64,000 bases of DNA from Bacteroidales bacterium (GCA_022482545.1 JAKVOZ010000007.1:1-64000); one strand, 5' to 3'. Positions 1 through 64,000 are shown, counted from the first letter of the stretch. A program made the numbers and translations. The notes: generated from the letters alone by a model not told the origin.

Positions 1-1
1 T

Positions 2-274
2 TTACCTGTTTTTTTTTTCTTTTATAACTATTGAATTTATTTCTTGATGATATTGATTTAAATCACAATTAATATTTATTGTTACAATTGTATATAATAT
101 TAAAGTATCATTAGTAGATAATTTATGTGTAATTAAATCTTGTGTTGGTGGTTGATTATAATATAATTTATAATTATTATTGCTATATAATAATTCATAG
201 TTATAATTAGACACTTGTGCTTTTAATTGTATAATTTCAAATAAAATTATTATGATAAAAAATACTTTTTTCAT
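2..274 (-). CDS. Small exported protein, candidate immunity partner of RHS tip 1
   Basis: A 90-residue protein with a clear signal peptide (MKK, a hydrophobic stretch rich in Ile, then LKAQ before the predicted cleavage at about residue 20); the rest is polar and rich in Asn and Tyr. I do not recognise the family. It starts 9 bp after the stop codon of the RHS-tip gene on the same strand, so it is very likely co-transcribed with it. The other RHS tips here are also followed by a small exported product, which suggests by position alone that this protein neutralises the putative metallopeptidase tip in the periplasm. The stop codon lies at positions 2-4, so the gene is complete. The immunity role is inference. 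Confidence 0.6.
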   Translation of the reverse strand: MKKVFFIIIILFEIIQLKAQVSNYNYELLYSNNNYKLYYNQPPTQDLITHKLSTNDTLILYTIVTININCDLNQYHQEINSIVIKEKKNR

Positions 275-283
275 ATTTATTTT

Positions 284-1303
284 TTATTTTGTTAATTTAT
301 TTAAAAATCCAACAAAATTTTTTATTAAAGGATTATATGAAATCTCTTTTATTTCATAATTATGTTCTCTATATAGTTCACCTTTTGTATTTCCTAACAA
401 AAAAGTATTTATAGCTTTTTCATAATTCCCTTGAGAATATCCATTAAATAATAAATCATTCATCGCTTTTTCATGTATTCTCCCAAATTCATTATCAACG
501 CCTGTTATATCAGAAGGACCACCACTATTATTATATAACGAATTAATTACTGATGAATATAAATATGCCTCAACTTCATTATTTACATTAGGTCCACATT
601 GTCCATTTTCATATTGGTAAGCATGAAATAACTCATGTGAAATTGTCAACAACGAAAGTTCATTATTCATATTAATTTTACCTCCATCTTTCCCTTCTAC
701 AAAACCAGCCGTTCCTTTTTCACTATTTTTATTAGTTATATTATAAATATTAGTACTCCCAACTAATTCAGAAATAACAGTTTCCCCTTCTTTTATACTA
801 TTCATTATATTTAATGTTTCTATTGTACTTTTTATGAATTTATCTTCACCTCCATATTTTAGATCTTTCCCATAATTATATGTTTGTCCATCATTTCCTT
901 TAATTACAATATCTTCCCCATTCGGGTCAATAAGTTTTACTGGATTATTAGCACAATAAACATATGGTGAAAGGTTAGGGTATTTATCACTCATTGGGTC
1001 TACACTTATCCAACTTATCTTCTCACTATCATAATATCTCGCTCCATAATAATTATATCCACTCTCTGCGTCTTTCTCCTTCCCATTAAACTTATATACT
1101 CCCAAATTTCTCTCTGCTGGCATCAAATCAAAATATTGCAAATCTACCCAATCTTCGCCATATGGCAGATAATTCAATGTCTGTGTTACTTTTCCATCAC
1201 CATTCGTTACGTATGATGCACTCCCTAAATGGTCTGAATGATAATAGAATGCCGGCTCCTTTTCTTTCTTTCCTATATAGTTATATGACTTCTTTCTTCC
1301 CAT
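284..1303 (-). CDS. Free-standing RHS core with zincin-type toxin tip
   Basis: A 339-residue protein. Residues 17-131 are a typical RHS-repeat-associated core (YYHSDHLGSASYVTNGDGK, YGARYYDSE, SVDPMSDKYPNLSPYVYC, DPNGEDI). After the DPNGED boundary the sequence becomes unique and carries HELFH at residues 223-227, a HExxH zinc-peptidase signature, with possible third ligands E243/E245 in NNEVEAY. There are no upstream YD/RHS repeats, no shell domains and no signal peptide: the gene begins just before the core with its own ATG and a -7 box 28 bp upstream. In the RHS family the variable C-terminal tip is usually the toxin. The small exported protein downstream is the likely antidote. This could be a silent donor cassette for a full-length RHS gene elsewhere rather than a delivered protein. 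Confidence 0.85.
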   Translation of the reverse strand: MGRKKSYNYIGKKEKEPAFYYHSDHLGSASYVTNGDGKVTQTLNYLPYGEDWVDLQYFDLMPAERNLGVYKFNGKEKDAESGYNYYGARYYDSEKISWISVDPMSDKYPNLSPYVYCANNPVKLIDPNGEDIVIKGNDGQTYNYGKDLKYGGEDKFIKSTIETLNIMNSIKEGETVISELVGSTNIYNITNKNSEKGTAGFVEGKDGGKINMNNELSLLTISHELFHAYQYENGQCGPNVNNEVEAYLYSSVINSLYNNSGGPSDITGVDNEFGRIHEKAMNDLLFNGYSQGNYEKAINTFLLGNTKGELYREHNYEIKEISYNPLIKNFVGFLNKLTK

Positions 1304-1330
1304 ATTATTAATTTAACTATTTATTCGCCA

Positions 1331-1338
1331 CAAAGATA
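1331..1338 (-). promoter_or_regulatory. -7 element of RHS tip 1
   Basis: On the minus strand the sequence reads TATCTTTG, matching the Bacteroidetes TAnnTTTG -7 box, 28 bp before the ATG. No convincing TTTG -33 box is seen at the usual spacing. The surrounding GCCACAAAG context is shared with the RHS tip 2 promoter and with the block at 20360. Confidence 0.55.
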
Positions 1339-1465
1339 TGATTTTCTTTTAATATATAAATAAAATCAATAATAATATTTTATTAAATTTATTTTTTATA
1401 ATTCCGCCAACGGGTATATTTATTATTTGTTATAAAATAATATCAAACTTACTTAATTTAAATAT

Positions 1466-2116
1466 CTATTGCTTATATAATAATCCATTTATATTAGGAC
1501 TAGTATAAACATTCTTCCCTTGAACTCTCATTATATAGTAGTCATTAATTCTAACATTTGTTGATGACTCTATAGTAGGTGAATAATTATTTTCATAATA
1601 TGGAAATATTATCATATTATATTCCTTCCCAATTTGAATATGTTCTCCATCTACTATATTTTTATTAGTGTCAATTGTCAATAAATTAAAATAGATATCA
1701 TCGCATAGGTTCGCACATGTATTACACTTTAATTTTAAAGTATAACTATTTATTTTTTTTATTGTATCATTTATTATCATATAAGAATACTTATTTGTAT
1801 CAATACAAAACACTAAAAACTCTCCAATTATACTATCTCTGACCTTACTATTGTTTTTTCCACATTCTCTAATAACTTTACCTGTGCTATCTTTTTGTGG
1901 AGGATTATCATAATAATATCTTAGTGTACTTTCAATTTCTTTTTGAGTACATTCTTCATATACTGGTATTATTTCTGACCTAAAAGTATATTCACAATCT
2001 GTTATACTTTTACCGTCAATACAAATAAATTTTCTACTATTATTACAAGACATACTTATAAACAAAACAATAAGCATGCAAACAATAAAAATACATTTAT
2101 TTTTTATCTTCTTCAT
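1466..2116 (-). CDS. Lipoprotein, candidate immunity partner of RHS tip 2
   Basis: A 216-residue lipoprotein if translated from the second in-frame ATG (MKKIKNKCIF), which fits a signal peptide better than the upstream ATG at 2143. The lipobox is FISMSC, so Cys24 would be lipidated. The mature protein has several cysteines (for example CNTCANLC) and no family I recognise. The start lies inside the last 20 bases of the RHS tip gene, an overlap that implies translational coupling. An envelope-anchored partner directly behind a putative peptidase toxin suggests immunity outside the cytoplasm. That role is inferred from position and localisation only. Confidence 0.65.
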   Translation of the reverse strand: MKKIKNKCIFIVCMLIVLFISMSCNNSRKFICIDGKSITDCEYTFRSEIIPVYEECTQKEIESTLRYYYDNPPQKDSTGKVIRECGKNNSKVRDSIIGEFLVFCIDTNKYSYMIINDTIKKINSYTLKLKCNTCANLCDDIYFNLLTIDTNKNIVDGEHIQIGKEYNMIIFPYYENNYSPTIESSTNVRINDYYIMRVQGKNVYTSPNINGLLYKQ

Positions 2117-3146
2117 TTTTATAATTATATCTGTATTCCCCATTTATTTTACATATACTATTTATATCAATTTCTCTTCTTTCCCGTATATGATAACCTT
2201 CATCTCCACATGGCTGATTAACATAATCTCCCCAAAAGCCATTATTATTTGCTTCTTTATGAGCATTATTGTAATAATTATTATTATCAAAACCAGGAGA
2301 GACCGTACTCTTTGTCCTTAGTGCATCTTGTCCTCCATAATAAGACTCCATAACTTCGTGTATCATATATCCTCCAACATAATTATCTATTGCTTTATCG
2401 CATTGTTCTAATCTTTCAGGATATACATATTGACTTGTCGCTTGTTGTTTACTTTTTTCATCCCAATAACTCCCCATAAAACCTCCTCCTACAGAATTTC
2501 CATTAAATTTACCATACATTAAATCTGAATTTATATCACTTTTTTTATCATCCGGCACATTAAAAGTTGTAACATTAACCCTAATAGATTTATCATTTAT
2601 TGCTTTTCTCAATTTTCTCCCTTTTAAATTAAATAAAAATATTTTGCCAACAACAGATAACTGACCTGTATTAACATCTCTTTTTAATTTTACATTCGCG
2701 GCCTTTTGTAACTGATCCAGTGCTTCTTTGGGACATTCTCCATTAATAAAAATTTCTTCCCCATCTGGATCAACTAAAATAACCGGATTATCGGCACAAT
2801 AAACATAAGGACTTAGATTAGGGTATTTGTCACTCATTGGATCTACACTTAACCAACTTATCTTCTCACTATCATAATATCTTGCTCCATAATAATTATA
2901 GCCACTTTCTTGGTCTTTCTCCTTCCCATTAAACTTATATACTCCCAAATTATTCTCTGCTGGCATCAAATCAAAATATTGCAAATCTACCCAATCTTCT
3001 CCATATGGTAAATAATTCAATGTTTGTGTTATTTTACCATCACCATTCGTTACATACGACGCACTTCCTAAATGGTCTGAATGATAATAAAACGCTGGCT
3101 CATTTTCATTCTTTCCCATATAGTTATATGACTTATTTATTCCCAT
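2097..3146 (-). CDS. Free-standing RHS core with putative metallopeptidase tip
   Basis: A 349-residue protein. Its first 131 residues are nearly identical to those of the RHS gene at 284-1303 (same HSDHLGSASY, NGKEKD, YGARYYDSEKISW and DPMSDKYP motifs). The sequence diverges completely after the DPDGEEI boundary. The unique tip contains MIHEVMESYYGG at residues 261-272 and AHKEA at 295-299. HEVME resembles a zinc site in which the second His of HExxH is replaced, with H296 as a possible third ligand, so the metallopeptidase assignment is tentative. There is no signal peptide or shell domain. The lipoprotein gene downstream overlaps the 3' end. Core identity in two adjacent genes with unrelated tips shows modular exchange. 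Confidence 0.83.
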   Translation of the reverse strand: MGINKSYNYMGKNENEPAFYYHSDHLGSASYVTNGDGKITQTLNYLPYGEDWVDLQYFDLMPAENNLGVYKFNGKEKDQESGYNYYGARYYDSEKISWLSVDPMSDKYPNLSPYVYCADNPVILVDPDGEEIFINGECPKEALDQLQKAANVKLKRDVNTGQLSVVGKIFLFNLKGRKLRKAINDKSIRVNVTTFNVPDDKKSDINSDLMYGKFNGNSVGGGFMGSYWDEKSKQQATSQYVYPERLEQCDKAIDNYVGGYMIHEVMESYYGGQDALRTKSTVSPGFDNNNYYNNAHKEANNNGFWGDYVNQPCGDEGYHIRERREIDINSICKINGEYRYNYKNEEDKK

Positions 3147-3162
3147 AAGATAACTTAATTAT

Positions 3163-3232
3163 TTTGCCACAAAGGTAGTTATTTATTTTGATTTAACAGA
3201 AAGTATTGTTATTTTATTTTGATTTGATGATA
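3163..3232 (-). repeat. RHS-cassette promoter block, copy 1
   Basis: About 70 bp running from GCCACAAAGGTA through two ATTTTGATTT segments is repeated with high identity at about 20353-20420. This copy holds the -7 box TACCTTTG (minus strand, 3170-3177) in front of RHS tip 2. The second copy stands before an orphan exported gene. The block appears to be the mobile or duplicated upstream end of an RHS cassette. Confidence 0.6.
3170..3177 (-). promoter_or_regulatory. -7 element of RHS tip 2
   Basis: TACCTTTG on the minus strand, 23 bp before the ATG at 3146. At the -33 position (19-bp spacing) the sequence is TCTG, one base off TTTG. Confidence 0.55.
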
Positions 3233-3328
3233 CACAACTATGCTAAACTTTCTTTATTTTATTATATGTATAGAATTGAAAATAGAATATAATAGAACTA
3301 TTTTAATTTGAAAAAATATTTAATCGTG

Positions 3329-3388
3329 CAAAAAAGCGGGTAAAAATCTTTATAATTATATTAATATATTGACTTTTAACCCGCTTTG
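3329..3388 (-). terminator. Rho-independent terminator after tRNA-Gln
   Basis: On the minus strand AAAGCGGGT pairs with ACCCGCTTT across an AT-rich loop of about 37 nt, followed by a T run. It begins immediately after the tRNA 3' end. Confidence 0.75.
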
Positions 3389-3459
3389 TTGTCCTATCTA
3401 GATTCGAACTAGAAACAACTGAACCAAAATCAGTCGTGTTACCATTACACCATAGGACA
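3389..3459 (-). tRNA. tRNA-Gln (anticodon UUG)
   Basis: A 71-nt cloverleaf: acceptor TGTCCTA pairs with TAGGACA, anticodon stem ACTGA/TCAGT encloses loop TTTTGGT (anticodon TTG, reading CAA), and the T arm contains CTAGTTCGAATCTAG. The discriminator base is A. CCA is not encoded. It has its own promoter and terminator, so it is transcribed as a single unit. Confidence 0.95.
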
Positions 3460-3486
3460 ATTTCCTTTCATCTGTGAAAGCGAGTG

Positions 3487-3517
3487 CAAAATTACAATGT
3501 TTTTTTTGACTGACAAA
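3487..3517 (-). promoter_or_regulatory. Promoter of tRNA-Gln
   Basis: Minus strand TTTG (3514-3517), 19-bp spacer, TAATTTTG (3487-3494); an exact Bacteroidetes sigma-70 promoter, 28 bp before the mature tRNA 5' end. Confidence 0.75.
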
Positions 3518-3549
3518 ATTTTTAAAGATTTTTTTTATGAAATTTTATT

Positions 3550-3557
3550 TATCTTTG
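3550..3557 (+). promoter_or_regulatory. -7 element of the peptide ABC ATPase gene
   Basis: TATCTTTG followed by CA, 40 bp before the ATG at 3598. No TTTG -33 box is visible. Confidence 0.55.
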
Positions 3558-3597
3558 CATAAAATTTTATTTACAATTTATAATTCCATTTATCAAT

Positions 3598-5316
3598 ATG
3601 GCACCAAAAGAAACTAACAATCAACAAAATAAATCAATACTTGAAATCAAAAACCTTTCTATTGATTTCAAAAGAGAAAATTCTTGGGTTAATGTTATAA
3701 ACAATATAAGTTTTTCTTTAAAACAAGGCGAAATATTAGGTATTGTTGGTGAAAGTGGTTCAGGTAAAAGCGTTACTTCCTTATCTATCATGGGTTTATT
3801 AGACAAAAAAATATCTAAAATATCTTCTGGTAACATCATTTTTAAAGACAATGTAATATTAAATCATTTAACAGAAAAACAATATAAAGATTATAGAGGC
3901 AAAGAAATTGCAATGATATTTCAAGAGCCTATGACTGCTCTGAATCCTGTAAAGAAATGTGGTAATCAAGTTGATGAGATGATACTTACTCACAACAAAC
4001 ATTTATCAAAAAAAGAAACAAAACAAAGAACACTTGAATTATTTAAGGAAGTTTTGTTGCCAGATGTGGAAAGAGTGTATAATAGTTATCCATTTTCTCT
4101 TTCAGGTGGTCAAAGGCAAAGAGTTATGATTGCAATGGCTATTAGTTGCAACCCATCTATTCTTATTGCAGATGAACCAACAACAGCTCTTGATGTTACC
4201 GTTCAAAAAACCATTCTTTCTCTTATCTCTTCATTGCAAAAGAAACACAATATGAGTGTCATCTTCATTTCTCACGACTTAAATATTGTAAGAGAAATAT
4301 CTGATAGAATTGCAGTGATTTATAAAGGTAAGATAATCGAAATGAATAATAAAGATGAAATATTTCTTAATCCGCAACAACCATATACAAAAGGATTGAT
4401 AGCATCTCGTCCGCCAATGAATTGTCGTCCTAAACGATTACTTACTGTCAATGATTTCTTATCCAATAAAGACACTTCACTTGTTTGCTATCAACAACAA
4501 GAGATTGACGATTACCACAAAGAGTTATACTCCCACCCTGCCATTCTTTCTGTTAATGATTTAGAGATTAATTATGTGTTAAAGAAAAACATCTTTGGCA
4601 AATCAACAAAAGAATTTAAAGCAATAAAAAAGATAAGTTTTGATGTATTTAAACAAGAAACGCTTGGTGTTGTTGGAGAAAGTGGTTGTGGCAAAACAAC
4701 TGTTGGCAAAGCTATTATGAATCTTATTAACATCAATAGCGGTAGGATTCGTTTTGAAGGTAAGAACCTTTTAACGATGAATAATAAAGAAAGAAAACTA
4801 ATTAAAAAAGATATTCAAATAGTTTTTCAAGATCCTTATTCTTCATTAAATCCTCGCAAGACTGTTGGAGCAATGATAGAAGAGCCTATGGAGGTTTTTA
4901 AACTATACAACAAAACTTCTCGCAAAGACAAAACAATAGAAATACTTTGTCAAGTTGGACTTAATGAAGATTTTTATTCTCGTTATCCTCATGAACTTTC
5001 TGGTGGTCAAAGACAAAGAATAGGAATAGCAAGAGCATTGTCAGTTAATCCTAAAATGATTATATGCGATGAAAGTGTATCTGCATTAGATGTAAGCGTT
5101 CAAGCACAAGTTTTGAATTTGCTTAATGATTTAAAACGAAAATATGAACTTACTTACATCTTTATTTCTCACGACCTTTCTGTTGTTAAATATATGTCTG
5201 ACAGAATTATAGTAATGCAAAAAGGCGAAATAATAGAGAAAGGTGATGCTGATAAAATTTATGAAAATCCACAAAAAGAATACACAAAAACATTGATATC
5301 TTCTATCGCAAAATAA
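3598..5316 (+). CDS. Fused peptide ABC transporter ATPase (DppD-DppF type)
   Basis: A 572-residue protein with two complete nucleotide-binding domains in tandem. The N-terminal half has Walker A GESGSGKS, signature LSGGQRQR and Walker B LIADEPTTALD. The C-terminal half has GESGCGKTT, LSGGQRQR and MIICDESVSALD, where Ser replaces the usual Pro after DE. The linker region of each half resembles the oligopeptide transporter C-terminal extension (ENPQKEYTKTLI). Such fused ATPases energise uptake of di- or oligopeptides through DppB/DppC-type permeases, on the cytoplasmic face of the inner membrane. The only matching permease in the window is at 60017-61093, far away and on the other strand, so the transporter is encoded in pieces. 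The gene stands alone with its own promoter. Confidence 0.9.
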   Translation: MAPKETNNQQNKSILEIKNLSIDFKRENSWVNVINNISFSLKQGEILGIVGESGSGKSVTSLSIMGLLDKKISKISSGNIIFKDNVILNHLTEKQYKDYRGKEIAMIFQEPMTALNPVKKCGNQVDEMILTHNKHLSKKETKQRTLELFKEVLLPDVERVYNSYPFSLSGGQRQRVMIAMAISCNPSILIADEPTTALDVTVQKTILSLISSLQKKHNMSVIFISHDLNIVREISDRIAVIYKGKIIEMNNKDEIFLNPQQPYTKGLIASRPPMNCRPKRLLTVNDFLSNKDTSLVCYQQQEIDDYHKELYSHPAILSVNDLEINYVLKKNIFGKSTKEFKAIKKISFDVFKQETLGVVGESGCGKTTVGKAIMNLININSGRIRFEGKNLLTMNNKERKLIKKDIQIVFQDPYSSLNPRKTVGAMIEEPMEVFKLYNKTSRKDKTIEILCQVGLNEDFYSRYPHELSGGQRQRIGIARALSVNPKMIICDESVSALDVSVQAQVLNLLNDLKRKYELTYIFISHDLSVVKYMSDRIIVMQKGEIIEKGDADKIYENPQKEYTKTLISSIAK

Positions 5317-5374
5317 GAGAAATTATTAATTATTTATCATTTATAATCAACTGATTTTTAGATATTTTAAAAGC

Positions 5375-5458
5375 ATTAAAATAAAACGAAGAAATATTTG
5401 AATAAAACGAAGAGATAAAAAAATAATTCCTCGTTCTATTTTAAATAAAATAAAGAGT
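5375..5458. repeat. 21-bp phased AT-rich intergenic array
   Basis: Four consecutive 21-bp registers. The first two share ATAAAACGAAGA at identical phase; the third carries the inverted core TCCTCGTTCT and the fourth ATAAAATAAAGAG. The array ends 56 bp upstream of the arcA -7 box. It belongs to the same family as the arrays at 12058, 27332, 38060, 42570, 46977 and 61113. Confidence 0.6.
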
Positions 5459-5514
5459 TATTTTGGTGTAACTTTAATTTATTGGTTGTTTTTCTTCATT
5501 TAAAAAAAAAGTAT

Positions 5515-5522
5515 TATATTTG
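5515..5522 (+). promoter_or_regulatory. -7 element of arcA
   Basis: TATATTTG followed by CA, 58 bp before the ATG at 5581. The -33 region (TTGTT at 5486-5490) is at a longer spacing than usual. Confidence 0.55.
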
Positions 5523-5580
5523 CATTTTCTAATCTTGTTAAAAATCAAGATTTAGATATTGTTGAACTAAAAATTTTTAT

Positions 5581-6816
5581 ATGTATAGTGTAGAAGTAAA
5601 TTCAGAAATAGGACGATTAGAAGGTGTTATTTTGCACAATCCTGGTATTGAGATTGAGCAAATGACTCCACAAACAACACATCATGCTCTTTATAGTGAT
5701 TTATTAAACCTTAAAATAGCAGACAAAGAATATTCATATTTTAAAGGTGTTTTACAATCATGGTGCAAAACTTATCAAGTTGTTGATTTATTGAGTCAAG
5801 TATTAGATAATCAGGAATGGAGAATAGATTTAATTAAGAAAATATTAAAAAGAGAAGACAAAGAATTTGTTTATCTTGAACTAATAGATGCTCCTTCTTT
5901 AAATTTAGCAAAGTTTTTAATTGAAGGTTATCCATATGTTGAAGGACAGCACCCAAAAGAATATAAAGAAAAACGTTTTGTTTTAGATCCTCTTTACAAT
6001 TTATTTTTCACTCGTGATGCCTCTTCTACTGTTTATGATCAAGTATTAATAAATTCTATGAGCACAACAGTTAGAGACAGAGAAAGTATTATAATGGAGA
6101 GTATTTTTAGAAATATTTTCAATGCTGATACTATTAATCCAAAACTTATATCAGACAAAGCAAACACAGAAGGTGGTGATGTTTTGATTGCAAAGAATAA
6201 TATTTTGTTTATTGGTAATGGTCTAAGAACAAACAAGAAAGGTATTGAATTTCTTACTAATTATTTTGCGGCAAGAAAAGAAAAACAACAAATACTTGTT
6301 CAAGAACTACCAACAGATATTGATTCTTTCATTCATCTTGATATGGTTTTCAATTTCCTTGATAAAGATAGATGTATGGCATATATGCCTTTGCTTTCTA
6401 AAAACAACACTAAATATCACACAACTCTTATTGATATAAACAACGGTAACATAAAATATACAGAAAAAGACAATTTTCTTAGTGCTACAAATGATTTAGG
6501 ATTTGATTTAAAGCCTATACCTTGTGGTGGTGATGATTTATGGTATCAAGAAAGGGAACAATGGCATTCTGGTGCAAACTTTTTCTGTTTAGGTGAAGGA
6601 AAAATACTTGGTTATTCACGTAATACACACACAATTGATGCGTTAAGTAATGATGGTTTTGAGGTAATAAAAGCAGAAGATGTTGTAAGTAAGAAGATTA
6701 ACCTTAAAGATAAAAAGAAATTTGTTGTAACAATAGATGCTTCCGAACTTCCAAGAGGTGGTGGTGGAGCAAGATGTATGACAATGCCTATAAAACGTCA
6801 AGAAGTTATTTGGTAA
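5581..6816 (+). CDS. arcA: Arginine deiminase
   Basis: A 411-residue enzyme hydrolysing L-arginine to citrulline and ammonia, the first step of the arginine deiminase ATP-yielding pathway. Family marks are the N-terminal GRLEGVILHNPG, the LFTRDAS motif, HLDMVFNFLD with the catalytic Asp/His region, and the C-terminal RGGGGARCMTMP carrying the nucleophile Cys399. Length and motif order are normal for the family. No ornithine carbamoyltransferase or carbamate kinase gene is adjacent, so the rest of the pathway must be elsewhere. It follows a phased intergenic array and has its own promoter; the next gene begins 40 bp downstream and may be read through. Confidence 0.95.
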   Translation: MYSVEVNSEIGRLEGVILHNPGIEIEQMTPQTTHHALYSDLLNLKIADKEYSYFKGVLQSWCKTYQVVDLLSQVLDNQEWRIDLIKKILKREDKEFVYLELIDAPSLNLAKFLIEGYPYVEGQHPKEYKEKRFVLDPLYNLFFTRDASSTVYDQVLINSMSTTVRDRESIIMESIFRNIFNADTINPKLISDKANTEGGDVLIAKNNILFIGNGLRTNKKGIEFLTNYFAARKEKQQILVQELPTDIDSFIHLDMVFNFLDKDRCMAYMPLLSKNNTKYHTTLIDINNGNIKYTEKDNFLSATNDLGFDLKPIPCGGDDLWYQEREQWHSGANFFCLGEGKILGYSRNTHTIDALSNDGFEVIKAEDVVSKKINLKDKKKFVVTIDASELPRGGGGARCMTMPIKRQEVIW

Positions 6817-6856
6817 AAAAAATAAAACAAATAAATAAAACAACAAACAATAAAAA

Positions 6857-9800
6857 ATGAAGAAGTATAATTTAATCAACAACTGTTTAGGGTGGGCAGT
6901 ATTTGCAATAGCAAGTATTGTGTATCTTATGACAGCAGAGCCTACCGCATCATGGTGGGATTGTGGTGAGTACATAGCAACCACGGCCAAGCTTCAAGTA
7001 GGGCATCCTCCTGGGGCACCAACATTTCAACTTATAGGACGTTTATTCTCTCTTCTTGCAGGAGGAGATGTAACAAAAGTTGCTCATTTAGTTAATTCTA
7101 TGAGTGCTCTTTGTAGTGGTTTTACTATTCTATTTTTATTCTGGTCTATAACAATGCTTGCTAAAAAACTTGTTCCAGATAAAAACAATATTACAACTGC
7201 TCAATTAATTGCTATCTTTGGTAGTGGTGTTATAGGAAGTTTAGCTTATACTTTTTCTGACACTTTCTGGTATTCAGCAGTTGAAGGTGAGGTTTATGCT
7301 ATGAGTTCTTGTTTTACTGCCATTGTATTTTGGGCTATTCTTAAATGGGAATCACAAGCAGAAGATATTCATAATCTGCGATGGATTGTTTTAATATCTT
7401 TTTTAATAGGTGTTGCTATTGGAGTTCACTTATTAAATATACTAACTATTCCAGCAATTGTTTATATTATCTATTTCAAAAAATATCAAAAGACTAACAA
7501 GAAAGGTCTTATTCTTTCAGGAATTTTATCTATTGTTTTAGTTGCAATAGTGATGTATTTCATTATTCCGCAACTTGTTAATCTTGCTTCTCACTTTGAG
7601 ATATTCTTTGTTAATAGTATTGGAATGCCATTTAATAGTGGAACAATCATTTATTTCTTATTATTGTTTGGATTAATCATTTGGGGATTAATGTGGAGTA
7701 AAAAGAAAATGAAACCTATCTTTAATACAGCAGTACTTTCATTTCTTTTCCTTATTCTTGGATATTCTACATTCTTCACATTGATAATTAGAGCTAATGC
7801 AAATACTCCATTAAATGAAAATGCTCCAAAAGATGCTGTTTCACTTTTAACTTACCTTAATCGTGAGCAATATGGATACACTCCTCTTCTTTATGGACCA
7901 TATTTTAATGCACAAGCAATAAAGCAAGATGATGGTTCTCCTAAGTACATTAAAGATAACGTTAATAAAAAATATATAGAAGTAAAACAAAGTGGTGATG
8001 TTGAATGGGACGAAAGTAGATGTACTGTCTTTCCAAGAATGTACTCTAATGATGAAGGAAGGAATCACCCTGTTTATTATAGAATGTGGTCTGGTATGGG
8101 AGAAAGTTTAGATAGAAAACCAACCTTTGGAGAAAATCTTACTTACTTTTTCCGTTATCAAGTAAATCATATGTATTGGCGTTACTTTATGTGGAATTTT
8201 GTTGGAAGGCAAAACGATATTCAAAGTTTTGGTTTAAACTATTCTTCTTATGAACCTGCTAATGTTTCTAATGGAACAAAAGATTTGATTCATGGTAATT
8301 GGATTAGTGGTATAAAATTTCTTGACGCATCTCGTCTTGGTCCGCAAGCAAATATGCCTAATGATTTAGCTAATAATAAAGGTAGGAATACATTATTTTT
8401 CCTTCCTCTTATTTTAGGCCTTTGTGGCTTAATATATCATATAAAGAAAAATGGTAAAGATGCTTTTGTTGTCTTCTTATTATTCTTTATGACAGGACTT
8501 GCTATTGTACTTTACTTAAATCAACCACCATGTCAACCAAGAGAGAGAGATTATGCTTATGCTGGCTCATTCTATGCGTTTGCTATATGGATTGGTCTTG
8601 GCGTTTTTGCTATCATTGATTGGTTAAAGAAGATTAAACAAGTTCCAGACAACATAAAAGCAGCAGTAGTTTCTGTTGTATGTTTATTTGCTGTTCCTAT
8701 ATTAATGGCATCTCAAGAATGGGACGACCACGATAGAAGCCAAAGATATGCAACAAGAGATTTTGCTAAGAACTATCTTGAAAGTTGTGATAAAAATGCT
8801 ATACTTATAACATTTGGAGATAATGACACCTTCCCTCTTTGGTATGCTCAAGACGTTGAAGGAATAAGAACTGATGTTAGAGTTTTGAATTATACTCTTT
8901 CTGGAATGAATTGGTATGTAGAACAACTTTATAATAAAGTATATGAATCAGATAAAATTAATTTCACTCTAACTAAAAACTATTATGGATTAGGAAGAGA
9001 TGTCTCAGCAGTAACACAAGGAACAGACACAATGACTGTTGTTGATGCTTTGAAAAAGATTATGTCTGATCCTCAAACAACGCAATTCACTCAAGGAGGA
9101 GATTCTGTTAAAGTATTACCAACAAATAATTTTGTTATAAACTTTGACAAAGCCAAAATGGCAGCAAAAGGAATATATCCAAAAGAAGACGTTGATGGCA
9201 ATCCGGGAAAATTCTCATTTAGTATCAACATTAATAGTGGCGAACAATCAGCATATTTATATCGTCAAGAATTAATGCTATTAGATATTATGGGAACAAA
9301 TGGATTTGACAGACCTATCTATACGATTAATCCTAATCTGATTAAAAAAGTATTTCCAAATATTGTAGATTATTGTCGCCAAGAAGGCTTAGTGTATCGT
9401 ATTGTACCTTATCAAGCAAATGGACATTTTGATGCAGATAAAAGTTATGACAAATTTATGAGTTTCACTTGGGGAAATGTTAATAAACCAGATGTTTATT
9501 TGGAAGATGCTGTAACTATCAACAATTCAAAAGCAATGCGTCAAAACTTTGCACAACTTGCAAAAGACCTTATTGCTAATGGAGAAAAGGCAAAAGCAAT
9601 AAAACTTTTAGACAAAGCTCAAATAGAATTTCCTAATAGCAAGATACCTTTTGACAAATCAGATATAATGCTTGCAAGTGCATATTGCGATGCAGGTGCT
9701 ATGAATAAAGGTTTAGATGTTTATACTAAGATTGTTAATTATTATAAATCTTATATTAATTATTACAATCAATTTACTGGTAAAAAAGCAAGAAGTGTTG

Positions 9801-10267
9801 AAGGCGACAAACAAATGTCTATCTTTATTCTTGCCCAAGTTCATAGTGATGCAACTCGTTATGGATTTACCAACTTAGCAAATCAAATAAAAACTATTCC
9901 TGGTATTGATGGCGCTTTGGCATCAGTAGATTTCCAAAATCAATATCAACAATTAGGAAACAATATTAACAATGCAGCATCAATATTAAGAAGTAATGGA
10001 AATAAACAACAAGCAACAACTATACTTAAACAAGCTCTTAGTGTTGTAGAAAAAGCAGCTCAAAGTAATAATGAGCAAATAACTAATGAACTTGGACAAA
10101 TAATGCAGTTTGTTTATGGTTTGGCAACAAAATATTCTCTTGATGAGATATTGAAGACTATCCAAAGCAGTCCAACACTTTCAAATATGATGCAATCAAA
10201 AAACAATTTAAGTATGCAACAACAATCTTCTCAACAACCACAAGCTGATGAAGAACAAGAGCAATAA
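6857..10267 (+). CDS. DUF2723 / glycosyltransferase family 117-like membrane protein
   Basis: A 1136-residue polytopic protein. The N-terminus has the diagnostic TAEPTASWWDCGEY and GHPPGAP motifs of DUF2723, a GT-C-like fold conserved across Bacteroidetes. Roughly a dozen membrane segments lie in residues 10-320 and 510-600, separated by a large extracytoplasmic loop. The C-terminal half (from about residue 620) is soluble, contains a TFGDNDTFPLWY segment and ends in TPR-like helices (about residues 890-1000) and a Gln-rich tail. The family is annotated as glycosyltransferase 117 in public resources, but the substrate is not evident from sequence. It lies 40 bp after arcA and is followed by a strong terminator. 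Confidence 0.85.
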   Translation: MKKYNLINNCLGWAVFAIASIVYLMTAEPTASWWDCGEYIATTAKLQVGHPPGAPTFQLIGRLFSLLAGGDVTKVAHLVNSMSALCSGFTILFLFWSITMLAKKLVPDKNNITTAQLIAIFGSGVIGSLAYTFSDTFWYSAVEGEVYAMSSCFTAIVFWAILKWESQAEDIHNLRWIVLISFLIGVAIGVHLLNILTIPAIVYIIYFKKYQKTNKKGLILSGILSIVLVAIVMYFIIPQLVNLASHFEIFFVNSIGMPFNSGTIIYFLLLFGLIIWGLMWSKKKMKPIFNTAVLSFLFLILGYSTFFTLIIRANANTPLNENAPKDAVSLLTYLNREQYGYTPLLYGPYFNAQAIKQDDGSPKYIKDNVNKKYIEVKQSGDVEWDESRCTVFPRMYSNDEGRNHPVYYRMWSGMGESLDRKPTFGENLTYFFRYQVNHMYWRYFMWNFVGRQNDIQSFGLNYSSYEPANVSNGTKDLIHGNWISGIKFLDASRLGPQANMPNDLANNKGRNTLFFLPLILGLCGLIYHIKKNGKDAFVVFLLFFMTGLAIVLYLNQPPCQPRERDYAYAGSFYAFAIWIGLGVFAIIDWLKKIKQVPDNIKAAVVSVVCLFAVPILMASQEWDDHDRSQRYATRDFAKNYLESCDKNAILITFGDNDTFPLWYAQDVEGIRTDVRVLNYTLSGMNWYVEQLYNKVYESDKINFTLTKNYYGLGRDVSAVTQGTDTMTVVDALKKIMSDPQTTQFTQGGDSVKVLPTNNFVINFDKAKMAAKGIYPKEDVDGNPGKFSFSININSGEQSAYLYRQELMLLDIMGTNGFDRPIYTINPNLIKKVFPNIVDYCRQEGLVYRIVPYQANGHFDADKSYDKFMSFTWGNVNKPDVYLEDAVTINNSKAMRQNFAQLAKDLIANGEKAKAIKLLDKAQIEFPNSKIPFDKSDIMLASAYCDAGAMNKGLDVYTKIVNYYKSYINYYNQFTGKKARSVEGDKQMSIFILAQVHSDATRYGFTNLANQIKTIPGIDGALASVDFQNQYQQLGNNINNAASILRSNGNKQQATTILKQALSVVEKAAQSNNEQITNELGQIMQFVYGLATKYSLDEILKTIQSSPTLSNMMQSKNNLSMQQQSSQQPQADEEQEQ

Positions 10268-10295
10268 AAAATCATTGTTTTTTGATTAATTTAAT

Positions 10296-10337
10296 AAAAA
10301 ATCACTGACTCAATAAAAAAAGTCAGTGATTTTTTTT
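10296..10337 (+). terminator. Rho-independent terminator after the DUF2723 gene
   Basis: AAAAAATCACTGACT pairs with AGTCAGTGATTTTTT around a 10-nt A-rich loop, followed by T residues and located 29 bp after the stop codon. Confidence 0.9.
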
Positions 10338-10365
10338 GTTTATTAAAAAAGAATTCATACTTTTG
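10335..10365 (+). promoter_or_regulatory. Promoter of the TolC/HlyD/ABC-2 operon
   Basis: TTTG (10335-10338), 19-bp spacer, TACTTTTG (10358-10365). The -33 box overlaps the T tract of the preceding terminator. The leader is about 130 nt and contains two TTCTATTT segments spaced 21 bp (10395 and 10416), a short relative of the phased arrays. Confidence 0.7.
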
Positions 10366-10500
10366 CTGTTGATTCGTTAAAAAGGATTAAAATTGTTCTA
10401 TTTTTCTAAAAGATTATTCTATTTAGGATAAATTTGTTAGAAAAATGAAATAAAAAAGAATAAACGTACGATATATAAAAATAATAAAACTTAAAAGAAT

Positions 10501-12051
10501 ATGAATAGATTAAAATTAAGTATTATATTTTTAAGTTGTCTTTTAGCTTTTGAGACTAATAATATATTTGCTCAAACTCTAACAATAGACAGTTGTAGAA
10601 ATATGGCTTTAAGACATAATAAAGGTTCTCAAATATCTGATGAGAGTTTGCTCGTTGCACAAGAAAATCGTAAGGCTGCTTTTACTCAATTCCTACCAAA
10701 CTTTAATGCAGTAGGAACATATAATTACAATAGTAAAAACATTTCTATGCTTTCAAATGATGCTCTTTTACCTGTTGGTTCTATTAATACAAGTACAGGT
10801 GGTTTCACTTATCATTATGATGCAACTGATGCTAATAACTGCGATATGCTAACGACTAAACTTCCAAATGGTGCTGTTGTACCTATCAATGCACAAGGTC
10901 AACCAACAACAGACCCTACTCAATTTGTTCCAAAACATGTAGCATACTTGCCAAAGAGTGCGTTAAGTTATGATATAGAGAATGTTTTTACGGCTGGTAT
11001 CGGTTTTACTCAACCTATTTTTATGGGCGGAAAAATATTTGAATTATACAAAATGTCAAAGACAGCAGAAAACATTGCTTCTCTTACTAAACAAAATAAA
11101 GATATTAACATTCTTATTCAAGTAGATGAAGCATATTGGCGAGTTGTTTCTCTTCAAAAGAAATGCGATTTAGCAAGAGAATATAATTTGCTTTTAAAAA
11201 CAACATATTCTAATGTTAATGAAATGTACAAAGAAGGTGTTGTTACAAATGCTGACCTTTTGAAAGTAAAAGTTAAATTAAACGAAAGTGAGATGACAGT
11301 TACTAAGGCAGAGAATGGTTTGCGTCTTGCTAAGATGGGATTAAATCAAATATGCGGTATGCCTTTAAACACAGACTACACCTTAGATGATATTGCTCAT
11401 GTTGATCCAGATAATTTGCAACTTAATGATAGCATTCATAGAGACCTTTCTTCTCGTGTTGAAACACAACTTTTAGACCAAAGCGTTAATATTGCTAAAA
11501 GCGAAGTAAATATAGCACGTTCTCGTTTTATGCCAAACATTGTTGCAACAGGTAATTATATTCTTTCTAATCCTAACATATATAATGGTTTTGATAAATC
11601 ATTTAAAGGTATGTTTACTTTTGGAGTTGGAATAACAGTACCTATTTTCCATTGGGGCGAACGTTTGCATACTCTTTCCGCAGCAAAACATCAATTAAAG
11701 ATTGCTGAATTAACAAGAGATGAAAGCATTGAGATGATGGAATTGCAAGCTAATATGCAACAGAATAAAAAGAATGAATCACTTAAACAAGATTTGATGG
11801 CAACAAACAATATGGCACAAGCAGAAGAAAACCTTCGTCAAGCACAACTTGGTTTTAAAGAAGGCGTACTTTCAACATCTGATTTAATGGAAGCTCAAAC
11901 ATCTTGGGTTTCAGCAAAAAGTGATGTCATTGATGCCAAAATAAATATGTTGTTAAGTAACTTGTATTTAAAACAATCTCTTGGAAAAGTTGAAGTTCCT
12001 AAGATTGATAAGAACACTAAAAGCTCTAAAAACAATACAAATAAAAGATAA
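10501..12051 (+). CDS. TolC-family outer membrane efflux protein
   Basis: A 516-residue protein with signal peptide (MNRLKLSIIFLSCLLAF...FAQ), then TLTIDSCRNMALRHNKGSQ, the hallmark start of Bacteroidetes TolC-like proteins, and two halves of long alpha-helical hairpins with a porin-like FTQPIFMGGKIF beta segment and a second repeat (GVGITVPIFHWGERL). It would form the trimeric outer-membrane exit duct of a three-part export system. The HlyD-type adaptor and two ABC-2 permeases follow on the same strand, so they probably work together. A 115-bp gap containing a phased 21-bp array separates it from the adaptor gene. Confidence 0.92.
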   Translation: MNRLKLSIIFLSCLLAFETNNIFAQTLTIDSCRNMALRHNKGSQISDESLLVAQENRKAAFTQFLPNFNAVGTYNYNSKNISMLSNDALLPVGSINTSTGGFTYHYDATDANNCDMLTTKLPNGAVVPINAQGQPTTDPTQFVPKHVAYLPKSALSYDIENVFTAGIGFTQPIFMGGKIFELYKMSKTAENIASLTKQNKDINILIQVDEAYWRVVSLQKKCDLAREYNLLLKTTYSNVNEMYKEGVVTNADLLKVKVKLNESEMTVTKAENGLRLAKMGLNQICGMPLNTDYTLDDIAHVDPDNLQLNDSIHRDLSSRVETQLLDQSVNIAKSEVNIARSRFMPNIVATGNYILSNPNIYNGFDKSFKGMFTFGVGITVPIFHWGERLHTLSAAKHQLKIAELTRDESIEMMELQANMQQNKKNESLKQDLMATNNMAQAEENLRQAQLGFKEGVLSTSDLMEAQTSWVSAKSDVIDAKINMLLSNLYLKQSLGKVEVPKIDKNTKSSKNNTNKR

Positions 12052-12057
12052 GAAAAT

Positions 12058-12141
12058 ATCTCTTTATTCTGCTAAAATATAATAAAGAAATATTTGAATA
12101 AAATCAAAAGATAATAAAATATAATAAAGATATAATTTAAT
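12058..12141. repeat. 21-bp phased AT-rich intergenic array
   Basis: Four exact 21-bp units starting at 12058, 12079, 12100 and 12121. Units 2 and 4 share ATAATAAAGA at the same phase, unit 1 starts ATCTCTTTATTCT and unit 3 carries AAAATCAAAAGATA. It lies inside the efflux operon between the TolC and HlyD genes. Confidence 0.65.
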
Positions 12142-12166
12142 AATAAAAATAAAGAAATTTTAAGAT

Positions 12167-13168
12167 ATGAGAACCAAAGAAAACAAAACCTTAGTAATGT
12201 CATTTGTAATATTAATATCATTTATTGCAATCATTGGCATAATTGGATATTTTATTCTTTCTCCAAGTGAGTTAATTCTTCAAGGAGAGGTTGAAGCAAC
12301 AGAAGTAAGAGTTTCTGGTAAAGTGCCAGGCAGGGTATTAAAACTACTTTACAAAGAAGGAGATAAAGTTAATCAAGGAGATACACTTGTTTGGATAGAT
12401 GCTCCCGAGGTTCTTGCCAAAGAAGACCAAGCAGCAGCAGCAGAAAGTGCAGCACAAGCAATAAGCGATAAAGCAAAAAATGGTACAAGAAAAGAAACTA
12501 TTCAAGGAGCTTATGAACAATATAATCGTGCTAAGGCAGCAGCAGATTACGCTACAAAGAGCTACAATAGAATGAAGAACTTATATAGTAAAGGAGTTAT
12601 TGCAGCACAAAAGTTTGATGAAGTAGAAGCTCAATACAAGGCAGCTATTGCACAAGAAAAAGCAGCAAAAAGTCAATATGATATGGCAATGAATGGTGCT
12701 CAAAACGAAGACAAACTTGCTGCGATGGCACAGGTTAATCGTGCAAAAGGTGCTGTAAAAGAGGTTAATTCATATTTAAAAGAAACTCGTCTTGTTTCCC
12801 CAATAAATGGTGAGATAAGTGAGGTATTTCCAAAGGTAGGAGAACTTGTAGGTACTGGTAGTCCTATAATGAGTATTGTTGATTTAAATGATATTTGGGT
12901 AACATTTAATGTTAGGGAAGAATTATTGAGCAAAATTAAGATGGGAGATATTATTGAAGGAAAGGTTCCTGCTTTGGGAGATAAGAAAGTAAAATTAAAA
13001 ATAACATATATTAAAGTATTAGGTTCTTATGCAACATGGAAAGCTACAAAATTAACAGATGAATATGATACAAAAACATTTGAAGTTAAGGCTGTTCCTA
13101 TTGAAAAGATAAGTGATTTTCGTCCTGGTATGAGCGTTATAGTCAATTGGACAAGATTAAAAAAATAA
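12167..13168 (+). CDS. HlyD-family periplasmic adaptor
   Basis: A 333-residue membrane-fusion protein: one N-terminal transmembrane segment (residues 12-32), a lipoyl-like half (LQGEVEATEVRVSGKVPGRV, VNQGDTLVWIDAPE), an Ala-rich coiled-coil hairpin (about residues 85-195), then the second lipoyl half (SPINGEISEVFPKVGELV) and a beta-barrel domain. It bridges the inner-membrane permeases to the TolC-like duct. The permease gene starts 13 bp downstream, so they are co-transcribed. The short adaptor length and single coiled-coil hairpin fit the YbhG/YhiI group that works with ABC-2 permeases. Confidence 0.92.
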   Translation: MRTKENKTLVMSFVILISFIAIIGIIGYFILSPSELILQGEVEATEVRVSGKVPGRVLKLLYKEGDKVNQGDTLVWIDAPEVLAKEDQAAAAESAAQAISDKAKNGTRKETIQGAYEQYNRAKAAADYATKSYNRMKNLYSKGVIAAQKFDEVEAQYKAAIAQEKAAKSQYDMAMNGAQNEDKLAAMAQVNRAKGAVKEVNSYLKETRLVSPINGEISEVFPKVGELVGTGSPIMSIVDLNDIWVTFNVREELLSKIKMGDIIEGKVPALGDKKVKLKITYIKVLGSYATWKATKLTDEYDTKTFEVKAVPIEKISDFRPGMSVIVNWTRLKK

Positions 13169-13181
13169 GTAAGTAACGACA

Positions 13182-14348
13182 ATGAAAAAAGGAATAATTC
13201 CTGTATTTAAGCGTGAGCTACATAGGATGACTTCTCGTCCTATATATCTTATGATGACACTAATCATACCGAGTATTGTCATCATATTCTTTGCCACGTT
13301 CTTAAATCAAGGTATGCCTAAACAATTACCTATTGCTGTTGTGGATTTTGATAATTCTTCAACATCAAGACTTATTGTTAGAACACTTTCTTCTGGTCAA
13401 GTTTGCAATGTTAAATACAAACTAACCTCATATGAAAGTGCAAAAACAAAAATGCAAATAGGTGAAATATATGCTTTTGTTATAATACCACGAGATTTTG
13501 AAAAAGATGTTTATAACAAAAAAAGTCCTGTAATTAATTTTCATACAGAATATGCACATTATCTTGCTGGCAGTTTAATAATGAGAGAAATAAACACCTC
13601 TCTTTCTACTCTTGCTGCAGGTGCGGATTTAAAAGTAAGGCTTGCAAAAGGTGAGAATGAAGATAATGCTATGGCACAAGTTCAACCAATAAGAACAGAT
13701 ACACACATAATTGGTAATAGCCAACTTAATTATGCTTTTTATCTTTCTTCTATCATTATGCCAGGTATCATATTTCTTATGGCATTGATTTGTACTGTTT
13801 ATGTTATAGGAATAGAATTTAAGATAGGGTCTTCAAGACGTTGGCTCGTTTATAGCGGAAGTTCTATTTGGAAAGGTTTATTAGGCAAACTTATCCCCTA
13901 CACTCTTCTATTCTCTATGATGATTATTGTCAGTGAAATAGTAATGGAAAGAATAATGGGGTTTCCAAGTAAAGGTAATCCTATGCTTTTATATCTTGGT
14001 GCAGTATTAACTGTTATTGCTTATCAAGCTATGGGTATTTTTCTTATAGGTATTTTGCCTTCACTTCGTACTGCTTTAAGTATTGCTGCTTTTTATGGTG
14101 TAATAGGATTCACTCTTTCAGGTTTTACTTATCCTCATTTTGCTATGCTATCTGCCGTCAAACCATACACTTATCTTTATCCACTTCGTCAATACTATAT
14201 GATTTATTCTAATGTTCAAATAAATGGACTATCTTTTGGAGAGACAATATTTCCTTTCATTTATTTATTATTATTTAATGTTGCTCCTTTCTTGGTTCTT
14301 TGGAACATCAAATCAACAGCAATTAAACTAAATTATGAAAGAGACTAA
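13182..14348 (+). CDS. ABC-2 type export permease, first subunit
   Basis: A 388-residue permease with one N-terminal transmembrane helix (about residues 24-43), a large extracytoplasmic domain (PIAVVDFDNSSTSR, typical of the YbhR/YbhS group) and five to six C-terminal helices from about residue 185. The architecture matches ABC2_membrane_3 permeases. It forms a pair with the next gene (12-bp gap), giving a heterodimeric inner-membrane channel. No ATPase gene is present in the operon, so an ATPase encoded elsewhere would be needed for transport. Confidence 0.9.
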   Translation: MKKGIIPVFKRELHRMTSRPIYLMMTLIIPSIVIIFFATFLNQGMPKQLPIAVVDFDNSSTSRLIVRTLSSGQVCNVKYKLTSYESAKTKMQIGEIYAFVIIPRDFEKDVYNKKSPVINFHTEYAHYLAGSLIMREINTSLSTLAAGADLKVRLAKGENEDNAMAQVQPIRTDTHIIGNSQLNYAFYLSSIIMPGIIFLMALICTVYVIGIEFKIGSSRRWLVYSGSSIWKGLLGKLIPYTLLFSMMIIVSEIVMERIMGFPSKGNPMLLYLGAVLTVIAYQAMGIFLIGILPSLRTALSIAAFYGVIGFTLSGFTYPHFAMLSAVKPYTYLYPLRQYYMIYSNVQINGLSFGETIFPFIYLLLFNVAPFLVLWNIKSTAIKLNYERD

Positions 14349-14360
14349 AACGACAAGAAG

Positions 14361-15647
14361 ATGAAACTAAATAAAAGTATAAGAAACAGTTTAAAAGAGA
14401 ATAGAACAGCATGGATAGATATGTTCTACATCTTACGTAAAGAGCTTTATAATATCTTTACTGATAAAGGTGTATTAATCATATTTTTTCTTGCCACTTT
14501 GGTTTATCCTCTTGTTTGTGGATATGTCTATAATAAAGAGATGATGCGAGATTGTCCTATCGCTGTTGTGGATAACAATCATTCTTCTTTAAGTAGAAAA
14601 TATATAAGAATGCTTGATGCAACACCTGATGTACATGTTGCTTATCAATGTATGTCTATGGAAGAAGCAAAACAATTACAAAGAAAAGGAACTATTCATG
14701 GTATTATTAATATTCCAGAAGATTTTAGTAAATGTATATATAGCGGACGACAAACAACAGTGGGTGTATTTTGTGATGTTACTTCTTTCTTTTGGTATAG
14801 AAACCTTGCTACAGCTTCTGCTTATGTAAGTAGGACAATGGGCTACACTATTGAAGCAACAAACCTTATTGCCAAAGGAGAAATGTACGATGATGCAATG
14901 CATGATATTCGTCCTTTTGTTCCTCAACAACAACTATTATATAATCCTGGTGGTTATCCTTCTTTTATGCTTCCTATTATTCTAATAATTCTTTTACAAC
15001 AAACCATTCTTATTGGTATTGGTATGCTTGCTGGAAAAACAACAGAGCATAATCGTTGGAAAGAACTAACGCCAGACAATATACATTATAGAGGACTTTT
15101 TAGAATCATCTTTGGTCGTGCCTTAGCTGTGTTCTTAACTTATGCCCCAATAGTTGTTTATGTTTTGATTATTGTACCTCGTATTTTCAATATACCTCAA
15201 CTTATATCATCTCCTCTTGAAGTACTTTGGTTTATTGTACCATTCCTTTTTGCATCAATATTCTTAGGTATGACAGCAAGTGTATTCTTTAATCATAGAG
15301 AAAACTCAATACCTTTCTTTATTTTTATGTCAATACCTGTTCTTTTGATGACAGGATTATCATGGCCAAGAGAAAGTATGCCTGTTTTTTGGAGATTATT
15401 CTCTTATCTTTTTCCTTCAACATTCGCAGCCAATGGCTTTGTTAGAATGAATGTTATGGGAGCAAATCTTTTAGAAATAAGTAATGAACATTTTTGTTTA
15501 TGGGTTCTTACTGGAACTTATCTTGTAACAACATTTTTTGCTTATCGTTGGCGTTTAACAAAAGCTGTTAAAAGAAGACAGAAAGAAGAGAAAAGAAGAG
15601 AAAGACATTTGGCAAGAATGAAAAAGCAGGAAAGCCAAGCAATTTAA
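14361..15647 (+). CDS. ABC-2 type export permease, second subunit
   Basis: A 428-residue permease related to the preceding gene: N-terminal helix (about residues 37-56), extracytoplasmic domain containing CPIAVVDNNHSSLSRKY, and a C-terminal block of membrane helices from about residue 200. It ends in a highly charged Lys/Arg/Glu tail (KRRQKEEKRRERHLARMKK) on the cytoplasmic side. It is the last gene of the TolC-HlyD-permease-permease unit. The drug or lipid substrate cannot be told from the sequence. Confidence 0.9.
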   Translation: MKLNKSIRNSLKENRTAWIDMFYILRKELYNIFTDKGVLIIFFLATLVYPLVCGYVYNKEMMRDCPIAVVDNNHSSLSRKYIRMLDATPDVHVAYQCMSMEEAKQLQRKGTIHGIINIPEDFSKCIYSGRQTTVGVFCDVTSFFWYRNLATASAYVSRTMGYTIEATNLIAKGEMYDDAMHDIRPFVPQQQLLYNPGGYPSFMLPIILIILLQQTILIGIGMLAGKTTEHNRWKELTPDNIHYRGLFRIIFGRALAVFLTYAPIVVYVLIIVPRIFNIPQLISSPLEVLWFIVPFLFASIFLGMTASVFFNHRENSIPFFIFMSIPVLLMTGLSWPRESMPVFWRLFSYLFPSTFAANGFVRMNVMGANLLEISNEHFCLWVLTGTYLVTTFFAYRWRLTKAVKRRQKEEKRRERHLARMKKQESQAI

Positions 15648-15707
15648 AACAAAACAAGTCTGACATATTGTCATAAAATAATATATTGGAATATTATTTG
15701 AAATAAA

Positions 15708-15751
15708 ATTAAAGTCATTAAGATAAATAAAAAAAACTTAATGGCTTTAAT
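15708..15751 (+). terminator. Hairpin between the efflux operon and htpG
   Basis: ATTAAAGTCATTAAG pairs with CTTAATGGCTTTAAT (15 bp, one G-U pair) around a 14-nt A-rich loop. It lacks a long T run after the stem, so it may be a weak terminator or a structured element in the htpG leader. A second dyad, TGACATATTGTCA, lies upstream at 15661-15673. Confidence 0.45.
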
Positions 15752-15783
15752 TATTAATAAAAATAATAAAAAGATAAAACAAT

Positions 15784-17685
15784 ATGAAAGGACAGATTAA
15801 TGTAAAGACTGAGAATATATTTCCAGTCATAAAAAAGTTTCTTTATTCAGATCACGAAATATTTTTAAGAGAGATTGTATCCAATGCTGTTGATGCTTCT
15901 CAAAAGTTGAAAACCTTATCTTCTATGGGAACATTCAAAGGAGAATTAGGCGACTTAACTATTGACGTAAAAGTTGATAAAGATAAAAAGACTCTTACCG
16001 TTATTGATAAAGGTATAGGTATGACAAAAGAAGAAGTGGAGAAATACATAACTCAGATAGCTTTTTCGGGTGCAGAAGAGTTCTTGGAGAAATTCAAAGG
16101 TAAGAGTGATGCAGAACAAAACGCTCTTATAGGACATTTTGGCTTAGGTTTCTTCTCTGCTTTTATGGTATCTGACCAAGTAGAGATAAAGACGAAGAGT
16201 TACAAGCCACAAGCAAAAGCTGTTCATTGGACTTGCGATGGAGATACTGAATACTCAATAGAAGACGGCGACAAGACGGATAGAGGCACTGAGATAATAA
16301 TGCACATAAACGATGAAGGCAAAGACTTTTTGGAAGAGAATAAAGTACTTGAACTTCTAAGAAAATACTGTAAGTTTATGCCTGTTGCAATACGCTTTGG
16401 AAAAGAAAAGACTTGGGAAGACAGCGAAACAGAAAAAGACAAAGACGGCAAACCAAAACGTGTTGAAAAAGAAAAAGACAGAATAATAAATGATGTAGAA
16501 CCTCTTTGGAAGAAAAAACCAAGTGAGTTAAAAGATGAAGATTACAATAAGTTCTATCATGAGCTTTATCCAATGAATTTTGATGACCCTCTATTCCATA
16601 TTCATCTTAATGTAGATTATCCATTTAATCTTACTGGTGTACTTTACTTTCCTAAGATTAAAAAGAATATAGACCCAACAAGAGATAAGATACAACTATA
16701 TTGCAACCAAGTATTTGTAACAGATAGTGTTGAAGGTGTGGTTCCAGATTATATGATGTTGCTTCGTGGTGTGTTGGATTCTCCTGATATACCTCTTAAT
16801 GTCTCTCGTTCTTATCTTCAAAGCGATAGCAATGTAAAGAAGATTTCTTCTCATATAGCAAAGAAAGTAGCCGAAAAGTTAGAAGAGATTTACAAGAACG
16901 ACAAAGAAGAGTTCATTAAGAAGTGGGACGACTTGAAAGTATTTATTGAATACGGTATGCTTTGCGATGAGAAGTTTTACGAGAGAATGAAAGACGTATA
17001 TCAATTAAAGAATATTGAAGGTGAGTTTTTCTCTTTTGATGAGTATAAGAAGAAGATAGAGCCTCTTCAAGTAGATAAGGACAAACGTCTTGTATATCTT
17101 TATGCCAAAGACAAAGACGACCAATATGCATACATTCAAGCAGCAAAAGACAAAGGTTATGATGTCTTGTTAATGGACGGTATTTTGGATTCTCATTTTA
17201 TTAACTTCTTGGAGCAGAAACTATCAGATTGTCGTTTTACAAGAATAGATGCTGATGTTATAGATAAACTTATTCCAAAAGATGAGAAGATACCAAGCAA
17301 GTTAAGCGAAGAAGATACTAAGAAAGTAAAAGAAATGGTTGAAGGCGTTGTTGACAAAGAACATTTCACAGTAGAGACAGAAAGTCTTGAAGAATCTTCT
17401 CAACCTCTTACTATCACTCAAAACGAGTTTATGCGTAGAATGAAAGATATGAGTGAGATGGGTGGCAATTCTATGGCCTCTCTTTATGGTGATATGCCAC
17501 AGATGTATAACCTTGTTGTAAATACTAATCACCCTATCATTTCAGAACTTTTGGCTTGTGAAGACAAAGACAAACAAAGCAATATACTTCTTCAACTAAA
17601 AGACCTTGCACTTCTTTCACAAGGCTTGCTTAAAGGAGAAGCATTGAATAACTTTATCTCTCGTTCTATCAAAGTAATAAAATAA
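15784..17685 (+). CDS. htpG: Molecular chaperone HtpG (Hsp90)
   Basis: A 633-residue Hsp90 homologue. The N-terminal GHKL ATPase domain shows FLYSDHEIFLREIVSNAVDAS, the DKGIGMT motif and GHFGLGFFSAFMV. The middle domain carries DDPLFHIHLNVDYPFNLTGVLYFPK and the catalytic-loop Arg region (LNVSRSYLQSD). The C-terminal dimerisation domain includes MRRMKDMSEMGG. It is a cytosolic ATP-dependent chaperone for late-stage protein folding. It stands as a single gene with a terminator behind it. The sequence is slightly short between domains but complete. Confidence 0.96.
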   Translation: MKGQINVKTENIFPVIKKFLYSDHEIFLREIVSNAVDASQKLKTLSSMGTFKGELGDLTIDVKVDKDKKTLTVIDKGIGMTKEEVEKYITQIAFSGAEEFLEKFKGKSDAEQNALIGHFGLGFFSAFMVSDQVEIKTKSYKPQAKAVHWTCDGDTEYSIEDGDKTDRGTEIIMHINDEGKDFLEENKVLELLRKYCKFMPVAIRFGKEKTWEDSETEKDKDGKPKRVEKEKDRIINDVEPLWKKKPSELKDEDYNKFYHELYPMNFDDPLFHIHLNVDYPFNLTGVLYFPKIKKNIDPTRDKIQLYCNQVFVTDSVEGVVPDYMMLLRGVLDSPDIPLNVSRSYLQSDSNVKKISSHIAKKVAEKLEEIYKNDKEEFIKKWDDLKVFIEYGMLCDEKFYERMKDVYQLKNIEGEFFSFDEYKKKIEPLQVDKDKRLVYLYAKDKDDQYAYIQAAKDKGYDVLLMDGILDSHFINFLEQKLSDCRFTRIDADVIDKLIPKDEKIPSKLSEEDTKKVKEMVEGVVDKEHFTVETESLEESSQPLTITQNEFMRRMKDMSEMGGNSMASLYGDMPQMYNLVVNTNHPIISELLACEDKDKQSNILLQLKDLALLSQGLLKGEALNNFISRSIKVIK

Positions 17686-17713
17686 AAAAGAAATCACATA
17701 AAATATATAATAT

Positions 17714-17756
17714 AAAAGAGAAGTCTATCAATTATGATTAACTTCTCTTTTGTTTT
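17714..17756 (+). terminator. Rho-independent terminator after htpG
   Basis: AAAAGAGAAGT pairs with ACTTCTCTTTT around a 16-nt loop, followed by GTTTT, 29 bp after the htpG stop. Confidence 0.8.
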
Positions 17757-17870
17757 AAGATTGGTTTTGATATAAAGCATAAGTCTATTTTCAAGTTTAT
17801 TCATTATGTTTTTTAACCAAGAAACCATCTTTTTTAATTTTTACGCTGACTTGTATCAAAAAGACCATCT

Positions 17871-18028
17871 TTAAATACAATAAACATAAGGTGAAAGTGA
17901 TGGGTATTTATCACTCATTGGGTCTACACTTAACCAACTTATCTTCTCACTATCATAATATCTCGCTCCATAATAATTATATCCTGTTTCTGCGTCTTTC
18001 TCCTTGCCATTAAACTTATATACTCCTT
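17871..18028 (-). pseudogene. Displaced RHS core fragment
   Basis: The minus strand encodes GVYKFNGKEKD, ETGYNYYGARYYDSE and SVDPMSDKYPSLSPYVYC followed by Ile and a stop, which corresponds to the middle of the RHS core (about residues 68-117 of the 0.3-3.1 kb genes). It has no start codon, no N-terminal core and no tip. It lies directly behind the exported gene at 18044 on the same strand, as the beginning of a further cassette would. Its last 45 bases (ATGAGTGATAAATACCC onward) repeat those that begin the truncated RHS gene at 19361. It looks like a scar of recombination between RHS cores. Confidence 0.8.
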
Positions 18029-18043
18029 TCAAAAACCGTCAAA

Positions 18044-18604
18044 TTACCTTATACTATTACAATCTAATAAAAAAGAAGCATTCTTTTTTGAATAAAAAAT
18101 ATTTCTTTGAGATATTTTTCCTCTTGTATTGAAAAAAAGCTTAATATAACTACCATTTTCTATTATCATATTTTCAAAATAAAAAACATATACATCGCAA
18201 TGATACTTATTAATCATAATATATATACTACCTTGATCTATACCATAATAATTCTTAAATTTAAATTCTCCTATTAAACATTCCCCATAATAATTAATCA
18301 ATTTCTCTATTATTCTAAATGAAAAATTTGTGCTATCAAAATATTCCGAAGGAATATCTTGAGACACAAAAGATTTATAATAATTCATATCATGGAGTCT
18401 TATTGTATCAATATTAACTTTGCCATAATCTATAAAATCTTTTAAAAAACAACATTCATCAACACAATTACTATCTATAGCTTTACAAATCCATGGATTT
18501 AATTTTATTTTTTCTTGTGCTTTAATCATTTCTTGTCCTATATCAAACAATATTAAAACAACAAAACATATTTTTAATAATATTTTATCACACATTATCC
18601 CCAT
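18044..18604 (-). CDS. Exported protein, candidate immunity partner of the transglycosylase tip
   Basis: A 186-residue protein from ATG 18604, which lies 7 bp after the stop of the RHS tip gene; an upstream start would run deep into that gene. A signal peptide is visible (MGIMCDKILLKICFVVLILFD... ending near IKAQ). The mature part contains a Cys pair region (CKAIDSNCVDECC) and no recognisable family. The position directly behind a peptidoglycan-lyase-like tip, with export to the periplasm where that tip would act, makes it a good candidate for the cognate inhibitor. This is inference from order and localisation. Confidence 0.62.
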   Translation of the reverse strand: MGIMCDKILLKICFVVLILFDIGQEMIKAQEKIKLNPWICKAIDSNCVDECCFLKDFIDYGKVNIDTIRLHDMNYYKSFVSQDIPSEYFDSTNFSFRIIEKLINYYGECLIGEFKFKNYYGIDQGSIYIMINKYHCDVYVFYFENMIIENGSYIKLFFNTRGKISQRNIFYSKKNASFLLDCNSIR

Positions 18605-18611
18605 ATTTTTA

Positions 18612-19361
18612 TTAATAACTAATTGAGTTTTTAACCATATTTCTAACACATTCTCCATAATTTTTAACTCCGTTTCCATTATATCTATCAGTCGCAATTG
18701 ACCATCCCATAAACGTTGTTGAATTCCTAAGAGTTCGTAAACCTTTTTGATATAATATACCTATACCAGCATGAATAGATTGATATGGAGTTGCACCTCC
18801 TTTTCGTTGTAATCCGAACTGTTCTTTTGATTTATTCCAATCATTAGATTTCTTTGAATACCATACATTCGCTTGCATAATATCTGAACTCGCATCATTT
18901 AAACCTCTTGAAGGTGCAGTTCCCATAACTGTTTCTTTCATAATAATTGCCTTTACTAACGTTGGATCTAAATTTGGAATAGTTCTTGAATTATCTATTG
19001 ATTGACCATTTGTATATTTCGGTGTTTCTCCTTTATTTTTATATTGATTAAAATAAGAAACTTCAGCTGCAATTAAATAATCATATTTTTGATATTTAGA
19101 ATCAGTCTCTTTTTCTATCAAATTTGGCATTGGAGCCTCTATCCATCCCATACCTCCACAACCATTAAGGTTTGTCATTTGAATTCTATCTGCATTTATA
19201 TCTGTAACATAAGTTTTATTAATTTTATCATCTTTTATTCGTTTAACTTCTGTACCTCCTTCACCCATATACACAATATCTTCCCCGTCTTGGTCAACTA
19301 AAATAACTGGATTATCTGCACAATAAACATAAGATGAAAGTGATGGGTATTTATCACTCAT
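18612..19361 (-). CDS. Core-truncated RHS tip with lytic transglycosylase-like domain
   Basis: A 249-residue ORF starting in the middle of the RHS core (MSDKYPSLSSYVYCADNPVI, then DQDGEDI), so the first 100 core residues are missing. The C-terminal 130 residues read like a soluble lytic transglycosylase: LDPTLVKAIIMKET with probable catalytic Glu143, SSDIMQANVWY in place of the usual MQI segment, SIHAGIGIL, and ATDRYNGNGVKNYGECV matching the family's YNGG...Y...V end. Such domains cleave the glycan strands of peptidoglycan. A -7 box lies 41 bp upstream, so the gene could still be expressed, but without shell or core it lacks any visible delivery module. It could be an active remnant, a donor cassette, or dead. 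Confidence 0.75.
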   Translation of the reverse strand: MSDKYPSLSSYVYCADNPVILVDQDGEDIVYMGEGGTEVKRIKDDKINKTYVTDINADRIQMTNLNGCGGMGWIEAPMPNLIEKETDSKYQKYDYLIAAEVSYFNQYKNKGETPKYTNGQSIDNSRTIPNLDPTLVKAIIMKETVMGTAPSRGLNDASSDIMQANVWYSKKSNDWNKSKEQFGLQRKGGATPYQSIHAGIGILYQKGLRTLRNSTTFMGWSIATDRYNGNGVKNYGECVRNMVKNSISY

Positions 19362-19401
19362 TGGATATAAAATTTTTTACTCATAACTTTTTTTCTTTAT
19401 G

Positions 19402-19409
19402 CAAAGATA
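19402..19409 (-). promoter_or_regulatory. -7 element before the truncated RHS tip
   Basis: TATCTTTG followed by CAT on the minus strand, 41 bp before the ATG at 19361. Between them is an 8-codon ORF (MSKKFYIQ) whose TGA stop overlaps the RHS start codon, so the truncated core has been joined to a foreign start region. Confidence 0.5.
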
Positions 19410-19483
19410 CGGCTTTTTTGCAATCAATATATACTATTATCAAGTTTTCTTTTTTTGGGGGCAAACAATGGTTTCAAGGTCTT

Positions 19484-20224
19484 TTACTCCTTTCGCTTCA
19501 TTATAACAAAATGATTGTAAAAAATATTTTCATCAAATGTTTTTATCTCATTATACAAATAATCCTTATAGTTTATTTTTAAATTGTTTATTTCATTTAA
19601 AATATCTTTCTTATCATATATTAGACATTTTATTATATAATATTTGTATAATGTATGATGTGATGTTCTATCTGCATTAGTAAATTTCAAATCCTCTATG
19701 CTTTCATTTAATTTCTTTTCATTAATGGCTTCTTGTAAATCACAATATGGATAATCATGTAGATTAAAACATATGTCCATAAAATCTATTAGAGTTTTTA
19801 TATACTTATTTCTCTTTGCAATATCTCCTTGTGAATTTGTTAAAAGTATTTTCAATTTCAACAAACAATAAGTATAACCAAAATCATCAGATAATAACAG
19901 ATTGATATCTTTATTTTTTTTTAATTTACTCAACTCATTAATTCCTTCTTTATATAATCCTAATAATTCATAACATTTAATTTTATAGATTAGTGCAAAA
20001 CTTACAGAATTAATATCACAATCATTATCTATTATAAAATCACATTGTTTTATTGTCAAATAAACATAGTTACTATCTTTCTTTTTATTATACAAATCCA
20101 TATAATAACTTATTTTTTCTGTTAAAGAATAACAAGTATCTTCTTTCCCTTCATTATTATTTTGTCCACATATATTATTACTTAAAATAACACATAAAAT
20201 AACTATCAATACTATTTTTTTCAT
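19484..20224 (-). CDS. Orphan exported protein behind an RHS-type promoter block
   Basis: A 246-residue protein with signal peptide (MKKIVLIVILCVILSNNICGQ). The mature part is helical with a TPR-like feel (SFALIYKIKCYELLGLYKEGINEL; FGYTYCLLKLKILL) and several cysteines. I do not recognise the family. There is no tip gene upstream; instead the 70-bp RHS-cassette promoter block found before RHS tip 2 stands 130 bp upstream. This suggests an immunity-type gene whose toxin has been lost, or one kept for protection against kin. The gene is complete. Confidence 0.6.
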   Translation of the reverse strand: MKKIVLIVILCVILSNNICGQNNNEGKEDTCYSLTEKISYYMDLYNKKKDSNYVYLTIKQCDFIIDNDCDINSVSFALIYKIKCYELLGLYKEGINELSKLKKNKDINLLLSDDFGYTYCLLKLKILLTNSQGDIAKRNKYIKTLIDFMDICFNLHDYPYCDLQEAINEKKLNESIEDLKFTNADRTSHHTLYKYYIIKCLIYDKKDILNEINNLKINYKDYLYNEIKTFDENIFYNHFVIMKRKE

Positions 20225-20352
20225 GGTCTTGTTATACTAATTAATTTAATTAAAAATTTTGGTGATTGATTTGTTAATTTTTATACTGTTCATCACCTAT
20301 ATTTTTTATTTTAATCATTGCTTTTATGTCATTAATGTAATTAATCATTTAT

Positions 20353-20420
20353 TTCGCCACAAAGGTAATTATTTATTTTGATTTAAAAGAAAGATTGTTC
20401 TTTTATTTTGATTTGATTAT
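20353..20420 (-). repeat. RHS-cassette promoter block, copy 2
   Basis: Closely matches 3163-3232, including the GCCACAAAGGTA start and both ATTTTGATTT segments. Together with the -7 box (20360-20367) and the palindromic array at 20441 it accounts for most of the gene-free stretch 20225-20627; nothing else is evident there. Confidence 0.6.
20360..20367 (-). promoter_or_regulatory. -7 element of the orphan exported gene
   Basis: TACCTTTG on the minus strand within the repeated RHS promoter block, 135 bp before the ATG at 20224. Confidence 0.5.
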
Positions 20421-20440
20421 AGAAAATATACTGCGAAATC

Positions 20441-20561
20441 CAGTACAACCATTTTCTTTTTGCGATGTACTGCCAGTACATTAGCAATGTATTATCAGTA
20501 CAACAGCAATGTATTGTCAGTACATTAGCAATGTACTGGCAGTACAACAGCAATGTATTTT
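20441..20561. repeat. 22-bp phased palindromic array (type AGTACATT-AGC-AATGTACT)
   Basis: CAGTAC occurs at 20441, then after 33 bp at 20474, 20496, 20518 and 20540 in an exact 22-bp period. Units alternate between a TTAGCAA centre and a CAACAGCAA centre; the 20518 unit forms a perfect 8-bp stem around AGC. The array is homologous to the one at 51303-51455, with the same alternation. It lies between the 3' end of the giant exported protein gene and the promoter block of the next gene. A fading 21-bp repeat (ATTCTA at 20573 and 20594) follows. Confidence 0.8.
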
Positions 20562-20627
20562 ATTCTTTCTTTATTCTATTAAAATGGATTGCTATTCTAA
20601 CAAAATAGAATGAAGATTCATTCATCT

Positions 20628-23600
20628 TTAATACAAAAGCATCAAAGTACCTTTCTTTTTTAGTTTCTTATTTGGAGAATCTATTGTATAGTACTCAATA
20701 TAATAAATATATGCTCCTTGTTGACAAAGATTGCCTTTATATCTTCCGTCCCAACCTATCTTTATATCATCTGTCTCAAACACTTTCTCTCCCCAACGGT
20801 CATATATTTTAAAACTACTCAACCTTATATCTTTCTCATCTGTATAAGCATAAAAAACATTATTAGTCTTATCGGCTGGCGTGAAAGCATTTGGAACATA
20901 AACATGTGTTGGATCATTAACAACAAGATGCAAAACCATACTACTATCACAACCATGTATTGTTTGAAGATAATGTTCATAATAACCTGTATTGTTTTCA
21001 TCAAAACCATAACCTCTATATGTTTCTCCTGCCTTAATATCTGCCTCTATTGTATCTCTATATGAAGGATTAACTGTTAAATGCAAGATAATAGTACTAT
21101 CACAACCATTAATATCTTGAACAACTCTTGTATAATTACCTGTTGTATCAACATAAAAATCATTAGAATTATATACATCTCCTTGACATATATTCGCATC
21201 AATGTTGATTGTCTTCTTTGGATTAACTGTCAATTTCAAAGTTACTACACTATCACAACCATTTGTTGTTTGCAAAGAATGGACATAATACCCTGTCCTA
21301 TTTTCATTAAATCCATTTAATGTATATGTTTCTCCTTGACATATACTTGCTTTTATTGTATCATTATATTTTGGATTAATATTTAGCCTTAGAACGGTTA
21401 TACTATCGCAACCATTAATACTTTGAAGTGTATCTTTATATGTTCCTTGTTGTGTAAGAGTAAATCCATGAAAATTATATCTTTCACCAGGGCAAATACT
21501 TGCATTTATCACTTGTTTATATGAAGGATTAACTGTTAAATCCAATACCACCAAACTATCGCAACCTCCTTGTGATTGAAGCAGTCTTGGATGATAACCT
21601 GCATTCGTTTCATGAAAACCAAAAGCATCATACATCTCTCCCTGGCATATTGTGGCACGTATTGTATCGTTATATGGCAAGTTTAATTTTAGTTTTAATG
21701 TTATTATACTATCACAACCATTAACCACACTATGTAATGTATCTGTATATGTTCCTGCTTGATTAAGTATCATTCCATGAAAATTATATGTTCCTCCTTG
21801 GCATATTGTTGTTTCAATCGTACGGTTATAAACAATTGCAGTTAAATCAAGATTAACTACACTATCGCAACCATGTATTGATTGAAGTGTATCGTGATAT
21901 ATACCTGTTTGTCCAACATTAAATCCATTGTCAGTATAGTTTTGTCCCCAGCATATACTTGCTGTTATTGTTGTATCATACGTTGGATAAACAATAAGAA
22001 CAAGTTTTTTAACACTATCGCAACCATATATTGATTGAACAGTATCATAATATATTCCAGAAGCACTTTGATTAAATCCATTAAGATTATATGTTTCTCC
22101 TTGGCATATCTCTGCTAATATGTCTGTATGATATGTTGGATAAACCTTTAAACTTAATGTTACTACACTATCACAACCATAAATTGATTGAAGATGTTTT
22201 GTATAGTTTCCTGCAAGATGTTCATTGAATCCATTTAATGTATATGTTTGATTTTCGCATATATCAGCAAAAATTGTATCATTATAGTTTTGATGAACTG
22301 TAAGATGAAGGGTTTTAACACTATCGCAACCATTTATTGTTTGAAGTGTATCATAATATATTCCTGTTGCACTTTCAGTAAATCCATTAAGATTATACGT
22401 TTGTCCTTGACATATATCTGCATATATATGTTGATTATATGTAGGATTAACAAGCAAATCAAGTATTAATATACTATCACAACCATTTGTTGTTTGCAAT
22501 GTATCATAATATATTCCACTTGTAGTTTGATTAAATCCATGCAAATTATATGTTTGTCCTTGGCATATTGTTGCTCTTATTGTATCTTTATAAATAGGAT
22601 TAACCTTTAAATTCAAATGAATAATACTATCACAACCATTTATTGTCTGCAAAGAATGAGTATAAACACCGGTCAAATTATTATCAAACCCATTTAATGT
22701 ATATCTTTCATTTTGACATATTGTTGCATTTATTGTTGTATCATATATTGGATTAACTATAAGATTCAATACTACTATACTATCACAGCCAAGATAACTT
22801 GTTAATGTATCTTGATATCTCCCTGCCACATTTTCATTAAATCCATTTAAGTTATATGTTTGTCCTTGGCATATACTTGCATCTATTGTATCTGTTATTT
22901 GGTTCCTTACTTGCAAATTTAATCTTACTGTACTATCACAACCATTTATTGTTTGCAAAGAACGCGTATAAACTCCTGTAACATTTTTATCAAATCCATT
23001 ATCTGTATATCTTCCTTCCGAACATATAATAGCATTAATTGTTGTATCATATATTGGATAAACATATAGATGTAGTGTTTGAGTACTATCGCAACCATTT
23101 ATTGTTTGAAGTGTATCTTGATATATCTTAGTTTGTTCTGCTATAAAATTAAAACTATGCTTATTATATTGCTGTCCTTTACATATTGAATCATACAATA
23201 CCATATCATACTTTGGATTAACCGTCAAATTCAAAGTTACTATACTATCACAACCATTTATTGTTTGCAAAGTATCTGTATATATTCCTGCCAATGTTTG
23301 ATTAAATCCATTCAAACTATACGTCTGTCCTTGGCATATTGTATCTTTTATCTCTGTATTTTTATTCTCATGAACTATAAGATTCAAAACTACTATACTA
23401 TCACAGCCAAGATAACTTGTTAATGTATCTTGATATCTTCCTGCCACATTTTCATTAAATCCATTTAAGTTATATGTTTGTCCTTGGCATATACTTGCAT
23501 TTATTGTATCTGTTATTTGGTTCCTTACTTGCAAATTCAATCTTACTGTACTATCACAACCATTTATTGTTTGCAAAGAACGCGTATAAACTCCTGTAAC

Positions 23601-26600
23601 ATTTTTATCAAATCCATTTAATGTATATCTTTGTCCATTACATATTTGAGCAAAGATTGTTGTATCGTATCTTGGATTAACAACTAAATGCAGTGTTTGA
23701 GTACTATCACATCCTTTTATTGAATGAAGTGTATTAGTATAAGTAAATGTTCCTGCTATATTTGTTGTTAAATTAAAACTATGCTTATTGTAAATAATAC
23801 CTTGGCATATTGTATCCTTTATATCATTATGATAAATAGGATTAACTGTAAGATTTAATATTTGTATATTATTGCAACCATTAATCGTTTGTGTTGTGTC
23901 TATGTATGTATGCAAACCAGCAGTGTTTAATGTATCAAGAACAAGCCCATGACTATTATATATTCCTCCTTGACAAATTTGTTCATTAATAACGTTTAAA
24001 TATATTGGATTAACTGTAAGATGAAGTATTTGTATACTATCGCAACCGTTTATTGTTTGCAAAGTATCTATATAATTATGTATGCCTGCTGTATTCAAAG
24101 TGTCTATATGAAAACTATGATTATTATATATTTCATTTTGGCATATTTGTTCATTAATTGTATTTGTATATGATGGATAAACATAGAGTTTTAATACTTG
24201 AACACTATCACAACCTTTTATTGTTTGCAAAGTATCTGCATATTCATTTAATCCTGAATGCTTAGCAATAAAATCAAAACTATGATTATTATATCTTTCA
24301 TTTTGGCATATTGTATCATTTATCGTATGATTATAAATAGGATTAACTGTAAGATGAAGATTTTGTATACTATCACAATTACAACCATTTTGTGTCTTTA
24401 AGGTATCAACATAAACATTTGTTCCAACAACATTTGTTGATGTTATATTAAAACTATGGTTATTATAAACACTATTTTGGCATATTGTATCATATATTGT
24501 ATGATTATAAATAGGATTAATTTTAAGATTCAATACAACTATACTATCACAACCGAGATAACTTGTTAATGTATCTTGATACCTTCCTGCTACATTTTCA
24601 TTAAATCCATTTAAGTTATATGTTTGTCCTTGGCATATACCTGCATTTATTGTATCTGTTATTTGGTTCCTTACTTGCAAATTCAATCTTACTATACTAT
24701 CACAACCATTTATTGTTTGCAAAGAACGCGTATAAACTCCCGTAACATTTTTATCAAATCCATTTAATGTGTATCTTTGTCCATTACATATTTGAGCAAA
24801 GATTGTTGTATCATATCTTGGATTAACTTTAATATTCAACGTTTGAATACTATCACAACCTTTTATTGTTTGAAATGTATCTACTTTTACTATACTTGTT
24901 TGAGCAAGGAAAGTAAAACCATATTTATTATATGTTTCTCCTTGGCATATCGTATCGTTTATATGTACATCATATTTTGGATTAACAATAACATTCAATG
25001 TTCTTATACTATCACAATTACATCCATTAGTTGTTTTTAAAGTGTCGTTATATATTCCTGTCGTTGCTATATTATGAAAATCATTATCATTATATATTTC
25101 TCCTTGACATATATTAGTATCTATTATTATCTTATAAATAGGATTAACTGTAAGATGAAGTATTTGGATACTATCGCAACCTTTTATTGTTTGCAAAGTA
25201 TCTGTATATGTAAATGTTCCTGCATTATTTGCTATAATATTAAAACTATGTTTATTATATATCTTTCCTTGACATATTGTATCATTTATTATATTTTTAT
25301 AACTTGGTTTAATATGAAGATATATAACAAGATTACTATCACAACCATTTATTGTCTGAAAATGCTTGTCTATTTTTATACTTGTATCTGCTGTATTATT
25401 TATTGCTTGATAATTTAATGTATGCTCATTATATATTTGTCCTTGACATATTGTATCATATATTGTTTTGTTATAAATAGGATTAACTGTAAGATGAAGC
25501 GTTTGAATACTATCGCAACCTTTTGTTGTTTGGAGTGTATCTTTATATATAAATGTCCCAACAACACTCGTTGTATTTATATTAAAACTATGATTGTTAT
25601 AAATACTATTTTGACATATTGTATCATATATCGTTTCATTATAAATAGGATTAACTGTAAGATGAAGTATTTGAATACTATCGCAACCTTTTATTGTTTG
25701 AAGAGTATCTGCTTTTACTAAACTTATTTGAGCAAGAAAATTAAAACCATACTTATTATATGTTTCTCCTTGACATATTGTATCATATATAGTATTCCTA
25801 TAAACAGGATTAACGTGGAGTTTAACAGTTATCAAACTATCACAATAATTAATAGTTTGATAATTATGATTTAGTGTTGTATCCACATTTTGTATTGCAT
25901 TATAATTTATTCCATGTTTATAATATATTTGTCCTTGGCATATTGTATCATATATAGTATCTCTATAAATAGGATTAACCTTTAAAATCAAAGTATGATT
26001 ATTTTTGCAACCATATTGTGTTGTTAAAGTTGTATCGTAGTATATTCCTGTTGTATCATAATTAACATTATTATGAGTAATATAGACATACGGATATGTT
26101 GAATTTCCTCTATATGAAGATGAATCTACCACATATCCAGTTGTTTGCCATTGATAATTACTTCCTTTACATTTAACATAGGTAGTAGTATCACTATAAT
26201 TTGGTTTAATTGATAAAATAAGATGTCTTGTAGTATGGCAACCACTTTCATAAGTAGAATAAATTGTTCCAGAAGAGGTTTGTGTTATATTATCTTCATA
26301 TGTAGTTTGACCTTGATAATCTAATGGAATAATAGAAAAACCATATCCTAAAAAATTCTTACCATTACACACATTTCCTCTTACAGTATCTATTCCATTA
26401 CGAAGTTTAATGATATTTAAAACAGACGAACTATCACAACCATTATATGTAAAATAGGGTCGTATTATAGAAATAGTATCTGTATTCATTACTGTATCAA
26501 CAGAAAAATCATTAAGATGATAACTTATACTATCATGACATACATAATAATTATATTGACTATAATAAGATTGTTTAACAAATAAATGCAATATCATTCT

Positions 26601-27236
26601 AAATTTACATCCATTAGTATCAATAGTAAATTCTCTATCTCCCGTTCTAACCTCATTAAAAGGTATACTTATACCATGACTATTATAATCTGTATATGTT
26701 TGACAAATAGTATCAAAATATTCAAACACATTTGTATCTCCTGCCATATTTCTAAACCTTGCCCATGCTGTATCATTTCTATAATCTTGATAAGATATAC
26801 AAGGAACATAGACATATAATGAATCTTTATTTGAATTATTTTTATCATATATATATATAGTTGATAATGGAGGAATAATAGAATAACAATATATTGATCT
26901 TAACAAAGTATTACCAAAAAAAACATAATCGCCTACATTTGTTATTGTGGCAGGTAATATTACAGACGTTAAAGCACTGCACCCATAAAAAGCACTATCT
27001 CCTACTGCATTTACTTTATAATACGTCCCATTATAATTAATACTATCCGGAATAACAACTGTTCCTGAATAACATGTTGGACTTTTTGTTACAGAAACCG
27101 TTGGTGGTGTTGATGAAGTTATGCTATAATATATATTTGTCCCACTACCATTTACAATATGAAAAGTTTGAGTTTTTGCCGATATTGAACATATCAAAAA
27201 AATTATAACTAAAAAAGATTGTATTTTATGCCACAT
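20628..27236 (-). CDS. Giant repeat protein with T9SS type B sorting domain
   Basis: A 2202-residue exported protein starting at ATG 27236; the longer ORF would begin at a TTG inside the promoter. Order: signal peptide (MWHKIQSFLVIIFLICSISA), a short BspA-type leucine-rich segment (about residues 60-120: GDSAFYGCSALTSVILP), about 230 residues of degenerate modules, then about 32 repeats of 50-58 residues, and a C-terminal gliding-motility-associated domain (VYVPNAFTPADKTNNVF, IYDRWGEKVFE, GAYIYYIEY) that directs export by the type IX system. Each repeat has two conserved Cys in ICQG.TYN.NGF and GCDS...LNL.VNP, a likely intradomain disulfide; the last repeat has lost the first Cys (IKAGETY). 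It is probably a surface filament or adhesin. Three 240-bp segments are nearly identical. Confidence 0.92.
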   Translation of the reverse strand: MWHKIQSFLVIIFLICSISAKTQTFHIVNGSGTNIYYSITSSTPPTVSVTKSPTCYSGTVVIPDSINYNGTYYKVNAVGDSAFYGCSALTSVILPATITNVGDYVFFGNTLLRSIYCYSIIPPLSTIYIYDKNNSNKDSLYVYVPCISYQDYRNDTAWARFRNMAGDTNVFEYFDTICQTYTDYNSHGISIPFNEVRTGDREFTIDTNGCKFRMILHLFVKQSYYSQYNYYVCHDSISYHLNDFSVDTVMNTDTISIIRPYFTYNGCDSSSVLNIIKLRNGIDTVRGNVCNGKNFLGYGFSIIPLDYQGQTTYEDNITQTSSGTIYSTYESGCHTTRHLILSIKPNYSDTTTYVKCKGSNYQWQTTGYVVDSSSYRGNSTYPYVYITHNNVNYDTTGIYYDTTLTTQYGCKNNHTLILKVNPIYRDTIYDTICQGQIYYKHGINYNAIQNVDTTLNHNYQTINYCDSLITVKLHVNPVYRNTIYDTICQGETYNKYGFNFLAQISLVKADTLQTIKGCDSIQILHLTVNPIYNETIYDTICQNSIYNNHSFNINTTSVVGTFIYKDTLQTTKGCDSIQTLHLTVNPIYNKTIYDTICQGQIYNEHTLNYQAINNTADTSIKIDKHFQTINGCDSNLVIYLHIKPSYKNIINDTICQGKIYNKHSFNIIANNAGTFTYTDTLQTIKGCDSIQILHLTVNPIYKIIIDTNICQGEIYNDNDFHNIATTGIYNDTLKTTNGCNCDSIRTLNVIVNPKYDVHINDTICQGETYNKYGFTFLAQTSIVKVDTFQTIKGCDSIQTLNIKVNPRYDTTIFAQICNGQRYTLNGFDKNVTGVYTRSLQTINGCDSIVRLNLQVRNQITDTINAGICQGQTYNLNGFNENVAGRYQDTLTSYLGCDSIVVLNLKINPIYNHTIYDTICQNSVYNNHSFNITSTNVVGTNVYVDTLKTQNGCNCDSIQNLHLTVNPIYNHTINDTICQNERYNNHSFDFIAKHSGLNEYADTLQTIKGCDSVQVLKLYVYPSYTNTINEQICQNEIYNNHSFHIDTLNTAGIHNYIDTLQTINGCDSIQILHLTVNPIYLNVINEQICQGGIYNSHGLVLDTLNTAGLHTYIDTTQTINGCNNIQILNLTVNPIYHNDIKDTICQGIIYNKHSFNLTTNIAGTFTYTNTLHSIKGCDSTQTLHLVVNPRYDTTIFAQICNGQRYTLNGFDKNVTGVYTRSLQTINGCDSTVRLNLQVRNQITDTINASICQGQTYNLNGFNENVAGRYQDTLTSYLGCDSIVVLNLIVHENKNTEIKDTICQGQTYSLNGFNQTLAGIYTDTLQTINGCDSIVTLNLTVNPKYDMVLYDSICKGQQYNKHSFNFIAEQTKIYQDTLQTINGCDSTQTLHLYVYPIYDTTINAIICSEGRYTDNGFDKNVTGVYTRSLQTINGCDSTVRLNLQVRNQITDTIDASICQGQTYNLNGFNENVAGRYQDTLTSYLGCDSIVVLNLIVNPIYDTTINATICQNERYTLNGFDNNLTGVYTHSLQTINGCDSIIHLNLKVNPIYKDTIRATICQGQTYNLHGFNQTTSGIYYDTLQTTNGCDSILILDLLVNPTYNQHIYADICQGQTYNLNGFTESATGIYYDTLQTINGCDSVKTLHLTVHQNYNDTIFADICENQTYTLNGFNEHLAGNYTKHLQSIYGCDSVVTLSLKVYPTYHTDILAEICQGETYNLNGFNQSASGIYYDTVQSIYGCDSVKKLVLIVYPTYDTTITASICWGQNYTDNGFNVGQTGIYHDTLQSIHGCDSVVNLDLTAIVYNRTIETTICQGGTYNFHGMILNQAGTYTDTLHSVVNGCDSIITLKLKLNLPYNDTIRATICQGEMYDAFGFHETNAGYHPRLLQSQGGCDSLVVLDLTVNPSYKQVINASICPGERYNFHGFTLTQQGTYKDTLQSINGCDSITVLRLNINPKYNDTIKASICQGETYTLNGFNENRTGYYVHSLQTTNGCDSVVTLKLTVNPKKTINIDANICQGDVYNSNDFYVDTTGNYTRVVQDINGCDSTIILHLTVNPSYRDTIEADIKAGETYRGYGFDENNTGYYEHYLQTIHGCDSSMVLHLVVNDPTHVYVPNAFTPADKTNNVFYAYTDEKDIRLSSFKIYDRWGEKVFETDDIKIGWDGRYKGNLCQQGAYIYYIEYYTIDSPNKKLKKKGTLMLLY
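22761..23000 (-). repeat. Intragenic 240-bp duplication, copy 1
   Basis: Encodes a pair of Cys repeats (QITDTI...LGCDSIVVLNL preceded by GVYTRSLQTINGCDS). Nearly identical DNA recurs at about 23380-23619 and 24526-24765, whereas neighbouring repeats differ widely, indicating recent segmental duplication or gene conversion. Confidence 0.75.
23380..23619 (-). repeat. Intragenic 240-bp duplication, copy 2
   Basis: Second copy of the segment described at 22761, differing at only a few bases. Confidence 0.75.
24526..24765 (-). repeat. Intragenic 240-bp duplication, copy 3
   Basis: Third copy of the segment described at 22761; also carries the unusual GCGTATAAACTCC stretch shared by all copies. 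Confidence 0.75.
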
Positions 27237-27275
27237 ATTTTCACGATTTAAGTCATTAATCCTTATTACATTGTG

Positions 27276-27306
27276 CAAAATTATACAACATATTTGAATT
27301 ACACAA
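27276..27306 (-). promoter_or_regulatory. Promoter of the giant exported protein gene
   Basis: Minus strand TTTG (27303-27306), 19-bp spacer, TAATTTTG (27276-27283), 40 bp before the ATG at 27236. It shows that the long ORF's apparent TTG start is promoter sequence. Confidence 0.7.
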
Positions 27307-27331
27307 ATAAATAACGAATAAATTTTAATTT

Positions 27332-27394
27332 ATTTCTTCGTTTTATTGAATTATATCCTCGTTTTAACAAATTATTACGAAGACATATTCTATT
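27332..27394. repeat. 21-bp phased AT-rich intergenic array
   Basis: Three exact 21-bp units at 27332, 27353 and 27374 with cores TTCTTCGTTTT, TCCTCGTTTT and the inverted ACGAAGACA. It lies between two divergent promoters. Confidence 0.6.
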
Positions 27395-27454
27395 ATAACA
27401 ATCATTGTGTTTCATTTTTTTAGTGTAATATATTTTTTTTTATATTTTTTTATG

Positions 27455-27462
27455 TACCTTTG
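27455..27462 (+). promoter_or_regulatory. -7 element of the 525-residue exported protein gene
   Basis: TACCTTTG followed by CA, 26 bp before ATG 27488. It lies inside the longer ORF that would start at 27407 and so rules that start out. Confidence 0.6.
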
Positions 27463-27487
27463 CAAGGTAAAATATAAAAGAAAAGAA

Positions 27488-29065
27488 ATGAAAAGATTAT
27501 TGTTTTGCTTAATTGCATTATGTTTTTCATTGAGTTGTTTTGCTCAAATGGATATTTCTTATGGTAAAAGATTTTATGATATTAAAGACAATTGCCAAGA
27601 TGTGAAGATAATAGCCGAAGATATGACCGGATATTACTTTTATTATTGTCTAAATGAGTACAAAGGTGAAGGAGAATTTGAGTTAAATTACTATGTTGCA
27701 CACTGTGATTTAAACGGAAATGTTGATAAAATAGTCAAGATTGACTTCACAAGCAAGAAGTTTAAGATTGAAAACACATGGCGAAATGGGCAACTTGTTG
27801 GATTTATTCTTTCAAAAACCAAGACAGATAAACCTGTTGTTAGTAGAAAAACAAACAAAAGAAAAGCAGAAAAAGCCTTAGAAACTGGAAAACAAAGCCT
27901 TTATACTGAATATTTTCACTTAAAAGATATGCGACTTATTGGCACTCCTGAAAAATTTGTTAGTTATTCTTATTTCGCAGATTCAGCACAAAGTCCCTAT
28001 CTTTTCAAATTTTCTGAGAATAAGACAAAGATGGTTTTTTGCTTTTTCGTCAATGATACAACCGGAAGGGCAGCAAACATTAAAGTATATGACAGCAAAA
28101 TGAATATGTTATGGGACAAAAACTACCCATTAAATTTCAATTCTTCATATGAAATAAAAGATATTGCTATTGACAATGATGGCAAACGTGCATTATTAGC
28201 AATAAAAGGTTACCAAAAAGGCAAGAAAGTTAAGCATACAGAGGATGTTATTCATCTTGTTTATCTTACACAATATCAAAAGAAAGAGCATACTCTTCAA
28301 TTAGAAAAGGCATGGCCAACAGATATGAAATGTTGTTTTAATATGGAAGGCGATTATATGGTGGCTGGATATTATGGAATAAGCAGTGAAAAACCATATC
28401 TTAGTGCAGGAAGTTTTTCATATTTGTTTGACCAAAGACGATTTACACAAAAGAATGCTTCACGTCAAGACTTCAAAGAGTACGAAACTGATGATATGAC
28501 ACCAAAAGATATGGCAAAACCAAGTAGTTTTTCTACATATATTGATGATATTGTTCCAATGATTGGAGGCAATGTTATCATGATTGGAGAGCAAAGATTC
28601 TATTCAAAAGTTATTCCTGGCAAGAGAAAAGGCGATAAACCTACCGGAGAAAATGCACAATATTTTAGAGATATAGCAATAACAAACATAGATAATACAG
28701 GTTTAATAACCGGCAACGCTTTTATTGCTAAAAGACAAAAAGATAACAATGGCAACAATGACTACAATAGTTATCAAATAACGCGAGATAGATACGGATT
28801 ATACATAATGTTTAATGACCATATTGCTAATTATAATGATGGGAAATATTCACCTAGTAAAGAATATGATTCAGATAAATTAAGGACACAAGTAAATTTT
28901 GTGCAAATATATAGTGATGGTTCATACAATTGGCAAAAAGCCTTTCAAACTCACAGTTCAAAGATGCCATTTTTCAAAACTTTATATCTAACAACAACAA
29001 AAAACATTATCTTTCTTAATCATTTTGAAGATAATAACATTATAGGTAAGTTTCAAACTCGCTAA
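27488..29065 (+). CDS. Exported protein of unknown function
   Basis: A 525-residue protein from ATG 27488, chosen because a TAnnTTTG promoter box lies 26 bp upstream and a clean signal peptide follows (MKRLLFCLIALCFSLSCFAQ). The mature chain is rich in Lys, Tyr and Asp and looks like a beta-propeller-like periplasmic or surface protein (KVYDSKMNMLWDKNYPL, VIMIGEQRFYSK), but I recognise no family. Its last 26 bases overlap the 3' end of the convergent tRNA-dihydrouridine synthase gene, with no terminator between them. Confidence 0.7.
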   Translation: MKRLLFCLIALCFSLSCFAQMDISYGKRFYDIKDNCQDVKIIAEDMTGYYFYYCLNEYKGEGEFELNYYVAHCDLNGNVDKIVKIDFTSKKFKIENTWRNGQLVGFILSKTKTDKPVVSRKTNKRKAEKALETGKQSLYTEYFHLKDMRLIGTPEKFVSYSYFADSAQSPYLFKFSENKTKMVFCFFVNDTTGRAANIKVYDSKMNMLWDKNYPLNFNSSYEIKDIAIDNDGKRALLAIKGYQKGKKVKHTEDVIHLVYLTQYQKKEHTLQLEKAWPTDMKCCFNMEGDYMVAGYYGISSEKPYLSAGSFSYLFDQRRFTQKNASRQDFKEYETDDMTPKDMAKPSSFSTYIDDIVPMIGGNVIMIGEQRFYSKVIPGKRKGDKPTGENAQYFRDIAITNIDNTGLITGNAFIAKRQKDNNGNNDYNSYQITRDRYGLYIMFNDHIANYNDGKYSPSKEYDSDKLRTQVNFVQIYSDGSYNWQKAFQTHSSKMPFFKTLYLTTTKNIIFLNHFEDNNIIGKFQTR

Positions 29066-30035
29066 CTATTTGATTTAAAGAGACAGCATGAAGAATTTTT
29101 GTGCTGTCTTTTTTTAAACCAACACAAAAATATTTACAATACTCCTTCATTTTATTAACAACAACCTCATCATTTTTAGAATATTCCATAAAATTATTCA
29201 AAAGTTGATGAAAAAATTGCGGATAAATCTGTTTCTTATCAAAATATATCCCCCTTATTTCACCGCAAAGAAAAGGATTTCTCAACACACCTCTACCCAA
29301 CATCCAATCATTTACGTAAGGGAACCTCATCTTTAAACGCCTAAAATCCTCAACAGAAAAGATATCTCCATTATAAATAACCTTTGTTTTTATTTGAGCA
29401 CTGAGTTTTTGAAAACTATCAACATCTACATTTCCTTCATACATTTGCTCAGCTAATCGTGCATGAATAGCTACAAAATCAATAGGGTATTTATTTATTG
29501 TAGGTATAAGTGATTGTAATTCATCATTTTTTTTGTTACCAAGACGAACTTTTAATGACAATTGCAATTTAGTTTTTGTCATTATCTCATTAATTATACG
29601 GTCAATCTCCTCCACATTTTCCAACAAACCTGCTCCACGATGCTTATTTACCACATCTTTTTTGGGACAACCAAGGTTAATATTCACCTTTCTATACCCC
29701 ATTTGTTCAAGTATTTTAGCAACAGATAGTACTTGTTCTGCCTTATTTCCAAGTATTTGTGGAATAATATCAATACAATTCTCATTATTTTTCTTCCAAA
29801 CATCTCTAAATTTGGCCTTATTTTCCTTCTCAACTCCTTCATTTGCAGATATAAAAGGCGTTATTGCATAATCAATTGTATTTGGGAAAAATTTATTATA
29901 CGCCTGTCTGAAATAATAATTTGTAAGATTCTGCAACGGAGCAAGGATTATTTTGTCATTAGAAGAGAACAAACTTGTCTGATAAACAACTGTATCACTA
30001 ACTTTTATCTTAGGTATCAAATAATTTATGCCCAT
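29040..30035 (-). CDS. tRNA-dihydrouridine synthase family protein
   Basis: A 331-residue flavoenzyme-like TIM barrel: LAPLQNLTNYYFRQAY near the start, the NLGCPKKDVVNKHRGAGLL segment with the catalytic-type Cys, SLKVRLG, HARLAEQMYEG, VIYNGDIFS and the FMN phosphate-binding MLGRGVLRNPFL. Dus enzymes reduce specific uridines in tRNA D-loops with NADPH. The GCP region differs from standard DusB (KHRGAGLL instead of GSGSALL), placing it in a divergent Dus-like branch common in Bacteroidetes. It starts 7 bp after the DUF2461 gene, so the two form an operon. Confidence 0.87.
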   Translation of the reverse strand: MGINYLIPKIKVSDTVVYQTSLFSSNDKIILAPLQNLTNYYFRQAYNKFFPNTIDYAITPFISANEGVEKENKAKFRDVWKKNNENCIDIIPQILGNKAEQVLSVAKILEQMGYRKVNINLGCPKKDVVNKHRGAGLLENVEEIDRIINEIMTKTKLQLSLKVRLGNKKNDELQSLIPTINKYPIDFVAIHARLAEQMYEGNVDVDSFQKLSAQIKTKVIYNGDIFSVEDFRRLKMRFPYVNDWMLGRGVLRNPFLCGEIRGIYFDKKQIYPQFFHQLLNNFMEYSKNDEVVVNKMKEYCKYFCVGLKKDSTKILHAVSLNQIVSEFETYL

Positions 30036-30042
30036 ATTTTTT

Positions 30043-30717
30043 CTAATTATCTTCGCAATAAAGAATGGCTCTGTTTAATAAATTAACAAAATCAAGTGTA
30101 GAACGAAACTCTTCTACAACATTTTCTACCAAATTATCCGATAAAAGAAAGTTTTTATCTAATGGTTTGTAAAGTAAAAAGTTGCGCAATCTAATCATAT
30201 AATCATACTTATTTGACTGAAAATCTTTTGGATTTTTAATCAAAGAAGACTCTTTACTTAATGAAAAATGATTTGCTTTGTTTATACTTTTCTCAAAATC
30301 TTCACCAAAATCAACAATATCCTCTCTTATTGAACGCAACATTTTAGGAGTTGGACAATAAGTTCCACTATCAAGTTGCGAATTGTTGAGATAATTTCCA
30401 CCATTTGGTTCAATATGAAAGTAATATCCTGCCATACATGACTTTTTTCCACCAGGACAAACGAAAACTCCAAAATGATTTTTGTATGGACTTTTATCTT
30501 TTGAAAAACGAATATCTCTATAAAAACGGTAAGTGCAGTCCTTCAAAGTGAGGTTTCTGCAATTTTTATCGAACTCTGCAACTCCATAAATAATTTTTTC
30601 AGCAATGGAATTGAACTCTTTTTGACATGCTAAATACTCATTTTTATGTTCATTAAACCATTGTCTATCATTATTTTTACTGATATTTTCAAGGAATGTC
30701 AATATATCTTTAACCAT
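30043..30717 (-). CDS. DUF2461 family protein
   Basis: A 224-residue protein matching the DUF2461/TIGR02453 family: FLENISKNNDRQWFNEHKNEY at the start, YRFYRDIRFSKDKSPYKNHFG in the centre and AGYYFHIEPNGG. The family is widespread and of unknown biochemical role. Full length. It is the first gene of a two-gene unit with the Dus-like enzyme and has its own -7 box 20 bp before the ATG. Confidence 0.88.
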   Translation of the reverse strand: MVKDILTFLENISKNNDRQWFNEHKNEYLACQKEFNSIAEKIIYGVAEFDKNCRNLTLKDCTYRFYRDIRFSKDKSPYKNHFGVFVCPGGKKSCMAGYYFHIEPNGGNYLNNSQLDSGTYCPTPKMLRSIREDIVDFGEDFEKSINKANHFSLSKESSLIKNPKDFQSNKYDYMIRLRNFLLYKPLDKNFLLSDNLVENVVEEFRSTLDFVNLLNRAILYCEDN

Positions 30718-30736
30718 AATCTTGCTTATTTTTTTC

Positions 30737-30744
30737 CAAAGTTA
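30737..30744 (-). promoter_or_regulatory. -7 element of the DUF2461-dus unit
   Basis: TAACTTTG on the minus strand, 20 bp before ATG 30717. Confidence 0.55.
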
Positions 30745-30895
30745 CAAAAATTCTACGAAAAAAAACCGCTAATGCTTTATAATATATCTATTTTTACTTC
30801 ATTTTTTTGCCTTTAATTATTTTATTCTAATTTTTACTTTGTAAATATAGTAAAATATTTGTAAACGAAAATAAAGAAAAAATTAATTATTTCTT

Positions 30896-31801
30896 TCATC
30901 TTTTATGACTCCATTGCCAATATTGAGGAGAAGAGTTTATTTGCGAAGATAATTTACTTAGATATGTTTCTGTTATATAGCCATAAGTTGTTCCTCTTGG
31001 CGTGTCTGTTATCTTTTCAAGAAAAAACTCATAATAACCTCTTCTAACTTTATTAACATAATAGAAGAAAACAGGCAAGTTATATTTCTTCGCTAAATAT
31101 TCTGGACCATAAATCACGTGAGTATCTTGATTAAGAAAATATGCATTATAACATATATCATCATTATTTGGATATTGGTCTGCAAGAAACATATATATTA
31201 AAGGAAATATCCTTGTCTTTTTATCCAATACTTTACTTAATTGTTTTTCATTAACAGCACCTGTTCCATAACGCATCCGCCTTTTACGCCATAACTCTCC
31301 AATAATATTATTAGATTGTTTTTTACCTATTTCAACACAAAGAAAATTGAACTGCAAAGCAATACTTAACACCATATATTCCCAATTATTATAATGAGAA
31401 GAAAGTAAGATTATTGATTGATTATCTTCTCTATAAGGATAAAGCAGTTTTTTATTTATACATTTGTATCTTTTTAAAATATTCTTTTCTCTAAGAGTAA
31501 GTCCTTTAATAGTTTCTACAATTATATCAGCAAGATGTTTATAATATTGATTAACTATTTTATTTATCTCGTTGTTGTTTTTGTTAGAGAATGAGTGCTT
31601 TAAGTTTTCTTCTATTACTTCTTTTCTATATCTAATAATATATTGAAGAACATATCTTAATATATCTGAAATTTTATACAAAATACTAAAAGGTAGCAAT
31701 GATAATGGCATTAAAACACCATAAAACAATCCATAATTAGCTATGATTTGCAACTTATCTAACAACAAATTACAAATCATTTTCTTATTATTGTTCTTCA
31801 T
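30896..31801 (-). CDS. Lipid A-type lysophospholipid acyltransferase (LpxL/HtrB family)
   Basis: A 301-residue inner-membrane enzyme. The conserved HxxxxE catalytic motif is seen in SSHYNNWE, followed by KRRMRYGTGAV and DQYPNNDD regions of the family, after an N-terminal hydrophobic segment (IIANYGLFYGVLMPLSLLPFSILYK). It would transfer an acyl chain to a lipid A precursor. The start at 31801 overlaps the TonB receptor gene by 14 bp; ATG 31780 (MICNLLL), just after the receptor's stop, is an alternative. A longer ORF reaching 31903 would overlap by over 100 bp and is unlikely. Translational coupling with the receptor is likely. Confidence 0.85.
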   Translation of the reverse strand: MKNNNKKMICNLLLDKLQIIANYGLFYGVLMPLSLLPFSILYKISDILRYVLQYIIRYRKEVIEENLKHSFSNKNNNEINKIVNQYYKHLADIIVETIKGLTLREKNILKRYKCINKKLLYPYREDNQSIILLSSHYNNWEYMVLSIALQFNFLCVEIGKKQSNNIIGELWRKRRMRYGTGAVNEKQLSKVLDKKTRIFPLIYMFLADQYPNNDDICYNAYFLNQDTHVIYGPEYLAKKYNLPVFFYYVNKVRRGYYEFFLEKITDTPRGTTYGYITETYLSKLSSQINSSPQYWQWSHKR

Positions 31802-34184
31802 ATTGTATCTTTGGTTCAGAATGTCTTTGTGTATTTGTTCCAAAGTTATAAGAGACACCAAAGTAAAACACTCTTTGAGTACGTCTATTAGATATTTTTT
31901 CATAAAGAGAAGGCATATCTACTATTGTAACGTTCTTATATGTATCAAACAAATCTGAAACAGTAGCAATTAAAGAAAGATTATATTTTTTTATATCATA
32001 CTTTGCTCCAATATTAGCAACAAACGTTGGCTGTCTATTACCTTGTGGAGTAAGAAAAGAAGAAGTATAACGAAGATTAGTTTGAAAGACAAGATTCTTT
32101 GTTATGTTAGTATTAGCATTTAAAGACAACTCATACGCAAAAGCTCCTTTGTTTTTAGAATAACCTATATCCGAAGCATCTATTTGATTATAATAGAAAT
32201 TAGAATTAAAGTTTAGATTGCAAATAGAAAACAAAGTCGTAGTAAATATTACCTCAACACCACTATATTGGCTTGAAGACATATTTTCTTTTGTTGTTGT
32301 AGTAACATTATTGCTATCTATTGTTGTTATTCTTGTCATCTTGTTGTAAGCATAACGATAATAAGGAGTAAGTATAAATGTTGTGGCATTTTTCTTCCAT
32401 TGCCAACCTATTTCAAAAGAATGTATCTTTTCTGGTCTAAGATATGGATTACCTTTAAAGATATTATATGGGTCTTGGTATTCAGGAAAAGGATTCAAGT
32501 CCTCTCCTTCTGGACGATTTACTCTAAAAGAATAATTCATTTGAAAGGTATTGTTTTTGTCTATATCATATTGTGTATGCAATGTAGGATAACAAAGAAA
32601 ATAATTATCTTTTACATTCATATTCATTGTCAATAGTTTGTTTGTAATAAAAGATTTCTCTGCACGAACACCTAAAAGAAAAGAAAACTTATTTATTTCT
32701 CTTTCATACGTTGCATATAACGACTGCACATTTTCATTAAATATAAAGTCATTACTTTTTAAACTGTCTTTTATCCAAGCATAATTCTCATAGTTTTCAA
32801 CAAAATACCTCATATTACTTTTACCTAATTCAGCTGTATAGCCAACAATCATTTTACTTTTATCATTTATCTGCCAATTATAAGTTAATTTAAAAAGATG
32901 CTCATCATTTCTTTGCTTTATCAAGGTATTATCCAAAAGAGTATCAGCAAAAGGAAGCGTATAAGTATTTGTATAATGATTATCTTCCACCTCATCTTGC
33001 AAAGAATAAGTATAATCAAAGTTTAATACTTTATCTTTTGTGAAAGTATGGCTATAACTAACAGCAGCTTCACCTTCTTTTTGTTTTTCATTATCAAAAC
33101 GATGACGTAAATAATCTTTTGAAAGTATATTGTTAGTATTCTCTATCAAATGATTATTTTCTACACGAGGAAAACCTATCTTATTAAAACTACCACTTGC
33201 TTCCAAATAATCTTTCTTTGTTATGTTCCACCCTATACCAAAAGATACAATATTAGATGTTATTGGTATCTTACTCTTTCTTTCTTGATTAGTTGTTATG
33301 GTATCATTACCAAAAACTGCTTGTCTATTATCTATTCTTAATCTATCTTTTCTATCATAACGATGGTCGTATGATGCCTTAACATTTATCTTATCATTGG
33401 AATAAAACAAATTCAAACCACTATTCCATCTACCTTGATTGCCAACATTAGCAGTAAGAGTACCATTTATTCCTTGTCTTTTGTGGTCTTTCTTCCTTAT
33501 TATATTAATAATGCCAGAAGTGCCGTCAGGTTTAAATTCCGCAGAAGGATTTGTTATTACTTCCACGCGTTCTATTTCGGAAGCAGGTATTTGCTGTAAT
33601 ATTGTGGCACGATTACTTCCTTTTGTCATAATAGAAGGCTTACCGTCAATAAGCACTAACACATTTTCATTACCACGAAGAGAGATATTTCCATCAACAT
33701 CTACTTGAACAGACGGTATATTCTGCATTAAATCGCTTACCGAGGAAGAACTGCTCATCAAATCACTTCCTACATCAAACACTTTCTTATCAATAGTCTG
33801 TGTATATGTAGTTTTCTTTCCTGTTACTTCTACTTGCTGCAAGACTTCATTAGAGTTATCAATAAAGATTGTTCCAAGATTAACTTTTTTGTTGTCTTTA
33901 TTAATAGAAAAACTCTTACTCTTAAAATCTTTGCAACCAACATAAGAACAAACCAAATGATACGTCCCATATTTTACTTTTTCAATACAAAAATTACCAA
34001 GAGTATCTGTAATAGTACCTGATATCACGTTATTATATAAATCATATAAGGCAACAGAAGCATACTCCATATTTGCTTTATTCGTTTTTCCTTTCAATGA
34101 GCCACAAACGACTCCGTTATTTGTTTGAGCCATCAGTGTCATTGCAAACAATAATGCAACAACAATTAACAATGTTTTCTTCAT
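31788..34184 (-). CDS. TonB-dependent receptor family outer membrane protein
   Basis: A 798-residue outer-membrane protein: signal peptide (MKKTLLIVVALLFAMTLMAQ), a carboxypeptidase-regulatory-like domain (SGTITDTLGNFCIEKV...YGTYHLVCSYVGC), a plug domain (SVSDLMQNIPSVQVDVDGNISLRGNENVLVLIDGKP, EVITNPSAEFKPDGTSGIINI) and a beta-barrel ending in VFYFGVSYNFG. It belongs to the 'outer membrane beta-barrel' group of TonB receptors without a SusD partner. The substrate is not evident. A -7 box lies 29 bp upstream and a 22-bp palindromic array sits further upstream. A broken two-component system is encoded next upstream, a possible former regulator. Confidence 0.92.
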   Translation of the reverse strand: MKKTLLIVVALLFAMTLMAQTNNGVVCGSLKGKTNKANMEYASVALYDLYNNVISGTITDTLGNFCIEKVKYGTYHLVCSYVGCKDFKSKSFSINKDNKKVNLGTIFIDNSNEVLQQVEVTGKKTTYTQTIDKKVFDVGSDLMSSSSSVSDLMQNIPSVQVDVDGNISLRGNENVLVLIDGKPSIMTKGSNRATILQQIPASEIERVEVITNPSAEFKPDGTSGIINIIRKKDHKRQGINGTLTANVGNQGRWNSGLNLFYSNDKINVKASYDHRYDRKDRLRIDNRQAVFGNDTITTNQERKSKIPITSNIVSFGIGWNITKKDYLEASGSFNKIGFPRVENNHLIENTNNILSKDYLRHRFDNEKQKEGEAAVSYSHTFTKDKVLNFDYTYSLQDEVEDNHYTNTYTLPFADTLLDNTLIKQRNDEHLFKLTYNWQINDKSKMIVGYTAELGKSNMRYFVENYENYAWIKDSLKSNDFIFNENVQSLYATYEREINKFSFLLGVRAEKSFITNKLLTMNMNVKDNYFLCYPTLHTQYDIDKNNTFQMNYSFRVNRPEGEDLNPFPEYQDPYNIFKGNPYLRPEKIHSFEIGWQWKKNATTFILTPYYRYAYNKMTRITTIDSNNVTTTTKENMSSSQYSGVEVIFTTTLFSICNLNFNSNFYYNQIDASDIGYSKNKGAFAYELSLNANTNITKNLVFQTNLRYTSSFLTPQGNRQPTFVANIGAKYDIKKYNLSLIATVSDLFDTYKNVTIVDMPSLYEKISNRRTQRVFYFGVSYNFGTNTQRHSEPKIQYEEQ

Positions 34185-34212
34185 AGTTTTATATTTTTTT
34201 TAATTTCTGCCA

Positions 34213-34220
34213 CAAAACTA
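34213..34220 (-). promoter_or_regulatory. -7 element of the TonB receptor operon
   Basis: TAGTTTTG on the minus strand, 29 bp before ATG 34184, in a GCCACAAAA context like the RHS promoters. Confidence 0.5.
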
Positions 34221-34308
34221 TAATATAACTTTGAAGAAATTTTGAATTTTATTAATTCATCATAAAGAAATAAAAATAAACAATATTTATTCTTTGCTTT
34301 ACCTTTAC

Positions 34309-34389
34309 AATAATGGCATTATTGAATCAACATAATGGCATTATTGTTTAATAATAATGGCATTATTGAACGACAATAATGGCATTATT
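34309..34389. repeat. 22-bp phased palindromic array (type AATAATG-G-CATTATT)
   Basis: Four dyads of AATAATGGCATTATT start at 34309, 34331, 34353 and 34375, an exact 22-bp period; the second has one changed end base. The spacers between dyads differ in sequence but all are 7 bp. The dyad is unrelated in sequence to the AGTACATT arrays at 20441 and 51303, yet the period is the same. The nearest edge is 89 bp upstream of the receptor's -7 box. Confidence 0.85.
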
Positions 34390-34437
34390 GTAAGCATAAA
34401 ACAAAGAAAGAATTTTATAGGATAATGTTCTAACGTT

Positions 34438-35498
34438 TTATTTGAATAAAATAATAAAGTAATGTTGTGATTCTTTGTAAAGATACTTGATTTGCCAAGA
34501 GTTATACTCACATATACTCTTAGCTATAGCAAGCCCAAGTCCATTACCTTTGATATCGTTTTCTTGATATGAAAATCCTATTAAAAAGATGCTCAGTATC
34601 CAAACTGCCATTTTTGGCTTTATTAGAAAAAGACAAAGAGTTTTCAGTCAAAATCACCGTTATCTCATCTTCCTCTTCGCTATTTCGTATAGCATTTGTA
34701 AGCAAGTTATTGAAAAGACTATCAAAAAGAAAAACATTCCCTTTGACTTTTGGTGAAAAACTAAGATTGTCTATTACTTTTATCTTGTTTTTTGGGCATA
34801 AATCATTGTATAAACTTATGTTACTGCTTATTTGCTGTCGTAAGTCAATGTCTTGAAAATCCTTAAATTGATTGTTGTCAAGTTTTGCAAGAAGAAGAAG
34901 GTTTTTATTTCAAGTGTTTCAATCTATTACTAACAAGATAAAGCAGCGAAACCAACTCTGCTTGTCTTTCACTGAGGTCTTCTTGCAAGAGAACATCTAA
35001 CTTACCTTGAAAAATAGCAATAGGAGTCTGCAATTCGTGTGAGGCATTCTCAGTAAAGTGTTTTTGAAGATTATATCTCTTCACATCATTAGTTATAAGG
35101 TTTGACAAAGAAGTGTTTAATTGATTAAATTCTTTAATATCTGTTGGTTTAAACTGTGGAATAGTGTCTTTTTCTATATTGAAATCATTTGCTTTTTTGT
35201 ATCGTGTCATAGAAAGAGGAAAACATCTTCTTAGTTTTTCAGCCGTATGACAAAATAAAAAGAAAGCGACAGAACAACAAAGATAAGCAAGTATTGAAGA
35301 ATAACTCCAAAAACTATATCTTGTTTTAAATCGTTATTGGTTATCTTTTTTCCTTCTTGTGTTTTTTGGAGTATTTCACTTATTTCTTCACTGTAAAACT
35401 TAGTTGTAATCAAATAAAACAACGGCATAGCAATAAGAAGTATTATTACCTGTACTTTCAACATATTGTTTTAAACTCTTATTTAATAGACTTTTCAT
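34438..35498 (-). pseudogene. Sensor histidine kinase, frameshifted
   Basis: All parts of a small sensor kinase are present but in different frames. In order: MKSLLNKSLKQYV; a transmembrane region (VIILLIAMPLFYLITT, LLIFVVLSLSFYFVIRL); a HisKA domain with phospho-acceptor HELQTPIA; and a HATPase with NNLLTNAIRNS and DIKGNGLGLAIAKSI. Single-base changes near 35459 (+1), 35235 (-1, in an A run), 34908 (+1) and 34573 (+1, in a T run) break the frame, and each restores clean family sequence if reversed. The original ATG overlapped the regulator's stop (ATGA). As read, no functional kinase can be made. Confidence 0.9.
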
Positions 35499-36170
35499 TT
35501 TTCTTCCCATTTATATCCTAATCCATAATAGGTCTTTTATGTAGTTATCTGCACATGGAGATAGCTTTTGTTTCAAATTCTTTATGTGAGCATACACAAA
35601 ATCATAGTTATTCATCATATCTGCCATATCTCCTGAAAGATATTCCGCAATAGAGCTCTTTGAAACTACTCTTTTCTTATTTTCTATAAAAAACAATAAG
35701 AGGTCGTATTCTGTTTTTGTAAGAAGAATAACTTTATCTTTTATTTTTACCTCTTTTGTCAAAAGATTGATTGTTATATCGTTAGTTGAAAGGATATTAT
35801 CATTATTAAAATTCTTTCTTCTTAATAGAGCGTATATCCTCATTGCAAGTTCAGGTAAGAAAAAAGGCTTTGAAATATAATCATCTGCACCATCTTTCAA
35901 TCCTTCTACTTTATCTTCCAAACTACTCTTTGCTGTTACTATTATAATGCCTGCCTCTTTGTTGTCTTGCTTTATGTCCTTTAACAAATCCAAACCATTA
36001 CTTCCGTTTAACATCAAATCCAAAAGAATACAATCATACTTATACATACAAATCTTTTCTTTTGCTTGATTAAAACTAAATGCTTGCTCACAAAGATAGT
36101 CCTTGTCTTTCAAAAAACTAACAATGCTATCACTTAAATCCTTTTCATCTTCAACAATAAGCAGTTTCAT
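35495..36170 (-). pseudogene. OmpR-family response regulator with frameshifted C-terminus
   Basis: From ATG 36170 (the longer ORF to 36410 is spurious) the frame encodes a receiver domain (LLIVEDEKDLSDS, phospho-acceptor DLMLNG, TAKSS, KPFFLPEL) and most of a winged-helix DNA-binding domain (LLTKTEYDLLLFFIEN). After NYIK an extra G near 35534 shifts the frame to DLLWIRI and a stop at 35511; removing it gives TYYGLGYKWEEK, the usual end of the family. The lost residues include the conserved wing Gly-Tyr, so DNA binding is probably impaired. The partner kinase gene downstream carries four further indels. Confidence 0.85.
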
Positions 36171-36245
36171 TTTTATTTGATATTTATCTATAAACGAAAG
36201 TAAAATTATGTTGTTGTATTGTATAAGAATATTAAAATAATATTG

Positions 36246-36253
36246 TATCTTTG
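36246..36253 (+). promoter_or_regulatory. -7 element of the DUF4268-ispE unit
   Basis: TATCTTTG followed by CA, 23 bp before ATG 36277. A near match on the other strand (TACTTTCG at 36195-36202) would serve the divergent response regulator. Confidence 0.6.
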
Positions 36254-36276
36254 CAGTAGTTAATATTATTATAATT

Positions 36277-37206
36277 ATGGAAAAATTAGGTTCTATAGAA
36301 AAAGTAGAAGATTTACGCTCTGTTTGGAAACATGAAGCAAAAGATTTCTCAACGTGGTTATCAAATGAAGAAAATTTACTTACTCTTAGTGAAAGTATTG
36401 GTATTAACAATATAATATTAGAAGAAAGAGAATCTTCTGTTGGCTCTTTTAATGTAGATTTATATGCAACAGAAGAAAGTTCTGGTAGAAAAATAATTAT
36501 AGAAAATCAACTTGAAGAAACAAATCATGACCATTTAGGTAAAATAATAACTTATGCTTCTGGTAAAGATGCTAAGATTATTATTTGGATAGTTAAAAAA
36601 GCTCGTGAAGAGCACCAACAAGCAATTGAATGGCTTAATCAACATACTGATAATGATATAGGCTTCTTTTTAATTGAAATAGAACTTTGGAAAATAGATA
36701 ATTCTAATCCAGCTCCTATGTTTCATGTAGTAGAAAGACCTAATGATTGGGCTAAAACGATGAAAAATATAGCAGGATTATCTAATACAAAGCGACTTCA
36801 ACTTAATTTTTGGCAAAATTTTAATGATTATGCAGATAATAATAGGGATTTTACTAAAATATTTTCATTAAGAAAGCCTCAAGCTCAACATTGGTATGAT
36901 TTAAGTGTTGGAACTTCTGCTTATCATATTTGCCTTACTGTAAATACTCAAAAAAAATTAATCACAGCATCTATTTGGATTAATGACAATAAAGATTTAT
37001 TCCAAAAATTCTTAAAAGAAAAAGAAGATATAGAAAAAGATTTCAATTCTAAATTATATTGGAATAATGATGCCACCAAATCAAGTACTTTTGGTATAAC
37101 AGATAATATTGATATATCTCAAGAAAATAATTGGAAAAATGCATTTGATTGGCTTTGTGAGATGTCTATAAAGTTGAAGTTTATTGTTAATAAATATGAT
37201 AAATAG
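36277..37206 (+). CDS. DUF4268 protein with PD-(D/E)XK nuclease-like N-terminus
   Basis: A 309-residue protein. The N-terminal half has NVDLYATEESSGRKIIIENQLE followed by DHLGKIITYASG, resembling a PD-(D/E)XK core with E-x-Q instead of E-x-K. The C-terminal half fits DUF4268 (QLNFWQNFNDYA, LRKPQAQHWYDLSVGTSAYHIC). Such proteins are often found with restriction-modification or other defence genes, but here none is adjacent and the gene is joined to ispE by a 3-bp gap. The nuclease function is unproven, since the Lys of the motif is Gln. It looks like a horizontally mobile gene captured upstream of a housekeeping gene. Confidence 0.8.
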   Translation: MEKLGSIEKVEDLRSVWKHEAKDFSTWLSNEENLLTLSESIGINNIILEERESSVGSFNVDLYATEESSGRKIIIENQLEETNHDHLGKIITYASGKDAKIIIWIVKKAREEHQQAIEWLNQHTDNDIGFFLIEIELWKIDNSNPAPMFHVVERPNDWAKTMKNIAGLSNTKRLQLNFWQNFNDYADNNRDFTKIFSLRKPQAQHWYDLSVGTSAYHICLTVNTQKKLITASIWINDNKDLFQKFLKEKEDIEKDFNSKLYWNNDATKSSTFGITDNIDISQENNWKNAFDWLCEMSIKLKFIVNKYDK

Positions 37207-37209
37207 AAA

Positions 37210-38055
37210 ATGATATATTTTCCTAATTGCAAGATAAATATAGGGCTGAGAGTATTAGAAAAGAGAATGGACGGCTTTCATAATATAGAAAGTGTGTTCT
37301 ATCCTCTAAATCTTTGTGATGCTTTGGAGATTCGCCCCTTGAAAGAAGGCACAACAAAGATAACTATTACAGGAATAGATAGTAATATCAGTAGCAAAGA
37401 GTTTGATAAAAACACTTGCATTAAGGCTTACAACCTTCTCAAACAAGATTTTCCTCAATTAAAAGAAGTAAATATTCATCTTGATAAGGCTATTCCTACT
37501 TTTGCAGGCTTAGGTGGTGGAAGTAGTGATGGAAGTTATACATTAAAACTATTAAATTTTATTTTTAATCTTAATCTTACAAACAATCAATTAATTTCTT
37601 ATGCAGAAAAGATAGGTTCTGATTGTATGTTCTTCATCAATAATACTCCTACTCTTGTAAGTGGTAGAGGCGAAAAGATGAAAGAAATTAATTTGTCATT
37701 AAAAGATTATTATATTGTTTTGATTAAGCCAAATATAAACATATCAACAAAAGAAGCATATCAAGAAGTAGATCAAGACAAAAAAGAAACAACAGCTCTA
37801 ACCTCTTTATCATCACTTGAAACCTTAGATATAAAACATTGGAAAAAAGAAATAGTAAATGATTTTGAAAAACCACTGTTTAAGAAGTATCCAATATTAA
37901 AACAAACAAAAGATATGTTGTATGAGAATGGTGCTATCTATTCACAAATGAGTGGAAGTGGAAGTACAATATATGGAATATTTGAAAAAGAGGTTGATTT
38001 AAAGAGAATAAAACAAGACAATATTACGTTTATTCACCAAGAAAAGATGCTATAA
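37210..38055 (+). CDS. ispE: 4-diphosphocytidyl-2-C-methyl-D-erythritol kinase
   Basis: A 281-residue GHMP kinase of the MEP isoprenoid pathway, phosphorylating CDP-methylerythritol at the 2-hydroxyl. Motifs: FPNCKINIGLRVLEKRMDGFH at the start with the catalytic Lys-His region, the ATP-binding PTFAGLGGGSSDGS and the C-terminal MSGSGSTIYGIF. The length is normal. It starts 3 bp after the DUF4268 gene and shares its promoter. Its presence shows that isoprenoids are made by the MEP route. Confidence 0.95.
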   Translation: MIYFPNCKINIGLRVLEKRMDGFHNIESVFYPLNLCDALEIRPLKEGTTKITITGIDSNISSKEFDKNTCIKAYNLLKQDFPQLKEVNIHLDKAIPTFAGLGGGSSDGSYTLKLLNFIFNLNLTNNQLISYAEKIGSDCMFFINNTPTLVSGRGEKMKEINLSLKDYYIVLIKPNINISTKEAYQEVDQDKKETTALTSLSSLETLDIKHWKKEIVNDFEKPLFKKYPILKQTKDMLYENGAIYSQMSGSGSTIYGIFEKEVDLKRIKQDNITFIHQEKML

Positions 38056-38059
38056 AAAT

Positions 38060-38143
38060 ATCTCTTTATTCTAGTAAAATAAAATCAAAAGATATTTGAT
38101 TAAAATAAAGAAATATTTTTTTATCTCTTCGTTTTTATTTTAA
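38060..38143. repeat. 21-bp phased AT-rich intergenic array
   Basis: Four exact 21-bp units at 38060, 38081, 38102 and 38123: cores TCTCTTTATTC, AATCAAAAGAT, AATAAAGAAAT and TCTCTTCGTTT. Unit 1 differs from the unit at 12058 at a single base. It fills nearly the whole ispE-pepD gap. Confidence 0.65.
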
Positions 38144-38183
38144 GTAGAAAATAAAGTAAAAAAAATAAAAAAAACATAATAAA

Positions 38184-39641
38184 ATGAGTGAAATAAAAAA
38201 CTTAGAGCCAAAAAGCGTATGGGAAAATTTTGATATGCTTTGTGCTAATCCAAGACCTTCAAAACACGAAGGAAAGGTAGTTAATGCAATAGTAGATTTT
38301 GCTAAAAAACACAATATAGATTGCAAGATAGACAGTATAGGCAATGTTGTTTTAAAGAAACCTGCAACAAAAGGTATGGAAAACAGAAAAGGTGCTATCC
38401 TACAAGCCCATGTTGATATGGTTCCTCAAAAAAATAATGACGTTAATCATGATTTTGTCAAAGATCCAATACTTCCTTGGATAGATGGAGAGTGGGTAAG
38501 AGCAAAAGGTACAACACTTGGAGCTGATGATGGTATAGGAGCTTCCGCAGCACTTGCTATCTTAGCTGATGAAAACCTTCAACATGGACCACTTGAAGCT
38601 CTTCTTACTATTGATGAAGAGACAGGTATGACAGGAGCTTTTGGATTAAAGGCAGGAGAACTTGACGGTGATATTCTTCTTAACCTTGATTCTGAAACAG
38701 AAGGTGAGCTTTATGTAGGTTGTGCTGGTGGTGTTGATGCTACTATTCATATTGGTTATGAGATGATACCTGTTGAAGCTGGTTATTCTTGTTTTTCTCT
38801 TCAAGTGAAAAATATGAAAGGTGGACACAGTGGAATGGATATTATTCTTCAAAGAGGCAATGCAACTAAGGCTTTATTTAGAATAATGAAAGCTTTGAGT
38901 GAAGAAATGGACGTTAGACTTTGCGAAGTTGAAGGTGGCAATATGAGAAATGCAATACCAAGAGATGCTGTTGCAACAATTGCTCTTGCTACAAAAGATG
39001 TTAAACGTGCAAAAGAAATAGTTGAAGAATTAGATAAAACTATTCATAGTGAGCTTTCTGCCGTTGAGAATGAATTTACTATTAGTATGAATCCAACTGC
39101 AACAGTTAATCAAATGATGAAAGAATGCAGTTCAAATAAGATAGTTAATCTTGTTTATGCTTTACCTAATGCTATTTATAGAATGAGTGATGCTGTTAGT
39201 GGATTAGTTGAAACTTCTTCTAACCTTGCAATAGTAAAGAGCAATGGCAAAGAAATAGAGATTTGTTGTTTAATAAGAAGTAGTGTTGATAGCGAGAAGA
39301 AAGATTTTTCAATGATGATGAAGAGTGTTGTTGAATTAGCAGGTGGAAAGATAGAGTTCTCTGGCGAATATCCTGGTTGGAAACCTAATATGGACTCTCC
39401 TATTTTACACGAGATGAAGACTCTTTACAAAAAACTATTTAATAAAGAAGCAAAGGTAATGGCTATTCATGCTGGTTTAGAGTGTGGAGTTATGGGAGGC
39501 TTATATAAGAATTGGGATATGATTTCTTTTGGTCCTACAATTGAGCACCCACATTCTCCTGACGAAAGAGTTAATATTAAATCAGTTGAATTATTCTATA
39601 AGTTCTTAGTAGAGACAATCAAAAATGTTCCTACAAAATAA
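38184..39641 (+). CDS. pepD: Aminoacyl-histidine dipeptidase (M20 family)
   Basis: A 485-residue cytosolic metallopeptidase. The metal ligands of the family are visible in LQAHVDMVP (His/Asp), LGADDGIGAS (bridging Asp), DEETGMTGA (catalytic Glu pair) and the C-terminal IHAGLECGVM and EHPHSPDERV. PepD hydrolyses Xaa-His and other dipeptides taken up from outside, which fits the peptide transporter genes and amino-acid fermentation seen here. The length matches the family. It overlaps the next gene by 17 bp. Confidence 0.94.
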   Translation: MSEIKNLEPKSVWENFDMLCANPRPSKHEGKVVNAIVDFAKKHNIDCKIDSIGNVVLKKPATKGMENRKGAILQAHVDMVPQKNNDVNHDFVKDPILPWIDGEWVRAKGTTLGADDGIGASAALAILADENLQHGPLEALLTIDEETGMTGAFGLKAGELDGDILLNLDSETEGELYVGCAGGVDATIHIGYEMIPVEAGYSCFSLQVKNMKGGHSGMDIILQRGNATKALFRIMKALSEEMDVRLCEVEGGNMRNAIPRDAVATIALATKDVKRAKEIVEELDKTIHSELSAVENEFTISMNPTATVNQMMKECSSNKIVNLVYALPNAIYRMSDAVSGLVETSSNLAIVKSNGKEIEICCLIRSSVDSEKKDFSMMMKSVVELAGGKIEFSGEYPGWKPNMDSPILHEMKTLYKKLFNKEAKVMAIHAGLECGVMGGLYKNWDMISFGPTIEHPHSPDERVNIKSVELFYKFLVETIKNVPTK

Positions 39642-42528
39642 GAAACAGAAAATAAATAACAGTAAAATATCTTTAATTTGTAGAGACGGTTGGAAAAATA
39701 TCGTCTCTACATTATTATTTTTATGCTTTTTTGCTTTTGCATCTAATGTATGGGCACAATATAGTGTCAGTGGTGATAATAGTGATGAATTATTGTATAG
39801 ACAGATAAAAACAAATAGGTTTAGAATTGTTTATCCCGACTTTTATGAAGACAATGCACAGAAGCTTGCTCGTGTTCTTGATACAATAACGCCTATTATT
39901 GGTAATAGTTTAAACACAAAAGCACCTCTTATTCCTATTCTTATTCACACAAGAAGTAGCAAAAGTAATGGTTTAACCGTTTGGGCTCCAAAAAGAATGG
40001 AGTTTTGGACAACCACTTCGCCTGATTCTTATGCGTATCCTTTTTCTTGGCAATTGGCTTTGCATGAATATCGTCATAGTTGTCAAATGCAAGGATTAAA
40101 TGTTGGAATAACAAAAACACTTAACACAATATTTGGAGAGCATATTCTTGGTGCTATTGTTGGCCTTTTTATTCCTTATTGGTTTATGGAAGGTGATGCT
40201 GTTGTTGCTGAGACTGCTCTTGCCCCAACAGGTAGAGGACAAACGCCTGATTTTAATATGTATCTTAAAGCACAAGTTATTGACAAAGGCAGATACACTT
40301 CTGATAAGATGAAACTTGGGTCTATGAAAGATTTTGTTCCAGATGAATATAATCTTGGTTATTTCTTAGTTGCTTATGGTAGAGAAAAATATGGCAAAAA
40401 TATTTGGGGAGATTGCTTAAATGATATTGGTACTTCTTGGTGGAAAATGCACTCTTGGGGTACTGTAAAAAAGAAAAACATCAAGATTTCTTTTGATAAA
40501 TTATACAATGAAACAATAGATAGTTTGGAGATGAAATGGATTGATGAAGATATTGCTTTCACAAAAAACGATACTATAAAAGAACTTAAACAATGGACTA
40601 AAAGAGACAAACATTATTGCTCTTACAAAAATCCTATTCAAATAAACGATTCTACTATCCTTGCTTTGAAAACATCTAACTTTCAAACACAAGAACTTGT
40701 TATGATTACAAACAAAACAGAAAAAACTTTATTACATCTCCCTTATCTTTTGCATTCTTATTTTGCTTTTAAAAACAACAAGATTCTTTATAGTCAAAAC
40801 TCTCCTCACCCTCGTTGGCAACAAGAAACATCTGCTGATATTATTGAATATGATTTAAAGACAAACACTTTTAGAACAATAACTAATAATGCTACTTTCT
40901 TCACTCCTATTTATAATCCCAAAGACTCCTCTCTCATTGCATCTATTCTTACTGATGATTTAGATAATCAAAAACTAACTATTATTTCTCCCAATGCTGA
41001 TTTCTTTAAAAACAAAAACTTCATCAAAAAAAACAATAGTGTTTATATTAAATCTATTAGCGATATTTTTACAACAACTTTTTCGTATCCTGCTTGGAGT
41101 GATGATGGTAAAAACATCTTTACTATTGAAACAACAGACAAAGGAAAAGCCATTGTAAAATATAATATTCACAGTGAAAAAAAAGATATTGTTATTCCTT
41201 ATTCTTTTGATAATATTAAATACTTGCAAATATTTAATGGAAGATTATTTTTTGTAAAAGATGTAAATAACAAATATCAATTATTAAGTGTCAATCTTAA
41301 TAACTTTAATGACGTACAAATTCACACAAATAGTCGTTTTGGTATAGACAATTTCTACATATATGATTCTACTATTGTTATTAGCGATTACACTGCTAAC
41401 GGTTACAAAATCAAATCTTTTCCATACTATTCTCAACAATGGAATATCAACACAACCTCGCCAGAATTTCACATTACAAAAGTAATACGCCAACAAGAAA
41501 GTTTTACTCTCAACAATGATGTTATAAAAGATACTATTTTTAATAGTAGTCGTTATTGGAAGTTTTTACATCTTTTTAAGTTTCACTCATGGGCTCCTGT
41601 TTATATAAACATTAACAAACAAGAATTAGGACAAGGTATATCTGTTTTTTCGCAAAACTTACTCTCTTCTTCTGTTCTTGAACTTGGATATAGAATGAAC
41701 TTTTTTGATAAGAATGAAGTATTTATGCGATACACATATTCTGGTTTCTATCCTGTCTTTGAGTTAGAGACATCTTTTAAACCACGAGATGTTCTCAAAG
41801 ACTTAGATTCCAATATTATTAAATATGCAAATTGGAATGAACTTATGAGTGGATTAACTATAAAGTTGCCATTCGTTTGGACTAATCGTAGTTTTAGAAA
41901 TGAATTAACAAGCGAATTGTTTTATAGTTTGCATAACATATCAAATGATGACAACAAAATACCATTAACTCTCTTTTCATCAGTTGGTTTTGGTATTAAT
42001 GCGTCTAACTATTCGGCAATGGCAAAAAATGATTTAAATCCACGAATGGGACATATCACTAATTTTAAATTTCTTAGCACGCTTACTGCTCCTAAATCTT
42101 TTATGATTGCAGTTTCTTCTAAAATTTTTATTCCCACACCTTTTGTTAATCAATCTCTTGTGGTTCAAACATCGTTTCAAAAGAACTCTCCAAATGTTTA
42201 TTATTTTCCTAATGAAGTTCCTTTTGTTAGAGGCGTTTATAATAAGTATCCAAAATATTTTGAAGGCATATTAATTTCTTATTATGCTCCTATTGCTTAT
42301 CCTGATTTAGGCATACCTAATATTATATATTTTAAAAGATTTGTTGTTCGTCCTTTCTTTAATTGTGGTTGGTATGATAAAGATTATTATGATTCTTATG
42401 GCTCTGATTTAGAATCTAAAATAAATGTTTTTGGAATAACAATACCTCTTAATGTTGGAGTACGTTTTGGTTATTGCGAACAAACAAAAAATTATTTTGC
42501 ATCATTTCTTTTTAGTATAGATTTTTAG
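39625..42528 (+). CDS. Large exported zincin-like protein with predicted outer-membrane barrel
   Basis: A 967-residue protein with an unusually long signal region (hydrophobic IVSTLLFLCFFAFASNVWA ending near residue 44). Residues 147-151 are HEYRH, a HExxH motif, and WFMEGDA follows with Glu189 in the position of the third gluzincin ligand, so the N-terminal part is probably a peptidase MA-like domain. The middle (about residues 280-640) has TolB-like propeller repeats (SPHPRWQQETSADI, PAWSDDGKNIFTIE). The C-terminus resembles an outer-membrane barrel (LELGYRMNFFDKNEVFMRYTYSG ... FASFLFSIDF). It overlaps the end of pepD, suggesting coupling. The function and whether it is an active protease are unknown. 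Confidence 0.8.
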   Translation: MFLQNKKQKINNSKISLICRDGWKNIVSTLLFLCFFAFASNVWAQYSVSGDNSDELLYRQIKTNRFRIVYPDFYEDNAQKLARVLDTITPIIGNSLNTKAPLIPILIHTRSSKSNGLTVWAPKRMEFWTTTSPDSYAYPFSWQLALHEYRHSCQMQGLNVGITKTLNTIFGEHILGAIVGLFIPYWFMEGDAVVAETALAPTGRGQTPDFNMYLKAQVIDKGRYTSDKMKLGSMKDFVPDEYNLGYFLVAYGREKYGKNIWGDCLNDIGTSWWKMHSWGTVKKKNIKISFDKLYNETIDSLEMKWIDEDIAFTKNDTIKELKQWTKRDKHYCSYKNPIQINDSTILALKTSNFQTQELVMITNKTEKTLLHLPYLLHSYFAFKNNKILYSQNSPHPRWQQETSADIIEYDLKTNTFRTITNNATFFTPIYNPKDSSLIASILTDDLDNQKLTIISPNADFFKNKNFIKKNNSVYIKSISDIFTTTFSYPAWSDDGKNIFTIETTDKGKAIVKYNIHSEKKDIVIPYSFDNIKYLQIFNGRLFFVKDVNNKYQLLSVNLNNFNDVQIHTNSRFGIDNFYIYDSTIVISDYTANGYKIKSFPYYSQQWNINTTSPEFHITKVIRQQESFTLNNDVIKDTIFNSSRYWKFLHLFKFHSWAPVYININKQELGQGISVFSQNLLSSSVLELGYRMNFFDKNEVFMRYTYSGFYPVFELETSFKPRDVLKDLDSNIIKYANWNELMSGLTIKLPFVWTNRSFRNELTSELFYSLHNISNDDNKIPLTLFSSVGFGINASNYSAMAKNDLNPRMGHITNFKFLSTLTAPKSFMIAVSSKIFIPTPFVNQSLVVQTSFQKNSPNVYYFPNEVPFVRGVYNKYPKYFEGILISYYAPIAYPDLGIPNIIYFKRFVVRPFFNCGWYDKDYYDSYGSDLESKINVFGITIPLNVGVRFGYCEQTKNYFASFLFSIDF

Positions 42529-42569
42529 AAAATTTAATAGAAATACGCTCTTTTTTCTCTCATCAAAAG

Positions 42570-42653
42570 ATAATCAAAAGATATTTTATTATTTCTTCAT
42601 TATATTTTTTTATCTTTTGTTTTTATTAAAATATTTCTTCATTATATTTTTTA
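42570..42653. repeat. 21-bp phased AT-rich intergenic array in a convergent gap
   Basis: Four exact 21-bp units at 42570, 42591, 42612 and 42633; units 2 and 4 share ATTTCTTCATTATATTTTTT. The gap lies between two convergent 3' ends, so the array cannot be a promoter-only element. Confidence 0.65.
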
Positions 42654-43646
42654 TTTCTTTTCTTTACTTGGAAACAATGTACTATTATGTTCTTTCTCTT
42701 GAATATATTTATCTTTATTATTAGATTTATTTCTTGGTACAATATCTTTAATTTGCTTCCAACGTCCATTATCAAAATAAAAACCATCAACCTCACCAGA
42801 AGGCACATAGTTTTGTTTTAACCCTTCCATATTATCAACAGCAGGCTCTAATACATCAAAAAATATCATTTGTTTCTTATCCATCTTTGGTGCCTCTACT
42901 TCAAAAGGTTTTGCTTTCCTAAACAAAGTGCTTTTAACCTTTCTTCTTGTATTGCTTTCAGTAAAGAACTGATTTCCCCATTGAAGATTAAAATATGCTT
43001 TTGGTGAATATTCAAAAATATATCTTCTACGATTTTTGTCCTTATAAAAAACATTTTGTCCAAATATTGGTCTGCCAGAATTTTTAGCGAAAGTTATTGG
43101 TTCAATAAGTTTTCTCTTTGTGTAAATATTGTTTCCGTCCCAACCAAGAAGAGTATAATATGTATTGTCTTGATTTTTTGTTGTTATCAATTCATAATAA
43201 ACAGCACCAAACCAAGTAGAATCATTAAGTTTTTCATATTCTGGCATAGCAATTTCATCACTCTTGTCAAACAAACGATAAACCTCATAATCTCCACTTG
43301 TTCTATTCTTTGACTGAACAAAACCAAAATTATCATATTCTCCATTTTGATTAACTATTGCCCAAGTAAATATTCTAAAAACTTTATCTTTTGAAGTTAA
43401 TATCTTTATCTTATCTAATGAATCAAAAGGATACGAGAAACTTTTTTGTCCTTCCAACGCATCTTCCATAACAGACATAAACTTTTCATTTGCATTAAAC
43501 CTTTCATTATCTGTTTGCGCAGAAAACATTTGTTCCATAAGAGGTTTTAATTGCAATTCAAATCCCTGCATATTGTAAATGCTTTGACTTTTTACTGTAA
43601 AGCAAAAACAAATTAAAAATAATATTATTAACTTATTTATTTTCAT
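42651..43646 (-). CDS. Exported conserved protein of unknown function
   Basis: A 331-residue protein from ATG 43646, 5 bp after the dapF stop; the longer ORF would need a TTG start inside dapF. Signal peptide MKINKLIILFLICFCFTVKSQ. The mature sequence (FRIFTWAIVNQNGEYDNFGFVQ, YYTLLGWDGNN, RPIFGQNVFYKDKNRRRYIFEYS, MIFFDVLEPAVDNMEGLKQNYVPSGEVDGFYFDNGRW) looks like a conserved Bacteroidetes exported protein for which I know no function. It is the last gene of the acd-94aa-dapF-this gene operon. Confidence 0.75.
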   Translation of the reverse strand: MKINKLIILFLICFCFTVKSQSIYNMQGFELQLKPLMEQMFSAQTDNERFNANEKFMSVMEDALEGQKSFSYPFDSLDKIKILTSKDKVFRIFTWAIVNQNGEYDNFGFVQSKNRTSGDYEVYRLFDKSDEIAMPEYEKLNDSTWFGAVYYELITTKNQDNTYYTLLGWDGNNIYTKRKLIEPITFAKNSGRPIFGQNVFYKDKNRRRYIFEYSPKAYFNLQWGNQFFTESNTRRKVKSTLFRKAKPFEVEAPKMDKKQMIFFDVLEPAVDNMEGLKQNYVPSGEVDGFYFDNGRWKQIKDIVPRNKSNNKDKYIQEKEHNSTLFPSKEKK

Positions 43647-43650
43647 ATAT

Positions 43651-44442
43651 TTATATTTCAATATCTGCTTGATAAACTTTTTTTGCCGGTCCTATAAGAT
43701 ACACTTGACTAAACTTATTTAACTCTTTCTTTACACAGACTTTCAATTCATTATGCTGAGTTTTAACAACAATCTCATAATTACCTTCATTAAATTTTTT
43801 ATCTGTAATATATGCTATTGCTGTTGCCACTATTCCTGTTCCACAAGCAAGTGTTTCTCCTTCAACTCCTCTTTCAAATGTCCTTATTAATAATTCGTTT
43901 TCTTTTTTTTCTGTATAAAAATTAACATTACAGCCATTATATTTTTCAAATCTTGAATCCCAACGAAGTTTTTTACCTTCTTTAAAAACATCCACATCAT
44001 TTACATTCTTCACTTTCTTTACAAAATGTGATGTTCCTGTGTTTAGATAATATCCATCATCATATTCATATACCTTTTCAACATCTTTCATCTTCAAACA
44101 AACATTCTCTTGGTCTATTATTTCTGCTGTATGTTTGCCATCAGGAGCAAGAAAAGAAACTTTATTTGATTGTATTGCTTTAATGTCTTTTGCAAATCTA
44201 ACTATACATCTTCCGCCATTGCCACACATCATTCCGCCACTACCATCTGGATTGTAAAATTCCATAGCAAAATCTTCTTTTTCGCTATTATTAAAAAACA
44301 TTAAGCCATCACTTCCTATACCAAAATGTCTTTGACAAAGAAAATTGATTTGGCTTAATGTCAAATGGATATTACTATCCCTATTATCTATAATTATGAA
44401 GTCGTTACCTGCTCCTTCATATTTATAAAAATGAATCTTCAC
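43651..44442 (-). CDS. dapF: Diaminopimelate epimerase
   Basis: A 263-residue enzyme converting LL- to meso-diaminopimelate, used for lysine synthesis and peptidoglycan cross-links. The two catalytic cysteines are visible in MMCGNGGRC and ETLACGTGIVATA, with GAGNDFIIIDNRD at the N-terminus. The start is GTG (44442), the only start that gives the full family N-terminus. It is tightly linked (5-bp gap) to the small membrane protein gene upstream. Meso-DAP fits a Gram-negative wall. Confidence 0.95.
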   Translation of the reverse strand: MKIHFYKYEGAGNDFIIIDNRDSNIHLTLSQINFLCQRHFGIGSDGLMFFNNSEKEDFAMEFYNPDGSGGMMCGNGGRCIVRFAKDIKAIQSNKVSFLAPDGKHTAEIIDQENVCLKMKDVEKVYEYDDGYYLNTGTSHFVKKVKNVNDVDVFKEGKKLRWDSRFEKYNGCNVNFYTEKKENELLIRTFERGVEGETLACGTGIVATAIAYITDKKFNEGNYEIVVKTQHNELKVCVKKELNKFSQVYLIGPAKKVYQADIEI

Positions 44443-44447
44443 TTATT

Positions 44448-44732
44448 TTATTCCTTTATTTTATCTTTTTTCTCAAAATCTTCTAACTTGCCAACCTCCA
44501 ACTCTCTTATATGATTTTTCAATTCTATAATCACATTCTTTGATTCATTTAGCTCATTAGAAATCTTAACCACTACGTATAATATATAAACAATGACTGC
44601 TATCATTACAATAAAGCCAACCCAAAACTTAACTGGGCCAACCACATCTTCTATCTGTACTAACATCATTGCTAATATTAACAATCCACTTAAAAGAACT
44701 TTCCAGAAATTTTTAAATGCTATTCTATTCAT
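44448..44732 (-). CDS. Small membrane protein with coiled-coil tail
   Basis: A 94-residue protein with two predicted transmembrane helices (about residues 11-27 and 33-56) and a charged coiled-coil tail (SNELNESKNVIIELKNHIRELEVGKLEDFEKK). No family recognised. It lies between acd (12-bp gap) and dapF (5-bp gap) on the same strand, so it is expressed with them. Confidence 0.7.
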   Translation of the reverse strand: MNRIAFKNFWKVLLSGLLILAMMLVQIEDVVGPVKFWVGFIVMIAVIVYILYVVVKISNELNESKNVIIELKNHIRELEVGKLEDFEKKDKIKE

Positions 44733-44744
44733 TTTGTTTATTTA

Positions 44745-46808
44745 TTATTTTTCTATTCTTATTCTTGCATCAACAGCAACAACACTTTTGCTTGAGCCAA
44801 GAAGTGGATTTAAATCCATTTCTACTATCTCTGGTGCTGCCTGAACAAGTGCTGACACTCTTGCTATTTGGTCTGCATACATATCTTCATTAACTCCTTC
44901 TTGTCCTCTAACTCCTTGTATAATCTTATATGAACGCAAACTCTTTATCATATCTTTTGCTTCTTTTACTCCAACAGGAGCCAAATTAGAACGTACATCT
45001 TTTAATACTTCAATAAATATACCACCTAAACCACAAAGTACTTGATGTCCAAACATTGGTGTTTTTATTGAACCAATATATATCTCAGTACCAAAAAGCA
45101 TTGGATAGCATTGAACAGCATAAGTATCTTTTATATGAATTAAACGTTCAAATTCTTTTCTTACGCTTGCTTCGTCTTTAACGTTAAGAGAAACACCTCC
45201 AACATCTGATTTATGAACAGGGCCAACAACTTTCATTACTTGTGGATAACCTACTTCATTAGCAAACTTAATTGCTTCTTCTACATTATCTGTTGAAATA
45301 TCTTTTGAGTGATGAATACCTGCCGCATCAAGAAGTTCATTTATCTTCTTTACATCTATATAACCATTTTCACAACTATCTATTACTTCTCTTACTTTCT
45401 TTGTATCTATCTTTATTGTATCCTCATCCGTTGCAGGTTTTGGTGTAGAAACTATTCTTCCTACTGCATTACCAAATACTGTCTCATCTGGGAAGTATGT
45501 ATTCCCTTGCTTAACAAATTCTTTTACTTCTTGATTTGCAACCATTGTTGAAGGAAGTATTGGAAAGATAGGTTTCTTTGATGTTTTCATCTTCTCATTT
45601 AAAACGTTGTATGCTTCAAAGATAGGTACAAGTCCAGGAGTTCCAAAAATAACACACATTGCATCTATATTAGGAAAATCATTGTTACAAGCATCTATTA
45701 TCATTCCAAGTTGTTCTGGTGTTCCTGTTGCAAGAAAATCTATTGGATTAGCAACAGAAGAACCTGGAAGTAAATTCTCTAATAATTTCTTTGCATTATC
45801 GCCTTCTATCTTAGGAATATTAATACCCACTTTACTCAAAGCATCAGTAAGCATAACAGCAGGACCACCAGCATGAGTGATGATTGCTATATTCTTGCCT
45901 TCAAATGATGGATAAGTAAATATTGAAGCAACCGTACAAAGCTCTTCTCTACCATAACAACGTACAATGCCAGCTTTTCTAAACAAAGCATCAACAGCAA
46001 CATCATCTGTTGCCAAAGCTCCTGTATGAGAAGAAGCTGCACGAGAACCAGCTGCACTACTACCTGCTTTTATTGCTGCTATCTTACAACCTTTTCTTAT
46101 TAATGAAGAGGCATGTTTTAATAGTTTTTGTGGATTCTTTATGTTCTCTATATAAAGTATTATAACCTTAGAAGAAGTCTTTGGTTCAAATACCTCATCA
46201 TGATATTCCAAAAGATCTTCTATTCCAAGTTGTGCAGAGTTACCAACAGCCCAACAATGATTAAAATGAAGCCCTTGTTGCATACCTATATCCATAATAA
46301 AACAACCTGTTGCTCCACTACCTGTAATAAAATCTACTCCTTTATTTGAAGATTGTGGAAAAGGTTTTGAAAAAATAGCATGATGATAAGGTGTAAATAC
46401 TCCTGTACAGTTTGGCCCTATAAGACAAGCATGATTTCTTTCTACTATATCTACTATTCTCTTTTCAAGTTCTTTACCTTCTTTACTTTCTTCTCCAAAT
46501 CCGGCTGATATAATAATAAATGCCTTAACTCCTTTTTCTTCTGCAAGCACTCTTACGCTGTCTTCTGAAAACTTTGCTGCTATTGCCAATACTGCTAAAT
46601 CTACTTGTGGTAAATCTTTTACATCATGACTACATTTTATACCTTGTATCTCATCTTGTTTTGGATTTACCGCATATACTTTGCCTTTAAATCCGCCTTC
46701 TATAATGTTTCTAAGGATTGCTCCACCTGGTTTAGTAGTATCATTACTTGCTCCAACAACAACAATACTTCTTGGGTTTACTAATTCTTTTGTTACTTTT
46801 GTGTTCAT
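44745..46808 (-). CDS. Acetate--CoA ligase (ADP-forming), fused alpha-beta
   Basis: A 687-residue enzyme producing ATP from acyl-CoA, ADP and phosphate. The alpha part has a CoA-binding domain (VNPRSIVVVGASNDTTKPGGAILRN, VYAVNPKQDEIQG), a ligase-CoA domain with catalytic-type His in SSHTGALATDD, and the beta part is an ATP-grasp domain from about residue 465 (IHHSKDISTDNVEEAIKFANEVGYP, VQCYPMLFGTEIYIG, EMDLNPLL). This gives substrate-level phosphorylation in fermenting anaerobes, in keeping with the amino-acid catabolic genes here. First gene of a four-gene operon. Substrate range (acetyl, propionyl, aryl) cannot be told. Confidence 0.92.
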   Translation of the reverse strand: MNTKVTKELVNPRSIVVVGASNDTTKPGGAILRNIIEGGFKGKVYAVNPKQDEIQGIKCSHDVKDLPQVDLAVLAIAAKFSEDSVRVLAEEKGVKAFIIISAGFGEESKEGKELEKRIVDIVERNHACLIGPNCTGVFTPYHHAIFSKPFPQSSNKGVDFITGSGATGCFIMDIGMQQGLHFNHCWAVGNSAQLGIEDLLEYHDEVFEPKTSSKVIILYIENIKNPQKLLKHASSLIRKGCKIAAIKAGSSAAGSRAASSHTGALATDDVAVDALFRKAGIVRCYGREELCTVASIFTYPSFEGKNIAIITHAGGPAVMLTDALSKVGINIPKIEGDNAKKLLENLLPGSSVANPIDFLATGTPEQLGMIIDACNNDFPNIDAMCVIFGTPGLVPIFEAYNVLNEKMKTSKKPIFPILPSTMVANQEVKEFVKQGNTYFPDETVFGNAVGRIVSTPKPATDEDTIKIDTKKVREVIDSCENGYIDVKKINELLDAAGIHHSKDISTDNVEEAIKFANEVGYPQVMKVVGPVHKSDVGGVSLNVKDEASVRKEFERLIHIKDTYAVQCYPMLFGTEIYIGSIKTPMFGHQVLCGLGGIFIEVLKDVRSNLAPVGVKEAKDMIKSLRSYKIIQGVRGQEGVNEDMYADQIARVSALVQAAPEIVEMDLNPLLGSSKSVVAVDARIRIEK

Positions 46809-46890
46809 TATATATTTTTTATTATTTTTTTCTTAATTTTTAACTTCCTTTTCTCAAAAGCAATTTTTCATAATCTTTTCATATAAAATG

Positions 46891-46898
46891 CAAAAATA
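46891..46898 (-). promoter_or_regulatory. -7 element of the acd-dapF operon
   Basis: TATTTTTG followed by CAT on the minus strand, 83 bp before ATG 46808. Confidence 0.45.
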
Positions 46899-46976
46899 CT
46901 ATTTTCTATTCAATTTATTAAATTTTTAAACAATTAATTATTGCTTTTTTTGCTTTTTATTCCACATCTCTAAAAT

Positions 46977-47060
46977 AGTTCTTCATTCTATTTTATTATC
47001 TTTTGATTCTATTCAAATATCTCTTCATTATTTTTCAATATATCTTCGTTATTTTTTCAC
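46977..47060. repeat. 21-bp phased AT-rich intergenic array
   Basis: Four exact 21-bp units at 46977, 46998, 47019 and 47040 with cores TTCTTCATTCT, TCTTTTGATTC, TCTCTTCATTA and TATCTTCGTTA, all in one orientation. It ends 79 bp upstream of the acd -7 box. This is the clearest member of the class. Confidence 0.7.
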
Positions 47061-47084
47061 CATAAAAAGACAATTGATTTTTAA

Positions 47085-48740
47085 TTAGTTATGTGAATAC
47101 ATATATCTCTTAATTGAACGTTTGGGAGTTCTTTCAAATTCTTCTGGTTGTATGTACAATTTTGTTATCTGTTCATAATTTGGCAACGCATCATTTACTT
47201 CTTTCCTTATTCTTTCTAAAACATCTTGGTATTCCTCTCTTTCAATATTATCACTATCCAATCTATCTTGGTCAAAATTCACAAGTGCTATTATCTTTCC
47301 TTCTTTCTCCATAACCAAACTTTCATTAACATATTCCATTGAATTAATTTTGTCTTCTATTTCTTCTGGATATATGTTTTGACCAGAAGAAGAAAGTATC
47401 ATATTTTTACTTCTACCTTTTATATATAGATAACCATCTTTATCAATAACACCTAAATCTCCTGTATGCAACCAACCATTACGTAAAGTTTCTTTTGTTA
47501 CCTTTTCATTCTTGTAATAACCCATCATAACATTAGTACCTTTAACTAAAATTTCTCCTGGTATAATTTCTGGTGAAGGAGAATCAACTATTACTTTCAT
47601 TCCTTCTACTGGCTTTCCGCAAGAACCTACTTTTGTCTTATTCCAAGGTGAGTAACAAATGATTGGAGCACACTCTGTCATACCATAACCTATTGTATAA
47701 CGAAAATTAATCTTCTTAAAAAATGCTTCCACTTCTTGATTCATTGCTGCACCACCTATAATTACTTCATTAAATTTTCCTCCAAAGGCTTCATTAAGTG
47801 TTGTCTGTATCCTTGTTAGAAGGACTTTATCTATTATTGGAGTAGAAAGAAGAAGTTTTACAAGTTTTTTATCAAGTATTGGTTTTAGTTTAGTCTTATA
47901 AATCTTTTCTATTATAAGAGGTACCGAAATAATAAGGTCTGGTTTAATTAACGTAAAAGCCTCTGCAACTATCTTAGGACTTGGTATTCTTGTTAAAAAG
48001 TGTATATGTGCTCCTTGAAAGAATTCAAATATAAGTTCAAAAGAAAGACTATACATATGAGCCATTGGAAGCATTGAAATTGTATTGCTTTCTTGTGTTA
48101 TTTCTTTCATAGCATTCATAGCAAAAATATAATTACCAATAAGTGCTTTATATGGTATCATAACGCCTTTACTTATTGATGTTGTTCCAGAAGTATAATT
48201 TATGATAGCCAAATCATTTTGATTTTCTCTAACATAACGAACATCTTTCTTTTGAAAACCTTTGGGATATTTGTTGTTAAAATTTTCTTCTAAATTATTA
48301 TAAGCATGCCTTACTCTTTCATCTTTACAATATACCAATCTGTAATCTTGCATTTGTATAGCAGCATTTATTCCTTTAAGATTTTCTTCACTTAATCCTT
48401 CCCAAACCATATCACCTACAATAAGCATCTTACTATCTGAATGAAAAATAAGATGTTCTATTGCTTGTGGTTTAAATTCATGCAATATTGGTACTGCCAC
48501 TGCCCCATAACTAATTATTGAAAAGAAAGAAATAGCCCATGATGCAGAGTTTCTTCCACAAACAGCTATATGGTCGCCTTTCTTTACGCCACATTCTTCA
48601 AATAAAATATGTAATTTCGCTATTCTTTGGCCTACTTCCTTAAATGTTATTGGGCCTTTCTTATAATCGCTTAGTGCATTTAAATCCCAATGGTTGATTA
48701 TTGTATTTTCTATATTCTCAATAAAGCTTTGTTTCTTCAT
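47085..48740 (-). CDS. AMP-forming acyl-CoA synthetase (long-chain fatty acid type)
   Basis: A 551-residue ANL-family enzyme. The P-loop-like motif is INYTSGTTSISKG, the A5 motif GYGMTECAPI, the A7/A8 region WLHTGDLGVIDKDGYLYIKGR with KNMILSSSGQNIYPEEIE, and the catalytic Lys is in RTPKRSIKRY at the very C-terminus. It activates a carboxylic acid with ATP and CoA at the inner face of the membrane. The N-terminal part is typical of the long-chain fatty acid/AMP-binding branch. Single gene; promoter 32 bp upstream. Confidence 0.9.
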   Translation of the reverse strand: MKKQSFIENIENTIINHWDLNALSDYKKGPITFKEVGQRIAKLHILFEECGVKKGDHIAVCGRNSASWAISFFSIISYGAVAVPILHEFKPQAIEHLIFHSDSKMLIVGDMVWEGLSEENLKGINAAIQMQDYRLVYCKDERVRHAYNNLEENFNNKYPKGFQKKDVRYVRENQNDLAIINYTSGTTSISKGVMIPYKALIGNYIFAMNAMKEITQESNTISMLPMAHMYSLSFELIFEFFQGAHIHFLTRIPSPKIVAEAFTLIKPDLIISVPLIIEKIYKTKLKPILDKKLVKLLLSTPIIDKVLLTRIQTTLNEAFGGKFNEVIIGGAAMNQEVEAFFKKINFRYTIGYGMTECAPIICYSPWNKTKVGSCGKPVEGMKVIVDSPSPEIIPGEILVKGTNVMMGYYKNEKVTKETLRNGWLHTGDLGVIDKDGYLYIKGRSKNMILSSSGQNIYPEEIEDKINSMEYVNESLVMEKEGKIIALVNFDQDRLDSDNIEREEYQDVLERIRKEVNDALPNYEQITKLYIQPEEFERTPKRSIKRYMYSHN

Positions 48741-48771
48741 TATTTTATCTTTAAGTGCATTAATAGAAAAG

Positions 48772-48779
48772 CAAAAGTA
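48772..48779 (-). promoter_or_regulatory. -7 element of the acyl-CoA synthetase gene
   Basis: TACTTTTG on the minus strand, 31 bp before ATG 48740. Confidence 0.5.
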
Positions 48780-48840
48780 ATAAAAAAATTAATAAAAATA
48801 CTCTCTTGTGTAAGTTATTTTAAAATATTTTAGTTTCTCT

Positions 48841-48871
48841 TTTGTTATTTGAAATAAAATATTTACCTTTG
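48841..48871 (+). promoter_or_regulatory. Promoter of the lysine-fermentation unit
   Basis: TTTG (48841-48844), 19-bp spacer, TACCTTTG (48864-48871), 51 bp before ATG 48923. Confidence 0.7.
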
Positions 48872-48922
48872 TAGTCTTAAATTTAAAGGAATTAAATTAT
48901 AAAGAATAAATAAAAAATAGTT

Positions 48923-49585
48923 ATGAGTAAACGTATAACAATCGACCAAGCTGTCGATATGATAAAGGACAATTCTACCGTAATGATCGGTGGTTTTTTA
49001 GGTTCAGGAAGTGCTTGTAAAATAATAGAAGCAATGGTAAAAAAAGGCAAAAAAGGTCTTACAATAATATGTAACGATACTTCTTTTGTAGAATTTGGTT
49101 CAGGATTACTTGTTGCAAACAATTGTGTAAAGAAATGTATTTGTTCTCACGTTGGAACTAATCCAATAACAGGACAAAAGATGATGAGTGGAGAGATGGA
49201 AGTTGAACTTATTCCTCAAGGAACTCTTGCTGAAAGAATACGTTGTGGTGGAGCTGGCATTGGAGGTTTCTTAACAACAACTGGTATAGGTACTGTTTGT
49301 GAAAAAGGAAAACAAAAACTTACTGTTGATGGTGTTGAATATTTACTTGAAAAACCTTTAAGAGCAGATGTAGCACTTATTGGAGCAAGTATTTGTGATA
49401 GTTTTGGTAATCTTGTTTATAAAGGAACATCTCAAAACTTTAATCCTCTTATGGCAACAGCAGCTGACCTTGTTATTGCAGAAGTTAAAAATGAAGTAAA
49501 AGAGCTTAAACCAGAAGAAATTAAAACTCCTTACTTATTTGTAGATTATACAGTTAAAGCAGAATACGATAAAAATAATAAATAA
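48923..49585 (+). CDS. Acyl-CoA:acetoacetate CoA-transferase, alpha subunit
   Basis: A 220-residue alpha subunit of a family I CoA-transferase: VMIGGFLGSGSACKIIEAM, CSHVGTNPITGQKMMSGEMEVELIPQGTLAERIRCGGAGIGGFLT, ADVALIGASICDSFGNLVYKG. In lysine fermentation the AtoD-AtoA enzyme moves CoA from butyryl-CoA to acetoacetate. The catalytic Glu is on the beta subunit, for which there is no gene in the window: kal follows after 6 bp at the position where atoA is often found. A beta subunit must be encoded elsewhere, or this is a remnant. The same-strand order with kal and kce gives the pathway assignment. Confidence 0.87.
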   Translation: MSKRITIDQAVDMIKDNSTVMIGGFLGSGSACKIIEAMVKKGKKGLTIICNDTSFVEFGSGLLVANNCVKKCICSHVGTNPITGQKMMSGEMEVELIPQGTLAERIRCGGAGIGGFLTTTGIGTVCEKGKQKLTVDGVEYLLEKPLRADVALIGASICDSFGNLVYKGTSQNFNPLMATAADLVIAEVKNEVKELKPEEIKTPYLFVDYTVKAEYDKNNK

Positions 49586-49591
49586 AAAGAA

Positions 49592-49984
49592 ATGGCAGTA
49601 AAAAGTTTAATAAGAATGAGAATGAGTGCTCATGATGCTCATTATGGCGGAAATCTTGTAGATGGTGCAAGAATGTTAAATCTATTTGGAGATGTAGCAA
49701 CAGAATTATTAATTATACAAGATGGAGATGAAGGTTTGTTTTGTGCTTATGACAACGTAGAATTCCTTGCTCCTGTTTATGCTGGTGATTATATCGAAGC
49801 AGTAGGTGAAATAACTCATGTTGGCAATTCTTCTCGTAAAATGAAATTTGAAGCAAGAAAAGTTATTGCTCCAAGAACAGATATATCTGCATCAGCAGCT
49901 GATGTTTTACCAGAACCTATTGTTGTTTGTAGAGCAAGTGGCACATGTGTTGTTCCAAAAGATTGCCAAAGAAAAAATAAATAA
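49592..49984 (+). CDS. kal: 3-aminobutyryl-CoA ammonia-lyase
   Basis: A 130-residue hot-dog-fold protein ([64 protein letters not shown]). In the lysine fermentation pathway it removes ammonia from L-3-aminobutyryl-CoA to give crotonyl-CoA. The short length and the [11 protein letters not shown] motif fit the Kal family rather than thioesterases. It sits between the CoA-transferase alpha subunit (6-bp gap) and kce (17-bp gap). Confidence 0.92.
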
Positions 49985-50001
49985 AGAAAGATCTTAATAT
50001 T

Positions 50002-50844
50002 ATGGATAAATTAATAATTACTGCTGCAATATGTGGAGCAGAAGTATTGAAAGAACATAATCCTGCTGTACCTTATACAGTAGAAGAATGCGTTAGAGAA
50101 GCTAAAAGTGCTTATAATGCTGGTGCAAGTCTTATTCACCTTCATGTACGTTGGGACGACGGTACTCCAACACAAGATAAAGAACGTTTTCGCGAGATAA
50201 TAACAGCTATTAGAAAAGAATGTCCAGATGCTATCATTCAACCATCTACTGGTGGTGCTGTTGGAATGACAGATGATGAGCGTTTGCAACCAACAGAACT
50301 ACTTCCAGAAATGGCAACTCTTGATTGTGGTACTTGTAACTTTGGTGGAGATGACGTTTTCACTAATACAGAAAACACGATTAAGTACTTTGGCGACCGT
50401 ATGATTGAAAGAGGTATTAAACCAGAATGTGAAGTATTTGATAAATCAATGATTGAGATGGCTCTTCGTCTTGCAAAGAAAGGTCATATACAAAAACCTA
50501 TCCATTTTGACTTTGTTTGCGGAGTTAATGGTGGTATTGCTGGAGATATAAGAGACTTTACTTTCCTTCGTGAGTCAATTCCAGAAGGTTGTACTTATAC
50601 TGTTGCTGGTGTTGGTAGATATGAGTTTCCTCTTGCTGCACTTGCTATCCTTGATGGTGGTCATGTAAGAGTGGGATTTGAAGACAACGTTTATATTTCT
50701 AAAGGCGTGCTTGCAAAAAGTAATGGAGAACTTGTAGAAAAAGTTGTTCGTTTGGCAAGAGAGTTTGGTAGAGAGATTGCTAATCCAAAAGAAGCAAGAG
50801 AAATACTTTCTTTACCTAAATTTGAAGATAGAAAAGGAATCTAA
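50002..50844 (+). CDS. kce: 3-keto-5-aminohexanoate cleavage enzyme
   Basis: A 280-residue zinc-dependent TIM-barrel enzyme of the BKACE family. It converts 3-keto-5-aminohexanoate plus acetyl-CoA to L-3-aminobutyryl-CoA and acetoacetate, the step before Kal. Family features: IITAAICGAEV, GASLIHLHVRWDDGTPTQD with the zinc-binding HxH, IIQPSTGG, HFDFVCGVNGG, YTVAGVGRYEFPLAALAI and HVRVGFEDNVY. The aminomutase (kamA, kamDE) and dehydrogenase (kdd) genes that precede it in the pathway are not in the window. Confidence 0.94.
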   Translation: MDKLIITAAICGAEVLKEHNPAVPYTVEECVREAKSAYNAGASLIHLHVRWDDGTPTQDKERFREIITAIRKECPDAIIQPSTGGAVGMTDDERLQPTELLPEMATLDCGTCNFGGDDVFTNTENTIKYFGDRMIERGIKPECEVFDKSMIEMALRLAKKGHIQKPIHFDFVCGVNGGIAGDIRDFTFLRESIPEGCTYTVAGVGRYEFPLAALAILDGGHVRVGFEDNVYISKGVLAKSNGELVEKVVRLAREFGREIANPKEAREILSLPKFEDRKGI

Positions 50845-50859
50845 AACCAATAAAAAGAT

Positions 50860-51126
50860 ATGGAAAAGACGTATAAAATGTGCCAAAGTTGTGGTATGCC
50901 AATGAAAAAAGACCCAAACGGCGGAGGTACAGAAAAAGATGGTACAAAGAGTAAGAAATATTGTTCTTATTGTTACAAAGATGGCGAATTTACAATGAAA
51001 GGTACAGCTAAAGAAATGCAAGAATTTTGCACAAATATGATGACAAAACAAATGCATATGCCAAAATTCATTGCCAAGTTCTTATGCCACAATATTCCAA
51101 ATCTTGAACGCTGGAAAAATAAGTAA
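50860..51126 (+). CDS. Putative zinc-ribbon protein
   Basis: An 88-residue protein with two Cys pairs, CQSCGMPM and CSYCYKDG, forming a zinc-ribbon of the zf-ribbon_2 type; a further C.NM and CHN follow. Such proteins commonly accompany enzymes of anaerobic metabolism, but the role is unknown. It starts 15 bp after kce on the same strand and is followed by a terminator, so it is the last gene of the unit. Confidence 0.85.
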   Translation: MEKTYKMCQSCGMPMKKDPNGGGTEKDGTKSKKYCSYCYKDGEFTMKGTAKEMQEFCTNMMTKQMHMPKFIAKFLCHNIPNLERWKNK

Positions 51127-51148
51127 AAAAACTTACATAAAATAATTG

Positions 51149-51190
51149 AAAGAGACTATCAAAATAAAAAAAGATAGTCTCTTTATTTTA
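51149..51190 (+). terminator. Rho-independent terminator of the lysine-fermentation unit
   Basis: AAAGAGACTATC pairs with GATAGTCTCTTT around a 12-nt A-rich loop, followed by ATTTTA; 22 bp after the stop codon. Confidence 0.88.
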
Positions 51191-51302
51191 AATCAATGAG
51201 ATAGAATAAAGCACTGTTTTATTATCTTTTTATTCTACATCAACAAAACAAAGAATAGTTTTTATTCTGTTTTAATTCATAATAATAACACGCCACAAGA
51301 TC

Positions 51303-51455
51303 CAGTACATCTGTTTTGATATTGTCTTGTACTGATAGTACATCAAATTTTATCAGCGATGTACTGTCAGTACATTAGCAATGTATTATCAGTACAACAG
51401 CAATGTATTATCAGTACATTAGCAATGTACTGTCAGTACAACAGCGATGTATTAA
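51303..51455. repeat. 22-bp phased palindromic array (type AGTACATT-AGC-AATGTACT)
   Basis: CAGTAC (or TAGTAC) starts at 51303, 51336, 51368, 51390, 51412 and 51434, that is spacings of 33, 32, 22, 22 and 22 bp. The last four units alternate TTAGCAA and CAACAGCAA/CAACAGCGA centres exactly as in the array at 20441. The 51368 and 51412 units form stems around AGC. The gene-free stretch 51127-51686 holds, in order, a terminator, a weak 21-bp array (51203-51265), this array, a promoter (51514-51543) and a structured leader. The array edge is 81 bp upstream of the -7 box. Confidence 0.82.
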
Positions 51456-51513
51456 AATATTTCCTTATTCTATTTCAATAAAATGTTTTTTTGAAAATAA
51501 AATACTTTTTTTC

Positions 51514-51543
51514 TTGTCATATCGTTATTTCTTTGTAAATTTG
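51514..51543 (+). promoter_or_regulatory. Promoter of the TM1266-type regulator/hydG operon
   Basis: TTG (51514-51516, preceded by C), 19-bp spacer, TAAATTTG (51536-51543). This leaves a leader of about 135 nt before ATG 51687. Confidence 0.6.
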
Positions 51544-51565
51544 CAAACATCAAAGAAGAGGAGTA

Positions 51566-51635
51566 ACGAGCAAAAGCAGTTTCTCGTCTTCAATGACAAA
51601 GTAGCAAGGCGACAAGGCGGACACAACAAAGTGTC
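51566..51635 (+). promoter_or_regulatory. Structured leader of the hydG operon
   Basis: Two short hairpins in an unusually GC-rich leader: ACGAG (51566-51570) with CTCGT (51583-51587), and GACAC (51620-51624) with GTGTC (51631-51635). No riboswitch class is recognised; it could be a protein- or ligand-responsive leader or chance structure. Confidence 0.35.
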
Positions 51636-51686
51636 AAAAGAGCAGAAAATAAATTAAAAGAAAATCTTATTCAAAAGAAATATCTA

Positions 51687-51950
51687 ATGGAAAAGAGAAT
51701 AGGTACTATAAGTATTGTTATATACAACACTCTTTCAGTAAAGGAAGTTAATCTAACGTTATCTTCTTATTCCAATTATATTTTGAGTAGAAATGGTTTA
51801 CCTTTAAAAGACAAAGGCATAAATATTATTACTATCATCATTGAAACGACAACCAATAATATTAATGCTCTTACTGGCAAACTTGGCAAGATTAAAGACG
51901 TAGAAGTAAAATGTCTTCTTTGTAAATACAAGGAAGAAGAAAATATATAA
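51687..51950 (+). CDS. TM1266-family iron-only hydrogenase system putative regulator
   Basis: An 87-residue ACT/NikR-like small protein: MEKRIGTISIVIYNTLSVKEVNLTLS, GLPLKDKGINIITIIIE, NALTGKLGKIKDVEVKC. This family is typically encoded beside [FeFe]-hydrogenase maturation genes and is thought to be regulatory. Here it lies 20 bp before hydG. The C-terminal CLLCK pair is notable and could bind metal. The regulatory role is from family context, not from direct evidence. Confidence 0.85.
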   Translation: MEKRIGTISIVIYNTLSVKEVNLTLSSYSNYILSRNGLPLKDKGINIITIIIETTTNNINALTGKLGKIKDVEVKCLLCKYKEEENI

Positions 51951-51970
51951 AAATAAAAAGCACAAAAGAT

Positions 51971-53392
51971 ATGAATATAGAAGAAAGAAACAAACCCTTT
52001 ATTGATAGGGACAAACTCTATGAAATGATTAATCGTAAAGCTCCAACACAAAGTGAACTTAACGATATATTAAATAAAGCCTTAAAGTTAAAAGGATTGA
52101 ATTTGGAAGAAGTAGCTTCACTTCTTAGAGTTGAAGACGAAAAACAAATTCAACAAATAATGGATACAGCTCATACAGCTAAGTTAGCAATATATGGCAA
52201 ACGTCTTGTACTTTTTGCTCCTATCTATACTGGTAACATCTGTTGCAATAATTGTACTTATTGTTCTTTCCGTAAGGATAACCACCTTATAGATAGAAAG
52301 ATTCTTAATATGGAAGAGATAGAACATGAAGTATCTGCTCTTTTGCTTCAAGGACACAAGAGAGTACTTTTGATTTGTGGAGAAAACAACAAGAATGGTA
52401 CTGATTATATGTGCGAAGCAATACGTAGGACTTATGGTGTTAGAGAGATGAATGGCAAAGCTTATGTTAGAAGAATAAATGTTGAGCTTGCACCAATGGA
52501 AGTAGAAGACTTTGCTCGTTTGCATGCAGAAAAGATAGGTACTTATGTATGTTTCCAAGAGACTTATGACCCTATCCTTTACAAAAGATTTCACCCAGCA
52601 GGAACTCCAAAAGCAGATTATGAATATCGTGTAACTGTTATGGACCGTGCACAAGAAGGTGGTATTAATGATATAGGTATAGGTGCTTTACTTGGTTTGA
52701 TTGATTATCGTTTTGAAGTACTTGCAATGATGGAACATGCTCATCACTTAGAGAAATGTTTTGGTTGTGGTCCTCATACTGTTTCTGTACCAAGAATGGA
52801 ACCAGCTGTTGGTGCTCCTGATGCAGAACATGTACCTAATCCTGTAAGCGATAAGGACTTCAAAAAACTTGTATCTATCATTAGAATAGCTCTTCCTTAT
52901 ACTGGTATGATTCTTTCAACAAGAGAAGGTTCTAAGATGAGAAATGAGCTTATTAATTATGGTATAAGTCAAATAAGTGCTGGTTCAAGAACAAACCCAG
53001 GTGCTTATTCAGAAAATACTTATGGCGAACATAAAGATGAGTCTGGTAGTCAGTTCTCTCTTGGCGACCACAGAGAAATGGAAGAAGTAATAAATACATT
53101 TATTGATGAAGGTTATATTCCTTCTTTCTGCACAGGTTGTTATAGAAAAGGTAGGGTTGGTAACGACTTTATGGATTTAGCAAAACCAGGACTAATCAAA
53201 CAATATTGTCTTCCTAATGCAATGTTTACTTTCCGTGAATATTTGGAAGACTTTGCAAGTCCTAATACAAAAGAAAGAGGGATTGCCCTTATCAAAAAGA
53301 TGATGGCTGAATATGACCAAAAACAACTTATCCCTAAGATAGAAGAAAATCTTACTAAGATTGGTGGTGGCGAAAGAGACCTTTATTTTTAG
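51971..53392 (+). CDS. hydG: [FeFe] hydrogenase H-cluster radical SAM maturase HydG
   Basis: A 473-residue radical SAM enzyme that cleaves tyrosine to supply CO and cyanide for the diiron site of [FeFe] hydrogenase. The SAM cluster motif CX3CX2C is seen in CCNNCTYC; the C-terminal auxiliary cluster motif CX2CX22C is CTGC...KQYC, with exactly 22 residues between. Other family segments are PIYTGNICCNNC, CFQETYDPILYKRFHP and GSRTNPGAYSEN. HydE, HydF and the hydrogenase itself are not in the window. Its presence implies hydrogen metabolism in an anaerobe. Confidence 0.96.
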   Translation: MNIEERNKPFIDRDKLYEMINRKAPTQSELNDILNKALKLKGLNLEEVASLLRVEDEKQIQQIMDTAHTAKLAIYGKRLVLFAPIYTGNICCNNCTYCSFRKDNHLIDRKILNMEEIEHEVSALLLQGHKRVLLICGENNKNGTDYMCEAIRRTYGVREMNGKAYVRRINVELAPMEVEDFARLHAEKIGTYVCFQETYDPILYKRFHPAGTPKADYEYRVTVMDRAQEGGINDIGIGALLGLIDYRFEVLAMMEHAHHLEKCFGCGPHTVSVPRMEPAVGAPDAEHVPNPVSDKDFKKLVSIIRIALPYTGMILSTREGSKMRNELINYGISQISAGSRTNPGAYSENTYGEHKDESGSQFSLGDHREMEEVINTFIDEGYIPSFCTGCYRKGRVGNDFMDLAKPGLIKQYCLPNAMFTFREYLEDFASPNTKERGIALIKKMMAEYDQKQLIPKIEENLTKIGGGERDLYF

Positions 53393-53476
53393 TCTTTAAC
53401 CACCGATAGGGAATTTATCCTAACGGAAAAAATATATTTCTTAAAAAAAGATATTATTTAGTAATTGTTTAATGGT

Positions 53477-53517
53477 AGCAGTGAGTTAGTTCTTTATTAA
53501 CTTGCTGCTTTTTTTAT
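53477..53517 (+). terminator. Rho-independent terminator after hydG
   Basis: AGCAGTGAGTTA pairs with TAACTTGCTGCT (two G-U pairs) around a 9-nt loop, followed by seven T; 85 bp after the hydG stop. Confidence 0.85.
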
Positions 53518-53531
53518 TAAGTTTATATGGT

Positions 53532-54776
53532 TTATTCTTTTTCTACAAAGAACTTTATATCATCTTCTTTTAAAAGTTCTTGCATTTTTTGCTCATTTGT
53601 TTTTTTCTTAACATCTTCAATTGAATTTTCTATCTTTCTATGATTTAACTTACGATATACTCCAAACCAACTTTTCTTTCCTATCTTTTGTTTTTCAAAC
53701 TTATCCGGTTCCACCCTACACTCTTTTGTATCATACATTATCTTTTCTTGAAAAACTGTGTCCTTATTGTCATCTTTATAATACTTTATGTTGCTAAAAC
53801 AATTAGAAAGAAAATATTTACCTTGTTTCTCCGAAAAATTCACTGTTACCGTATAATTAAGAAGATTAATATATGTCTTTGTTGTATCCTTTTTATCCAT
53901 AATTGAATTATCAACAATATAGATATTGTTTTTTGTTGTGTCAAGTGTTTGTTCTATCTTTTTTATCACAAAACCTTTTGCATCAATATAAAACTTAACT
54001 ATCTTTGGAACAAGCATTGGTGTTTCTATTCGTTTTGTATCCTTAATTTGTTTTATAGTTATTATATATCCTGTTTCAACACTATCTTTTTTAAGTATCT
54101 TCATTGAATAAGAAGTGTTATTTCCAACAAGTTGTTTGTAAGCAAAAGTATTAAGAATTGGAAACATATAATAATATAGTATATCATTTAACTGAAAATA
54201 TTGTCTTTTTTTATCATTAGTTACAACATATTTCATATAAATATTATCAAATGGCAGAATAGTACGAACAAACAATAAATTCTTTCTTGACCATATATCT
54301 TCTGTTTTCAATAAAGTGATAATAGAATCTTGTTTTTTTAACATATTGAAACCCTCTACATCTAAAGCAAAACTCTTTTTATAATAAAAATTATTTTTTA
54401 CACTATCCAATGCAGCAAAGAAAAGTGTTTTTGCTCCCATTGCTTTAACATTAACTGTATCAAGATTAGTTTTAAGAGGATTAAGATATATTTTATTCTT
54501 ATTTATATCTTTTATTGCTATAACTTTCATCTCAAAATCACATGGCATAATATATAAAGAATCTTTGTCTTTTGAATATTTAATACGAAATCTTCCTTTA
54601 TCATCGCTCATCACTCCATAAGTTGAATTTGCTTTTGTTGATATGGCCACAAACTCAACAGGTTCTTTGTTATCTTTATTTAATAATATCCCTTCAAAAT
54701 ATTTTGTTTGAGATTTAAGACTATTTGTTACTATCATAAGCATAAGTAACAATGCTAAATTAAATGTATTTTTCAT
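53532..54776 (-). CDS. Exported protein with carboxypeptidase-regulatory-like domain
   Basis: A 414-residue exported protein: signal peptide MKNTFNLALLLMLMIVTNSLKSQ, then a CarbopepD_reg-like domain (FEGILLNKDNKEPVEFVAISTKANSTYGVMSDDKGRFRI) that usually precedes outer-membrane barrels or DUF5686-type proteins. The remainder (IYMKYVVTNDKKRQYFQLNDILYYYMFPILN, KIVKFYIDAKGFVIKKIEQTLD) has no membrane barrel end, so it is probably periplasmic or surface-attached. Function unknown. A -7 box lies 32 bp upstream, facing away from the lipoprotein gene. Confidence 0.78.
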   Translation of the reverse strand: MKNTFNLALLLMLMIVTNSLKSQTKYFEGILLNKDNKEPVEFVAISTKANSTYGVMSDDKGRFRIKYSKDKDSLYIMPCDFEMKVIAIKDINKNKIYLNPLKTNLDTVNVKAMGAKTLFFAALDSVKNNFYYKKSFALDVEGFNMLKKQDSIITLLKTEDIWSRKNLLFVRTILPFDNIYMKYVVTNDKKRQYFQLNDILYYYMFPILNTFAYKQLVGNNTSYSMKILKKDSVETGYIITIKQIKDTKRIETPMLVPKIVKFYIDAKGFVIKKIEQTLDTTKNNIYIVDNSIMDKKDTTKTYINLLNYTVTVNFSEKQGKYFLSNCFSNIKYYKDDNKDTVFQEKIMYDTKECRVEPDKFEKQKIGKKSWFGVYRKLNHRKIENSIEDVKKKTNEQKMQELLKEDDIKFFVEKE

Positions 54777-54807
54777 ATTATTTTTATTTCTATATTAGTA
54801 AGACAAG

Positions 54808-54815
54808 CAAAGATA
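54808..54815 (-). promoter_or_regulatory. -7 element of the 414-residue exported protein gene
   Basis: TATCTTTG followed by CTTG on the minus strand, 31 bp before ATG 54776. Confidence 0.55.
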
Positions 54816-54900
54816 CCTAAAAGTTACAAACAATATAGTAAATAAATTAAGTTATTTTTTAAATATTTTCTTTAATGAATCGTTTTAAACAAGAAATAAG

Positions 54901-54908
54901 TATCTTTG
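54901..54908 (+). promoter_or_regulatory. -7 element of the beta-helix lipoprotein gene
   Basis: TATCTTTG followed by CA, 27 bp before ATG 54936; the longer ORF's apparent TTG start lies inside this box. Confidence 0.6.
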
Positions 54909-54935
54909 CAAAATATTTTAAAAGAAAAGTCAATA

Positions 54936-56453
54936 ATGAAAAAGAGTTTTATAGTACTATTAATTTTAATAATAAACATAACAATAGGATTTTCTTTCGT
55001 TTCATGCGTCAATGAAGAAGATTACACACAAGACAAGAACATAAAACTATCTTTTTCAAGCGATACAATAAGTTTTGATACAATTTTTACAACTGTTGGT
55101 TCTGTAACTAAACAAGTAAAAATATATAATAAAGAAGACAAACCAATAAAAATAAATTACATTACTCTCGGTAGTGGCAGTAATTCTTATTATCGTTTAA
55201 ATGTTGATGGAGATACGTCTCTTATGGCAAGAGATGTTGAGATAAAAGCCAAAGATAGTATATTCATTTTTGTTAGAGTAGAAATTAATCCCAACAATCA
55301 AAACAATCCTCTTTTAGTTCAAGATTCTATTATTATCAATTTTAATAACAAACAACAATATATTCAATTATCTGCTTATGGTCAAGATGCTTATTATCAT
55401 AAACCTAATAGAATTTTAAGTGGAAACATTCCTTATTCTATTGCCAATGAAGATTCTCTATGGCAAGGTGTTGAACAAAATGGCAAAAATCTAACTTTCA
55501 AAACAGATAAACCTCATATTATTCTTGGAACTTATGTCGTTGATAGTTCTTTTACGCTAAACATACCTGATGGAGCAAAGATTTATATGGCAAACAACGC
55601 AGATTTATGGGTGTATAAAGATGGTTCAATTAATATTAATGGTTCAACTAACAATAAAATAGTTTTTCAAAGTCTTAGATATCAAGACAGATACTCTAAC
55701 ATACCTGGACAATGGGGTAAAATATGGTTAATGGTTGGAAGTAAGAACAATCTTATAAGTAATGCAATAATAAAAAATGCAACAATTGGTATAGTAGTTG
55801 ATAGTTGTGTAAATAATAATCCAACACTTACTTTATCTAATTCTATTATAGAAAATTGTTCAAGCGTTGGTTTGTATGGAAGAGGTGCAAATATATTAGG
55901 CGACAATGTTATTGTACAAAACACAGGTAGTTATACAGTTGCCTTAACTATTGGTGGAAAATATCAATTTATTAATTCAACCTTTGCAAACTATTGGTCT
56001 TATGACAACACTCGTACAAAAGCAACTCTTTTACTAAATAATTATTATAAAGACGTAAATAATACTACTCAATCTCGTCCAATAACTAAGGCTGAATTTG
56101 ATAATACTATAATTTATGGTAGTCTTATTGATAATGAAATAGAATTTGATCTAATAACTGATGGTTTAACCACTTATAAATTTGATTATTGTTTAATAAA
56201 ATCCAAAAATCTAACAAATAATGGCTCTTTTTTCACAAATTGTATATTTAATAAAGAGCCTTTGTTTAAAGACATTTTGACTAATGATTTGCATCTATTA
56301 AAAAATTCTCCTGCGATAGCAAATGGTGATGGAGCTTGGAATTCAACCTATCCTTATGATATCTTTGGTACATTTCGTCAAGACCCTCCATGTATAGGTG
56401 CTATTGAATACACAGAGTCAAGTAATAGCAGCAGATTTTCTTTCTTACGTTAA
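54936..56453 (+). CDS. Surface lipoprotein with predicted parallel beta-helix
   Basis: A 505-residue lipoprotein from ATG 54936 (MKKSFIVLLILIINITIGFSFVSC); the lipobox FVSC places the lipidated Cys at residue 24. An N-terminal Ig/HYDIN-like region (SSDTISFDTIFTTVGSVTKQVKIYNKEDKPIKIN) is followed by a right-handed beta-helix (SNAIIKNATIGIVVDS, SNSIIENCSSVGLYGRGANIL, INSTFANYW) and an end segment (LLKNSPAIANGDGAWNSTYPYDIFGTFRQDPPCIGAIEY) typical of choice-of-anchor polysaccharide-binding or lyase-like proteins. Catalytic residues are not evident. It may bind or process glycans at the cell surface. Confidence 0.8.
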   Translation: MKKSFIVLLILIINITIGFSFVSCVNEEDYTQDKNIKLSFSSDTISFDTIFTTVGSVTKQVKIYNKEDKPIKINYITLGSGSNSYYRLNVDGDTSLMARDVEIKAKDSIFIFVRVEINPNNQNNPLLVQDSIIINFNNKQQYIQLSAYGQDAYYHKPNRILSGNIPYSIANEDSLWQGVEQNGKNLTFKTDKPHIILGTYVVDSSFTLNIPDGAKIYMANNADLWVYKDGSININGSTNNKIVFQSLRYQDRYSNIPGQWGKIWLMVGSKNNLISNAIIKNATIGIVVDSCVNNNPTLTLSNSIIENCSSVGLYGRGANILGDNVIVQNTGSYTVALTIGGKYQFINSTFANYWSYDNTRTKATLLLNNYYKDVNNTTQSRPITKAEFDNTIIYGSLIDNEIEFDLITDGLTTYKFDYCLIKSKNLTNNGSFFTNCIFNKEPLFKDILTNDLHLLKNSPAIANGDGAWNSTYPYDIFGTFRQDPPCIGAIEYTESSNSSRFSFLR

Positions 56454-56490
56454 TTTTATGTTAATTTTTTAAATTTACATCACTTTTCTC

Positions 56491-56521
56491 TTGTGAAAAA
56501 CTAAAAAAAATCATAACTTTG
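56491..56521 (+). promoter_or_regulatory. Promoter of ppdK
   Basis: TTG (56491-56493), 20-bp spacer, TAACTTTG (56514-56521) followed by CA. This places the transcript start about 215 bp before the ATG. Confidence 0.6.
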
Positions 56522-56742
56522 CACGATTTTTTAAGTATGTTATTCTCTTGTTAATCATAAAGATATTATACGCAAAGAAAAAACGGCGTAAAAAATCATT
56601 AAAACGAAGAAATATTCAAAAAATATGAAGAAATAATCACACTAAAAAGAGAGTTTTTTTTAGTAGTTATTATTTTTAGAAATAAAGGAATTTTAGAAAC
56701 AATATATATTTAATAATTTACAAGTAAAAAAAGAAAGAAAAG
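56522..56742 (+). promoter_or_regulatory. Long leader of ppdK
   Basis: A 220-bp untranslated leader with a weak 21-bp repeat (ACGAAGAAATA at 56605 and ATGAAGAAATA at 56626), a hairpin ACTAAAAA/TTTTTAGT near 56641-56664 and a short TACGC/GCGTA stem near 56570-56590. No riboswitch class recognised; the length alone suggests possible post-transcriptional control. Confidence 0.4.
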
Positions 56743-59460
56743 ATGGCAAAAAAGTATGTTTATACCTTTGGCAACAACAAAGCTGAGGGTAATGCCCAGA
56801 TGAAAAATTTATTAGGTGGAAAAGGAGCTAATTTAGCTGAGATGTGTCTTTTATCCTTACCAGTACCAGCAGGTTTTACAATCTCAACAGAGTGCTGCAC
56901 AGATTATTATGAAAACAATTGCACTCTTCCACAAAGTTTATTGAAAGAAGTTGAAGATGGATTGCACCAAATTGAAGATATTATGGGTGCAAAATATGGG
57001 GATAAAGAAAATCCTCTTTTAGTATCATGTCGTTCAGGAGCAAGAATATCTATGCCTGGAATGATGGATACCGTTCTTAATATAGGTTTATGTAAAGATA
57101 CAATACCTGGATTAATAAAACAAACAAATAATCCTCGTTTTGTATATGATTCATATCGTCGTCTAATAATGATGTATGCTGATGTTGTTATGGAAAAAGC
57201 AGAAGGTATAGCTCCTGTTCAAGGCAAAGGTATTAGAAAAATACTTGACGACACATTAGATTCTTATAAAAAACAAAGAAATTATAAATCAGATACTGAG
57301 CTTACTGAAGATGATTTAAAATTCTTAGCAGAAAACTTTAAATCAATAATAAAGAAAGAACTTAGCGTTGATTTTCCAGACAATGCACAAGAACAATTAT
57401 TAGGAGGTATTAAAGCTGTATTTAAATCATGGAATGGTGATAAAGCAGTTTCTTATAGAAGAATAGAAAAAATACCTGATAATTGGGGAACAGCAGTAAA
57501 TGTTCAATCAATGGTATTTGGTAATATGGGAGAAGATTCTGCAACAGGAGTAGCTTTCACAAGAAACCCTGCAACAGGAGAAAACAAATTTTATGGAGAA
57601 TGGTTAATCAATGCACAAGGCGAAGATGTTGTTGCTGGTATTCGTACTCCAAATCCATTAAACGACGAAACAAAGAACGATCATAACAAAAACCTTGCTT
57701 CATTACAAGAAAGTATGCCTAATATTTATAAAGAACTTTGTGATATTAGACAAAGATTGGAAGACAACTATCATGATATGCTTGATATTGAATTTACTAT
57801 TCAACATAAGAAACTATATATGCTTCAATGCCGTGTAGGGAAAAGAACAGGTATTGCTGCCGTTCAAATGGCAATGAATATGCTTGATGAAGGTCTTATT
57901 GATGAAAAGACAGCTGTATTAAGAATTAAGGTAGATCAATTAGAAGAACTTCTTCACCCTATTTTAGACGCAAATGATGAAAAGAAATATAAACCAATTG
58001 CATCAGGATTACCAGCAGGACCTGGTGGTACTTTTGGAAAAATAGCATTAACAAGTTTAGAAGCAATACGTTTAACACAAAACAAAGAAAACTCAATATT
58101 AGTTAGAGAAGAAACAAATCCAGAAGATGTTGAAGGAATGAGAGCTGCAAGTGGTTTATTAACTGCAAGAGGTGGCATGACTTCTCACGCTGCTCTTGTT
58201 GCAAGAGGTTGGGGAAAATGTTGTATTGTTGGTAGTGAAGGTATAGAGATTGATTTAGATAAGAAAACTGTTAAAATTGGTGGCAAAGAATTTAAAGAAG
58301 GCGATGTTATCAGTTTGAATGGTATAAAAGGATTAGTTTATCAAGGCGAGATTAAGATGTCTGGTTCTCCAACAGAGAATCCATTATTCAAACGTTTTAT
58401 GTCTATCGTTGATAAATATCCAACAATAGGTGTTGAAACAAATGCAGATAATCCAGATGATGTTAAACAAGCACTTAATTTTGGAGCAAAAGGTATTGGA
58501 TTATTTAGAATAGAGCATATGTTCTATGGAAAGAACTCTGAAGCACCTCTTGCTGTTCTTCGTAAGATGATTCTTTCTAAAACAACACAAGAAAGAGAGA
58601 AATACCTTAATGAACTTCTTCCTTATATGAAAGATTCTGTTAAGAGTACTTTAAAACTTATGGACGGAAAACCTGTAACAATTCGTCTTATGGACCCACC
58701 TTTACATGAGTTTGTTCCTCATACAGAAGATAAACAAATACTTTTAGCAAAAGAATTAAATATCACTCTTGCTGACTTACAAGAAAGAATAGAGAACTTA
58801 AAAGAAGTAAATCCTATGATGGGACTTCGTGGAGTTAGACTTGGTATTGTTTATCCAGAGATTTCAAGACTTCAATTTAAAGCACTTTTTGAAGCAGAAG
58901 CAGAAGTAAGAAAAGAAGGCAAAAACAATCCTTGCTTAGAAATAATGATACCTTTAACAATAACTATTGATGAATTAAAACATCAAAGAAAGATTTGTGA
59001 TGAAGTTCATCGTGAAGTAGAAAAAGCAATGAATTGTTCAATAGAATATAAATATGGAACAATGATTGAAGTTCCAAGAGCAACACTTGTTGCTGACGAG
59101 ATAGCAAAAGCCGTTGATTTCTTCTCTTTCGGAACTAACGATTTAACTCAAATGACTCTTGGTTTTTCTCGTGATGATGTTAATTCTATTATTTTAGCAT
59201 ACACTAAGAATAAAATACTTATCAATGACCCATTCCAAACAATAGACCAACAAGGCGTAGGACAATTAGTTAGAATGGCAATAGAAAAAGGAAGAAAAGC
59301 AAACAAAGATTTACGTATAGGTGTTTGTGGAGAACATGGTGGAGATAGCGAAAGTGTTAAATTCTTCTATAATGCAGGCGTTGATTATGTATCTTGCTCT
59401 CCTTTTAGAGTGCCAATAGCAAGACTTGCTGCTGCTCAAATAGCAATAGAAAGTAAATAA
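56743..59460 (+). CDS. ppdK: Pyruvate, phosphate dikinase
   Basis: A 905-residue enzyme interconverting pyruvate, ATP and phosphate with PEP, AMP and pyrophosphate. The N-terminal ATP-grasp domain shows LLGGKGANLAEM and VSCRSGARISMPGMMDTVLNIGL; the swivelling domain has the phospho-histidine in GGMTSHAALVARGWGK (His482); the C-terminal PEP-binding barrel has GIGLFRIEHMFY, MIEVPRATL, FFSFGTNDLTQMTLG and the catalytic Cys in IGVCGEHGGD. In fermenting anaerobes it can work in either direction, pulling pyrophosphate-dependent glycolysis or gluconeogenesis from amino acids. Full length. Terminator downstream. Confidence 0.97.
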   Translation: MAKKYVYTFGNNKAEGNAQMKNLLGGKGANLAEMCLLSLPVPAGFTISTECCTDYYENNCTLPQSLLKEVEDGLHQIEDIMGAKYGDKENPLLVSCRSGARISMPGMMDTVLNIGLCKDTIPGLIKQTNNPRFVYDSYRRLIMMYADVVMEKAEGIAPVQGKGIRKILDDTLDSYKKQRNYKSDTELTEDDLKFLAENFKSIIKKELSVDFPDNAQEQLLGGIKAVFKSWNGDKAVSYRRIEKIPDNWGTAVNVQSMVFGNMGEDSATGVAFTRNPATGENKFYGEWLINAQGEDVVAGIRTPNPLNDETKNDHNKNLASLQESMPNIYKELCDIRQRLEDNYHDMLDIEFTIQHKKLYMLQCRVGKRTGIAAVQMAMNMLDEGLIDEKTAVLRIKVDQLEELLHPILDANDEKKYKPIASGLPAGPGGTFGKIALTSLEAIRLTQNKENSILVREETNPEDVEGMRAASGLLTARGGMTSHAALVARGWGKCCIVGSEGIEIDLDKKTVKIGGKEFKEGDVISLNGIKGLVYQGEIKMSGSPTENPLFKRFMSIVDKYPTIGVETNADNPDDVKQALNFGAKGIGLFRIEHMFYGKNSEAPLAVLRKMILSKTTQEREKYLNELLPYMKDSVKSTLKLMDGKPVTIRLMDPPLHEFVPHTEDKQILLAKELNITLADLQERIENLKEVNPMMGLRGVRLGIVYPEISRLQFKALFEAEAEVRKEGKNNPCLEIMIPLTITIDELKHQRKICDEVHREVEKAMNCSIEYKYGTMIEVPRATLVADEIAKAVDFFSFGTNDLTQMTLGFSRDDVNSIILAYTKNKILINDPFQTIDQQGVGQLVRMAIEKGRKANKDLRIGVCGEHGGDSESVKFFYNAGVDYVSCSPFRVPIARLAAAQIAIESK

Positions 59461-59484
59461 TAATTTCAATTTATTTCATAAAAC

Positions 59485-59524
59485 AAAATAACTCTTCATT
59501 TAAATAATGAGGAGTTATTTTTTG
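59485..59524 (+). terminator. Rho-independent terminator after ppdK
   Basis: AAAATAACTCTTCATT pairs with AATGAGGAGTTATTTT (one mismatch or G-U) around a 5-nt loop, followed by TTTG; 25 bp after the stop. Confidence 0.88.
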
Positions 59525-59540
59525 TCTTATATTAAAATAA

Positions 59541-59580
59541 AAAAAGCATAAACTATAAATAGTATATGCTTTAATTTTTC
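59541..59580 (-). terminator. Terminator of the small secreted-protein gene (minus strand)
   Basis: AAAGCATA/TATGCTTT with inner ACTAT/ATAGT; on the minus strand the stem is followed by a T-rich tract (TTTTTTTATTTT). It could also serve the plus strand. Confidence 0.7.
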
Positions 59581-59605
59581 ACTAATAAATTATTATTATT
59601 TATTT

Positions 59606-59851
59606 TTATTCTTTATCTTTCTTTGACTTTTTTACTTTGTATCCTAAAAAAGCACCACCCATTGTCATCATAAGCAATGTTGCAGTACCAATAGGTGATG
59701 ATGATGTTCTATTAATACCTTTTGATGAGTTTGGACTTGCTGTTGTGCCACTACCTCCACTTGTTTGTCCTGGCATTGGTGGTTGTGCCATAAGTGTTGT
59801 TGTTCCCAAAACTACAATTTAAAAAACCACCTTTCTTAATATGCTTTTCAT
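59606..59851 (-). pseudogene. Small secreted-protein gene with in-frame stop in the signal peptide
   Basis: Starting from ATG 59851 the frame reads MKSILRKVVF, then TAA (59819-59821), then continues in the same frame as IVVLGTTTLMAQPPMPGQ and on to a Gly/Ser-rich segment, a single hydrophobic helix (SSPIGTATLLMMTMGGAFLGYKV) and a charged end (KKSKKDKE). Without the TAA it would be an 81-residue protein of the small Bacteroidetes type with signal peptide, Pro/Gly/Ser linker and C-terminal anchor. An exact promoter lies 50 bp upstream and a terminator follows, so it is probably still transcribed. Reinitiation at TTG 59809 would give a protein without a full signal peptide. Confidence 0.7.
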
Positions 59852-59900
59852 TTATTATAATTTTTTATTTTTAATATATTTATCCACGCTTTTCAATTTG

Positions 59901-59931
59901 CAAAATTACATATTATTTATATAATAGCAAA
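59901..59931 (-). promoter_or_regulatory. Promoter of the small secreted-protein gene
   Basis: Minus strand TTTG (59928-59931), 19-bp spacer, TAATTTTG (59901-59908), 49 bp before ATG 59851. Confidence 0.7.
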
Positions 59932-60016
59932 TAAATTTTATTACTTTTTTATAAGTATTTCTAAATATTCATTGAATATCACCATCTTATAACTACATTA
60001 TTTTTAATAATCATTC

Positions 60017-61093
60017 TCATTTTATTCGTATTCTTGCATCTAACAACCCATAAATTATGTCTGTTACAATGTTTATTATCACAAGGAGAATACATATTAT
60101 TAACAATGCACCCATAACGACAGGAAAATCATATTTTTCTAAACTATCTACAATAACTACCCCCACTCCTTTCCAATCAAATATATATTCTACAAAAACT
60201 GCTCCTGCAATAAGCGATGCAAACCAACCAGATATTGCAGTTATGACAGGATTGAGTGCATTCTTTAAAGCATGATGATAAACAACATTAAACGTTGAAA
60301 GACCTTTTGCCTTGGCTGTGCGAATATAATCTTGATTTAAAACATCTATCATTGTGCTTTTTGTTAATTCTGTTATAACTGCCAAAGGTCGTATGCCAAG
60401 AGTTATTGCTGGAAGAATAAGATTTTTCAAACAAAGATGTTCTCCTTGTCCCATATCATCAACAACATAAAGACTTCCAAACATTGACAGTCCTGTATAT
60501 TTTGATAAAACAAAAGCAAAAAGCCATGCAATTATTATGGCGGCAAAAAATGATGGCAAACTCATTCCTATTGAAGTTATAACTTGTATTGTTCTATCTA
60601 TCCAAGAATTGTTATGCAAAGCAGAAAAACAACCAAGAGTAACTCCTATAATAAATGCTATCATTATGCTCGCAACTGCAAGTATGATTGTATTTGGAAA
60701 AGATTCTTTAAGTATATCACTCACTTCTCTCTTACTTTGATAACTCCTTCTTAGATATGGTTTTTTCAAAACAACAACATTATGCCTTGCCTTAACAATA
60801 GTTGAATATGAATGATACTTTGTTGTATCCAAGAAAAAATTACTGTTTTTTTGTGTTGAATGAAAAGAAAGTGGTGAAAGGTCATTAAGATAATTTAGAT
60901 ATTGAATATAGAGTGGTTTATCAAGTCCAAGGTCTTTATGAATAATATTAATACTTTGTTCATCTGCCCTTTGTCCAAGCATCATTCTTGCTGGGTCGCC
61001 AGGTAAAATATTAAACAAAAAGAACACTAAGGTTACCACTCCAAAGATAACCAAAACGCCATAACCAACCTTATTTAAACAATATTTCAACAA
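60017..61093 (-). CDS. Dipeptide/oligopeptide ABC permease (DppB type)
   Basis: A 358-residue inner-membrane permease: N-terminal helix with the GVVTLVFFLFNILPGDPARMMLG motif of DppB/OppB, six membrane segments, and the EAA-type loop near the C-terminus (RTAKAKGLSTFNVVYHHALKNALNPVIT) that contacts the ATPase. The start is TTG (61093 or 61090), as no ATG gives the family N-terminus. An insert of about 50 residues after residue 70 (SLSFHSTQKNSNFF...YHSYSTIVKA) lies in the first periplasmic loop. No DppC-type partner or binding protein is adjacent; the fused ATPase at 3598 is the only other part of such a transporter in the window. Confidence 0.9.
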   Translation of the reverse strand: MLKYCLNKVGYGVLVIFGVVTLVFFLFNILPGDPARMMLGQRADEQSINIIHKDLGLDKPLYIQYLNYLNDLSPLSFHSTQKNSNFFLDTTKYHSYSTIVKARHNVVVLKKPYLRRSYQSKREVSDILKESFPNTIILAVASIMIAFIIGVTLGCFSALHNNSWIDRTIQVITSIGMSLPSFFAAIIIAWLFAFVLSKYTGLSMFGSLYVVDDMGQGEHLCLKNLILPAITLGIRPLAVITELTKSTMIDVLNQDYIRTAKAKGLSTFNVVYHHALKNALNPVITAISGWFASLIAGAVFVEYIFDWKGVGVVIVDSLEKYDFPVVMGALLIICILLVIINIVTDIIYGLLDARIRIK

Positions 61094-61112
61094 AACAATT
61101 TTCTCCTCTTCT

Positions 61113-61238
61113 ATCTCTTCGTTTTATTTTTTTATCTCTTTAATTCAGTAAAATAGAATAAAGAAATATTTTTTTATCTTTTGATTCTATTTTAACGAAA
61201 TCAAGAACTATTTTAACGGAATCAAAAGACATTTTAAT
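61113..61238. repeat. 21-bp phased AT-rich intergenic array, six units
   Basis: Six exact 21-bp units starting at 61113, 61134, 61155, 61176, 61197 and 61218. Cores: TCTCTTCGTTT, TCTCTTTAATT, AATAAAGAAAT, TCTTTTGATTC, AAATCAAGAAC and GAATCAAAAGA; the last two also share CTATTTTAACG/CATTTTAAT ends. It fills the gap between the DoxX gene and the dppB start. Confidence 0.7.
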
Positions 61239-62361
61239 CTTTTGGTAATTGACGCCAAGACCATTTGTCCTTAACTATTGTTTTGCTTATTTTAACAACG
61301 CCAGGATTACTTCTTATCATAGCCTCTATTGCTTTGTCATCACAAGCATATATCATATAGTTTTTTAAATCATACTTAGTTATAAAATCATACCATTTAT
61401 TTGGATTCGTTGCTGTGATTACTATAACACGATTGCCTTTATCATACATTCTCTTAGCAAACTCACTAACCTTTTTCATACCTTTGTCGCTTGCCTTATC
61501 CAAAGCAACAACACCAACAATATATAAATCACTCACTGTATCACTCAACACTTCCAAACTCTCATCCTCATTAGACATAAAAGGCGTCAAAGAAAAACCT
61601 GCTGCTTTTATTTCATTAGGATTTATTGCTCTTGATGTAACAAAAGTCCAATGAGAAGCAAATTCCGCATCACTATTATACGCTTTCATTAGTTCGTCCA
61701 TTGAATATTCTTTTTCTTGTCCTGTCTTATTATTCTTATATACGGCATAAGTTACCATTGGTTTTTGTTCATTGATTTTTGGAGCCATCTTGTTACCAAC
61801 TTTCCATGGACGAAAATCAATAACTGGTTCATACATCAAATTGTAAATACAAAACAACAACACACAACTGGCAAATATTCCTCCAATGATAGATGAATAT
61901 TTCTTATTGATTTTTTGTTGTTTAGAATCAAAGATAAATATCAACAACAAAACAACATCAAGTATAATATTTTTGTAGAATGTTTGCCAATTTGTAAGTT
62001 TAACTGCATCTCCAAAGCAACCGCAATCAGATACTTTGTTTGTTAAAGCATCAATAAGTGTTGTTATTGTAAAAAATATCATAAATGCAGCGGCTATAAT
62101 CTTTGATGGCTTTTTATAAATATGGCAGAATATCATTATTCCTATCATAAACTCAAAACTACAAAGGAGTACTGACATAACAATAGGCAACCAACTTGCA
62201 GAATCTACCAACCATTGAAAGTTAAAAGCACTCATATATTCTTCTATCTTATATGCTGTACCCATTGGATCTACTGCCTTAACAAATCCGGAGAAGATAA
62301 ACACTCCTCCAAAAACAAATCTTAATATACTATTTAAATATGTTTTTAATGTTGTATTCAT
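61234..62361 (-). CDS. DoxX/MauE-like membrane protein (BT_3928 type)
   Basis: A 375-residue protein with four transmembrane helices in the first 150 residues (ILRFVFGGVFIFSGFVKAVDP, WLPIVMSVLLCSFEFMIGIMIF) and a CGCFGD motif in VSDCGCFGDAVKLTNW, as in MauE/DoxX relatives involved in thiol-redox chemistry. After a fifth helix the C-terminal 180 residues form a thioredoxin-like extracytoplasmic domain without an obvious CxxC. Conserved in Bacteroidetes; precise role unknown. It lies 32 bp after the DUF1599 gene and is probably co-transcribed with it. Confidence 0.85.
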   Translation of the reverse strand: MNTTLKTYLNSILRFVFGGVFIFSGFVKAVDPMGTAYKIEEYMSAFNFQWLVDSASWLPIVMSVLLCSFEFMIGIMIFCHIYKKPSKIIAAAFMIFFTITTLIDALTNKVSDCGCFGDAVKLTNWQTFYKNIILDVVLLLIFIFDSKQQKINKKYSSIIGGIFASCVLLFCIYNLMYEPVIDFRPWKVGNKMAPKINEQKPMVTYAVYKNNKTGQEKEYSMDELMKAYNSDAEFASHWTFVTSRAINPNEIKAAGFSLTPFMSNEDESLEVLSDTVSDLYIVGVVALDKASDKGMKKVSEFAKRMYDKGNRVIVITATNPNKWYDFITKYDLKNYMIYACDDKAIEAMIRSNPGVVKISKTIVKDKWSWRQLPKD

Positions 62362-62393
62362 AATATTTATATTTATTTATGTTTATCTTATTA

Positions 62394-62939
62394 CTATTGT
62401 TCTCCTTGTCCAAGTTTAATAAGTGCAAAGATTGAATAATTAATTATATCGCTATAATTTGCTTCCACTCCTTCGCTTACAAATGTTTTTCCATGATTAT
62501 CTTCTATCTGTTTTAAACGAAAAATCTTCATAAGAATTATATCTGTTATTGAGCTTACACGCATATTTCGCCAACTCTCAGAATAATCATGATTTTTCTT
62601 TTCCATAAGTTGTTTTGTTGCTTTAATATGTTTATCATACAATTCTGTTGCTTTCTCACTTGGTATCTCATCTGATGTTTCTGTTCCTATCTCACTTTGA
62701 ATAAGAGCCATAATTCCATAATTTAATATGCCAACAAACTCTCCTACTATTCCTTCATCAACAAGATTAACTCCACTTTCTTGAATACTTCTTATCCTAT
62801 TTGCTTTAATATAAATTTGGTCAGTAAGTGATGACAAACGAAGTATTCGCCATGAAGTACCATAATCTTTCATTTTTTCTAAAAAAAGTTTTCTAGCTTT
62901 TTTTACAACATTATCATATTCTATTGATGTATTATTCAT
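62394..62939 (-). CDS. DUF1599 family protein
   Basis: A 181-residue protein made of two similar halves: KARKLFLEKMKDYGTSWRILRLSSLTDQIYIKANRIRSI and KATKQLMEKKNHDYSESWRNMRVSSITDIILMKIFRLKQIED. This is the DUF1599 (nucleotide modification associated domain 1) family, related to all-alpha NTP pyrophosphohydrolases by proposal only. It is divergent from folP and conserved next to it in Bacteroidetes. Function unknown. First gene of a unit with the DoxX-like gene. Confidence 0.88.
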   Translation of the reverse strand: MNNTSIEYDNVVKKARKLFLEKMKDYGTSWRILRLSSLTDQIYIKANRIRSIQESGVNLVDEGIVGEFVGILNYGIMALIQSEIGTETSDEIPSEKATELYDKHIKATKQLMEKKNHDYSESWRNMRVSSITDIILMKIFRLKQIEDNHGKTFVSEGVEANYSDIINYSIFALIKLGQGEQ

Positions 62940-62947
62940 AAAATCTT

Positions 62948-62963
62948 TATCTTTGCAAAGTTA
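62948..62963. promoter_or_regulatory. Face-to-face -7 elements of folP and the DUF1599 unit
   Basis: TATCTTTG (plus, 62948-62955) is directly abutted by CAAAGTTA (62956-62963), which is TAACTTTG on the minus strand. The 41-bp gap therefore holds two -7 boxes back to back, with start sites predicted to overlap and -33 regions inside the opposite genes. Confidence 0.65.
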
Positions 62964-62980
62964 TTAAACTTAATTATACT

Positions 62981-63850
62981 ATGATTTCAAGTTTCAAAGA
63001 TACAGATTTTTTAGAACATAAGAGCATAAATATTAAAGGAAATTTAATTTCTCTTGAAAATCCTTTACTTATGGGAATATTAAATGTTACTGATGATTCT
63101 TTTTTTGATGGTGGAAAATACAATACATTAGACAAGGCTATCATTCGTGCAGAAGATATTGTTAATCAAGGAGCAGATATTATTGATATTGGTGCTTGCA
63201 GTACTCGTCCTGGAGCTATTCTTGTTGATAAAGATGAAGAAATAAAACGTTTATCTCCTATTGTAAAAGAAATAAGAAAACGTTTTCCAAATATTCCAAT
63301 TTCTATTGATACTGTTTGGAGTGAAGTTGCAAAAAGAGTATATGATTGTGGTGCTGACATAATAAATGATATTTCTGGCGGACAATTTGATAAAGATCTT
63401 TTCTCTACTGTTGCTCAAACAAAGATGCCTTATATTCTTATGCATACCAACAATACTCCAGATAAAATGCAAAAGACTATTCATTACGATAATCTTTTTC
63501 TTGATATTTGCAAATATTTTAATGAACGACTTGAAACTCTTTATTCTCTTGGAGTAAAAGATATTATCTTAGACCTTGGTTTTGGCTTTGGTAAAACGAT
63601 AGAAAACAATTATGAACTACTTAGAAGACAAAAAGAATTTTCTTCAACATTTTCTCTTCCTATTCTTACTGGAATATCTCGCAAAAGTATGATATTCCGC
63701 CCTTTAAACTTAACTCCAAATGATATTCTTAGTGAAACATTATTCCTTAGTGCCTTTGCATTAAATAATGGTGCTAATATTTTACGTGTTCATGATGTTA
63801 AACAAACAAAAAATTGCTTAACTTTGTATCAACTTTATAAAAAAGAATAA
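62981..63850 (+). CDS. folP: Dihydropteroate synthase
   Basis: A 289-residue TIM-barrel enzyme joining p-aminobenzoate to 6-hydroxymethyl-dihydropterin diphosphate in folate synthesis. Motifs: LMGILNVTDDSFFDGGKY, GADIIDIGACSTRPGA, SIDTVWSEVAKRV, INDISGG, ILDLGFGFGKT and ILTGISRKSMI. An N-terminal extension of about 25 residues is common in the phylum. The diadenylate cyclase gene begins 5 bp downstream, the usual folP-cdaA arrangement. Confidence 0.96.
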   Translation: MISSFKDTDFLEHKSINIKGNLISLENPLLMGILNVTDDSFFDGGKYNTLDKAIIRAEDIVNQGADIIDIGACSTRPGAILVDKDEEIKRLSPIVKEIRKRFPNIPISIDTVWSEVAKRVYDCGADIINDISGGQFDKDLFSTVAQTKMPYILMHTNNTPDKMQKTIHYDNLFLDICKYFNERLETLYSLGVKDIILDLGFGFGKTIENNYELLRRQKEFSSTFSLPILTGISRKSMIFRPLNLTPNDILSETLFLSAFALNNGANILRVHDVKQTKNCLTLYQLYKKE

Positions 63851-63855
63851 ACATT

Positions 63856-64000
63856 ATGTTATTGTTAGATATTATTCAAGGCTTACCTTCATTCAACATC
63901 ATAGATTTTATTGATGTGTTTTTAGTAGGATTATTATTGTTTTTTATGTTTAAACTTATCAAAGGCACAAATGCTATAAGTATATTCATTGGATTCTTTA
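63856..64000 (+). CDS. cdaA: Diadenylate cyclase, N-terminal part (truncated by window end)
   Basis: The first 48 residues (MLLLDIIQGLPSFNIIDFID, then a membrane helix VFLVGLLLFFMFKLIKGTNAIS) match the membrane N-terminus of CdaA-type c-di-AMP synthases. The catalytic DAC domain lies beyond the window. The 5-bp distance from folP supports the call. Confidence 0.85.
   Translation, partial: MLLLDIIQGLPSFNIIDFIDVFLVGLLLFFMFKLIKGTNAISIFIGFF

Follow-up and report, generated by a model that had tools for sequence, protein, structure and literature searches.

Free-standing RHS core-tip cassettes with their own promoters and exported partners in a Bacteroidales genome: possible orphan toxin modules kept for envelope immunity

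Why should an RHS core and its variable tip stand as a gene of their own, with a dedicated start codon and a promoter-like box, next to a gene for an exported protein and with no parent RHS gene nearby? The question is raised by two genes at the beginning of a 64,000-nucleotide stretch of DNA from a Bacteroidales bacterium, referred to below as the window. The window comprises the first 64 kb of contig C7 (77.8 kb), its base 1 being the contig end (C7:1), and the source MAG consists of 1.88 Mb in 23 contigs and is 94% complete; the relatives named below were found by sequence and are mostly uncultured Bacteroidales MAGs. The explanation considered the best here, and held to be fairly probable, is that these genes are orphan polymorphic-toxin modules turned into autonomous operons, in which the exported partners are the immunity proteins and the tips are at most a store.

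RHS cassettes of the window

As described in the initial annotation, both genes consist of an ATG, an RHS core of ~131 residues and a unique tip (Table 1), the tips having ~210-219 residues; the YD/RHS repeat shell is absent, the ORFs starting a few residues before the core. Residues 45-129 match TIGR03696 (Rhs_assc_core) with E-values of 2.7e-18 and 9.4e-17, over the 32.5-bit cut-off, and in both proteins this domain, with its DPxG motif, is followed by the variable tip. The two cores are 89% identical, and the tips are unrelated. Upstream of each ATG lies TA[TC]CTTTGTGGC, with TAnnTTTG, the Bacteroidetes -7 consensus (PMC7366714), at 1331-1338 and 3170-3177. No signal peptide was seen, by inspection, in the short core-tip proteins. 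The partner gene of cassette 1 begins ~10 nt past the stop codon of tip 1, and that of cassette 2 most likely starts at 2116 (by inspection; the ORF is open from 2143), giving a 20-nt overlap with the tip stop. Their earlier description as a small exported protein and a lipoprotein stands, the latter as a probable one.

Table 1. Coordinates of the RHS-related features of the window and of the two-TM protein copies found elsewhere in the genome
Feature	Coordinates	Strand	Remarks
Partner of cassette 1	2..274	-	90 aa; signal peptide (MKKVFFIIIILFEIIQLKA-Q); stop codon complete at contig end
Cassette 1 (339 aa)	284..1303	-	Free-standing RHS core ~911-1303 and tip 284-913
-7 box region of cassette 1	1327..1338	-	TATCTTTGTGGC
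Partner of cassette 2	1466..2116	-	Signal peptide; imperfect lipobox SMS-C; lipoprotein probable
Cassette 2 (349 aa)	2097..3146	-	Free-standing RHS core ~2754-3146 and tip 2097-2756
Dispersed promoter block copy before cassette 2	3147..3250	-	TACCTTTGTGGC at 3166-3177
RHS core fragment (remnant)	17874..18026	-	
Exported partner of headless tip	18044..18697	-	True start probably internal
Headless RHS tip	18612..19361	-	Last ~30 core residues only, without full header; classic-style orphan
246-aa exported protein	19484..20224	-	Promoter block upstream, without core or tip; candidate orphan immunity gene
Dispersed promoter block copy and upstream palindromic repeat	20349..20590	-	
Two-TM protein, copy 1	L090:1939-2151		
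Two-TM protein, copy 2	L029:11223-11429		
Two-TM protein, copy 3	L089:1728-1919		
Two-TM protein, copy 4	L091:2431-2619		
Two-TM protein, copy 5	C2:27581-27787		

Tip 1 is predicted to be an HExxH zinc metallopeptidase of the Peptidase_M91-like type with a zincin fold. It contains HELFH, with HEL[FS]H in four homologues, and its Pfam score for Peptidase_M91, 24.3, lies just under the cut-off of 25. The structure model (pLDDT 72.7, pTM 0.77) has an M4 metalloprotease as its best Foldseek match (probability 0.97, E 0.01) and aligns with zincins with a VIA Z of up to 8.8 over 99 residues; the fold is silent on the substrate. Homologous tips occur in cassettes of relatives. Tip 2 matches the C-terminus of a full-length RHS protein from Chitinophagales (L108; 1451 aa, exported) with an E-value of 5e-10, HEV[ML]E[SA]Y being conserved, and in that genome, too, an exported partner comes next; the structure model of tip 2, made from two sequences, reached a pLDDT of 31 only. 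Among the family cassettes the recognised tip families are Peptidase_M91 (6), Toxin-JAB1 (5), Peptidase_M23 (2), Ntox44 and DUF6973.

A second, broken RHS site lies at 17.9-20.6 kb, where the headless tip retains its core fragment at 19278-19361. A lytic transglycosylase assignment for the tip part (18612-19277), based on a motif impression, was dropped, as Pfam, NCBIfam and solved structures gave no support. Adjoining this site is a gene for a 2216-aa repetitive protein (20628-27278, minus strand) with a secretion-type signal at its N-terminus and, by inspection, a gliding-motility/type IX-like C-terminal region (VPNAFTPADK...). It is also worth mentioning that a tRNA-Gln gene (3388-3459, minus strand) is indeed present beside cassette 2, as pointed out earlier, but this setting is not general and the proximity is probably incidental: the 16 kb around the cassette of contig C2 contain no tRNA, and tRNA proximity as a mobile-element landmark was dropped.

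Five cassettes and twelve promoter copies in one genome

The two cassettes do not form the isolated pair that they appeared to be; five full core-tip genes are present in the MAG (two on C7, designated C7a and C7b, and one each on C1, C2 and C8), along with three RHS core fragments, and they belong to a genome- and family-wide pattern. All five have one common layout and are intact ORFs of 321-349 aa in an AT-rich genome. The DNA common to them extends from upstream of the ATG to the core end. Those of C1, C2 and C8 lie inside contigs amid housekeeping genes, each with its own promoter, and in these three the exported partner starts within the tip stop codon (4-nt overlap). This anatomy of promoters and starts favours the earlier view that the cassettes are separate transcription units, which they would be by prediction. 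Compared in pairs, the five cores have dN/dS values of 0.12-0.22 (dS 0.23-0.56), which indicates that the detached cores are kept as protein, although recombination with an intact parent could contribute. In the C1 cassette the header reads ATGGAAAGAACG followed by ATAGCAGATAACTATATAGG, and the latter is found in the middle of the reading frame of the broken shell remnant of C8; thus, ATAGCAGATAACTATATAGG marks the point at which a leader with promoter and start was fused to the parent core.

The absence of a parent gene from the window, noted earlier, says little alone, since base 1 is a contig end, and further core fragments do occur at the second site. The genome search proposed in the initial annotation extended this absence to the whole assembly: neither a full-length parent nor an SpvB-RHS N-terminus was found, though the absent ~6% of the genome could hold one. 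Besides the five cassettes and the core fragments, it yielded only two broken shell pieces, C8:8099-8929 and C1:245091-245426; an RHS_repeat match on C4 belongs to an unrelated exported 330-aa protein.

Upstream of the C1, C2 and C7b cassettes there is a block of ~80-100 bp ending in TA[CT]CTTTGTGGC, of which C8 retains only the last ~45 bp and C7a has a diverged version. The pattern AAATAAATAAYTAYCTTTGTGGC occurs in 12 copies in the genome (at most 1 mismatch) and in none in the reversed control; four copies precede RHS cassettes and eight lie directly before genes for small exported proteins, lipoproteins or membrane proteins. A G028 cassette has a partner homologous to the product of the exported gene on C14 (E 1.5e-29), and a G014 cassette has one homologous to the C17 product (E 7.6e-13); C14 and C17 are the only ones of the eight promoter-driven non-RHS loci for which a cassette-partner homologue was demonstrated. 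On C13 a 41-codon remnant of header and core, MERMKLHNYIGMKNHETYYNYYGTRY..., comes after the promoter, and two exported proteins come next. The C13, C14 and C17 loci look like cassettes that have lost the tip and retained the promoter and the immunity gene. The occurrence of the shared promoter on tip-less partner-type genes suggests that immunity expression, and not just the storage of toxins, is its main use. The toxin-immunity reservoir suggested earlier agrees with the toxin-family tip 1 and with the co-inheritance of partners described below, but is shifted by the tip-less genes towards immunity expression.

In 13 other genomes of the genus no copy of the block was found at up to 2 mismatches, the single 3-mismatch match being in G003; as the design recurs with other promoters (see below), the block is species-specific. 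Palindromic GTACTG-type repeats upstream of several block copies were considered as an attachment site and dropped, because GTACTG...CAGTAC-type palindromes are present at dozens of other sites of the genome (query L028:8367-8700, positions 69-230). In five places a two-TM protein of 63-70 aa (MNIKDLIWGIVSLIVG...) takes the place of the tip (Table 1); it is the first gene under the promoter block in four of the five copies, with an exported gene next in three of those. This family was found in the own genome only among the 61 searched, being absent from 60 relatives, and its topology is similar to that of Imm17, with no Imm17 match in Pfam.

Partners and parents in related genomes

A signal peptide or lipobox was detected in 40 of 51 partners of family cassettes and in 39 of 120 background ORFs (Fisher p 2.8e-8), with a heuristic detector and a start-choice rule that was similar for both sets. 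Homologous partner pairs adjoin homologous tips in seven cases out of seven (hypergeometric p ~1e-13; the pairs are not fully independent), and one co-inherited partner family connects the C2 cassette with those of G022 and G004. In view of this co-inheritance the likeliest reading of the partners is that of cognate immunity proteins of the envelope, and the envelope, as previously proposed, is the likely site of action of the tips. In the loci examined no homologues were found for the partners of C7a, C7b, C1 and C8, so the immunity role suggested for these four rests on their position and on the family pattern.

Parent genes missing from the assembly do exist in relatives. G027, whose core is 77% identical, and G011, from the same genus, encode RHS proteins of 3244 and 3235 aa, respectively, with N-terminal signal peptides; the giant protein of G027 contains SpvB and RHS repeats by Pfam, and SpvB profile matches were obtained in G011 as well as in G015, G017 and G022. 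An exported partner is located downstream of both giant genes. The signal peptides of the two giants imply that Sec-exported proteins are the carriers of RHS tips in this family. Directly upstream of both giant genes lies a gene for an exported protein of ~490 aa (L060:10371-11846 in G027 and L059:4340-5803 in G011), which in G027 has a Por_Secre_tail/type IX sorting domain; it may take part in the delivery of exported RHS toxins or be their partner at the surface.

The -7 boxes, like the partners, are a family trait. TAnnTTTG is present within 130 bp upstream of 23 of 44 family cassettes, the own genome included, compared with 3.5 expected from shuffles, mostly at -27 to -40, and in all five cassettes of the own genome, which exceeds what chance would give. 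In another genus, g2 (G014, G025 and G035), a common TCAAAATAAATnnGTAAnTTTGC is situated ~22 bp upstream of the start, and the long-header cassettes of these three genomes have a common N-terminus like MEHFAIHKLSKTQPSLL; two cassettes of G017 share MHTAKANSITIEP. Autonomous promoter-bearing cassettes are thus recurrent, and the promoter copies are lineage-specific. The g2 genomes (L071-L077, L080) carry 23-29 RHS cassette cores each, many of them in arrays and many with a short header and their own promoter; a search of G014, the one of the three covered, gave no SpvB gene.

Origin and possible use of the cassettes

In the proposed scheme, a promoter and a start codon would have been fused to the last ~125 core residues of a giant Sec-exported SpvB-RHS protein, and copies of this header of promoter, start and core would then have acquired different tips. 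By prediction, each unit gives one transcript for two coupled products, a core-tip protein without an export signal and an exported partner. The latter would shield the envelope from the same tip delivered by siblings or neighbours on a full-length exported RHS protein, while the home-made tip would stay in the cytoplasm, presumably harmless there, away from its envelope target, and would be no more than a stock from which a full-length gene could gain a tip by recombination. At several loci the tip would have been deleted, with the promoter keeping the immunity gene expressed. Judged from the arrangement of the genes, the likeliest use of the whole set is an expressed immunity repertoire in which putative toxin tips are carried along as a store.

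Several other explanations were weighed. The cassettes could be passive debris of a lost RHS gene, preserved by recent duplication and with hitch-hiking promoters, as the broken shell remnants of C8 and C1 and the fragmentary state of several cores would suggest; the five intact ORFs, the low dN/dS of the cores, the 4-nt overlap of partner and tip stop in three units and the family-wide retention of promoter boxes all speak against decay, which is considered unlikely. The break of contig C7 right beside cassette 1 would be accounted for by an ordinary RHS locus with displaced cassettes that the assembly broke up at the repeated cores; this explanation would also be in keeping with the incompleteness of the MAG and with the parents kept in some relatives. 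It would leave unexplained the three cassettes inside contigs, whose own promoters are needless for displaced cassettes behind one parent, and it appears rather improbable.

The short core-tip proteins might also be active mini-effectors, released or delivered by an unknown route or docking as plug plus toxin into the RHS shell of another gene. The header like MEHFAIHKLSKTQPSLL, kept in another genus, suggests that the short protein matters, but neither a signal peptide in these proteins nor a shell gene in the MAG was found, and such effectors are very unlikely. The most doubtful explanation is that of intracellular toxin-antitoxin modules with both proteins acting in the producing cell, as proposed for Salmonella Rhs tips (PMC7043789). 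The own promoter and start codon, as well as the Salmonella precedent of a conserved internal promoter, agree with it; however, a partner predicted to be exported would not neutralise a cytoplasmic toxin, and two family tips are M23-type peptidases, whose substrate is in the envelope. The placing of a signal-less tip and an exported partner in different compartments thus argues against such a role. It also sets the cassettes apart, by prediction, from type II toxin-antitoxin systems, in which the antitoxin is in the compartment of the toxin.

The preferred reading, that of orphan modules turned into autonomous operons, can be compared with several known systems. In the orphan rhs-CT/rhsI and cdiA-CT/cdiI modules (PMC3150448, PMC3967940), a detached tip with part of the conserved region is likewise followed by its cognate immunity gene. 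Orphan rhs-CT genes are usually without translation initiation signals, the orphan cdi module of E. coli EC93 shares a transcript with the main gene, and orphan immunity can be expressed and protective (PMC3150448, PMC3967940). The lack of an own start and promoter, usual though not obligatory for orphan modules, does not apply to the present cassettes, all five of which have an ATG and a -7 box, whereas the studied orphan lies behind the main gene and depends on the promoter of the latter; moreover, the Bacteroidales cassettes occupy several chromosomal sites and their partners are exported. In Salmonella, the conserved promoter P2 is situated inside the Rhs core, and from it an intracellular toxin-antitoxin pair is expressed, starting at a CTG codon (PMC7043789). 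One conserved promoter is common to many tips in both cases; the sharing of a promoter is thus already known in itself, the Salmonella one preceding no fewer than 50 toxins (PMC7043789). In the present genome, by contrast, the promoter lies upstream of a dedicated ATG header, the predicted destination of the partners is the envelope, and partner-type genes without a tip stand under the same promoter. The orphan immunity genes and acquired interbacterial defence clusters of gut Bacteroidales (PMC12247911, PMC10470768) are similar in comprising immunity genes without cognate toxins; those lie in gene clusters and counter T6SS effectors, whereas here the units are single and dispersed, stand under copies of one promoter and would counter exported RHS toxins. 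Finally, the available part of the survey of polymorphic toxin systems (PMC3482391) describes standalone RHS and TcdB/TcaC cassettes with an RHS core, exchangeable tips (metallopeptidase and others) and neighbouring immunity genes; in that part no repeated promoter-header is reported and the word periplasm is absent. The present cassettes differ from the known orphan modules and the Salmonella tips in having dedicated start headers at separate sites, partners predicted to reach the envelope, and copies of their promoter in front of partner-type genes without a tip.

A wider reading, regarded as possible yet tentative, is that of a dispersed immunity regulon built by promoter copying, in which the block, at no fewer than 12 sites, would commonly control tip-immunity pairs and tip-less immunity genes and would provide envelope defence against exported RHS toxins without a delivery protein of its own. 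In a bolder form of the regulon reading, the short core-tip proteins would load in trans into RHS shells.

If the reading as autonomous operons is true, displaced RHS tips have a third state, between a silent reservoir and an active toxin, namely that of autonomous expressed units whose benefit is immunity. The origin of orphan immunity then becomes testable as the retention of a promoter and the deletion of a tip, and the C13 locus looks like a step on that path. Testable as well would be whether uncultured Bacteroidales depend on envelope-located immunity to withstand exported RHS toxins, which have received less study than T6SS effectors.
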